Assembly (NCBI GenBank): GCA_018895075.1
Contig: JAHIOW010000034.1
Coordinates: 1-36,671 of the forward strand
From: Candidatus Omnitrophota bacterium
GTDB lineage: Bacteria > Omnitrophota > Gorgyraeia > Gygaellales > Profunditerraquicolaceae
Direction of reading: 5' to 3'
DNA length: 36,671 bases
A model generated the notes under the pieces. The model worked only from the letters and a program-made list of their open reading frames with translations. It searched no databases and was not told the origin of the DNA. Below, in pieces: positions 1 to 36,671 of the stretch (position 1 is the stretch's first letter; the number at the start of each line of letters is the position of its first letter). The position numbers and the translations under genes are program-made.

Positions 1-1
1 G

Positions 2-1741
2 GCAGAAGATTATCCGGCAGGATATTTAGGCCCCGGGCATCGGGAATATCTCTCTGGAAAAATCCAAGAGGGTTACCACGTAGAAAAGTTCACCAAGAAT
101 GACCGGCGGCAAAAAGAGCGTGTAGATAAAAGAAACCAGGTAGAGGAAATCCTCGTCTCTTCTTACCAAGCCACCCCCCAATCCAGCAATGGAATCTCAG
201 ATGTAGCAATCCTAGAGAAAGATAATTCCCAAAAACTAAACGCAGAGATTGCCCTTCGCCGCCAGCAACGTGAGAAAGGCGCTGCGGCAGGAGGTGAATT
301 CACTTATATTCCCTACTCCGATGGGAAAAAAGTATATTTTAAGGATGGCCTTCCCGCTAGGATTGAAAATGAAAAGATCCCTGATGAGTTCGGCAATCTC
401 AATATTAAAAATACCTATAATATGAAATATAACGGTAAGCGCTTACTTACCAGCTATGAGGCCGATGTGCAGGATAATCTCGGTAATATCAGTCACTTAT
501 CCTGGTACGGAGCAAGCTACACTGCGGATTCAGTATATTATGGAGGAAAGGATACCACGGCTAATAAAAATCTGGGTGAATATTGGCTCAAAGAGACAGA
601 CTCTGCTGGCAATGTTAAGCTCACCCATTGGAATGCCTTAAGTTATGCCGGAAAACTCCTGAGCGCCTTTTCACAAACCATTGAAGATAGTATCTACGGC
701 AATCTCTCATTTACCCGCACTAATATAACCTATGCCGGGGGTGACCCTGACCAAGCCAGTTCTTACCATGAAGAAGGAATCGGCACTGATGGTTTAACTT
801 ATAGCTTAGATAGAACCAGTATTACCTATAATGGCAAGGACCAACTTACCGGCTACCGCGAAGAAAAATCTACCCTTTACCCTGCCCCAGAAGACAACCC
901 TACTCTCCAACCTGAAAACAGGACAGTAAAGACAATTGTTGATGCCAAATTTGAATATATTAATGGGGGCCAACAAGTGGGACCAGATATAGAAGAACCT
1001 GAACCAGATAAACTCCTTAAGTCAATTATCACTGCTACAACCGAAAACCCGGATGGCTCCTTCAGAACCGAAACCACTACCACCACCTATGATTATAATG
1101 CGCAACTAACCAAGGCCTCAGGGAATAGCCTGTTTTTTGGTCAGGAGGCAAGCTGGTTTGAATATACAGACTTAGAAGGACACACCTTAAGCCGCGGTGA
1201 AGATAAAGACGGCAAGGTTACTTATTCCTATGTGGACCCGGATACCTTAGAAACGGTAATTGTTCCCGAAGAAGAAGTAACTGCTACTTTAAAGGATGGG
1301 AATAAATATAGTGGGACATCAAAGATTCAATACGAAGTTCCCTATGGCAAACCAATGATGAAGCAGGTAAATTCTGTAGTTTCTTATTATCATCCGGAAA
1401 GCCTTGACCTTTTACGCACCGAAGAATCTACTCTCACTTATAATAATGGTTTGGTAAATAATTTGCCAAGAGTTCTTAGTACCCAAGAACATACCGAGAT
1501 TACCTATCCTATGACTGACCCTAAAGGTAACCCGCAAATAGGAATCAAGGATATTACCACCACCTATATTTATGCCGAAAATGGGAATCTTTTAGATGCC
1601 CAAGGATTAGGCACTGGCTTGGGCTATGAGCTCACTGATGATGGCTGGATGGGATACACCAGTGAGATTAATATAGATTACGAGGTGATTCTGGGTGAGG
1701 CAAAGCAAAAACATTCTGAAGAAAGAAAGGATTACAAATAG
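2..1741 (+). CDS. Secreted-type YD-like repeat protein, 5' end outside the window
   Basis: The frame is open from base 2 to the TAG at 1739-1741 (579 residues visible), so the true start lies left of the window. The in-frame ATG at 422 has no Shine-Dalgarno and coding runs straight through it. The protein is low in cysteine, rich in Thr/Tyr/Gly, and built of degenerate repeats around a Tyr-(Asn/Ala)-x-x-x-Leu core, for example YNGKRLLTSYE, YAGKLLSAFS, YNGKDQLTGYRE and YNAQLTKASG, separated by Thr-rich beta-strand-like stretches (TTTTYDYN, DITTTYIY). This resembles RHS/YD repeats of extracellular proteins, but the match is loose and no toxin or protease domain is visible. It ends 76 bases before the next secreted repeat protein, which shares its style, so the two are probably co-transcribed paralogues. 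Function unknown; cell-surface or secreted location is inferred. Confidence 0.8.
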   Translation, partial: AEDYPAGYLGPGHREYLSGKIQEGYHVEKFTKNDRRQKERVDKRNQVEEILVSSYQATPQSSNGISDVAILEKDNSQKLNAEIALRRQQREKGAAAGGEFTYIPYSDGKKVYFKDGLPARIENEKIPDEFGNLNIKNTYNMKYNGKRLLTSYEADVQDNLGNISHLSWYGASYTADSVYYGGKDTTANKNLGEYWLKETDSAGNVKLTHWNALSYAGKLLSAFSQTIEDSIYGNLSFTRTNITYAGGDPDQASSYHEEGIGTDGLTYSLDRTSITYNGKDQLTGYREEKSTLYPAPEDNPTLQPENRTVKTIVDAKFEYINGGQQVGPDIEEPEPDKLLKSIITATTENPDGSFRTETTTTTYDYNAQLTKASGNSLFFGQEASWFEYTDLEGHTLSRGEDKDGKVTYSYVDPDTLETVIVPEEEVTATLKDGNKYSGTSKIQYEVPYGKPMMKQVNSVVSYYHPESLDLLRTEESTLTYNNGLVNNLPRVLSTQEHTEITYPMTDPKGNPQIGIKDITTTYIYAENGNLLDAQGLGTGLGYELTDDGWMGYTSEINIDYEVILGEAKQKHSEERKDYK

Positions 1742-1817
1742 CAAAAGGAGGTAGAAAATGTTTACAAAACACTTAAACAAAAAACAAAAAAATCTAAATG
1801 GAAAGGAGGTGAAAAAG

Positions 1818-3158
1818 ATGAAAAGGTTAATTGCACTTAGTTTAATAGTGGGGCTAGCTTTCTGTACATTAGCTCTGCCTTGTGCTCAAGCTGATGATCC
1901 ATCGCCATGGCGAAAAGTTATTACTTGGATTGACTATGTCTGGAACGGAGCAGCTAAACTCCTAAGTCAAGTTATGTACTCTACTGCCACAGGTTATACC
2001 GACTTAGGAGGAGACGCATACGAGTATACCATCAACTCCAAGGTTACCTTTGATGTAATCAATGGTGTAGCCTACGATAAGACAAGCCACTCTGAAGAAA
2101 CCCGTACAACAGGCGATGGCAAGGAGACTATAATTACCACTGATATTACTTACGAAAGAGATGCAACTGGTCGTCTCCTGGATGCAACTGGTACCCGTAC
2201 AATTAAAGGTTGGACAGCAGAGGTAGATGAGAATGATGATGGCACAATAGACGAGGGCGAAGGAAGGAAGTATTATGAGGAAACCAGCGCATTAGAGTTT
2301 GAGATTATCAATGGAGCAGCGGAAGTGGTCAAAGAAACAACCACTCGTAAGACCTATGACACCGAGACGAAAGCCAATCTTATCTCTGAAACTACGAGTA
2401 CGACCACCCGAACTTACCAAATCATCAATGGTGTAACTAAGCTGGTGGATGTGGAAACTACAGGAAAGACAACATTCTATAATGATGGAACATACGATGA
2501 CACTAATTATCCTTATACTGAGTTTACCACAACAACCCACTATGCGTATGATGCTAAAGGTAATATCCTGCCTATGAGTGAAGTAGAAAAGAAACCATAC
2601 GATGTTGATGAAGATGGTACTATAGAAGAAGGGGAATACGCTCTCTTCGACAGTGATGGCAACCTGATAACCGATACCAATGATGATGGTTCAGTTGTGG
2701 ATGAAGCACTTGCCCTGATGAGTGGTTCCTATACTGTGACCTATAGCAGTGGAATTAGAAAAGGTGCCGCAGGTGAATGGGTAGTATTTGTACAAACAGA
2801 GTTAACACCTTTCAAGGTAGAAAACGGAATGGCTATTCCATTGTGGACATACACAGAATATTCTAACAACAATCTTATACCTGATGCTGCTGTAGATGTT
2901 TTACCTGATCCCATTGTGCAGGGAACAGTGGTAGCTATACACAAGGTTGAATCTGAAGCTAATAATGTGGGTACCAAAAACACTGCCACTTGGGTAATCA
3001 TCAGAGATGCCCAAGGCAGGCTCTGGGCATATCGTTACTTCAATGGTCTATCCGACATTGGCAGTATAAGTGTTGGTGATAAGGTGGAGGCGCAAGGAAA
3101 TACTATGGCAGGAGAGGCGAATATGGTTGAGGCAACTGTGGCGCTCAAAAAGTTATAA
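1818..3158 (+). CDS. Secreted repeat protein with YD-like repeats and two EF-hand loops
   Basis: Hypothetical secreted protein of 446 residues from the ATG at 1818, which has AGGAGG at 1804-1809 (8-base spacing) and begins a clear signal peptide (MKRLIALSLIVGLAF, cleavage near CAQA-DD). An in-frame ATG at 1758 also has AGGAGG (1746-1751) but would add 20 Lys-rich residues before the signal sequence. The mature part holds YD-like units (YERDATGRLLDATG, YAYDAKGNILP) and a recurring IINGxxxxV...TT unit. Two 12-residue loops fit the canonical EF-hand pattern exactly: DENDDGTIDEGE (near residue 137) and DVDEDGTIEEGE (near 262). A third, DTNDDGSVVDEA, is dockerin-like. Calcium binding is therefore likely. 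The last 80 residues (GTVVAIHKV... VGDKVEAQGN) look like a small OB-like beta domain. Probable operon partner of the upstream gene. Precise role unknown. Confidence 0.82.
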   Translation: MKRLIALSLIVGLAFCTLALPCAQADDPSPWRKVITWIDYVWNGAAKLLSQVMYSTATGYTDLGGDAYEYTINSKVTFDVINGVAYDKTSHSEETRTTGDGKETIITTDITYERDATGRLLDATGTRTIKGWTAEVDENDDGTIDEGEGRKYYEETSALEFEIINGAAEVVKETTTRKTYDTETKANLISETTSTTTRTYQIINGVTKLVDVETTGKTTFYNDGTYDDTNYPYTEFTTTTHYAYDAKGNILPMSEVEKKPYDVDEDGTIEEGEYALFDSDGNLITDTNDDGSVVDEALALMSGSYTVTYSSGIRKGAAGEWVVFVQTELTPFKVENGMAIPLWTYTEYSNNNLIPDAAVDVLPDPIVQGTVVAIHKVESEANNVGTKNTATWVIIRDAQGRLWAYRYFNGLSDIGSISVGDKVEAQGNTMAGEANMVEATVALKKL

Positions 3159-3217
3159 GACCGTAAATGGAAAAGTAGAGGGTGGAGGGAAAATTCGATA
3201 TTCTTCTTCCGCCTTTT

Positions 3218-3243
3218 ACTTACTATTTTTACTTACTATTTTT
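3218..3243. repeat. Tandem 13-bp duplication upstream of a promoter
   Basis: The 13-mer ACTTACTATTTTT occurs twice head-to-tail without mismatch (3218-3230 and 3231-3243), ending two bases before the -35 box of the next promoter. It could be a simple slippage duplication or an UP-like A/T element. Confidence 0.7.
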
Positions 3244-3244
3244 A

Positions 3245-3272
3245 TTGACAAATCTCTTCTGGGATGTAAAAT
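3245..3272 (+). promoter_or_regulatory. Sigma70-type promoter, TTGACA-16-TAAAAT
   Basis: TTGACA at 3245-3250 and TAAAAT at 3267-3272, spacing 16. It lies 53 bases before the secreted protein gene that starts at 3325, so that gene probably has its own transcript. Confidence 0.6.
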
Positions 3273-3324
3273 AAAAAATGATGGGAGGATTGAACTTTAA
3301 ATTTTAAATATTTAAGGGGTAGAA

Positions 3325-4035
3325 ATGAAAAAATTGCTTTTAGTTTCACAACTATTCTTTATTGCTTTCCTTATCCCTTGTTTATCTCTTGCCCAAGAGT
3401 CGCAAGGAGAAATCTTCCCCTTGATAACTGTTGAAGGAAGAATTATCTCCAAACAAGGTCGGATAACGCTCATTACTGCTGAAGGTAAAGGCTATCTTAT
3501 TAAGAAAGCTGAAGGTGCAGAAGAGGTATTTAATAAAGTTAGAGAATATCTCAATAAGGATTTTGATATAACCTTAAGCGGCATAGAAACCGGAGAGACA
3601 AAAGGATTTGTGTTTACAGATTACCAGACCAATCAGGCGCGGGTAGAGGAATATAGAGTTATAGAGGTGCTTTTTATAAATGAGATTAAAGAGGGTAGTA
3701 AAGTTAGCAAAATAGATATAAGCAAGCCTAAGGCAGTAGAATACCCTCCTTTAGATTTAACCGCCCATTCCCTTAAAAAGATAAGCGGCAAAATCAGCAA
3801 ATGTAATTTTAAGGGCGTTATTCCTACTATAGAATTAGAAGGAAAACCGGATTTTGCCATTATGATTCCTGCTGGTGTAGAGGCAATAAAGGTGGTAGGA
3901 GAAAATCTTATGGCCTTTAAACCTAAGGATGTCCTTAAAGAAGGGATAAAGGTAGAAATATGGTATGAGGAAAAGGGATATATAAGGAATGCGCGCATAA
4001 TTACGATTCAAGAAAAAGATATAGCAAATCAATAG
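3325..4035 (+). CDS. Hypothetical secreted protein, 236 aa
   Basis: I do not recognise a family. The ATG at 3325 follows AAGGGG (spacing 5-6) and starts a typical signal peptide (MKKLLLVSQLFFIAFLIP..., predicted cleavage near LSLA-QE). The mature protein is about 213 residues and Lys/Glu/Ile-rich. Two segments look related: ITVEGRIISKQGRITLITAEGK and KKISGKISKCNFKGVIPTIELEGK both have a GxI-x4-9-G-I-T/P-x-I/L pattern, suggesting two small beta-barrel (OB- or TRAM-like) domains. There is only one cysteine in the mature part, and no membrane segment beyond the signal peptide. It has its own promoter, so it is not obviously linked to the upstream repeat proteins. Likely periplasmic or extracellular; function unknown. 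Confidence 0.8.
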   Translation: MKKLLLVSQLFFIAFLIPCLSLAQESQGEIFPLITVEGRIISKQGRITLITAEGKGYLIKKAEGAEEVFNKVREYLNKDFDITLSGIETGETKGFVFTDYQTNQARVEEYRVIEVLFINEIKEGSKVSKIDISKPKAVEYPPLDLTAHSLKKISGKISKCNFKGVIPTIELEGKPDFAIMIPAGVEAIKVVGENLMAFKPKDVLKEGIKVEIWYEEKGYIRNARIITIQEKDIANQ

Positions 4036-4125
4036 AAATAAAAAACAAGATAGATGTAGGGGGTAATTAAGCACTCAAGAAAAGTGCATTACCACTGCGG
4101 ATGTAAAGCCAAAGGATTTTGTGTC

Positions 4126-4154
4126 TTGACACATTTGATGAAATGTGGTATATT
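4126..4154 (+). promoter_or_regulatory. Promoter with operator palindrome for the RHH/PemK module
   Basis: TTGACA at 4126-4131 and TATATT at 4149-4154, spacing 17. The spacer holds a palindrome, CACATTT-gatg-AAATGTG (4130-4147, 7-bp arms), the natural site for autorepression by the ribbon-helix-helix antitoxin encoded just downstream. Repressor binding is inference from toxin-antitoxin biology. Confidence 0.75.
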
Positions 4155-4174
4155 TTATAGCAGGGGTGAGAAAT

Positions 4175-4426
4175 ATGACAGAAGGCGCAAGAGCACGAGA
4201 GAGATTAAGTATCGATGTATTTCCCGAAGAGCATAGACGAATAAAGGCCTATGCGGCTCTTCATGGCGAGACAATCCGGGAATATATCATTGAAAGTATA
4301 CGGGAACGTTTAGGCCGGGAGGCTGAAGAGAAAGAATTATCAGCTCTGACTATGCATTTAGATCGAGATCCTGTCTTAAGGAAACTATGGAATAATAAAA
4401 AGGACACTGCCTATGACAAAATATAA
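4175..4426 (+). CDS. Ribbon-helix-helix antitoxin of a PemK/MazF-type module
   Basis: 83 residues from the ATG at 4175, preceded by CAGGGGTGAG. A GTG at 4145 would extend the frame but lies inside the operator and upstream of the -10 end, so it cannot be the start. The core RLSIDVFPEEHRRIKAYAAL followed by GETIREYIIESIRERL is a ribbon-helix-helix fold: a short beta strand, then two helices, expected to dimerise and bind the promoter palindrome. The acidic-basic tail (LDRDPVLRKLWNNKK) is the likely toxin-neutralising segment. The gene overlaps the toxin gene by 14 bases, indicating translational coupling. Family assignment is solid at fold level; the named antitoxin family is not certain. Confidence 0.85.
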   Translation: MTEGARARERLSIDVFPEEHRRIKAYAALHGETIREYIIESIRERLGREAEEKELSALTMHLDRDPVLRKLWNNKKDTAYDKI

Positions 4427-4751
4427 ACGGCAAGATGTAGTTCTGGTTGATTTCGGCTTTTCCGAAGAAACGGGATCCAAAAAGAGACCTGCCCTGGTAA
4501 TAAGCAGCGATAATTATCATAAGAGCCGCCGAGAAGTAGTCGTTTTGGCCATCACAAGCAATATAAGAAGGGTATTATTTGGTGACACCAAAATAGATAG
4601 GTGGAAAGAAGCAGGACTATTGTATCCATCTTTGATTACAGGAATTATTCGAACAATAAAAGATAATATGATAATTCGCAAGTTAGGGACTCTTTCTCAG
4701 CAAGACTTTCAGAAGGTGCAAGAGACTCTTAGAAAAGTGACAGAATTCTAA
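4413..4751 (+). CDS. PemK/MazF-family endoribonuclease toxin
   Basis: 112 residues, a usual MazF length. It begins KRQDVVLVDFGFSEETGSKKRPALVISSD, the PemK/MazF beta-strand pattern [GD]DVVLVDF followed by K-R-P-A-L-V-I-S, in which the conserved Arg/Pro region contributes to the RNA site. The later conserved strand VVVLAITSNIR (MazF usually has V-x-P-x-T-S) and the helix RKLGTLSQQDFQKVQETL complete the fold. In the family the toxin cleaves single-stranded mRNA in the cytoplasm and is held inactive by its antitoxin, here the overlapping RHH protein. An AAAAGGA lies 9-10 bases before the ATG. It ends before a leader and terminator preceding the efflux genes, so it is not part of that operon. Confidence 0.88.
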   Translation: MTKYKRQDVVLVDFGFSEETGSKKRPALVISSDNYHKSRREVVVLAITSNIRRVLFGDTKIDRWKEAGLLYPSLITGIIRTIKDNMIIRKLGTLSQQDFQKVQETLRKVTEF

Positions 4752-4779
4752 TGAAAGAATAGCGATTGTCATAATTATA

Positions 4780-4788
4780 TGCTATAAT
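4780..4788 (+). promoter_or_regulatory. Extended -10 promoter (TGcTATAAT) for the efflux leader
   Basis: TG at 4780-4781 and a perfect TATAAT at 4783-4788, with no good -35 at the right distance. Transcription would start near 4795, giving a leader of about 168 bases before the first RND gene. Confidence 0.5.
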
Positions 4789-4800
4789 TAATTAAAGTAA

Positions 4801-4913
4801 GGGATGCTGAAATATCGGCATGCCGAAGTATCGCTTCAAAGGAACTGGCAATAAAATATATCAAGCAGGGGGTAACCAGGCATCTGTATAGATGCGAGGG
4901 TATCCCTTTTTTT
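4801..4913 (+). promoter_or_regulatory. Structured leader with intrinsic terminator (attenuator candidate)
   Basis: The segment begins with structured DNA including the 12-base palindrome TCGGCATGCCGA (4815-4826). It ends in a long terminator hairpin: GGGGUAaCC at 4868-4877 pairs with GGgUAUCCC at 4898-4906, closing over GCATCT-gtat-AGATGC (4880-4895), followed by seven T at 4907-4913. It can simply terminate the toxin transcript. Because a promoter-like extended -10 lies just upstream and the efflux ATG 49 bases downstream, it could instead be a riboswitch-like attenuator. I could not match it to a known riboswitch class. Confidence 0.65.
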
Positions 4914-4962
4914 ATTGAACGCAGGTATTTTGGAAAGTAGCAAGTAGCGAGATGGATGGACA

Positions 4963-7900
4963 ATGCAAATATCTAAACTCTCAGTAAATCGGCCGGTTAC
5001 CACTATCATGATTTTTACTGCCATTGTGCTTTTGGGCCTTATCTCCTGGGGTAAACTCCCCCAGGAGCTCTTCCCTTCTATTACCTATCCCCAGATTACT
5101 GTAGTGACCTCCTATCAGAATGCCGCCCCTGAAGAGATTGAAAGCCTGATTACCAAGATTATTGAAGAGGCCGTGGGCACAGTCAACAACGTCAAGAGAA
5201 TCAACTCTATCTCCAAGGAGGGCCTCTCCCTGGTAATGGTGGAATTCAACTGGGGGGTGAATATGGATTTTGCGGCCCTAAATGTGCGCGAGAAGATTGA
5301 CCTGATAAAGGAAAGGCTCCCGCGCGAATCCCAGGAGCCGATTGTAATGAAATACAACCCCTTTGACCTGCCGATTATGAACCTGGCAGTGACCGGGCCA
5401 ATGCCTCCTTTAGAATTGCGAGATATTTGTAGAAAACATATCAAAGACAGCATTGAAAAAGTAGAGGGCGTGGCTTCCGCCACTATCAGCGGTGGACAGG
5501 AGCGGGAGATCCTCGTTGAGATTGAACAGCCGCGTCTGCGCGCCTCACAGATTTCCATTGTCTCAGTAGTAGATAGTATCAAGGCCACAAATATTAATTA
5601 CCCGGCAGGGACCATAAAAGAGAGTTTCTACGAATACCTAATCCGCACTATGGGTGAATATCAAAAGGTGGAAGAGATACAAGAAACTCCTACCGCCTTA
5701 GACCTCCCGGAAGAGGAGGCCAAAACCCCAAAGGAAAGGGAGGAAAAAGAAAAACAGGCACGGCGCCTGGTCTATCTTAAAGATATCGCCAAGGTAAAAG
5801 ATACGGTAAAAGAAAAAACGAGTATCTCCCGTTATAATGCCGAGGATAGCGTATCTCTGGTAATCAGGAAACAATCGGAGACCAATACCCTTAACGTAGT
5901 AAAAGGAGTAAAAAAAGAAATTCAGAAACTGCTGGAGGAAAAATTACCTGCGGGCCTTAACATCCGGGTAACCTATGACCAATCGCAGTTCATCCAGGAG
6001 GCGATTGCCAATGTGCGCAATGCCGCTATAGTGGGAGCGCTGCTGGCATTCCTGGTGCTCTTCTTTTTCTTAAGGGATTTTAGGTCTTCATCTGTAATCA
6101 CTACCTCCATACCTATCTCAATTATGGCCACCTTTTGTCTGATGTATTTCAGTAAGATAAATCTTAATATGATGTCTTTAGGAGGCCTGGCTTTAGGGAT
6201 CGGGATGTTGGTAGACAACTCCGTTGTGGTCATTGAAAATATCTTCCGCCACCGCCAGGCACAGAAACCTCATAAACAGGCCTGTATTGAGGGCACGCAG
6301 GAGATGGTGGGGCCAATCTTCGGCTCAACCTTAACTACGGTAGCAGTATTTCTACCTTTTGCCTTTGTGGTGGGGATCGCCGGCCAAATCTTCAAGCAAC
6401 TTTCTTTAACCATCACCTTCTCATTGATTACCTCTATAATCGTAGCCCTCTCTTTGGTTCCGGTAATAATCTCTCTGGGCAGCCAACGTAGATTGCGCCC
6501 AGTAGCCCAGCCTCTATCCCCAAAACCCAAGCTCCCGCACTCTGCCTTTGGAACCTTTATCAAAAATATGCTTAATAGAAAAGGGCTGGTCTTAGCTTGT
6601 GTGCTTATCCTGTTTCTGGTAAGCCTGAAGATCCTCTTAAATACTGAACGGCAATTCTTACCAAGGGTTGACCAGCGGCAATTTATTATCAAGGTAGAGC
6701 TACCACCAGGGGCGCGCTTGGAAGTAACTGACGGGGTAGTAAAAAATATCACCCGTTTATTATTGGGGTTGGGGGAAACCAAGGATGTCACCGTAAACAT
6801 CGGCTCCAGTGAAGAAAGGACCTCTGCAGAAGAAACTGCCCTGCAAACCTTAGGTAGCCATCAGGCGCAGATAATGGTGAATCTTAAAAAGAAATCCAAG
6901 AAACTTAATATAACCCGCTCCACAGAAGAGGTTATTCATTATCTTAAGACCAACCTAGAAAGACAGGACTTAGAAGGTGCCCAAATAGAATATATCGCCC
7001 AGGAGACTTCTTTTGGCGCTGCCCTGGAGCAAGGGGCGCCTATTGCCATTGAGATTAAGGGACCGGACCTGAACAGATTACAGGAAATCTCTTCCGTTAT
7101 ACAAACCAACCTAAAAAGGATTACCGGGATTTACGGAATAAAAAGTAGTATGCCCTCTCCCAGCCCGGAGACAAAACTACATATCCTCAAGGATAAGGCC
7201 TCACTCTACGGGCTCTCTGTGCGCGATATTGCGGTTACCGCACAGGTTGCCCTTAAGGGTTATGTGGCCAGTAAATTTAAAGAAAAGGCAGGGCAGGAAG
7301 ATGTGGATATACGGGTGCGCCTGAGGCCCCAGGATATAAGTGACTTAAGGAATTTAAGAAGGCTGCTTATTCATTCTCCCTTAGGGATGGATATTCCTTT
7401 ATCCCAGGTGGCGTATCTGACCAAAGGCAGGGGGCCTACAGAGATAAAACGCATTGACCAGCAGAGAAGCATCATCGTTACTGCAAATATATACAAACGC
7501 AATTTCAACCAGATAATTACCGAGATAAATAAACTGATAGACCCCCTGAGCTCTAAAATCTCCAAAGACTATACTATTGCCCTGGCAGGGGAACAGCAGA
7601 GGATGAAGGAATCATTTAATAGCCTGGCCTTTGCCCTGGTCTTGGCCTTTATCTTGGTTTATATGATTATGGCCGGAGAATTTGAATCCCTCTGGCAGCC
7701 CTTCCTGATTATATTTACCGTCCCTCTTTCGCTGATTGGGGTCGCCTTTGCTCTCTCTATCACCCACACCCCTTTAAGTATAGTGGCTTATTTAGGTATC
7801 ATTATGTTAGGTGGGATTGCCGTAAATAATGGGATTGTCTTGATTGATTTTATTAATAACCTAAGAAAACAGGGGTACCCTGCCTACGAGGCAGTGGTAG

Positions 7901-8448
7901 AGGCAAGCAAGACTCGCTTGCGCCCCATATTAATGACCTCACTTACCACTATATTAGGTCTGCTGCCTTTGGCATTAAGCATAGGTGAAGGCGCAGAACT
8001 ACGCGCGCCCCTGGCGCTGACAGTAATGGGGGGATTAATCTCGTCTACCTTCTTGACCCTGGTATTTATCCCGGCCTTATATCTCTTTGTGGCAGAACGT
8101 CTAGAAGTACAAATTTCTCCTGTCTTGACTACCACACAACCCGAACCTGCAGTTGAATCTATATCTCCGCCGGAGTTAACCTTGCCTCTCAAACCTAAAA
8201 CAACCCCTCCCCCTCCTGTAATACCCCCGCTAACACCCCCGCCAAAAAAACTCCCTAAATTAAATCTGCGCCAGATGGAAATCTTAGAAAAACTTAAGGT
8301 ATTAAAGAAAATCACCCGTAAGGAGTATGCTAAAGAGTTTAATATATCCACGCCCACTGCCGCGCGTGACTTAAAACAACTGGTAAATAAAAAGTTGCTT
8401 AGGGCCCAAGGCCCCCTTGGCCCAGGAAGATGGTACGAACTAGTCTAA
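4963..8448 (+). CDS. HAE1-type RND efflux transporter fused to a C-terminal winged-helix domain
   Basis: Inner-membrane proton-driven exporter of the AcrB/MdtB superfamily. The N-terminus (SKLSVNRPVTTIMIF) and TM1, the porter domain, TM4 with GMLVDNSVVVIEN (Asp418, the proton-relay position), and TM10 with GIAVNNGIVLIDF are all in place. The membrane core ends near residue 1049, a normal length of about 1050. The protein then continues about 112 residues: a Pro/Thr-rich linker (1053-1098, several PPPP runs) and a winged-helix module (1099-1161) with LNLRQMEILEKLK, ITRKEYAKEFNIS, TPTAARDLKQLVNKKLL and a wing GPGRWYEL, as in Fic-linked or DeoR-like DNA-binding domains. RND termini are cytoplasmic, so DNA binding is topologically possible. 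There is also a short Glu/Lys-rich insertion near 245-265. The next gene starts one base after the stop. Confidence 0.93.
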   Translation: MQISKLSVNRPVTTIMIFTAIVLLGLISWGKLPQELFPSITYPQITVVTSYQNAAPEEIESLITKIIEEAVGTVNNVKRINSISKEGLSLVMVEFNWGVNMDFAALNVREKIDLIKERLPRESQEPIVMKYNPFDLPIMNLAVTGPMPPLELRDICRKHIKDSIEKVEGVASATISGGQEREILVEIEQPRLRASQISIVSVVDSIKATNINYPAGTIKESFYEYLIRTMGEYQKVEEIQETPTALDLPEEEAKTPKEREEKEKQARRLVYLKDIAKVKDTVKEKTSISRYNAEDSVSLVIRKQSETNTLNVVKGVKKEIQKLLEEKLPAGLNIRVTYDQSQFIQEAIANVRNAAIVGALLAFLVLFFFLRDFRSSSVITTSIPISIMATFCLMYFSKINLNMMSLGGLALGIGMLVDNSVVVIENIFRHRQAQKPHKQACIEGTQEMVGPIFGSTLTTVAVFLPFAFVVGIAGQIFKQLSLTITFSLITSIIVALSLVPVIISLGSQRRLRPVAQPLSPKPKLPHSAFGTFIKNMLNRKGLVLACVLILFLVSLKILLNTERQFLPRVDQRQFIIKVELPPGARLEVTDGVVKNITRLLLGLGETKDVTVNIGSSEERTSAEETALQTLGSHQAQIMVNLKKKSKKLNITRSTEEVIHYLKTNLERQDLEGAQIEYIAQETSFGAALEQGAPIAIEIKGPDLNRLQEISSVIQTNLKRITGIYGIKSSMPSPSPETKLHILKDKASLYGLSVRDIAVTAQVALKGYVASKFKEKAGQEDVDIRVRLRPQDISDLRNLRRLLIHSPLGMDIPLSQVAYLTKGRGPTEIKRIDQQRSIIVTANIYKRNFNQIITEINKLIDPLSSKISKDYTIALAGEQQRMKESFNSLAFALVLAFILVYMIMAGEFESLWQPFLIIFTVPLSLIGVAFALSITHTPLSIVAYLGIIMLGGIAVNNGIVLIDFINNLRKQGYPAYEAVVEASKTRLRPILMTSLTTILGLLPLALSIGEGAELRAPLALTVMGGLISSTFLTLVFIPALYLFVAERLEVQISPVLTTTQPEPAVESISPPELTLPLKPKTTPPPPVIPPLTPPPKKLPKLNLRQMEILEKLKVLKKITRKEYAKEFNISTPTAARDLKQLVNKKLLRAQGPLGPGRWYELV

Positions 8449-8449
8449 A

Positions 8450-11400
8450 ATGAGTTTACCTAAATTATCTGTAAAAAGACCAATAGCCGTATCCATGTTT
8501 TTTATTGGCATAATCCTGATCGGCGCAATTACCTTCCGGCTTCTGCCGATGGAGATGATGCCCAACATCAGCTTCGGCAACATCACTATCAATATTGATG
8601 TGCGCGGCGGAATCCCTGCCTCAGAAGTAGAAAAGCGCATTAGTAAGCCAGTGGAAGAGGCAGTGGGGACAGTAACCCATCTGAAAAATATCCTTTCTAT
8701 CTCCAAAGAAGGTAACGCCACGATTATCCTTGATTTTGAGCCGGGGACAAATATGGATTTTGCGGCTCTGGAGGTGCGTGAGAAATTTAACCGCATCAGA
8801 AACAAACTCCCTCCAGAAATTGAAAAGCCAGTAATCGCCAAATATGAATACATGGATGTGCCCATTATGATCTTGGCAGTAACTAGCGAAATTCGCACCC
8901 CCGAAGAACTGCGTAAAATCGTTGATGAAAAAATAAAAGACCGCGTCCAAAGGATTGAGGGTGTTGCCCGCGCAGAGGTAGCTGGCGGGAGAGAGGGTAA
9001 AATACTTATTGAAGTGGACCTGCATAAACTTCAGGCCTACAGCCTCTCTATAAACCGGGTAGTAGATATTATTAACGTTAACAATTCCAATCTATTGGCG
9101 GGCGAGATAAAAAGGGCCAAAGATAAATTCTTGGTCAGAACCATCGGTGAATTCCAGAATTTTGCCGATATTGAAAACCTAGCCATTGCCGCCACTAAAG
9201 AGGGTTCGGTGGTGCGATTAAAAGATATCGCTAAGGTCAAGGATTCTTATTTGGAGCCCACTGCCTTTGCGCGCCTAAATTCTCAGCCCGTAGTCTCCAT
9301 CTATGTACAAAAGGAATCCATCGCCAATACCGTAAAGATATCCCAGCTCATAAATAAAGAACTAAAAGATTTAAAACAGATTCTCGATGAGGATATAAGG
9401 ATTAACCCTACCTTTAATCAGGCCGAGGCCATCCAACAGGCAGTCAACCAGGTCAAAATCTCCTTATGTTATGGGGCAATCCTGGCCACCTTAATCCTCC
9501 TTGTCTTCTTAAAGAATGTCCGTTTGGTTTTTATCATTGCCTCGGGTATCCCTTTATCGGTGCTGCTGACCTTCTCTTTGATGTTCTTTAGTAAACTTAC
9601 CTTAAATGTCATGACCTTAAGTGGCCTGGCATTAGGCGTAGGGATGCTCGTCGATAACGCCATTGTCGTCTTGGATAATATATTTAAGAAAAGGAAAGAA
9701 CTAAAACTAATCAATCCTGAAGATAAATTAATAGCGAGTGAATCCGCAATAATAGGTGCGGATGAAATGCTTTTGGCCATTGTTGCCTCAACCCTTACCA
9801 CTATCATTGTATTCCTACCCTTTGTCTTCATTAATCCCGAGATTAGGATGCTCTACAGTGGCATTGCCCTGACTATCACCTTTGCACTGCTGGCCTCCCT
9901 CTTAGCGGCACTAACCCTGGTACCCATGCTGGCAGCAAGAATGAAACTCAAAAAAGCAGAACCGGCCATAGACAATAGGCCGGTTGTCCCCTCCCCAGAC
10001 AAGGTCCAGAGCCTACAAGCCCTATATAAAAAGGTAATCTCTGGCTGCTTTTCTCTGCGTTATCTAATTATTGTCCTGGCCCTGGTTGCCTTTATGTTTG
10101 CATTACAGGCATCCCGGAAACTAGAAAAAGAGTTTATTGGTATAGCCCAACAGAATAAATTCACAGTATTTATTGAAATGCCCACGGGAACCAGATTAGA
10201 GGTATCAGATAAAGTCGTATCTAAAGTAGAACAAATCGTCTGTGGGTTCCCTGAAGTAAAGACCGCCACCGCCAAGATTGAACCTTGGTCAAGTAAGATT
10301 TATGTAGAGTTATTTCCTTTAAATAAAAGAAAAAAATCTACTGGCCAGATTATTAACCAACTGCGGCCTTTAACGGAGAATCTTGACCCGGCATTCATCT
10401 ATTATGAAGAACCCGAGGAAGTGGGCACAAAAGAGATACTTATTGAATTATACGGATATGATTACGAAATCTTAAAAAGCCTGGCCATACAAACCGCACA
10501 GAGAATTCAAACTATCCCTAACTTTACGGATACCAAGATCAGGATGCGCGAAGGCAGGCCAGAGATGCGTCTGGGCATTGATAAAAGACAGGCGGCAATG
10601 TTTGGGTTAACCGTCGAGGATATTGCTTTGACCTTACATACACATATGCGCGGACTGGTGGCTACGCGTTACCGCGGCAGGGATGAACCTCTGGTGCGCC
10701 TGAGAAAAGAATCCTCTGTCGCCAGCATGCAACCCTCTTCTTGGGAAGAACAAAAAATTATCAAGCAGCAATCTCAAGAAATCCGCCAGATAAATCCCTC
10801 CCTCTCTACATCAGAGGCAAAAGAGACAGAGACCATTGCGCGTCTAGAAGAGCAATTTCGCAGGACCTTTGATGACCTGCGCAGAATCAGTTTGGCTACA
10901 CCTGAAGGGGAACAGATATACCTATCTCAGATTGCCAATTTTAAATTTGACTTAGGCCCCAGTGAAATCTGGCGAAAGAATAAGTCCCGTATGGTCCAGG
11001 TAAGTGCCAATACCGGAGGGATTGCCTTAGGGACTGCCGCAGGAAGAGTAAAAGAGGTGTTGTTTGATTTTAAATTCCCCAAAGATTATTTTTGGCAAAT
11101 TGGGGGTAATTATGATAAAATGATACGCAACCAGAAGGAACTTAGTTTTATCATCATCTTGAGTTTAATCCTGGTCTATATGGTCATGGCCAGTCTCTTC
11201 GAGTCTTTTAGTCAACCCTTTATTATTTTAACTACCGTACCCCTGGCGCTCATGGGGGCAGTAATTGCCCTGCGTCTGACGCATAAACCAGTAGGTATGG
11301 GGGTCTTAATCGGGGCCATTCTATTAGGAGGCATTGTGGTGAATAATGCCATTGTTCTGATTGACCGGATTAATTTCTTAAAACGTAAAAGTCCCTCGGA

Positions 11401-11656
11401 TTACAGTACAGCAGGCGGCATGCGCAGCGTGGTAATTAATGCCTCCTTTGATCGACTCAGGCCCATTGTGATGACCTCCCTTACTACAATACTGGGGCTT
11501 ATGCCTATGGCCTTAGATAAAAGCGAATCTTCCAATCTCTGGTCGCCACTGGCAATTACAGTAATTGGCGGGATGACCGTCTCCACCTTTTTAACCTTAT
11601 TCCTCATCCCCTGTGTTTATATCATATTCAGAGATTTAAGATTAATCAGAAATTAA
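8450..11656 (+). CDS. HAE1-type RND efflux transporter, second subunit
   Basis: 1068-residue inner-membrane RND transporter, paralogous to the one immediately upstream (LPKLSVKRPIAVSMF at the start, TM4 GMLVDNAIVVLDN with Asp near 401, TM10 GIVVNNAIVLIDR). It ends right after TM12 (CVYIIFRDLRLIRN), so it lacks the winged-helix tail of its neighbour. A Gln/Ser/Glu-rich coiled insertion near residues 755-813, inside the second porter half, is absent from AcrB-like proteins. The ATG is one base after the upstream stop with no strong ribosome site, implying translational coupling. Two unequal RND genes sharing one adaptor suggest a heteromeric pump like MdtBC, although two alternative pumps are possible. 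No TolC-like gene is in the window. Substrate unknown. Confidence 0.93.
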   Translation: MSLPKLSVKRPIAVSMFFIGIILIGAITFRLLPMEMMPNISFGNITINIDVRGGIPASEVEKRISKPVEEAVGTVTHLKNILSISKEGNATIILDFEPGTNMDFAALEVREKFNRIRNKLPPEIEKPVIAKYEYMDVPIMILAVTSEIRTPEELRKIVDEKIKDRVQRIEGVARAEVAGGREGKILIEVDLHKLQAYSLSINRVVDIINVNNSNLLAGEIKRAKDKFLVRTIGEFQNFADIENLAIAATKEGSVVRLKDIAKVKDSYLEPTAFARLNSQPVVSIYVQKESIANTVKISQLINKELKDLKQILDEDIRINPTFNQAEAIQQAVNQVKISLCYGAILATLILLVFLKNVRLVFIIASGIPLSVLLTFSLMFFSKLTLNVMTLSGLALGVGMLVDNAIVVLDNIFKKRKELKLINPEDKLIASESAIIGADEMLLAIVASTLTTIIVFLPFVFINPEIRMLYSGIALTITFALLASLLAALTLVPMLAARMKLKKAEPAIDNRPVVPSPDKVQSLQALYKKVISGCFSLRYLIIVLALVAFMFALQASRKLEKEFIGIAQQNKFTVFIEMPTGTRLEVSDKVVSKVEQIVCGFPEVKTATAKIEPWSSKIYVELFPLNKRKKSTGQIINQLRPLTENLDPAFIYYEEPEEVGTKEILIELYGYDYEILKSLAIQTAQRIQTIPNFTDTKIRMREGRPEMRLGIDKRQAAMFGLTVEDIALTLHTHMRGLVATRYRGRDEPLVRLRKESSVASMQPSSWEEQKIIKQQSQEIRQINPSLSTSEAKETETIARLEEQFRRTFDDLRRISLATPEGEQIYLSQIANFKFDLGPSEIWRKNKSRMVQVSANTGGIALGTAAGRVKEVLFDFKFPKDYFWQIGGNYDKMIRNQKELSFIIILSLILVYMVMASLFESFSQPFIILTTVPLALMGAVIALRLTHKPVGMGVLIGAILLGGIVVNNAIVLIDRINFLKRKSPSDYSTAGGMRSVVINASFDRLRPIVMTSLTTILGLMPMALDKSESSNLWSPLAITVIGGMTVSTFLTLFLIPCVYIIFRDLRLIRN

Positions 11657-11661
11657 CACTG

Positions 11662-11687
11662 TTAGGGGCCTGTCCCTAAGAAGGAGG
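11662..11687 (+). promoter_or_regulatory. Hairpin plus strong Shine-Dalgarno before the adaptor gene
   Basis: TTAGGG-gcctgt-CCCTAA (11662-11679) forms a 6-bp hairpin directly before AAGGAGG (11681-11687). The loop side carries GCCTGTCCC, whose complement GGGACAGGC recurs at 13097-13105. It may tune adaptor translation or be a repeat relic. Confidence 0.4.
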
Positions 11688-11691
11688 AAAT

Positions 11692-12945
11692 ATGGCATTA
11701 AAGAAAACACATCTGTTAATCTCGGCATTTGTCGTCTTTTGGATATTCTTTATTGGCTGGGGGATGTTCAAAACTACATTTCAACTCACCCGAGAAAAAC
11801 CTCCCATCCTAGATCTGGATGATAAAGACGCTCAGCAAGAAATCTATCCCCAACAAATAAAGATTGATGAAGCTGCAACCGGTGCCCCTGGCATTGAGGC
11901 TGAAACCCCTCCTATCTTGGTAAGGACATTCAAGGTAAAACCTACAGAGTTCCGGGATGTCTTGCCGGTAATGGGGACGGTCAAAGGCAAGACCGAAATC
12001 GAACTTAGATTCGAAATTAACGGGGTGATAAAAACTATTTATTTTCGTGAAGGCGAAAAGGTAAAAAAGGGCTCCCTTATTGCCTGCTTAGACCCTCTGG
12101 ATGCGCAGCTTAAACTCGATTATACCAAAAATAAATTTAGTTCTACCCAGGCAGCATACAACGCCTCGAAAAAAAAATTAGAAGTGCATAGAAAACTTTT
12201 TGAGGCAGGGGCAATTATAAAATCCAAGTTGGAAGAAATGGAATTAGAATCTGAAAGCGCAAAATTTCAATTAGAAACCGTAAAATGCGAAATGGAATTA
12301 GCGGCAAATGAATTAAAGAAGACTTCTCTTTATGCCACTAAGGACGGCTTAATGGGTCCGCGCGAGGCAGAAGAAGGTGAATTCACCACCCCACAGGATA
12401 AGATTGGGTCGCTTCTTGAAACCAGCGAAGTATTTATAGAGGTAGGAATAGTGGAAAGGGATATCAACAAAATAAAATTAGCCCAAAAGGCAAGGGTATA
12501 TGTAGATGCCTATCCCGATATCGCCTTTGAAGGGGTCATAGATAATATATTTCCTATTGTAGAAGGAAAAAGCAGGACTCTTACTGCCAAGATCAAGGTT
12601 GCTAATCCAGATGGGCTCTTATTTCCGGGGATGTTCAGCCGGGCAGAGATATTTATCTGCCAATTAAAAGATGCGCTCATTATTCCCACTACTTCTCTGA
12701 TTCGCGCCAGCACAGGAGTAACCTTGGTACCGGTCATACCTACTCAATCCATAGAGAAAACCGAAGCAGGGACAGAAATTGGTTTTCTCCAACTGCGCAG
12801 GGTAGACTTAGGCTATCTTACTAACGACTACGCCCAGGTCACCAAGGGATTAAATGCGGATGATCTGGTAATAATTGAGGCTCAAGGGGAATTAAAGGAC
12901 AATGCCAAGGTTAAGATTATAGGGGTAGAGGAATTGAGTTTCTAA
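11692..12945 (+). CDS. RND periplasmic adaptor (membrane fusion protein)
   Basis: 417 residues: an N-terminal membrane anchor (residues 8-27, LLISAFVVFWIFFIGWGMF), then periplasmic domains typical of HlyD/AcrA-type adaptors. The barrel-sandwich half-motif is IKTIYFREGEKVKKGSLIACLDP (around residues 112-135). A helical hairpin follows (about 140-215, AAYNASKKKLEVHRKLFEAG and the Glu/Lys-rich return helix). The second lipoyl half is KTSLYATKDGLMGPREAEEGEFT, then a beta-barrel (GIVERDINKIKLAQKARVYVDAYP) and a membrane-proximal domain (IIPTTSLIRA). The anchor has no lipobox, so it is held by a transmembrane helix. It bridges the two upstream RND proteins to an outer-membrane channel not seen here. 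AAGGAGG gives it independent, probably higher, translation. It ends six bases from the convergent tRNA-Glu. Confidence 0.92.
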   Translation: MALKKTHLLISAFVVFWIFFIGWGMFKTTFQLTREKPPILDLDDKDAQQEIYPQQIKIDEAATGAPGIEAETPPILVRTFKVKPTEFRDVLPVMGTVKGKTEIELRFEINGVIKTIYFREGEKVKKGSLIACLDPLDAQLKLDYTKNKFSSTQAAYNASKKKLEVHRKLFEAGAIIKSKLEEMELESESAKFQLETVKCEMELAANELKKTSLYATKDGLMGPREAEEGEFTTPQDKIGSLLETSEVFIEVGIVERDINKIKLAQKARVYVDAYPDIAFEGVIDNIFPIVEGKSRTLTAKIKVANPDGLLFPGMFSRAEIFICQLKDALIIPTTSLIRASTGVTLVPVIPTQSIEKTEAGTEIGFLQLRRVDLGYLTNDYAQVTKGLNADDLVIIEAQGELKDNAKVKIIGVEELSF

Positions 12946-12950
12946 AACAA

Positions 12951-13025
12951 TAGCGCTAACGGGATTTGAACCCGTGTCTTTAGCTTGAGAAGCTAATGTC
13001 CTAGGCCAGGCTAGACGATAGCGCC
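12951..13025 (-). tRNA. tRNA-Glu (anticodon CTC)
   Basis: A 75-base cloverleaf on the minus strand: acceptor GGCGCTA/TAGCGCT (one G-U pair at position 1-72), D-stem GTCT/GGAC, anticodon stem TTAGC/GCTAA with loop TTCTCAA (CTC, reads GAG), and T-arm ACGGG-TTCAAAT-CCCGT. Discriminator A; CCA is not encoded. Confidence 0.95.
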
Positions 13026-13048
13026 ATATTGATAATTAACTTGCATTT

Positions 13049-13077
13049 ATTTTAAGTTAATAATCCGTTGAAGTCAA
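13049..13077 (-). promoter_or_regulatory. Promoter of tRNA-Glu, TTGACT-17-TAAAAT
   Basis: Minus-strand -35 TTGACT (13072-13077) and -10 TAAAAT (13049-13054), spacing 17. The start would fall near 13042, about 17 bases before the mature tRNA 5' end. Confidence 0.7.
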
Positions 13078-13138
13078 TAAATTTATAGTTCTAAAAGGGA
13101 CAGGCGTAAGATTAGCTTGGTACCTGGTGCGAATTTTG

Positions 13139-13166
13139 TTGAATTCTTATCTAAATGGTGTATATT
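13139..13166 (+). promoter_or_regulatory. Promoter of the FIST operon, possibly leaderless
   Basis: TTGAAT at 13139-13144 and TATATT at 13161-13166, spacing 16. The ATG at 13175 lies only 8 bases beyond the -10 and has no Shine-Dalgarno, so transcription would start at or within about two bases of the start codon. Confidence 0.5.
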
Positions 13167-13174
13167 ATTTTTAA

Positions 13175-14389
13175 ATGGATATAAGCGTAGGCCTAAGCAC
13201 AGAGAAAGATCCGGTTTCAGCAGCAATAGAAGCAACGAAACTGGCGAGTATAAAGATACACGAGGAAAAGATTAGCCTGGCTATTGTCTTTAGTTCTATA
13301 GATCTTTCCTACCCCAAGTTATTAAAAACAATCACTATATCCTTAGAAAGGCCTGTACCTATAGTAGGGTGTAGCGGGGCAGCAATTATCTCTAATCAAG
13401 GCGTATTTAAGCATGGGGTGGTAGTCATGCTTTTGAGTTTCAGCAAGGATGTATATTTTAAGAGTGCCTGTGTAAAAAACATAAAGACAAAAACAGCCTT
13501 GAAGGCGGGAATAGAACTGGGAGACAGTCTGCTATATGGATTCAAAAATGCCCATCGGCTTTTAAGCCTGATCTTCTCCGATGGATTAATCGATGAAGGC
13601 TCAAATCTTATTGCTGGCCTGCAGGGAAGGTTAGGCAAAAGTTTTCCTTTAGTAGGCGCCTCTGCGGCAGATGATATGCGTTTTCTAAAAACTTACCTGT
13701 ATTTTAACCAAGAGTTACTCAAAGATAGCGCCATAGGAATACTCTGGGGCGGCAAATTAAATTTTGGCTTAGGGATTAAACACGGATGGAAACCATTAGG
13801 TAAACCCCGCACTGTAACTAAATCCCGAGGTAATATTGTATATGAGATAGACGGCGCTGCGGCAATAAAAATCTATGAGGAATACTTAAATCGTAATCCT
13901 GCTGAATTAAAGAAAGATCTAAGACGTATCTCCGTATTATACCCTATAGGAATATACATTCCCGGTGAAGAGGAATATCTATTAAGAAATATTCTCTCAA
14001 TGGAAGACAACGGGTCTCTACGCTGCCAAGGTAATGTCAATGAAGGCAGTTCTGTGAGGTTAATGATCGGCACCAGGGAATCCTGCCTGAACGCGACCCG
14101 AGCGGCAGTAAATGAGGCAAAAAAGAGATTGCTGGATGCAAATATAGGGTTTAAAAAAAGGCAGGGAATGAAAAATTTTGTGCTGGTCCTAGAATCGGCT
14201 TCAAGGTATATCTTATTAAGGAGAGAAATAAACAAGGAATTAGAAATCATTAAAAAGGGCCTGGGTGAAGATACGCCGATAATAGGGCTATGTACCTATG
14301 GAGAGCAGGCGCCGTTAAGAGCAATCAGTTACCAGGGCCAGGCCTATTTTCATAATCAGACTATCGCCATTTTAACTATCGGGGGATAA
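13175..14389 (+). CDS. FIST-domain sensory protein
   Basis: 404 residues with the FIST N- and C-terminal domain layout. The N-terminal half contains sequential strands LAIVFSSIDLSYPKLL, PVPIVGCSGAAIISNQG, HGVVVMLLSF, LLSLIFSDG and SFPLVGASAADDMRF. The C-terminal half has GWKPLGKPRTVTKSRGN, VYEIDGAAAIKIYEEYL, SVRLMIGTRESCLNATRAAV, and ends PIIGLCTYGEQAPLRAISYQ then FHNQTIAILTI, the FIST_C signature. FIST proteins are soluble cytoplasmic sensors, thought to bind small ligands, that often sit next to kinases or GGDEF proteins. Here the histidine kinase starts 8 bases after the stop, so this is the probable input of that pathway. Ligand unknown. No signal peptide or membrane segment. The ATG lacks a ribosome site; see the promoter entry. 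Confidence 0.9.
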   Translation: MDISVGLSTEKDPVSAAIEATKLASIKIHEEKISLAIVFSSIDLSYPKLLKTITISLERPVPIVGCSGAAIISNQGVFKHGVVVMLLSFSKDVYFKSACVKNIKTKTALKAGIELGDSLLYGFKNAHRLLSLIFSDGLIDEGSNLIAGLQGRLGKSFPLVGASAADDMRFLKTYLYFNQELLKDSAIGILWGGKLNFGLGIKHGWKPLGKPRTVTKSRGNIVYEIDGAAAIKIYEEYLNRNPAELKKDLRRISVLYPIGIYIPGEEEYLLRNILSMEDNGSLRCQGNVNEGSSVRLMIGTRESCLNATRAAVNEAKKRLLDANIGFKKRQGMKNFVLVLESASRYILLRREINKELEIIKKGLGEDTPIIGLCTYGEQAPLRAISYQGQAYFHNQTIAILTIGG

Positions 14390-14397
14390 TCTATACA

Positions 14398-15891
14398 ATG
14401 TACAATCTAGCGTATCTGGTGAGTATTTTTGGGGTGATAGGCCTATTCATCATCTTCTTTCTTGCCTGGATGCTTATCCGTAAAATAGATAAAATGAAAA
14501 AGCTCCAGATGACAGTAAATAAATTAAAAAAAGCTCTGGAAGAAATGGATGAACAAGCCAAACTAATCGTGCGCACCGATATGGAATTAAATAAAATCCA
14601 GGAAGAACTGGATAAGAAGATAATCGGCCTTTATGCCCTGCAGAAGATATCACGGGCAATCAGCACCACCCTGCAAGAAAATCAAATATTTAAGAGGATA
14701 GAGGTTGATTACCTCCAGGACCTGGGGTTTGAGAAGGCCTGTGGATTCCTCTGGAGCGATAAAGAAAACAAGTTCATCCCTCATTTAAATGTTGGATACC
14801 TGATAGATGAGATTGAAATGATAAGTTCTCAGATAGATTTAGATAAAAAGTTATATCTAAATTTAATAAAAAGCGAAAAGACCATATCCTCGATTTCTAA
14901 ACTACCGGGGGCAGGGCTTGGAGATAAAATCAACCATATCTTTATGGTCAAATTTTTTGTCATCTCCCCTATATTGCCCAGGGAAGGAAACCAGGGCTTT
15001 TTCTTTGTAGGAACAGAGAATACGGACGTAGTCCTGACTGAGGGAGATGAAGAATTAATCACTATCCTCAGTAACCAGATCGGGCAGGTCCTAGAAAATG
15101 CCCGTTTATTCGAAAAAACCTGGTTAGCCCATAATGAATTAGAAGAAAAGGTTGAAGAGAGAACCCGTCAGGTAACCATGGCTTTAGAAGAAGTGAAAAA
15201 TGTAAGCAAGCGCAAAAGCGATTTTATCTCCAGCGTCTCGCATGAATTAAGGACTCCTCTTACCTCTATTAAGGGTTATGCTGCTATACTTCTGGAAGAA
15301 AAACTCGGCTCACTGCCCCAGGCAGTAAAAGAGCGGCTGGCGAAAATCAACCGTCACAGCGATGAACTTGTGCAGATGGTAAACGGCCTCTTAGATATTG
15401 CGCGCATCGAATCAGGCAAGATGACCATGAAGATAGAGGAACGGGACTTAAAGGATATTATTGACTCTGCCTCTGATCTAATCCTGATACAATGTAAAAA
15501 TAAAGATATCAAATTGGCCTCGGATATACAAAAAGACTTGCCCCGGGTATTGGCAGACCGCATCCAGGCAGAACGCATCTTTATCAATCTCTTGGGTAAC
15601 GCCGTTAAGTTCACGCCTGAGAAAGGCCAGATAACCATAAGGGCCCGGAAAAAAGATGACGCCGTGCAAGTAGATATTCAAGATACAGGCGTCGGCATAC
15701 CACCCGATGCGCTTCCCAGGATATTTGATGAGTTCTATCGCGTGGATAATCCTATTAATGAACAGGTAAAAGGCACCGGCTTAGGGTTATCCCTGGTAAG
15801 GCATATTATTGAAGCCCACAAAGGCAAAATCTGGGTTGACAGTAAACCGGGCAAAGGAAGCACCTTTAGTTTTACTCTACCGGTAGAATAA
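14398..15891 (+). CDS. Membrane-anchored GAF-like sensor histidine kinase
   Basis: 497 residues. One N-terminal transmembrane helix (about 7-27, VSIFGVIGLFIIFFLAWMLI) with almost no periplasmic part is followed by a long coiled coil (30-85), a GAF-like domain (about 85-235, AISTTLQENQIFKRIEVDYL ... QIGQVLENARLFE), a second coiled coil, HisKA with His282 in SSVSHELRTPLTSIKGY, and HATPase_c with N-box FINLLGNAVKFTP, G1 DTGVGIP, F-box FDEFYR and G2 GTGLGLSLV. All kinase motifs are intact. With so little periplasmic sequence the signal is probably cytoplasmic, which fits the FIST gene 8 bases upstream. The output is probably the receiver-GGDEF gene 12 bases downstream. Partner specificity is inferred from adjacency. 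Confidence 0.93.
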   Translation: MYNLAYLVSIFGVIGLFIIFFLAWMLIRKIDKMKKLQMTVNKLKKALEEMDEQAKLIVRTDMELNKIQEELDKKIIGLYALQKISRAISTTLQENQIFKRIEVDYLQDLGFEKACGFLWSDKENKFIPHLNVGYLIDEIEMISSQIDLDKKLYLNLIKSEKTISSISKLPGAGLGDKINHIFMVKFFVISPILPREGNQGFFFVGTENTDVVLTEGDEELITILSNQIGQVLENARLFEKTWLAHNELEEKVEERTRQVTMALEEVKNVSKRKSDFISSVSHELRTPLTSIKGYAAILLEEKLGSLPQAVKERLAKINRHSDELVQMVNGLLDIARIESGKMTMKIEERDLKDIIDSASDLILIQCKNKDIKLASDIQKDLPRVLADRIQAERIFINLLGNAVKFTPEKGQITIRARKKDDAVQVDIQDTGVGIPPDALPRIFDEFYRVDNPINEQVKGTGLGLSLVRHIIEAHKGKIWVDSKPGKGSTFSFTLPVE

Positions 15892-15903
15892 ACAGGAGAA
15901 TCT

Positions 15904-16833
15904 ATGGTGAAACCGCGAATATTGCTTGTTGATGATGACCCTGACATATTAGATGTTTTAGAGATCAGTCTTTCAGAGGAAAATTATGAAATATTAAAGG
16001 CCAATGATGGCGAAGAGGCATTGCGGATTATCAATTCCCAACCCCTGGATCTGGTACTATTGGATTATGCCATGCCTAAAATGAACGGGCGCCAGGTGTG
16101 CCTGGAGGTCAAAAAAAATATCCTCTTACAGCACCTGCCTGTTATCATGGTCACAGGAAAGGGCGAAGTCAGCGATAGGATTGACGGTATTGACGCCGGT
16201 GCAGATGATTATATAGTCAAACCTTTTGAGCCTAAAGAATTGCTGGCGCGCATCCGCATGATCTTAAGGCGCACGGAAAGAGACCTGGATGCTAATCCCC
16301 TGACCCGCCTGCCCGGCAATGTCTCGATATTGAGCGAACTCTCACGGCGCATTGACAGTAAATCTTTATTTGCTGTCTGCTATATAGACCTGGATAAATT
16401 TAAGTCCTACAACGATAAATATGGATTTGAACATGGAGACGAAGTAATCTGTGAGACTGCCCGTATATTAATACAAGCGAAAAAAAAGGCGGGCAATCCA
16501 GATGATTTCATCGGGCATATCGGCGGAGATGATTTTGTAATTGTCACTATACCCAATACTGCAGATAACATCTGTAAGCAGGTAATCGCTGATTTTGACA
16601 AGATAGTACCTTCATTTTATAATGAAAAAGATAGAAAAACTGGCTCTATCGTCGCCCTTGACCGCCAAGGCAAAGAACAAAAGATACCCCTGCTCTCTGT
16701 ATCTATCGGGGTAGTTACCAACGAATTTAGAAACATAGAGCATGTTGCCCAGATAGGTGAGTTTGGCGCAGAACTAAAGGCATATGCCAAAAGCCTGGAG
16801 GGAAGTAACTACGTAAAAGATAAACGTAAATAA
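15904..16833 (+). CDS. Response regulator with receiver and GGDEF-type domain
   Basis: 309 residues; ATG at 15904 after AGGAGA. The receiver domain (1-120) has the acidic pair in LLVDDDPD, phospho-acceptor Asp54 (LLDYAMPKMNG), Thr in VMVTGKG and Lys in VKPFEPKELL. The C-terminal domain keeps the diguanylate cyclase fold: YIDLDKFKSYNDKYGFEHGD for metal and substrate, then GGDDF near residues 207-211 instead of GGDEF. The inhibitory RxxD site five residues upstream reads NPDD, so product inhibition is probably absent. It could make cyclic di-GMP or be a degenerate binding domain. Last gene of the FIST-kinase-regulator operon, which ends in a strong terminator 24 bases later. Confidence 0.92.
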   Translation: MVKPRILLVDDDPDILDVLEISLSEENYEILKANDGEEALRIINSQPLDLVLLDYAMPKMNGRQVCLEVKKNILLQHLPVIMVTGKGEVSDRIDGIDAGADDYIVKPFEPKELLARIRMILRRTERDLDANPLTRLPGNVSILSELSRRIDSKSLFAVCYIDLDKFKSYNDKYGFEHGDEVICETARILIQAKKKAGNPDDFIGHIGGDDFVIVTIPNTADNICKQVIADFDKIVPSFYNEKDRKTGSIVALDRQGKEQKIPLLSVSIGVVTNEFRNIEHVAQIGEFGAELKAYAKSLEGSNYVKDKRK

Positions 16834-16856
16834 TCCGTAACCCGGAAATAAACCAA

Positions 16857-16897
16857 GGACGGTTCTGGAAAACAACCCAGGACCGTCCCTAATTTTT
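16857..16897 (+). terminator. Rho-independent terminator of the FIST signalling operon
   Basis: GGACGGTTCTGG (16857-16868) pairs with CCAGGACCGTCC (16877-16888), 12 bp with one G-U, then CTAA and five T (16893-16897). The T-run ends at the CCA complement of the orphan tRNA fragment on the other strand. Confidence 0.85.
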
Positions 16898-16924
16898 GGT
16901 GCGCGGGAAGGGATTTGAACCCTT
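16897..16924 (-). pseudogene. Orphan tRNA 3' end (T-arm, acceptor strand and CCA)
   Basis: The minus strand reads a perfect T-arm AAGGG-TTCAAAT-CCCTT, then the acceptor 3' strand CCCGCGC, discriminator A and encoded CCA. No matching 5' half (GCGCGGG plus D- and anticodon arms) exists between it and the tRNA-Leu, only the endonuclease gene. The acceptor strand is identical to that of tRNA-Leu(GAG) 670 bases away, but the T-stem differs, so it is not a simple copy. Either a tRNA was truncated by insertion of the endonuclease, or this is an element border. Confidence 0.7.
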
Positions 16925-16930
16925 ATAGAT

Positions 16931-17572
16931 TTAAAGGCTTTTTCTAGAATTCAGAAATGATTCAAATATCCTCTTTTTACGTTCTAAATAAAGATCACAA
17001 TTTGTATTATACATAAATCTATAAAGTGCCAAACTATCTGTTATCGCATATTTTAATTCATAAGCTTCTCTCCTAAGTTGTAAATAGCCTTTAGTTAGAC
17101 CTATATTCTCATGTAATACACGACGTAATCCTTTTATAAATTCGCCGCTGCCTGACGAAAATGTGCTCCTTATCTGCCATGTGTGTCTCCAGCGAGGTTC
17201 CTTCCAAATAAATACGCTTCCATCTCCATCAAAACAGCCCCGAACAAAATCCGACACATATTGTTTAGGTACATTGGGAAATATTGTAGTTCTCGTTTTT
17301 CGAGGAGTTAATCCTAATTTTAATAAATCTTTGAATAAGACTCTATTTCTAATTTGTAAATGATATGCTCTGGCTTTCTTACCTATCTTATGCATTGCTT
17401 GCATTGTACGCTTAACGTCTTCTAATAATTCTTTATCTTTACTTGTTATATTGATGCCATGGTATCCATTTTTATGCTCCACCAAGCATCCGTCTGTTGT
17501 AATCAATCCCAAAATATACGCCATATTTCGTGACCATCTTTTAAAAAAATCTTCACAGACTTTAAGTTTCAT
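16931..17572 (-). CDS. LAGLIDADG-family homing endonuclease
   Basis: 213 residues with two LAGLIDADG-type motifs: AYILGLITTDG (about residues 18-28) and FVRGCFDGDG (about 109-118). Each ends in the catalytic acidic residue before the final Gly, the layout of a two-motif monomeric enzyme that cuts a long asymmetric DNA site. The spacing of about 90 residues and the basic C-terminus fit the family. The gene starts 19 bases after the end of tRNA-Leu and stops 6 bases before an orphan tRNA 3' end, so it is lodged in a tRNA cluster. The ATG has no ribosome site. There is no room for a group I intron core on the 5' side. A/T-rich codon use differs from the neighbouring genes, suggesting lateral transfer. 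Confidence 0.88.
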   Translation of the reverse strand: MKLKVCEDFFKRWSRNMAYILGLITTDGCLVEHKNGYHGINITSKDKELLEDVKRTMQAMHKIGKKARAYHLQIRNRVLFKDLLKLGLTPRKTRTTIFPNVPKQYVSDFVRGCFDGDGSVFIWKEPRWRHTWQIRSTFSSGSGEFIKGLRRVLHENIGLTKGYLQLRREAYELKYAITDSLALYRFMYNTNCDLYLERKKRIFESFLNSRKSL

Positions 17573-17591
17573 TCTATATGTTAATTCAAAA

Positions 17592-17673
17592 TGCGCGGGG
17601 AGAGACTTGAACTCTCATGGGTTGCCCCACTACCCCCTCAAAGTAGCGTGTCTGCCAATTCCACCACCCGCGC
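17592..17673 (-). tRNA. tRNA-Leu (anticodon GAG)
   Basis: 82-base class II tRNA on the minus strand: acceptor GCGCGGG/CCCGCGC, anticodon stem CTACT/GGTAG with loop TTGAGGG (GAG), variable arm TGGGGCAACCCA, T-arm GAGAG-TTCAAGT-CTCTC. Discriminator A; CCA is not encoded. Confidence 0.95.
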
Positions 17674-17680
17674 AGAATCT

Positions 17681-17754
17681 TGGCTGCCCCCCGTGGATTC
17701 GAACCACGACAACCAGATCCAGAATCTGGCGTCCTACCATTAGACGAGAGGGCA
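17681..17754 (-). tRNA. tRNA-Gln (anticodon CTG)
   Basis: Minus strand: acceptor TGCCCTC/GGGGGCA with discriminator G, D-arm GTCT...GGAC, anticodon stem CCAGA/TCTGG with loop TTCTGGA (CTG), T-arm CGTGG-TTCGAAT-CCACG. CCA is encoded at 17681-17683, unlike the adjacent tRNA-Leu 7 bases downstream, with which it is probably co-transcribed. Confidence 0.95.
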
Positions 17755-17787
17755 ATAATCTTATAAAATCAGGTATTTTCAACCTCA

Positions 17788-17816
17788 ATAATACTACTCT
17801 GGATAAGATATGTCAA
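17788..17816 (-). promoter_or_regulatory. Promoter of the tRNA-Gln/tRNA-Leu transcript, TTGACA-17-TATTAT
   Basis: Minus-strand -35 TTGACA (17811-17816) and -10 TATTAT (17788-17793), spacing 17. The start would fall near 17781, 27 bases before tRNA-Gln. Read-through would also transcribe the endonuclease gene. Confidence 0.75.
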
Positions 17817-17898
17817 TTTTAAATTTAGGACAATATAATAAAGGGGGTTTTACGATATAAGTGGGGATAGCGAAAGAATAACGAAGGATTAGAAGTGG

Positions 17899-18096
17899 TT
17901 ATATATTGCTATACTCGTAATCGCCCTGTAGGCACTCTTTACAGATGTGGATGGGTAGGTCGTTTTGGTCTATTGTTTTATTTTGGTTTTCGGCGTCGCC
18001 TATTTTCAGGATAGAAAGAATCTGAGCATATGCGCTATAAGACAAAACTATTAACTCATTCCCTGTCTTTATCTGACCACATATTGCACATCCCAT
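17899..18096 (-). CDS. Small zinc-finger protein, 65 aa
   Basis: Two CxxC knuckles, Cys3/Cys6 (MGCAICGQ) and Cys52/Cys55 (HICKECLQGDY), with a hydrophobic helix between (SAYAQILSILKIG). This is the layout of a small treble-clef or zinc-ribbon protein binding one zinc. The ATG follows AGAGGAGA, a strong ribosome site. It lies 61 bases downstream of the receiver-protein gene on the same strand, so the two are probably co-transcribed, and it may act in the same signalling path. I do not recognise a named family. Confidence 0.75.
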   Translation of the reverse strand: MGCAICGQIKTGNELIVLSYSAYAQILSILKIGDAENQNKTIDQNDLPIHICKECLQGDYEYSNI

Positions 18097-18157
18097 AAGA
18101 TTCTCCTCTCTTTTAATGCTTCTTTATTTCCTGTGCCGTATCTGGTTATCTAGATAC

Positions 18158-18541
18158 TTAACCGGATAGGGCTTGATCCATAATCCTTAACAGATCCTCT
18201 ACCACTACGGGCTTGGCGATTACATAGCGCTTGCCAGTTTTAAGGCCCTCTGCTTCCTCATCCTTTCTAATGACTCCGGTTAAAAATACTATGGGGATAT
18301 TGGCAGTGGAAGAATCCTTGGAAAGGATCGAGGCAACTTCTCCTCCGTCTATATCCGGAAGAACGACGTCCAAGATAATCAAACTGGGCTGTTGTTTTTT
18401 GGCTAAACCTACTGCTTCCTGGCCTGTGCTGGTAGAGATAACCTCGTAATTAGCGCGTTCTAAAATCTTAGTAAGGAGCACTAGCGTCTCCTTTTCATCA
18501 TCTACCACTAATATCTTCTTAGAACGCTTTAGCCCAAACAT
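18158..18541 (-). CDS. Single-domain response regulator (CheY-like)
   Basis: 127 residues, a complete stand-alone receiver: acidic pair Asp14/Asp15 (LVVDDEKE), phospho-acceptor Asp58 (LIILDVVLPDIDG), Thr88 (VFLTGV) and Lys110 (VIAKPVVV). There is no output domain, so it signals by protein contact or serves as a phosphorelay step. No kinase lies next to it; its partner must be elsewhere, possibly the membrane kinase at 14.4-15.9 kb. The ATG has no Shine-Dalgarno and sits 7 bases beyond a possible -10, suggesting a leaderless mRNA. It follows gltX on the same strand with a 58-base gap that holds this promoter. Confidence 0.92.
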   Translation of the reverse strand: MFGLKRSKKILVVDDEKETLVLLTKILERANYEVISTSTGQEAVGLAKKQQPSLIILDVVLPDIDGGEVASILSKDSSTANIPIVFLTGVIRKDEEAEGLKTGKRYVIAKPVVVEDLLRIMDQALSG

Positions 18542-18548
18542 AATTTAT

Positions 18549-18577
18549 AAGGTATCACTGACTATCATATTTGTCAA
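18549..18577 (-). promoter_or_regulatory. Possible promoter of the receiver gene, TTGACA-17-TACCTT
   Basis: Minus-strand perfect -35 TTGACA (18572-18577) with a weak -10 TACCTT (18549-18554) at spacing 17. The start codon at 18541 would coincide with the transcription start. Confidence 0.4.
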
Positions 18578-18599
18578 GAGCATTTAACATGGCGTACTA

Positions 18600-19895
18600 C
18601 TATTTTTTGACCCATTTCATTAATCTTGCTTTTGTGCGCTCCTTACCCAGATAATATATTACCTCAAATAACCCCGGTCCAATGGTCTTGCCGGTAAGAG
18701 CGACCCGGATAGGATGGATAAGTGTCCGCGCCTGGATATTCAACTCTTGCACCAACTCCCTGAAACTAGCTTCAATAGCGGCAACATCAAACTTATCTAA
18801 GCCCTCCAACCTCCCAACAAAAAGCCTAAATTCTTCTGACAGGTCTCTAGACAAAAAATCCTTCTGGGCCTGAGAATCTATCCGGATATCCTCTACAAAA
18901 AAGAAATCCGCCCAATCTGCGAAATCCTCTAAAGTAGAAAGACGACTTTGAAATAACTTTACTAAACAAACAATATAATGTCTATCAAAATTATCCTGGC
19001 CGATGTACCCCTTTTCCTTGAGCAAGGGAATCAAAAGGTCAGCCAATTTTTGCGCATCTATTTTTTTTAGATACTGGTTGTTCATCCAGGCCAGTTTCTT
19101 CATATCAAAGGTTGCGGCTGTTTTATTCACGTCTTTGATATCAAATAATTTAATTGCCTCCTGGATATCTATCACTTCGCGGTTATCACCCGGAGACCAA
19201 CTAAGCAGCAATAAATAATTTGCTAGGGCCTCTGGCAGATAACCCATTTTACGATAATCTGAAATGCTGGTTGCGCCTGTGCGTTTAGAGAGCCTGCCGC
19301 CTTCCTGGCCTAATATCAAAGGCAGGTGGGCAAATTCCGGAACAGCAAAACCCAATGCCTGGTACAAAAGAACTTGTTTGGGGGTGTTGGAGATGTGGTC
19401 GTCCCCCCTGATAACATGGGTAATTTCCATCAAGGCATCATCAACTACACAGGCAAAATTATATGTAGGCGTGGCGTCGGATTTAATCAATACCTGGTCC
19501 TTAATGACCTCTGTATCAAACTTAATCTCGCCGCGGATCAAATCATTTATAGTGATGCTTTGCGGCCTAACTTTATAGATAATAGCCTCGCCTCCAGATA
19601 CCCCTTTCTCTGTATAGGCCTTGCCTTCTTTTAACAATCGCTCGGCATGCTCTTGATAAATGCCGAATCTCTGGCTCTGATAATAAACCTCATCCCATAC
19701 AAACCCCAGCCACCCTAGGCTATCCAGAATCTCATCAATATATTCTTGTTTAGAACGTTGCTTATCTGTGTCTTCTATCCTTAAAATAAACTTACCCCTC
19801 TTTGCCTGAGCATAAAACCAGTTAAAGAGGGCAGTCCTGCTGCCGCCTATATGTAAATACCCAGTGGGGGATGGGGCAAAGCGCACTCTGATCAT
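18600..19895 (-). CDS. gltX: Glutamyl-tRNA synthetase
   Basis: Charges tRNA-Glu with glutamate using ATP in the cytoplasm. Class I motifs are clear: HIGH-type site RFAPSPTGYLHIGGSRTALF (residues 4-23), a second glutamate-recognition block NFACVVDDALMEITHVIRGDDHISNT, and the KMSKS equivalent GRLSKRTGATS (about 200-210). At 431 residues it is shorter than the usual 460-490, the difference falling in the C-terminal anticodon-binding half; the end (KTIGPGLFEVIYYLGKERTKARL) is nevertheless typical. A non-discriminating enzyme that also charges tRNA-Gln is possible but cannot be judged here. Its ATG overlaps the stop of the oxidoreductase gamma gene (ATGA), so it is the last gene of the long operon. 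A tRNA-Glu(CTC) is also in this window. Confidence 0.96.
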   Translation of the reverse strand: MIRVRFAPSPTGYLHIGGSRTALFNWFYAQAKRGKFILRIEDTDKQRSKQEYIDEILDSLGWLGFVWDEVYYQSQRFGIYQEHAERLLKEGKAYTEKGVSGGEAIIYKVRPQSITINDLIRGEIKFDTEVIKDQVLIKSDATPTYNFACVVDDALMEITHVIRGDDHISNTPKQVLLYQALGFAVPEFAHLPLILGQEGGRLSKRTGATSISDYRKMGYLPEALANYLLLLSWSPGDNREVIDIQEAIKLFDIKDVNKTAATFDMKKLAWMNNQYLKKIDAQKLADLLIPLLKEKGYIGQDNFDRHYIVCLVKLFQSRLSTLEDFADWADFFFVEDIRIDSQAQKDFLSRDLSEEFRLFVGRLEGLDKFDVAAIEASFRELVQELNIQARTLIHPIRVALTGKTIGPGLFEVIYYLGKERTKARLMKWVKK

Positions 19896-20425
19896 TGTAC
19901 CAGTTTTATCCCTTCCTTTAATGCTTCATGGTTAATCTGAACCAGCCCTTTTTTGTCTTCTCCGGCAAGGTCTTCAATGGCCCCAAGAACGGTTTTTATG
20001 GCCACGACTTTGCTTTTGGTTATATAGCAGCCTAAAGCCACTATATTTGCCGTTTTAATGTTGCCTAATTTTATTGCTGTCTCAGTAAAAGGGCGCCTTA
20101 GGAGATGGCTGCTTTCCGGGGCATCTATTTTGGCTAAAGAACTGTTTACGATCAAAAGGCCATTATTTTTTAACCTGCCTTTAAATTTTTCTAACGACGG
20201 ATGATTCATAATGATTAAGGTATCGGCCTCGTCGATATAAGGTGAGCCTATTTCTGCCTCGGATATGATAACCATACAATAGGCTGTGCCACCGCGCACT
20301 TCTGCGCCGTAACAAGGCAACCAGGTAATATGTTTATTTTCTTTAAGTGCCGCCTCTGCCAAGACTCGGCCCACAAGCATTATGCCCTGACCGCCTGCGC
20401 CTGCTATAATAATCTTTTCAACCAT
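19892..20425 (-). CDS. 2-oxoacid:ferredoxin oxidoreductase, gamma subunit
   Basis: 177 residues, the full gamma domain of the pyruvate/2-oxoacid:ferredoxin oxidoreductase family. It starts with the signature IIIAGAGGQGIMLVGRVLAEA, then WLPCYGAEVRGGTAYCMVIIS and ADTLIIMNHPSLEKF, all family hallmarks. It works in the complex encoded by the adjacent ferredoxin-like delta, alpha and beta genes, which oxidatively decarboxylates a 2-oxoacid to an acyl-CoA and reduces ferredoxin in the cytoplasm. It starts 3 bases after the beta gene and overlaps gltX by 4 bases. The substrate (2-oxoglutarate, branched-chain 2-oxoacid or other) cannot be told from this subunit. Confidence 0.94.
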   Translation of the reverse strand: MVEKIIIAGAGGQGIMLVGRVLAEAALKENKHITWLPCYGAEVRGGTAYCMVIISEAEIGSPYIDEADTLIIMNHPSLEKFKGRLKNNGLLIVNSSLAKIDAPESSHLLRRPFTETAIKLGNIKTANIVALGCYITKSKVVAIKTVLGAIEDLAGEDKKGLVQINHEALKEGIKLVQ

Positions 20426-20428
20426 ATC

Positions 20429-21163
20429 CTATTTAATCCTGCCCAGGGGGAATTCTTTTATCATCGCCTCTCTAATCCAATCCAGTGCCTTGCTAGGAGA
20501 CATCTGCCAATATGTGGGACAAGGTGACAATATCTCAACTAATGAGAATCCCTCATTATTAATTTGATTTTTAAAGGCCTCTTTTATGGCCCTCTTTGCC
20601 TTCACCACTTCCTGAGGCGAGTGAAGAGAAACCCGCTCAATATATTTTACTGCTGGTAACTGCGCCAAGAGTTCAGAAATCTTCAAAGGGTAACCCTGAA
20701 GCCTTGCCTCTCTTCCTTTGGGCGTAGTGGCTGTCCTCTGCCCCAACAAGGTGGTGGGCGCCATCTGGCCGCCAGTCATACCATACACTGCGTTATTGAT
20801 AAATACCACGGTCAGGTTTTCGCCGCGGTTAGCGGTATGTATAGTTTCATTGGTGCCGATAGCAGCTAAATCCCCATCTCCCTGGTAGGTAAATACGATA
20901 TTCTGCGGCCTTACCTGTTTTATCCCCGTTGCTACTGCCAGGGCCCTGCCATGCGCTGCCTCAGAACAATCAAAATCCCAGTAATCATAGGCAAGCACTG
21001 CGCACCCCACTGGCGCAATGGCTACTGTCCGCTCTCGAATATCCAGCTCATCAACCACCTCAGCTATAAGCCTATGCGCTATACCATGGCCGCAACCTGC
21101 GCAGTAATGCGTAGATACATTCCTCAATGATTTAGGATGACCATAAATTTTTCTTAAAACCAT
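20429..21163 (-). CDS. 2-oxoacid:ferredoxin oxidoreductase, beta (thiamine diphosphate) subunit
   Basis: 244 residues. Binds thiamine diphosphate: TYQGDGDLAAIGTNE followed about 25 residues later by VFINNAVYGMTGGQ is the GDG...N cofactor and magnesium motif. The N-terminal HYCAGCGHGIAHRL is the typical KorB/VorB-partner start. It pairs with the alpha subunit to form the active site where the 2-oxoacid is decarboxylated. Order on the strand is delta, alpha, beta, gamma, as in four-subunit VOR/KOR enzymes. The ATG has no Shine-Dalgarno: the 62-bp repeat ends at its start codon, so translation may depend on coupling or on the repeat hairpin. Confidence 0.95.
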   Translation of the reverse strand: MVLRKIYGHPKSLRNVSTHYCAGCGHGIAHRLIAEVVDELDIRERTVAIAPVGCAVLAYDYWDFDCSEAAHGRALAVATGIKQVRPQNIVFTYQGDGDLAAIGTNETIHTANRGENLTVVFINNAVYGMTGGQMAPTTLLGQRTATTPKGREARLQGYPLKISELLAQLPAVKYIERVSLHSPQEVVKAKRAIKEAFKNQINNEGFSLVEILSPCPTYWQMSPSKALDWIREAMIKEFPLGRIK

Positions 21164-21225
21164 TGTTTTATGTTTAATGTACTATGTTTAATATTTTAAC
21201 ATTAAACTTTAAACATTAAACTTTT
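21164..21225. repeat. 62-bp imperfect palindrome, copy 1
   Basis: Identical over 62 bases to the copy at 22282-22343. It is rich in TTTAATGTT/AACATTAAA and nearly palindromic, able to fold as a hairpin of about 24 bp with a few mismatches. It spans from the beta start codon into the last codons of the alpha gene, supplying the alpha stop codon and C-terminal residues. Confidence 0.85.
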
Positions 21226-22275
21226 AACTTTCTTAATAATCTCTTCTTCAGTCGGGATACTCCCCCCTGCCCGGCCTAAAAATTCAACTTTCCTGCTGCC
21301 ATTCACTGTTAATCTGACATCCTCTAACATCTGTCCATAGGACATCTCCGTCACTAGATAACTCTTCACTGCAGAATGCCTACTTTTAAATGCCTCATCA
21401 GGAAATGGCCATAGGGTTATGGGGCGGATCAATCCCGCTTTTTTACCTTTACTTCTTAATTTCACTACTACACTCTTGGCAATACGCGCCATAGTACCGT
21501 AAGCTACTAATATAATTTTTGCATCATCTAAAAACATCCCTTCAAAACGCTGCTCTTTGTTTTTAATAAGGTTATATTTCTTTTGTAAAACTAGATTCAA
21601 TCTCTCTAGGGCTCCCTCCTTAAGATAAAGGGATCTTATTATATTTGGCGCTCTATCTTCACAACCGGTTAATGCCCATTTTTTAGTTTTCTGTTTTCTG
21701 TTTTCTGTTTTCAGATTGTTTTTGTCTGACAACTGAACCGGTTCCATCATCTGTCCCAGCATGCCGTCGCTCAAAATAATTACCGGGTTACGGTATCTAT
21801 CTGCTAAATCAAAGGCAACATACATTAGATCATATGCCTCTTGGGCAGAAGAAGGCGCCAAAACTATAGAATGGTAATCGCCGTGGCCTCCGCTGCGGGT
21901 GGCCTGAAAATAATCGGATTGGGCAGGGGAAATATTGCCCAGGCCCGGCCCTCCCCGCATCACATTGATAATGACTGCTGGTAATTCTGCGCCAGCGATA
22001 TATGAAATTCCTTCCTGTTTCAGGCTCATGCCTGGGCTTGATGAAGAGGTCATTGCCCTGGCGCCTGCTGCCGCAGCGCCAAACACCATATTTATCGCCG
22101 CTAACTCTGACTCTGCCTGAATAAATATCCTGCCTGCCTCAGGCATCTGTTTTGCCATATAAGCAATCAGTTCATTCTGGGGGGTAATAGGATAGCCGGC
22201 ATAGAAAAAGCAACCCGCCTGTATAGCCCCTTCACCCATGGCTACATTACCACTCATTAGAATTTTCTTAGACAT
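21202..22275 (-). CDS. vorB: 2-oxoacid:ferredoxin oxidoreductase, alpha subunit (VorB-like)
   Basis: 357 residues. The N-terminal half carries the family blocks LMSGNVAMGEGAIQAGCFFY, GYPITPQNELIAYMA, QAESELAAINMVFGAAAAGA, TSSSSPGMSLKQEG and VMRGGPGLGNISPAQSDYFQ; the C-terminal half has ILVAYGTMARIAKSVV and IRPITLWPFPDEAF, the CoA-handling transketolase-like domain. It resembles the branched-chain 2-oxoacid enzyme subunit VorB most, though 2-oxoglutarate is possible. Two oddities: a low-complexity KTENRKQKTKK stretch near residue 190 encoded by a 7-bp tandem repeat, and a C-terminus (SLMFKV) supplied by the 62-bp repeat. The ATG lacks a Shine-Dalgarno. Cytoplasmic; feeds reduced ferredoxin to anaerobic metabolism. 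Confidence 0.93.
   Translation of the reverse strand: MSKKILMSGNVAMGEGAIQAGCFFYAGYPITPQNELIAYMAKQMPEAGRIFIQAESELAAINMVFGAAAAGARAMTSSSSPGMSLKQEGISYIAGAELPAVIINVMRGGPGLGNISPAQSDYFQATRSGGHGDYHSIVLAPSSAQEAYDLMYVAFDLADRYRNPVIILSDGMLGQMMEPVQLSDKNNLKTENRKQKTKKWALTGCEDRAPNIIRSLYLKEGALERLNLVLQKKYNLIKNKEQRFEGMFLDDAKIILVAYGTMARIAKSVVVKLRSKGKKAGLIRPITLWPFPDEAFKSRHSAVKSYLVTEMSYGQMLEDVRLTVNGSRKVEFLGRAGGSIPTEEEIIKKVKSLMFKV
21691..21711. repeat. 7-bp tandem repeat inside vorB
   Basis: CTGTTTT three times in a row (plus strand), read on the coding strand as AAAACAG units giving Lys-Thr-Glu-Asn-Arg-Lys-Gln-Lys. A 7-bp unit shifts frame when its copy number changes, so this is a potential phase-variation site. 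Confidence 0.75.
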
Positions 22276-22281
22276 TACGTT

Positions 22282-22343
22282 TGTTTTATGTTTAATGTAC
22301 TATGTTTAATATTTTAACATTAAACTTTAAACATTAAACTTTT
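22282..22343. repeat. 62-bp imperfect palindrome, copy 2
   Basis: Base-for-base the same as the copy at 21164-21225. It lies between the alpha start and the ferredoxin gene and encodes the last ferredoxin residues (QKFNV) and its stop codon. Confidence 0.85.
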
Positions 22344-22551
22344 GACTATTTTTATACACTTCAATACAGCAATCAGGACAAATTATGGCGCACATCGCAC
22401 AACCTAAACATTCACCCTGCTCCTTAAATTTTACTGGCTCTACGCCGCGCCTGTTTAATCTTTTATCAATACCAATCAAACCCTTCGGGCAAAAACTAAT
22501 ACAGAATAAGCAACCTTTGCATCTTTCTCTATCAATATTTATCTTAGCCAT
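22327..22551 (-). CDS. 2[4Fe-4S] ferredoxin, delta subunit of the oxidoreductase
   Basis: 74 residues with two four-cysteine clusters: CKGCLFCISFCP (residues 11-22) and CLGCAMCAIICP (48-59), each a CxxCxxCxxxCP motif for one [4Fe-4S] cluster. The basic middle (KRLNRRGVEPVKF) is typical of the delta subunit of 2-oxoacid oxidoreductases, which passes electrons from the beta subunit to free ferredoxin. It lies directly before the alpha gene and overlaps the dxs stop by 8 bases. The C-terminal QKFNV comes from the repeat and probably replaces the native end. Confidence 0.93.
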   Translation of the reverse strand: MAKINIDRERCKGCLFCISFCPKGLIGIDKRLNRRGVEPVKFKEQGECLGCAMCAIICPDCCIEVYKNSQKFNV

Positions 22552-24412
22552 TTATTGATCTGATTGCTTGCCTAATCTGCCCGGCGAGGCCATCTTTGGT
22601 TAATCCATATTTCTCTAACAAAATATCCCTTCTGCCGTGGGGTATAAATTCAGTAGGTAAACCAATGTTTATCACCGTAGCTTCTATTGCCTCTCTCACT
22701 GCGCTACCAAATCCTCCTGACAAAATACCCTCTTCCACTGTAAAAATAAACCGGAATGTTGCGCCTATCTTGCGAAATAAATCGATATCCATGGGCTTGA
22801 TAAACCTACTATTTATGACCGTAGCCTGGATGCCTTCTTTTGCTAAAATCTCTGCAGCCAGAAGGCTGGGTGAGACCATACTGCCGAGGGCAATAAGCGC
22901 TATATCTTTACCTTCCCTTAATACTTCTGCTTTGGCTAACTTAATCTCAGTACAAGGTAATGGGATAATTGGTAATTTATCTTTAGGGTATCTAAAAGAT
23001 ACCGGCCTATCTAAATTTATGGCAAATTCCAGCATCGCCTCTAATTCTGCTTTGTCTTTAGGCGCCATCATTACCAGATTAGGAATATTCCTTAAGAAAG
23101 CGATATCAAAAATCCCCTGGTGTGTGGGGCCATCTGCTCCTACTATGCCTGCGCGGTCAATAGCCAAGACTACCCCTAGATTCTGAAGAGCAACCTCCTC
23201 AATAATCTGGTCGTAGGCCCTTTGTAAAAAAGAAGAATATATAGCCACTACAGGCCTTAAGCCTTCTTTGGCTAATCCACTGGCAAAGCAAACTGCATGA
23301 GCCTCGGCAATACCCACATCAAAAAATCTCTCTGGATACAAACCCCGGAATTTATCCAGGCCTGTGCCTTCAGCCATCGCAGCGGTTATGGCCACGATCT
23401 TTTTGTTGCTGGAAGCTAATTCTGCTAATTTCTCACTAAAGGCCTGGGTGTACGTCACGGGGGAGGTAGTTTGTTTTTCGGATAACGCCTTGCCGGTCTT
23501 GATATCAAAAGGGCTTGCGCTATGAAATCTCACCGGCTCATCTTCTGCAGGAGAATAACCTTTGCCTTTTTTAGTAACCACATGCAGCAATATTGGCCCT
23601 TTGATATTCAGGAGATTTTTTAATGTCGGGATGAGGAGATTTAGGTTGTGCCCATCCAAAGGCCCAAAATAACGGAAACCTAACTCCTCAAATAAAATGC
23701 CAGGAATAAATAACCCCTTTAATCCCTCCTCAAATTTATTGGCTATTTTCATGAGGCGGCTTCCTTTGGGGATACGCGATTTCACTAAACTCTCCAGGGA
23801 GTTTCTAAAACGATTATATATCGGTAACGAGATAATTTTATTCAGATACGTGCTTAAGGCCCCCACGTTTGGAGCAATAGATAATTCATTGGTATTCAAG
23901 ATAACCAGAATATCCTTTTTTAGATGTCCGGCGTTGTTCAGGCCTTCAAAACACAACCCACCGCTTAAAGAACCATCACCGATTACTGCTACGACTTTAA
24001 AATATTGCTCATGTTCCGAACAGTCCCGGGCACAGGCAAGCCCCAGGGCCAAAGACACTGCTGTAGAGCTATGTCCGGTGGTAAATTTATCGTATACGGA
24101 TTCATCTTTGGAAGGGAAACCGCTTATCCCCTGGTATTGACGCAGGCTTGCAAAATCTTTATTTCTGCCGGTTAAGATCTTATGGGCATAGGCCTGATGC
24201 CCGACATCAAAGATTATCCTATCCCGCGCCAGATCCAGGCAGTAATGTAAGGCAATAATCAATTCTACCGCCCCTAAGCTCGAGGCAAGATGCCCGCCAG
24301 TATGCGAGACTACCTCGATTATCCTCCCCCTGATCTCTTCTGCCAGTTGCGGGAGTTGTTCTAATCTCAAGGCCTTTAAATCTTCCGGAGTAGTGATTGA
24401 TTCCAATAACAT
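22544..24412 (-). CDS. dxs: 1-deoxy-D-xylulose-5-phosphate synthase
   Basis: First enzyme of the MEP isoprenoid pathway: condenses pyruvate and glyceraldehyde-3-phosphate, thiamine diphosphate-dependent, cytoplasmic. 622 residues is the usual length. Visible motifs: SSLGAVELIIALHYCL, FDVGHQAYAHKILTGR, FPSKDESVYDKFTTGHSSTA, the cofactor motif AVIGDGSLSGGLCFEGLNNA, HVVTKKGKGYSPAE, then the transketolase middle domain ERFFDVGIAEAHAVCFASGL with its conserved Glu, DRAGIVGADGPTHQGIFD, and the C-terminal FTVEEGILSGGFGSAV. All domains are complete. Its ATG shares one base with the xseB stop (TAATG). The same xseA-xseB-dxs order, usually with ispA between, is common in bacteria; ispA is missing here. 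Confidence 0.97.
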   Translation of the reverse strand: MLLESITTPEDLKALRLEQLPQLAEEIRGRIIEVVSHTGGHLASSLGAVELIIALHYCLDLARDRIIFDVGHQAYAHKILTGRNKDFASLRQYQGISGFPSKDESVYDKFTTGHSSTAVSLALGLACARDCSEHEQYFKVVAVIGDGSLSGGLCFEGLNNAGHLKKDILVILNTNELSIAPNVGALSTYLNKIISLPIYNRFRNSLESLVKSRIPKGSRLMKIANKFEEGLKGLFIPGILFEELGFRYFGPLDGHNLNLLIPTLKNLLNIKGPILLHVVTKKGKGYSPAEDEPVRFHSASPFDIKTGKALSEKQTTSPVTYTQAFSEKLAELASSNKKIVAITAAMAEGTGLDKFRGLYPERFFDVGIAEAHAVCFASGLAKEGLRPVVAIYSSFLQRAYDQIIEEVALQNLGVVLAIDRAGIVGADGPTHQGIFDIAFLRNIPNLVMMAPKDKAELEAMLEFAINLDRPVSFRYPKDKLPIIPLPCTEIKLAKAEVLREGKDIALIALGSMVSPSLLAAEILAKEGIQATVINSRFIKPMDIDLFRKIGATFRFIFTVEEGILSGGFGSAVREAIEATVINIGLPTEFIPHGRRDILLEKYGLTKDGLAGQIRQAIRSING

Positions 24413-24660
24413 TAGTTTCCTTGTGCTCCTTGAGATTCGCTGTCATCAAATTTTTCCAAAGAGTATTTACCGTCTTTCTTTATTAGCAGTTCTACTTTAC
24501 GCCGGGCCGCATTTAACATTGCAGAGCACTCTTGAGCCAATTTGATGCCTTCCTCGTATTTCTTTAGTGATTCCCCCAGCGTCAATTTACCACCGGTTAA
24601 CTCTTCGACGATCTTTTGCAAACGCTTGATGTCTTCTTCAAAACTCTGCTTTTCTCTCAT
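24412..24660 (-). CDS. xseB: Exodeoxyribonuclease VII small subunit
   Basis: 82 residues, the usual size. The helical hairpin pattern SFEEDIKRLQKIVEELTGGK, LTLGESLKKYEEGIKLAQEC and LNAARRKVELL is diagnostic of XseB, which coats the large subunit's long helices and is needed for degradation of single-stranded DNA. It overlaps the end of xseA by 23 bases and the dxs start by one, so the three are translationally coupled. Ends with a short polar tail. Confidence 0.95.
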   Translation of the reverse strand: MREKQSFEEDIKRLQKIVEELTGGKLTLGESLKKYEEGIKLAQECSAMLNAARRKVELLIKKDGKYSLEKFDDSESQGAQGN

Positions 24661-25903
24661 CTTTTATTACCTCCTGAACCGCACTTAAAAAAGCTCCTTT
24701 TCCCAGAAAAGTCTTTACCAAATCCCCTGTTTTAAGTTTAGCAACGTCTTTAATGATCGCCTGTTCAGGCATGAGCAGGCTCAAACTATAGCCTCGGGAT
24801 AATATCGCTAAAGGGCTTAAGGCCTCTAATTTCTCGATCAATGCCCTGGTTTGCTCCTGGGTTATATTTAAATAATGTCGCACATTAGAATGTAATACAG
24901 TAGCCAATTCGTCGATAAACTGTTCTTTCTCTATGAGGCGATCCAGGGGGCTCTTGAGCATATGCCGCAAGGTTATAAGTTGATTATGTAAATAGTAAAT
25001 AATTTCAGAGAATGAAGACGCAAGATTCTGTCTATGGCTGTCTAAGTCTGCTAATAACGCATTCTTCTTATCCACAATAATCTTGGCAGCAGCTGAGGGA
25101 GTCTCTACGAATACATCAGCCACTAAGTCTGAGAGAGTGACATTGATTTGATGGCCTACGGCTGAAATTGTGGGAATACCTGAATTGTATATTGCCCTGG
25201 CTACCACTTCTTCGTTAAATGACCAGAGGTCCTCAGTGCTTCCGCCGCCGCGAGAGACGATAATTACATCTACTTGCTGGAATTGATTAAACTCATTAAC
25301 GCCCAGGGCAATCTCTTGGGCAGCTGACTCGCCTTGCACCCGCACCGGCCGAATTACTACATCCGCGCAACTGGCGCCCTTCTTAAGTATCTGCAGTATA
25401 TCCCTAATGGCAGCTGAGCTACTAGAGGTAACCACGCCAACGCGAAATGGCATAAGGGGCAATGGTTTCTTGGCTGCAGGATCAAAAAGACCTTCTTTAA
25501 ATAACCTATTTTTTAATTGCTCAAAGGCCAGTTGTCGTGCGCCAATACCCTCGGGTTCCATCTTTTCTACGATAATTTGATATTGGCCGCGCGGGCCGTA
25601 AACTGTAATACTGCCAAAACAGATTAACTTTAGCCCGTTTTCGATCTTAAATTTTATGCCTTTATTTGCCCGGCTAAACATCACTGCGGTTAATACCGCT
25701 GCTTCGTCTTTTAGGGTAAAATAAAAATGGCCAGAGGCGGCAGGCCTAAAATTAGAAACCTCTCCTTCTACCCAAACCTCGCCAAGCGTATTTTCAAGGA
25801 CTAATTTTATATCCTGGGTAAGCTCAGAGACAGTATATATATGCCGTGGTTGCTTCCTCATGCTGGTTTGCGTATTAAAAAGATCATTTATCTGTTTAGG
25901 CAC
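24638..25903 (-). CDS. xseA: Exodeoxyribonuclease VII large subunit
   Basis: 421 residues. An N-terminal OB fold (about 20-115, VSELTQDIKLVLENTLGEVW, GEVSNFRPAASGHFYFTLKD) is followed by the nuclease domain (PFRVGVVTSSSSAAIRDIL, IIVSRGGGSTEDLWSFNEE) and long C-terminal coiled-coil helices (about 270-370). The catalytic motif normally written GHETD reads GHQIN here, followed by the conserved TLSDLVAD and TPSAAA; two acidic positions are therefore amides (see findings). The best start is GTG at 25903, with GGGAG about 12 bases upstream; an internal ATG 14 codons later has no ribosome site. Forms a complex with XseB for DNA repair. Confidence 0.95.
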   Translation of the reverse strand: MPKQINDLFNTQTSMRKQPRHIYTVSELTQDIKLVLENTLGEVWVEGEVSNFRPAASGHFYFTLKDEAAVLTAVMFSRANKGIKFKIENGLKLICFGSITVYGPRGQYQIIVEKMEPEGIGARQLAFEQLKNRLFKEGLFDPAAKKPLPLMPFRVGVVTSSSSAAIRDILQILKKGASCADVVIRPVRVQGESAAQEIALGVNEFNQFQQVDVIIVSRGGGSTEDLWSFNEEVVARAIYNSGIPTISAVGHQINVTLSDLVADVFVETPSAAAKIIVDKKNALLADLDSHRQNLASSFSEIIYYLHNQLITLRHMLKSPLDRLIEKEQFIDELATVLHSNVRHYLNITQEQTRALIEKLEALSPLAILSRGYSLSLLMPEQAIIKDVAKLKTGDLVKTFLGKGAFLSAVQEVIKDERKAEF

Positions 25904-25922
25904 AACTAAGATTCTCCCTTAC

Positions 25923-27680
25923 TTAATCAGGATGACCGGTTATATTTTGGTTTGGTTCTGTGCTCGGGCTTACTGTCGCAGGGGGGCTTTCAGGCTCCTT
26001 GGGCTTCTTCTTTAAAATAATCATATTCACCGAATAAGGTTCTAACTTTAATATCTCTTGATAAGGGCCCGAAGCGCTTACTTCTTTCTCCTCAATAGGC
26101 ATAAATTGACAGTTAAGGTTACAGGATGAATCTATGGCGTATCTTTGGTATGAATAATCTCCTTTGAGGTTTTTGATATTTATCTTTATGTTGCGGTTGG
26201 TAGAACCGGAGTTCTGGGCTCTATCATTTAACTCCTGAACCTTTTTTAATAGTGTTTTCACCTTATGGCTGGTGCGTAAAGTAGAAATATCTAACTGGCG
26301 AGCCATAATTTCTGTGAGTCTGTCAGATTTAATCAGGCCTAGGAGAGCCCTTCTTTCCCTATCATTCAGGCTGGCTATATTTCTGGATATATAATTTCTG
26401 GCTATCTCCGGGTCTATATAATTATAAATAAGCATAGTAATGTAATCCTTGTCTTTCGTGGCTACCATACCTACAAATTCATCATTTTGTTTGGGCAAGA
26501 CAAACATATTATTTCCAAGATTACCCAGCATTCTAAAAACATTGTATATAGACTTGGAGCCGCCTTTATACTGAGAAGACTCTGCGTCATGCCAGAAGAT
26601 ACCCACATTCCTTACTACGCCCTCTTTATTATTCTGGAAGTCTTCTAGGCAGAAGTAGAGCTGATAAGTAAGCCCTGCCTCATACATATGCCTAAGCCGC
26701 GCGGGGATGTAACTTGCACAGATATGAGACTTATCATATCGTTCTGACAACACATTGGCTTGTCTGTCGTAATTCCATTCATCCACAATTAAAGGAATAT
26801 TGCTGTCAAAACGAAAATAAGAAAGCCAATCCCGGATCAGCCCTACAGCCGCATTATTATATATAGTAGTTTCTTTTTCTGTCCGGGGATCAGTGGAATA
26901 GGCATGCCAGGTAATGAAATCCAAGGGAAGTTTGTAATGGGCGCAAAATTTGATTAGTTCGTATATTAGGCTTCTTTCAGGCGTAACTATGGTATTGCCG
27001 TCGAGATTCTGGAACCACCAACTTACTCCGGGTCCACCAACAGGTATATATATCTTTGTCTCTGCCTTTAATTCCTCTATGGCCTGGGCAACTGCCTGGT
27101 ATAAATTAAGATATTCCTGTTTTCTGCCTAAAAAGAAATCATCTAAATCAGGGGCGCTCCAAACCTCATACCAGATATTATATCTTTTATTACAACTTAA
27201 GTTTCTAATGTGGCTCTTTATTAATTCCTTGAATGCCACAAGATCAACAGGTACGCTTTTCTTATCTAAAACCTTACCCAGGCCTGCAGGCGTACTGAAT
27301 ATATCCAGGATGACTATCCCCCCTGCCTCAGTGACCTTGCGTATCAGATTTTCATAATTATTTAATAACCCGCTTTGTAAATCTTTATCCTTGGCCAATT
27401 CGCTGATTTCCCAAAGGTTATATTGCAGGCGATACATGCCGCTAAATCCAATTTCTTTCTGCCAGATATCCAGAACCTCCCCTGCTGCCAATACCTGTGG
27501 CCAATTTAGCTGATGGTGGTATCCGCGGCCGCTTAAATCAATGTACGGCCTAAAAATCTTAGGCAACGGTATGGTGCTGGAAGTAACATCCAGGGTAAAC
27601 TCAAGATCTGTATCCTGGGCAAACCCTGTAGCAACTAATATACAAATCATACATATCGAAATTACAAAAATTCTAAGCAC
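25923..27680 (-). CDS. Secreted GH39-like glycosidase-fold protein, acid/base residue missing
   Basis: Reading frame opens from 27872, but the first 64 codons of that version are translated intergenic repeat. The GTG at 27680 starts a good signal peptide (LRIFVISICMICILVATGFA-Q), giving 585 residues. The mature part resembles GH39/alpha-L-iduronidase (beta/alpha)8 enzymes: IFRPYIDLSGRG, WYEVWSAPDLDDFF, ITWHAYSTDP and LIVDEWNYDR. In GH39 the acid/base lies in W-N-E-P and the nucleophile in (T/D)-E-W-N. Here the first reads WSAP, so Glu is Ala, while the nucleophile Glu remains. The protein may be a carbohydrate-binding pseudoenzyme. A Pro/Ser-rich tail (PESPPATVSPSTEP) ends it. Located in the operon between ymdB and xseA; no other sugar-processing gene is nearby. 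Confidence 0.8.
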   Translation of the reverse strand: MLRIFVISICMICILVATGFAQDTDLEFTLDVTSSTIPLPKIFRPYIDLSGRGYHHQLNWPQVLAAGEVLDIWQKEIGFSGMYRLQYNLWEISELAKDKDLQSGLLNNYENLIRKVTEAGGIVILDIFSTPAGLGKVLDKKSVPVDLVAFKELIKSHIRNLSCNKRYNIWYEVWSAPDLDDFFLGRKQEYLNLYQAVAQAIEELKAETKIYIPVGGPGVSWWFQNLDGNTIVTPERSLIYELIKFCAHYKLPLDFITWHAYSTDPRTEKETTIYNNAAVGLIRDWLSYFRFDSNIPLIVDEWNYDRQANVLSERYDKSHICASYIPARLRHMYEAGLTYQLYFCLEDFQNNKEGVVRNVGIFWHDAESSQYKGGSKSIYNVFRMLGNLGNNMFVLPKQNDEFVGMVATKDKDYITMLIYNYIDPEIARNYISRNIASLNDRERRALLGLIKSDRLTEIMARQLDISTLRTSHKVKTLLKKVQELNDRAQNSGSTNRNIKINIKNLKGDYSYQRYAIDSSCNLNCQFMPIEEKEVSASGPYQEILKLEPYSVNMIILKKKPKEPESPPATVSPSTEPNQNITGHPD

Positions 27681-27815
27681 TAAATCCGAAATTCTAAACA
27701 AATCCCAATGTCTCAAATTCCAAATTCTAAACTTAAATGTTTGGAATATTGGAAAATTAGAATTTAGAAATTGTTTAGTATTTAGATATTGAGATTTAGG
27801 ATTTAATCTTTGCAT
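27660..27815. repeat. AT-rich TCTAAAT/ATTTAGA palindromic repeat element
   Basis: About 155 bases made of shuffled AAATTCTAAA, CAATGTCTCAAATTCC and ATTTAGGATTT words with near-palindromic order. Such arrays are typical of intergenic dispersed repeats in uncultured bacteria. It lies between ymdB and the GH39-like gene, supplies the last ymdB codons (KIKS, stop), and is translated as the spurious N-terminus of the GH39-like frame. Borders are approximate. Confidence 0.65.
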
Positions 27816-28596
27816 TTGGAAGTTTTTTCTGGACTCTGATAATGGAATTTGCTTTCCCTGTTTGTCCGTCAATATCTAAGACTACACCCTGTAACTGAAG
27901 ATTTTCTTTGGCCACCTCAAACCTTACCGGCACAGCGGTAATGAACCTCTCTAAAACATCTTCCACTCTTCTGCCAATGACTGAATCAAAGGCTCCGGTC
28001 ATACCTACGTCAGTAATATAGGCGCTGCCGCCGGGCAAAATTTTCTCATCTGCGGTCTGTACATGTGTATGGGTACCCAAGACTGCGGATACCCTGCCAT
28101 CCAGATACCAGCCTAAAGCCACTTTTTCAGATGTGGCCTCGGCGTGTATATCCACAATAATTACCTTTATATCTCTGGATAGCAATTCTTGTGCCTGGCG
28201 AGAGGTTTTAAAAGGGCACTCTAATGCCTCCATAAAAACCCTACCCTGAAGGTTTATCACGCCTATCTTCAGCCCGCTTTTACTCTTAAATATGCCCATG
28301 CCTTGGCCCGGAGCGCCGGCAGGAAAATTTAAAGGCCTTAAGATGCGTTCGTCTTTATTAATAATCTCCATGATCTCTCTCTTCTTCCAGATATGATCTC
28401 CTGAGGTAAGAACATCAATATCTAAATCAAATAATTCTTTTGCAACTTTTGCTGTAATACCCGAACCGCCAGCAGCATTCTCCGCATTAGCGATAACAAA
28501 ATCGAGGTTGTATTCTTTTTTTAGCGGCGGCAGAAGCCCCTTCATTACTTCTCTGCCCGGGCTACCTACTATGTCTCCGATAAATAATATTTTCAT
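27796..28596 (-). CDS. ymdB: YmdB-family metallophosphoesterase
   Basis: 266 residues, the TIGR00282/YmdB family, a dinuclear-metal phosphodiesterase shown in Bacillus to hydrolyse 2',3'-cyclic nucleotides and affect biofilm and motility. Metal ligands are all visible: Asp in [12 protein letters not shown], Glu/Asn in [14 protein letters not shown], His in [11 protein letters not shown], His in [11 protein letters not shown] and the pair in [22 protein letters not shown] is also family-typical. No signal peptide; cytoplasmic. It follows rny with an ATGA overlap; rny-ymdB is a conserved bacterial gene pair, supporting both calls. The last five codons and stop are formed by the AT-rich repeat. 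Confidence 0.95.
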
Positions 28597-30146
28597 TTTG
28601 CATACTCAATTGCCCTGGTTTCTCTGATGACTGTCACTTTAATTTGGCCTGGGTACTCCATGCCCTCTTCAATTTTTTTGCGGATATCCCGGGCTAGATT
28701 AATAGCATCACTATCTAAAATCTTATCCGGATGCACAATGATCCGTATCTCGCGACCAGCCTGGATAGCAAAGGCCTTATCCACGCCCTTAAAAAGGTTG
28801 GCTATAGACTCTAACTTATCTAACCTTTTGATGTACGTCTCTAAGGTCTCCCGTCTTGCCCCGGGCCGGCTGGCACTTATTGCATCTGCTGCCACTACCA
28901 GTGCCGCAAAAAGATTTTTGACCTCTACTTCCTCATGATGCGCCTCTATTGCTGCCACAACCTCAGCTGACTCATTATATCTCCTGGCCAAATCTGCTCC
29001 TATCTTGGCGTGCGTACCTTCAATCTGATGATCAACGGCCTTACCTATATCATGTAATAGCCCAATGCGCCGGCCGATTTTAAAGTTTAGTTTTAGTTCT
29101 GAAGCCATCACACCCAAAATAAGGGAGACTTCCTTAGAGTGTTGCAGGGCATTTTGACCGAAGCTAGTACGATATTTCAGGCGGCCTAAGAGTTTAATTA
29201 ACTCTGGAGATAAACCGTCTACCCCGGCATCAAATGCGGCATGCTCTCCCTCTTCGCGTATCTTTGCCTCCATTTCCTTCTTGGTCTTTTCTACTACCTC
29301 TTCGATTCTGCCCGGCTGGATCCTGCCGTCGCTAATCAGCTTATCCAAGCTTAATCGGGCTATCTCTCTGCGCACAGGATCAAAACAAGATATGGTTACT
29401 GCTTCAGGCGTATCATCGATTATAACATCAACCCCTGTAGCCATCTCAAACGCACGGATATTTCTTCCTTCCCTGCCAATAACCCTGCCCTTCATCTCAT
29501 CATTAGGCAGAGTTACCACGCTTACTGTTGACTCTACAGTATGTTCTGCAGCGCATCTTTGTATAGCCAAACTTACAATCTCCCGTGCCCTTTTATCTAA
29601 AGATACGTGTATTTCTTCTTCTTGCCTTTTAATCAATGCTGCCTTCTCAACATTCAACTCTTCATTTAGACGATTCAACAAAATCTGTTTTGCTTCCTCG
29701 GCAGATAAAGAGGCTATCTTCTGTAATCTTTCTTTTTCTTCAACAATGAGTAAATGCAACTGATTGTCTTTTGCCTTTATAACGTCTTCCTGTCTCTTGA
29801 TATTCTCTATCCTTGACTCTATCTCCTTTTCTTTCTTCTCTAAAAGGCCCAGCCGACGCTCAATATTCTCTTCTTTTTGAGCCAGCCTTTTCTCTACATC
29901 AGATAGCTCTTGGCGTCTGGTTTGAGTCTGGCGTTCAAAATCCTGGCGCATCCGATACAATAGATCCTTGGCTTCTAACTCTGCCTCTCGACGCATACCA
30001 TGCGTCTCTTTTTGAGCTTGCTCTAAAATATACTTTGCCTTTGCCTCAGCGTCCTGGATTTTTCGTTCGGCTACATATCTCCTTAAGAAATATCCCATGT
30101 ACGCTGAGAATAAAGCAACAACAATGAATATGATTATATTCAACAT
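28593..30146 (-). CDS. rny: Ribonuclease Y
   Basis: 517 residues, the standard RNase Y layout: N-terminal membrane helix (residues 2-20, [19 protein letters not shown]), a long Glu/Lys/Arg/Gln-rich coiled coil (25-190), a KH domain with [20 protein letters not shown] (about residues 220-245), then the HD domain with [13 protein letters not shown], the metal pair in [13 protein letters not shown], and [12 protein letters not shown]. It is a membrane-anchored endoribonuclease that initiates mRNA decay. The ATG is preceded by GGGGAGG. It starts 45 bases after the cyclo-ligase stop, and its own stop overlaps ymdB. All catalytic residues appear intact. Confidence 0.97.
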
Positions 30147-30191
30147 AGATTAATCAACCTCCCCACTATTAAACTTTTCAGGATTCAATAA

Positions 30192-30734
30192 TTAGGCAAA
30201 GATGACCTTTTGTATGCCTACATCTCTGGTGGTGGCGGGTATAGAAGGTAAAATTTGGAAATCGAATGCCAAGCCAACAGTAGTTGTCCTGTTGGAAAGT
30301 TGTTTTAAGAAGCGATCGTAGTAACCCTTACCGCGTCCTAAACGGTTACCTTCTTTATCAAAGGCAACCCCTGGCACAATTACAAAGTCTAAATCTTCTA
30401 AGCTGATAAATCTTTTAATCGCAGGCTCGTATACCCTATAAGGGCCTTTTTTAAAACCTCCCCTTTTACCCAATCGAGAAGGCCTTATTATTCTATTTTT
30501 TGTGCAAACCGGCACTGCGACTATCTTACCCAAATTTTGCGCTTCTTTTATCATTTCTTTTGTATTAACCTCGCCATCAAAGGAGATATAAAACATCACT
30601 GCCTTTGCTTTTCTAAAAACCGAACCTCTGAAAAGTTTTTCTTTTATTATTCTACTCTTCCTATTGCGTTCTTCCTCCTTTTGCGCTCTAAGCCTTAATA
30701 AAATTTTATTGCGAATTTGACCCTTTGTCAACAT
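30192..30734 (-). CDS. ygfA: 5-formyltetrahydrofolate cyclo-ligase
   Basis: 180 residues from the ATG at 30734, which has AAGGT just upstream; a GTG at 30761 would add nine residues but lacks a ribosome site. Converts 5-formyl-THF to 5,10-methenyl-THF with ATP. Family motifs: ILLRLRAQKEEERNRKS at the N-terminus, VMFYISFDGEVNTKEMI, AVPVC, VYEPA, DFVIVPGVAFDKEGNRLGRGKGYYDRFL (phosphate and metal site), and the end QILPSIPATTRDVGIQKVIF. It overlaps the NifU-like gene by 29 bases. In E. coli this gene follows the 6S RNA gene; here a 6S-like RNA opens the same transcription unit 2.5 kb upstream. Confidence 0.94.
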   Translation of the reverse strand: MLTKGQIRNKILLRLRAQKEEERNRKSRIIKEKLFRGSVFRKAKAVMFYISFDGEVNTKEMIKEAQNLGKIVAVPVCTKNRIIRPSRLGKRGGFKKGPYRVYEPAIKRFISLEDLDFVIVPGVAFDKEGNRLGRGKGYYDRFLKQLSNRTTTVGLAFDFQILPSIPATTRDVGIQKVIFA

Positions 30735-31116
30735 CTTTACCTTGCCTCTTGTAATAATCACTAATGGCGGCCTTTAAAGCCTGCTCAGCTAACACAGAAC
30801 AATGCATCTTTACGGCAGGCAGCCCTCCTAATGCCTCAGCCACAGCCTTATTAGAAACCTCCAGGGCCTCTTTGACTGTCTTGCCCTTAACCATCTCAGT
30901 AACCATAGAACTTGTACTAATCGCGGCCCCGCATCCAAAAGTCTTAAACTTGGCATCCACAATAATGCCGTTGTCCACCTTTATATACATACGCATTACA
31001 TCGCCACAAATCACGTTCCCGACATTACCAATGCCGCTGGCGTCGGGAATCTCACCCGCGTTTCTGGGGTGCAAAAAATGGTCCATAACTTTTTCTGAAT
31101 AAGATTGCTCTGTCAT
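30706..31116 (-). CDS. NifU/IscU-type iron-sulfur cluster scaffold
   Basis: 136 residues, N-terminal NifU/IscU domain only. It starts YSEKVMDHFLHPRNAGEI and has the three cluster-ligand cysteines: Cys37 in VICGDVM (with Asp39), Cys62 in TFGCGAAISTSSM and Cys106 in KMHCSVLAEQAL. It assembles [2Fe-2S]/[4Fe-4S] clusters and passes them to apoproteins, in cytoplasm. No IscS-like desulfurase is adjacent. The neighbouring MetV-like protein and ferredoxin are plausible iron-sulfur clients (inference). It overlaps the cyclo-ligase gene downstream and is one base from the MetV-like stop upstream. Confidence 0.94.
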   Translation of the reverse strand: MTEQSYSEKVMDHFLHPRNAGEIPDASGIGNVGNVICGDVMRMYIKVDNGIIVDAKFKTFGCGAAISTSSMVTEMVKGKTVKEALEVSNKAVAEALGGLPAVKMHCSVLAEQALKAAISDYYKRQGKDVDKGSNSQ

Positions 31117-31117
31117 T

Positions 31118-31771
31118 TTATTTTGGCATTATTAGCTGGCGCGGCCTTCCTGCCTTCTTAAAATCCTTGGGCCCTTGAATCTTTCTAAATTCATTAATCT
31201 TCTTTCTCTTTTCCATCTCTTTATAGATTAAAACCCAGGCGCAATCGCGCTCTTTATCCGCCTCGCATTTTCCGCGATTCACGCCACCACAAGGGCCATT
31301 CAGGAGTCCTTTGGAACAGAGGGTAATCGGGCAAATACCTCCCGTAATATCTAAGACGCATTCCCCACACATAGAACACTTCTCATAAAAATTACCCTGG
31401 CTATCCATTGCTGCGCCGAATAAGGTATTGCAGGCAGGCAACACTACCAAACCCAGCCTATCATTATCCTTTACTGACTGTACCCCCAAGCCACAAGCCA
31501 GAACCAATACCGCATCTGCCTGGCGTAAAAGTTTTATGTTCTTGGCTAATTCTGTTTTTATCTGGGCGGCCACGCAGGGCGCATCCGGGATACAGGCACC
31601 TAAAATAATTTTACCGTTTCTTTCTAACTCCTGTTGCATCTTCAACAGTTCATCCTTACCGCCGCTCTTGCAGGTAGTGGCGCATTCGCCGCAACCAATG
31701 AGAAAAACCTTATTGTAATCTTTTAAGGCTTTGACTATCTCTTCTAGTGGTTTTTGTTGGCTTATTATCAT
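31118..31771 (-). CDS. Methylenetetrahydrofolate reductase C-terminal-domain protein (MetV-like)
   Basis: 217 residues rich in cysteine. It matches the MTHFR_C / MetV family, the zinc- or cluster-binding partner of MetF in acetogen-type methylene-THF reductase. Motifs: FLIGCGECATTCKSGG, ILGACIPDAPC, VLACGLGVQSV, LPACNTLFGA, EKCSMCGECVLDITGGICP and the signature GLLNGPCGGVNRGKCE followed by DCAWVLIY. Cytoplasmic. The MetF catalytic subunit is not next door, which is unusual because metV and metF are normally adjacent. The neighbouring 5-formyl-THF cyclo-ligase keeps the folate theme. Starts within the last codons of rarA (4-base overlap). Confidence 0.9.
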   Translation of the reverse strand: MIISQQKPLEEIVKALKDYNKVFLIGCGECATTCKSGGKDELLKMQQELERNGKIILGACIPDAPCVAAQIKTELAKNIKLLRQADAVLVLACGLGVQSVKDNDRLGLVVLPACNTLFGAAMDSQGNFYEKCSMCGECVLDITGGICPITLCSKGLLNGPCGGVNRGKCEADKERDCAWVLIYKEMEKRKKINEFRKIQGPKDFKKAGRPRQLIMPK

Positions 31772-33078
31772 TTTTCTTTGTGCAGTCTTTCTAAGCGCTG
31801 TTTTATTTTGGCTTCGTATCCAATGCTTGTGGGTTCGTAAAATTTTACTTTCTTAGTAGTATAGTCCTGTTTGGTGTAATGCCCTTTATAACTATGCGGG
31901 TATTTATACTGCTTGCCTCGGCCCAATCTTTCTGCGCCGGGATAAGAGGCATCCTTAAGGTGTTCAGGCACCTCCTGTACCTTCTGGTTTTCGATATTCT
32001 CATAAGCCTTCTCAACCGCCAGATATGCAGCGTTAGATTTTTCTGCGCAGGCAATATAGATGGTTGCCTGGGCTAAAGGAATTCTGGCCTCAGGCATCCC
32101 TACAAATTCTGCAATCTGTAATGCTGCATTTGCCAAGACCAGGGCTAACGGGTCGGCATTGCCCACATCCTCTGCTGCGGCAATGCATATCCGGCGGGCA
32201 ATGAAGCGGGGATCCTCGCCCGCATAAAGCATCTTGACCATCCAATATAAAGCTGCATCCGGATCTGAGCCGCGCAAAGATTTTATAAATGCTGAGGCAG
32301 TATCATAGTGGGCATCTTCATCTTTATCATAAAGAACTACTTTTCTCTGTATTGATTCAGAGGCAACTTCTAAGTTAAAATTTATAAAAGCATTTTTGGA
32401 TTTGGACGTAGTGAGTACGCCGACCTCCAGGGCACTCAGCGCCCGTCGAGCATCCCCCTCGCAGGCCTTGGCTAAAAAGAGCAATGCCTGCTTATCCGCC
32501 CTGATATTCAAAGCCCCCAATCCTCTGGTTTTCTCCTTTAAGGCAGAGGTCAGTATCTTGAGACTCTCATCCCTGCTCAGGGGTTTTAACTCAAATAGCA
32601 TGGAACGCGATAATAATGGCGAGGCAAGATAAAAACAAGGATTATGCACTGTTGCGCCGATTAAAACGGGGTTTCCTTCTTCTACATCAGGCATAAGCAC
32701 ATCTTGCTGTGCCTTGTTAAAACGGTGTATCTCATCAATAAAAACTATGGTTTTTCTGGCAGTGTTGGCCTGACGCGCCTTGGCTGCGGCAATAACCTTC
32801 CTTAATTCCTCTACATTGGAAGTAGTGGCATTGATCGCCACATAATGTGATTTAGTCACATTGGCAATACACCAGGCCAGAGAGGTCTTACCAGAGCCCG
32901 GCGGGCCGTATAATATCAAAGAACTAACGCGGTCTGCTTCAATTGCCCGACGCAAGAGTTTGCCCTTGCCGAGGATATGCTCCTGGCCGACAAATTCATC
33001 TAAACTGCGCGGCCGCATACGTACAGCCAAAGGCAAATTTTTATTATCTGTAACTAATTTTTCTTCAAAAAGGTCCAT
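31768..33078 (-). CDS. rarA: Replication-associated recombination protein A (MgsA/RarA AAA+ ATPase)
   Basis: 436 residues from the ATG at 33078 (MDLFEEKLVTDNKNLPLAVR). A longer frame reaching 33177 runs through the upstream hairpin and is rejected. Clamp-loader-like AAA+ protein acting at stalled replication forks. It has RMRPRSLDEFVGQEHILGKG, Walker A LILYGPPGSGKTSLAW, Walker B TIVFIDEIHRFNKAQQD, sensor 1 VLIGATVHNPCF, arginine finger LLSRSMLFELKPL, and the C-terminal tetramer domain with MLYAGEDPRFIARRICIAA and SYPGAERLGRGKQYKYPHSY. First protein gene of the long minus-strand operon, downstream of the 6S-like RNA. Its 33079-33350 leader holds two competing structures. Confidence 0.95.
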   Translation of the reverse strand: MDLFEEKLVTDNKNLPLAVRMRPRSLDEFVGQEHILGKGKLLRRAIEADRVSSLILYGPPGSGKTSLAWCIANVTKSHYVAINATTSNVEELRKVIAAAKARQANTARKTIVFIDEIHRFNKAQQDVLMPDVEEGNPVLIGATVHNPCFYLASPLLSRSMLFELKPLSRDESLKILTSALKEKTRGLGALNIRADKQALLFLAKACEGDARRALSALEVGVLTTSKSKNAFINFNLEVASESIQRKVVLYDKDEDAHYDTASAFIKSLRGSDPDAALYWMVKMLYAGEDPRFIARRICIAAAEDVGNADPLALVLANAALQIAEFVGMPEARIPLAQATIYIACAEKSNAAYLAVEKAYENIENQKVQEVPEHLKDASYPGAERLGRGKQYKYPHSYKGHYTKQDYTTKKVKFYEPTSIGYEAKIKQRLERLHKEK

Positions 33079-33128
33079 AACTATCTTATCCCGCACCTTT
33101 CTATTGTAAAGTATTACTTCATAACAAG

Positions 33129-33207
33129 GTGCGGGATTTTTTCGCACATATAACTTATGTCGCTCTCCGAGCTCCATAAGTTATGTGCTCAAAAAAAATC
33201 CCCGCAC
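33129..33207 (-). promoter_or_regulatory. Long leader hairpin overlapping the 6S-like RNA 3' end
   Basis: Near-perfect inverted repeat: GTGCGGGATTTTTT at 33129 onward and AATCCCCGCAC ending at 33207, with inner arms GCACATAtAACTTATG and CATAAGTTaTGTGC around a 15-base loop, about 30 paired bases. On the minus strand its 5' arm contains GCGGGGA and the U-run that close the 6S-like RNA, so both cannot form at once. It lies wholly in the rarA leader. Confidence 0.75.
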
Positions 33208-33377
33208 TGTGCCGTTGGATATGATGGGCTGAACCGGTTTATTTATATGTGGGCGCCTCCCTTTGATGCCGAAGCGTCAAAGGAGCCAAGCTCCCTTTAA
33301 ATAGGTGTTGGTTCACCAATCATCAGACCTTCCAACGGGCACGGCAGGGATATTTAAATGAGCGTATTTTTTCTGAT
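33191..33377 (-). ncRNA. ssrS: 6S RNA candidate (long rod-like RNA upstream of rarA)
   Basis: About 187 bases from the predicted start (near 33377) to the U8 run (33198-33191). The body folds as one interrupted rod: UCCCUGC (33350-33344) with GCGGGGA, GUGCC with GGCAC, GUUGG with CCAAC, UGAUG with CAUCA, UGAACC with GGUUCA, UAUUUA with UAAAUA, and an apical CUCCUUUGA/UCAAAGGGAG stem closed by GC-UUCG-GC. Unpaired bases accumulate in the central part. Length, rod shape, strong promoter, U-run, and linkage to rarA and the cyclo-ligase gene (E. coli ssrS precedes ygfA) all fit 6S RNA, which binds sigma70 RNA polymerase. No sequence-level match was tested, so another structured RNA is possible. 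Confidence 0.6.
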
Positions 33378-33383
33378 AAAAAA

Positions 33384-33412
33384 AGTATAACACATCTTTC
33401 AAAATAAGTCAA
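33384..33412 (-). promoter_or_regulatory. Strong promoter for the 6S-like RNA and rarA operon
   Basis: Minus-strand -35 TTGACT (33407-33412) and -10 TATACT (33384-33389), spacing 17. Transcription would begin near 33377, about 27 bases before the closing stem of the structured RNA. Confidence 0.8.
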
Positions 33413-33433
33413 CCCCCTAATGAATTTTTGATA

Positions 33434-34216
33434 TCAGACTAAGGCCTTCTCCCTATAACTCAACACACTCGCTAAAGTAAGCGGATTAGGATCCTCAATG
33501 TCTACTGAGCTCCATGCGTCCATCATATAGCACTCAACATAAACATAGGGTAAAAATCCGTAACCCTTCTGCCCCCATTTATTAGACCAGGAGTTCTTAA
33601 ATTTGATAACTTTCTTTTTATCGTCGTATCCTACTGTAGAAATAGCATGGCCGCCCAGGGCGGTTTCATTTTTCTTAGGTATTGGCACAAGGCCTGATTT
33701 AGTTTTCATCATCCCTTCAAAAACTTCAATACCAATAACGCAAGGCCCCTTAGTGGCAAGACTCAAGCGCAACTCATTAAGATTAAGTATGCGGGCATAA
33801 GTCATAATGCGAAATTTTTGGGCATTAGCTTTGGCGCTCTCTTTAGGTTTATCCTTCTGACGTGGTTGATATGGCCAAAACTTTTCCTGACAAACACCTT
33901 TACTTTCAAGAACCTGCATCGCCGCGCGGATAGTAGTGCCTTCTAATCCTGCCATACCATCAATCTTTTTGCATTCACTATAAACAAACCGGGGCGAAAG
34001 TATTACTAACTTTTCATAGTCAAGTAACTCCTGATATTCCTTCATGCCAGAGGCAGTAGCAAAACCCACGCAAACTCCCTCGTCTCCTTGATCCCTTACT
34101 GGCGACATCTCTTTAGTATGGTCAATTTTCTTGGGCAGTTTTATAACCGGCAAATACGCCCGCATTAAATAATCTCTGTCGTCAAACTTATCTTTAATAC
34201 ATCCTAATTTAGACAT
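33434..34216 (-). CDS. Papain-like (C1A) cysteine protease, no signal peptide
   Basis: 260 residues. Catalytic triad visible: Gln43/Cys49 in PVRDQGDEGVCVGFATA (oxyanion Gln and nucleophile Cys), His190 in ALGGHAISTVGYDD and Asn208 in FKNSWSNKWGQKGYGFLPY. The usual Gly-Ser-Cys-Trp around the nucleophile is Gly-Val-Cys-Val, as in many bacterial C1-like enzymes. No signal peptide or pro-domain: the chain begins MSKLGCIKDKFDDRDYLM, a start common in cytoplasmic bacterial C1 proteins. It overlaps the broken barrel gene upstream by 13 bases and has a strong AGGGGGGAAAG ribosome site. It ends just upstream of the 6S-like RNA promoter. Target unknown. Confidence 0.9.
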   Translation of the reverse strand: MSKLGCIKDKFDDRDYLMRAYLPVIKLPKKIDHTKEMSPVRDQGDEGVCVGFATASGMKEYQELLDYEKLVILSPRFVYSECKKIDGMAGLEGTTIRAAMQVLESKGVCQEKFWPYQPRQKDKPKESAKANAQKFRIMTYARILNLNELRLSLATKGPCVIGIEVFEGMMKTKSGLVPIPKKNETALGGHAISTVGYDDKKKVIKFKNSWSNKWGQKGYGFLPYVYVECYMMDAWSSVDIEDPNPLTLASVLSYREKALV

Positions 34217-35009
34217 TTACTTTCCCCCCTGCCTGCCCGGGTAGTAATTTTATAAAGCCAGGGAAGGTCAAATAAATAATCGAGGCCTCCAGCAACTTCC
34301 TGTTTGGTCCTTTTGCGATTTGTTATTTTTTGTTCAAGTGTTTCTATTTTGTAAGCCGAAGTAAGCATCAATTTCTTCCCCAGGAAATATCTGTTCGCTC
34401 CAATCTTACCAAAAATCTTAAGCTGATCTTTCACGCCTTCAACTAAATAATTATAATCATCAAGGCCAGCAGTTAAATCAATAGTATAGAGATTCTTCTT
34501 TTTAAATGTAAGCGTTGGCGCTAACCTAATTTGGTCATATTCACTTCTTGGCGTATTGTCATACCGCTTCTCTTTGTAATTCAGCCTAACATCTAACTCC
34601 AGAGATTCTTCCTTGTGGCTTTGGCTATGGCTTTGGCCAAAGGAGGCCAAACCATTGCCCTCTGGCTTGAGCTTCCTGATATAATAAAACCAGTTCGTCT
34701 TAAATATCCTGGATATATTATCCAGAGAATCTTTAGTGTCATAGTCCTTGTCATAGATAAACGACCCGATATCGTAACTTAGCCGTCAGATACTTTCTGC
34801 CCAAATTTAAGATGATAGTTGCGATAAGTGTAATCGTTATCCGTGTCTTCTTCTTCGTAATCTTCAGCAGTGGACTTCTTCCCTGCTTCAGTATAGCCAC
34901 TGAGAACAAAATCATCCGCGCGCGCCAAAGAAGGCAAAATCAAAAGCCCAATTATGAGTCCCGTTAGAAACCTCGTTTCTAGCGGGATGAGAAAGAGCGC
35001 TCTTTTCAT
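34204..35009 (-). pseudogene. Outer-membrane beta-barrel protein gene broken by a one-base frameshift
   Basis: The 5' part (35009-34779) encodes a signal peptide and mature start (ARADDFVLSGYTEAGKKS, then YTYRNYHLKFGQKVSDG) and hits TAA. Shifting frame at about 34779-34783, equal to one lost T, continues without a stop as SYDIGSFIYDKDYDTKDSL, then FKTNWFYYIRKLKPEGNG, to the end at 34204. Alternating aromatic strands (LDVRLNYKEKRYD, LYTIDLTAGLDDYNYL, KLMLTSAYKIETLEQ) are those of an outer-membrane barrel of about 268 residues. The final residues (GRGESKCLN) lack the terminal aromatic expected of such proteins, so the 3' end may be lost too. It may be a real pseudogene or a sequencing error. 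Confidence 0.75.
34960..34986. repeat. REP-like palindrome inside the barrel signal-peptide codons
   Basis: CCCGTTAGAAAC-ctc-GTTTCTAGCGGG: 12-bp arms with one G-T pair and a 3-base loop. It encodes part of the unusual N-terminus (residues 9-17) before the hydrophobic signal core, as if a small mobile palindrome landed in the gene. Confidence 0.65.
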
Positions 35010-35038
35010 TGCCTTATGAAGTTTGCAGCGCTCCTACA

Positions 35039-35275
35039 CTATGCCTGTGAATATTGCATCGCATACCTATCCACCAGCTGGCGTATCATCCTCTGATATT
35101 TTGTATGGTATTGCCTAGCTTCTTGTTTAAAAAAATCTACGCTTGATTTACTCAGAGATATTGTAACCTTTACGGCCTCTTGAGGAATAACCAGTTCCTC
35201 CGGTGGTGGAAGAAAATCAACAATTCTAGTCATCTTCCCAATAGGTTTATTTGGATCTGTTATCTTCTTTTTCAT
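35039..35275 (-). CDS. BrnA-like antitoxin
   Basis: 78 residues from the ATG at 35275, which follows GGGGGAAC; a longer reading to 35308 overlaps more of brnT and lacks a ribosome site. The N-terminal half is proline- and charge-rich (TRIVDFLPPPEELVIPQEA), and the C-terminal half is a ribbon-helix-helix domain: VKVTISLSKSSVDFFKQEAR then YQRMIRQLVDRYAMQ. This matches BrnA/CopG-type antitoxins, which neutralise BrnT and repress their own promoter. Gene order toxin then antitoxin, with a 29-base overlap, is typical of brnTA. Confidence 0.85.
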   Translation of the reverse strand: MKKKITDPNKPIGKMTRIVDFLPPPEELVIPQEAVKVTISLSKSSVDFFKQEARQYHTKYQRMIRQLVDRYAMQYSQA

Positions 35276-35543
35276 AGTACCGTTCCCCCTTTCTCCAATA
35301 ACCGGCACCGATTATCCTAATTTTCCCGTTACGATAAGTGAATCTTACCGTTAAAACCCTCTTGCCTGCTTTTCCTATACAGAAAAACCGTTCTTCTTTT
35401 TCGCTGTGTCTAGAATCAATGTAAATCTTTCTTTTAGGATCTTTGAATGCCTTTGACGCAGCAATAAAATCGACTCCATGTTTATAAATATTGGCTAGCT
35501 CTTTCTCAAAATCCCAAGTAAAACTACTAGAGCCTTTTCCCAT
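35247..35543 (-). CDS. brnT: BrnT-family ribonuclease toxin
   Basis: 98 residues. Family motifs: FTWDFEKELANIYKHGVDFIAA (usual form F-x-W-D-x-x-K-x-x-x-N-x-x-K-H-G-V-x-F), HSEKEERFFCIGKAGKRVL (H-S-E-x-E-E-R-F), and the C-terminal strand KIRIIGAGYWRKGERYYE (usual R-I-I-S-A-R). BrnT is a RelE-fold ribonuclease that halts translation; BrnA downstream counters it. The ATG lies 6 bases beyond a perfect-spaced promoter -10 and has no Shine-Dalgarno, so translation probably starts on a leaderless mRNA. Confidence 0.9.
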   Translation of the reverse strand: MGKGSSSFTWDFEKELANIYKHGVDFIAASKAFKDPKRKIYIDSRHSEKEERFFCIGKAGKRVLTVRFTYRNGKIRIIGAGYWRKGERYYEKEDNRSK

Positions 35544-35549
35544 AATAGA

Positions 35550-35578
35550 AGCATACCATAAATATGGCTGTTTGTCAA
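35550..35578 (-). promoter_or_regulatory. brnTA promoter with operator palindrome, TTGACA-17-TATGCT
   Basis: Minus-strand -35 TTGACA (35573-35578), -10 TATGCT (35550-35555), spacing 17. The palindrome CCATA-aa-TATGG (35556-35567) fills the spacer beside the -10, a fitting BrnA operator. Only 6 bases separate the -10 from the brnT ATG. Confidence 0.75.
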
Positions 35579-35652
35579 TATAATTTTACATATAATTATA
35601 CATATTATTTATTCCTCTAACCCACGCCATTCTACATGAATCCTCTTTGAAT

Positions 35653-35716
35653 GTCGCAAAAGTCCAGAAAATCCCCCCTATTTTGTGCTTATTTCCTTAC
35701 ACCAACGTCGCAAAAG
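35653..35716. repeat. Direct repeat GTCGCAAAAG in an intergenic stretch
   Basis: GTCGCAAAAG occurs at 35653-35662 and 35707-35716, 54 bases apart, in the gap between brnT and the receiver gene. The AT-rich remainder of that gap holds the brnTA promoter and no further gene. Confidence 0.5.
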
Positions 35717-35738
35717 AGCACTTTTACGATGGCTTAAA

Positions 35739-36101
35739 TCAACCAATTGCCTCTTTAATCTTACCCTCTAAGATTTCGTTGGTGATGGGTTTATGTAGGA
35801 GCTCTTTAGCGCCTAAGGCAAGGCCTTTCTTCTCAACTTCCACTTCAGGAAGACCAGTGATAAGATAAACTACCATATCCGGTTTAATCTTCTTTGCCTG
35901 TTCCAAAATATCTAAGCCCGCTGTATCTGTCTCAAGCCGAATATCACAGAAGACTATGTCAGGAGATTCATTTTTGATTGTTTCAATAGCTTCTTTTGTA
36001 TTTGAGGCAGTAGTTACTTGGTATTTTCTGCGGCTAAGATAGGATTTTTGGAATTCTAAGACATCAGGCTCATCATCAATGATAAGAATCTTTTTAATCA
36101 T
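35739..36101 (-). CDS. Single-domain response regulator
   Basis: 120-residue stand-alone receiver: acidic pair in KILIIDDEPDVLEF, phospho-acceptor Asp in DIVFCDIRLETDTAGLDIL, Thr in VYLITGLPEVEV and Lys in ELLHKPITNEILEGKI. No output domain. Its ATG shares a base with the stop of the kinase fragment upstream (TAATG), so the two were an operon. Because that kinase is now only a catalytic domain without a start, this receiver may be orphaned or use another kinase. Confidence 0.92.
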   Translation of the reverse strand: MIKKILIIDDEPDVLEFQKSYLSRRKYQVTTASNTKEAIETIKNESPDIVFCDIRLETDTAGLDILEQAKKIKPDMVVYLITGLPEVEVEKKGLALGAKELLHKPITNEILEGKIKEAIG

Positions 36102-36544
36102 TAGTTCTCTTCTCCTTCTTGGAGTCTTAGGGGTAGCCTTATGGTAAAGGTGCTACCTCTGCCATATTCTGACTCTACTTGGATGGTTCCTTTATGGTGC
36201 TTAATTATCTCCCAGATAACAAACAGACCTAAACCTGTGCCTTTGGTAGAGGTGGCTTTGGTGGTAAAAAAGGGTACAAAGAGTCTATCTAACTGTTCCT
36301 TAGTCATACCAATACCATTGTCTTGGATTTTGATAATTGCCCAGGGGACTTCTCTATAGATTTTAACGGTAATCCTACCTTTAAAGCCTCCTTCTGGTTC
36401 GGGAAGCTCTTTGTCTTTGATGGCCTTATCTTTTTTGTCTATGGCATCTAAGGCATTATCTATGAGGTTAAACTTGGCATCCTGTATGAGGACAAAATCC
36501 CCGTGAATGTTAAGTGGGACTTCTTCGATGATTTTTTCTATACC
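36101..36544 (-). pseudogene. Histidine-kinase ATPase domain fragment without a start codon
   Basis: In frame from a TAA at 36545-36547 to the stop at 36101 the sequence encodes a complete HATPase_c domain: N-box AKFNLIDNALDAI, G1 IKIQDNGIGMT, F-box FVPFFTTKA, G2 TKGTGLGLFVI and the end GRGSTFTIRLPL. There is no HisKA domain, and no ATG, GTG or TTG before the Met at 36307, which is already inside the ATP site. Either the 5' part was lost, or a frameshift separates it from the zinc-ribbon frame just upstream. A start from a rare codon is possible but unlikely. Confidence 0.7.
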
Positions 36545-36671
36545 TTACTCTCTGTCTTACAATTCGGACAACTAAATATTGTACAAGAACGTGGGATATA
36601 ATAAAAATTCCTGCAATTGGGACAGCTTATCCCGCGCATTAACCAACGAAAGACAACACAAATAAGAACTA
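36538..36671 (-). CDS. Zinc-ribbon protein end, cut by the window edge
   Basis: On the minus strand a frame runs from the window edge to a TAG at 36538-36540. The final residues MRGISCPNCRNFYYIPRSCT, then IFSCPNCKTESKV, carry two CPNC knuckles, a minimal zinc ribbon. An in-frame ATG at 36639 could start a 33-residue protein, but the frame stays open to the edge, so it may be the C-terminus of something longer. It ends 7 bases out of frame with the start of the kinase fragment, so it may be the displaced upstream part of that gene. Confidence 0.5.
   Translation of the reverse strand, partial: VLICVVFRWLMRGISCPNCRNFYYIPRSCTIFSCPNCKTESKV

Follow-up and report, generated by a model that had tools for sequence, protein, structure and literature searches.

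The window, that is, the whole stretch of 36,671 nucleotides of a Candidatus Omnitrophota bacterium analysed here (contig JAHIOW010000034.1), carries on its minus strand, in the direction of transcription, a promoter, a 6S RNA gene, a U8 run, a palindromic arm of 52 nt (33192-33141), another hairpin (33137-33088) and finally the start of rarA. The features are the following:

33384..33412, minus strand: promoter of the 6S gene, with a -35 element TTGACT, a 17-nt spacer and an extended -10 element TGTTATACT (sequence and comparative support)
33195..33353, minus strand: core of the 6S (SsrS) RNA (Rfam RF00013, own covariance model, covariation)
33193..33200, minus strand: U8 run that ends the 6S RNA, resembling an intrinsic terminator (sequence; T-run after GCGGGGA in most homologues)
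33141..33192, minus strand: single arm (TGAG...CGAA) of a palindrome dispersed in Omnitrophota; it forms the core of the second hairpin described in the original prediction (69.2 bits with model R2; a 96% identical copy elsewhere)
33088..33137, minus strand: central hairpin P2 of the palindrome element, ATCCCGCACCTT ... AAGGTGCGGGAT, whose 5' strand contains UCCCGCAC (fold; same P2 away from 6S in genome G015)
31768..33078, minus strand: rarA, encoding an AAA ATPase of 436 aa (80 homologous loci)

The start of rarA was placed at the ATG at 33078, and not at the start of a longer open reading frame at 33177; its nearest relatives (60-80% identity) are nearly all from Omnitrophota. A tight colinear row on the minus strand (27796-33078) consists of rarA and genes for a MTHFR C-terminal domain protein, a NifU-type scaffold, a 5-formyltetrahydrofolate cyclo-ligase, RNase Y and a TIGR00282 phosphoesterase. 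On the other side, a gene for a papain-family cysteine protease (PF00112; 33434-34216, minus) lies directly upstream of the 6S promoter. Further upstream, a gene for a BrnT-like ribonuclease toxin (Pfam PF04365) is followed by a short overlapping open reading frame at the place expected for the antitoxin (35039-35543, minus), and the two are likely a BrnTA toxin-antitoxin pair.

6S RNAs are small RNAs that hold RNA polymerase in check. The original prediction had proposed a 6S RNA candidate in front of rarA, to be checked against the Rfam covariance model, and the sequence elements that it described were all found where it had placed them. The RF00013 model matched 33353-33195 (minus strand) at 56.0 bits, above the gathering cut-off of 46.4, with an E-value of 3.1e-10. 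To see this match, the filters had to be relaxed and the search confined to a short stretch; with the default filters of Rfam nothing was found by RF00013 in the whole window or in the whole genome, so that the absence of 6S from automatic annotation means little. Six relatives scored 63.9-82.6 bits on the same model. Our own covariance model gave the window 6S 134.7 bits, a value obtained by construction, since the model was trained on the window sequence and its close kin; the Rfam scores are independent. By this model a single 6S gene was found in each of 52 of the 58 related genomes searched, including all 23 of the more complete ones.

The predicted fold of 33360-33180 has an energy of -65.1 kcal/mol (z -4.7), which none of 200 shuffled sequences equalled, and it takes the form of a rod with a closing stem, a central bubble, in which the sequence TGAACCAAC is conserved, and a terminal stem. 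Across 34 aligned sequences, 96.5% of the stem cells are paired and two-sided changes occur at 13 of the 27 stem pairs; the covariation measures exceeded those of every slid control and every shuffle (0 of 500 matched the observed values). The Rfam score above cut-off and the compensatory changes in the stems bear out the 6S assignment, and on these comparative grounds we regard the window RNA as an established, genuine 6S RNA. It shares with the RF00013 family the rod fold, the single copy, an own promoter and the U-run at its end, and differs in that it scores moderately, is lost by the default filters and sits before rarA as an apparent leader. Binding of sigma70-RNA polymerase and templating of pRNA, which are traits of 6S RNAs, may also apply here as putative functions, of which the bubble sequence is the visible part.

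An own promoter and a U8 end, both part of the original prediction, were confirmed. The promoter reads TTGACT-17-TATACT with TG preceding the -10 element (33412-33384), and an extended -10 is kept at this place in 34 of 41 homologues, compared with 11% of shuffled sequences. The U8 run lies at 33200-33193, and a T-run is found behind GCGGGGA in most homologues. Between the -10 element and the 6S closing stem, a stretch (G/C)TTCTTTTAGATAT or similar is conserved in L018, L020, L021, L023, L029, L038 and other close relatives, where it could lengthen the closing stem against the U-run; in more distant relatives just 4-8 nt separate the two.

The order of 6S and rarA is a property of the phylum. 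Of the 48 Omnitrophota loci whose upstream sequence was long enough for the test, about 46 (counted from the tabulated scan with our own model) have 6S immediately before rarA and on its strand, and the same order was found in many loci of Verrucomicrobiota, Kiritimatiellae and Planctomycetota and in a few of Bacillota. The ATG of rarA follows the 6S stem at a distance of 8 to about 330 nt, and rarely more. This distance shrinks to 8-12 nt in L014, L018, L020, L023 and L064 (L020, for instance, has GCGGGGATTTTTTTTATGGAT), and since a promoter does not fit into such gaps, rarA would have to be transcribed there from a start at the 6S promoter or within 6S. Thus rarA probably receives its transcripts by read-through of polymerase that started at the 6S promoter, in the manner of E. 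coli ygfA, and the read-through idea of the original prediction gains support from the short gaps in five species and from the phylum-wide order and strand.

In E. coli the co-transcription of 6S with its downstream gene is established in ssrS-ygfA (PMC7641849, PMC2848244). There, too, 6S is the first gene before a protein gene, and the row in the window also contains a YgfA-family 5-formyltetrahydrofolate cyclo-ligase gene (30192-30761), three genes past rarA; the difference is that in the window rarA comes first. In addition, the read-through from ssrS is reported to end in a Rho-dependent manner, according to the title of a paper cited in PMC7641849, whereas the stem and U-run in the window suggest intrinsic termination. 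Lactic acid bacteria and B. subtilis also have rarA and 6S as neighbours. However, rarA is upstream of 6S there, in B. subtilis on the other strand (PMC8414754), while the window 6S is upstream of rarA on the same strand.

It could be argued that 6S and rarA are merely adjacent, rarA being transcribed from a promoter of its own between them. A weak promoter-like match is present in the loop of P2 (33110-33083), although at 9 of 12 positions it is within chance expectation, and 6S appears to be monocistronic in lactic acid bacteria (PMC8414754). Such independence would be hard to reconcile with the conservation of order and strand across the phylum and with at least five species in which the rarA ATG is too close to the 6S stem for a promoter outside 6S, and we consider it unlikely.

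The hairpin material between the U-run and rarA belongs to a dispersed palindrome. Comparison of the leader with the genome by blast retrieved the 96% identical copy of the arm on another contig together with many weaker copies, and a covariance model of the arm found 43 arms in the genome of 1.05 Mb (two reverse-strand echoes discounted), as well as matches in 30 of 40 related genomes, with up to 67 in a single one. In this genome, 34 of the 43 arms are grouped into 17 head-to-head pairs, each around a P2 central stem, and no pair in any other orientation was seen among them; the copy in the window is made of one arm plus P2. Such pairs with central stems lie on contigs C17, C33, C37, C41, C53, C63, C71 and C73 of G000, some of them between operon genes, as beside a sigma-factor-like gene on C71. 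The end tag is TGAG and the outer flank TAAGT or TAAAT. The outer and inner flanks of the arms are complementary beyond expectation (mean 4.4 pairs, vs 2.9 in re-paired controls). At the window arm the 6S U-run serves as the outer strand and AAAAAA as the inner one, and because of this complementarity the original prediction saw a single continuous long hairpin. A second hairpin is indeed present, but its inner palindrome is a dispersed repeat, which had been overlooked.

That the element moves is indicated by two genomes of the same genus. In G034 the junction reads GCGGGGATTTTTTTTAACAGTTATG, while in G039 it reads GCGGGGATTTTTTTT, followed by 105 nt (arm plus P2) and AACAGTTATG; the aligned stretch outside the insert is 82% identical, and the insert is a clean 105 nt placed exactly behind the 6S U-run. 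With an empty site in G034 and an occupied one in G039, the palindrome either moved in or was cleanly lost. A duplication of TA at the empty site is possible. An IS630/Tc1 origin, prompted by this possible duplication, was rejected, as the genome lacks a DDE_3 gene and such a gene was found in just 3 of 40 relatives. A RAYT-driven origin was considered as well, the genome having two Y1_Tnp genes, but copy numbers, which do not correlate, gave it no support.

The family resembles REP, BIME and REPIN elements, which are short, mobile extragenic palindromes dispersed over a genome in tens of copies and frequently arranged as inverted doublets with a spacer between them; both the multi-copy dispersal and the inverted doublets were found here. 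However, REP elements are defined by a GTAG or CGTC tag at one end (PMC3733652), the doublets of the Omnitrophota palindrome enclose a strong central stem, and its copy number does not track that of RAYT-like transposase genes (Spearman -0.10, p 0.54, 40 genomes). We file it as REP-like and, since its tag is TGAG, outside the named REP superfamilies.

A structure that functions as RNA tolerates G-U pairs. The arms of the palindrome have 271 two-sided and 7 one-sided changes, with almost no G-U steps, whereas the 6S stems have 50 and 44, respectively (Fisher p 1.5e-23, not to be taken literally because repeat copies are not independent). The variation of the arms by full Watson-Crick swaps suggests that the constraint on the palindrome acts on its DNA. 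This weighs against its retention as a processing or protective hairpin, from which an RNase would free 6S out of the read-through RNA, or which would shield the 5' end of the rarA mRNA. Strong hairpins do occur just past the U-run in several species with long gaps, some of them with sequences unrelated to the arm, and the 6S RNA of E. coli is processed from longer transcripts (PMC7641849). Nevertheless, many junctions are too short for any hairpin, and we consider such a role quite improbable. The arm-unrelated hairpins, which directly follow the 6S U-run in L178, L183, L184, L169 and L191 and are themselves followed by an AUCC-type stem, are possibly other palindrome families sharing the site.

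The original prediction had assigned to the second hairpin the role of a switch, in which the strand of the 6S closing stem would pair in read-through RNA with UCCCGCAC, open 6S and set the balance between 6S and the rarA operon. The complementarity to the 6S strand exists: 33207-33194 matches 33142-33129 (14 nt, 86%), flanking the inner palindrome, and when this pairing is imposed, the resulting hairpin has about 32 pairs. Imposing it also frees the 5' strand of 6S, which pairs with the 3' strand of P2 in a neat four-strand exchange. Yet a longer partner of UCCCGCAC, namely AAGGUGCGGGAU, lies directly downstream and had escaped attention, as 33104-33088 pairs with 33137-33121 at 88% over 17 nt. 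At none of the transcript lengths tried was it favourable to force the 6S 3' strand onto UCCCGCAC, the penalty being 4.5-11.8 kcal/mol, so that intact 6S plus P2 is the energetically preferred state of the window. In the 30 species compared, the alternative costs on average 8.0 kcal/mol, and 29 of them retain the closing stem of 6S; the alternative is almost as stable in L201 (0.8 kcal/mol) and equal in L015 (0.0 kcal/mol). The alternative pairings of an attenuator or antiterminator would be conserved and of comparable stability, which is not what this mean penalty indicates, and the claim that the second fold dissolves the 6S stem did not hold.

The complementarity to the 6S tail is not peculiar to this site either. 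With the U-run left out, five other copies in the genome pair with it at -18.0 to -19.4 kcal/mol, compared with -17.2 for the window copy. In G015, a genome of another genus, ATCCCGCACCTT and its partner AAGGTGC(GGGAT) occur on two contigs, C2 and C32, and C24 carries a close variant, while 6S is on C39; P2 of AATCCC or ATCCC type was seen elsewhere in G015, G022, G026 and G029. The UCCCGCAC strand covaries at its variable bases with its partner in P2, not with the 6S strand. Among 6S junctions, the AUCCCG form of P2 is more frequent (about 10 of 18) than in a sample of copies from two genomes (1 of 60 with AATCCC). A selected link between 6S and UCCCGCAC was rejected as the main reading of this excess, given that G015 has an identical or almost identical P2 at three places other than its 6S gene; shared descent of one old insertion is the simple explanation, and weak selection may also contribute. 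Finally, the hairpin forms once polymerase is past the U-run, so it could act on already read-through transcripts alone and cannot prevent termination at the end of 6S. A dedicated switch, for all its complementarity, its orderly exchange of strands and the frequency of AUCCCG at 6S junctions, is thus very improbable for an element that is a mobile palindrome copy, is absent from many 6S-rarA junctions, is precisely missing in a same-genus relative and is equalled in pairing by copies far from 6S.

We strongly favour, instead, that the 6S gene doubles as the leader of rarA, and that a mobile palindrome, not a conserved switch, accounts for the hairpin between the two. Polymerase would start at the extended -10 promoter (33412-33384) and make the 6S rod, and most transcripts would be released at the U8 run past the closing stem. 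The fraction that reads through would supply rarA and the colinear genes behind it. One arm and P2 of the mobile palindrome would simply sit right behind the U-run, and we infer for them no regulatory role.

These data firmly place a 6S RNA in an uncultured phylum, and they remove a tempting riboswitch-like reading of its junction with rarA, since the hairpin is mobile DNA, as the empty site attests. The dispersed palindromes of Omnitrophota described here form a family whose members can pass for RNA regulators. The phylum-wide order of 6S and then rarA, of which the literature, as far as we searched it, holds the reverse arrangement alone (lactic acid bacteria), ties a global regulator of polymerase to a replication-fork repair gene, probably via direct read-through. 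It is tempting to speculate, although we hold it to be rather doubtful, that the rarA operon has no promoter other than that of 6S throughout Omnitrophota, and perhaps in the PVC group at large, with the efficiency of termination setting the level of RarA and palindromes behind the U-run tuning the ratio in each species. If so, 6S RNA would be the obligatory leader of a replication-repair gene.
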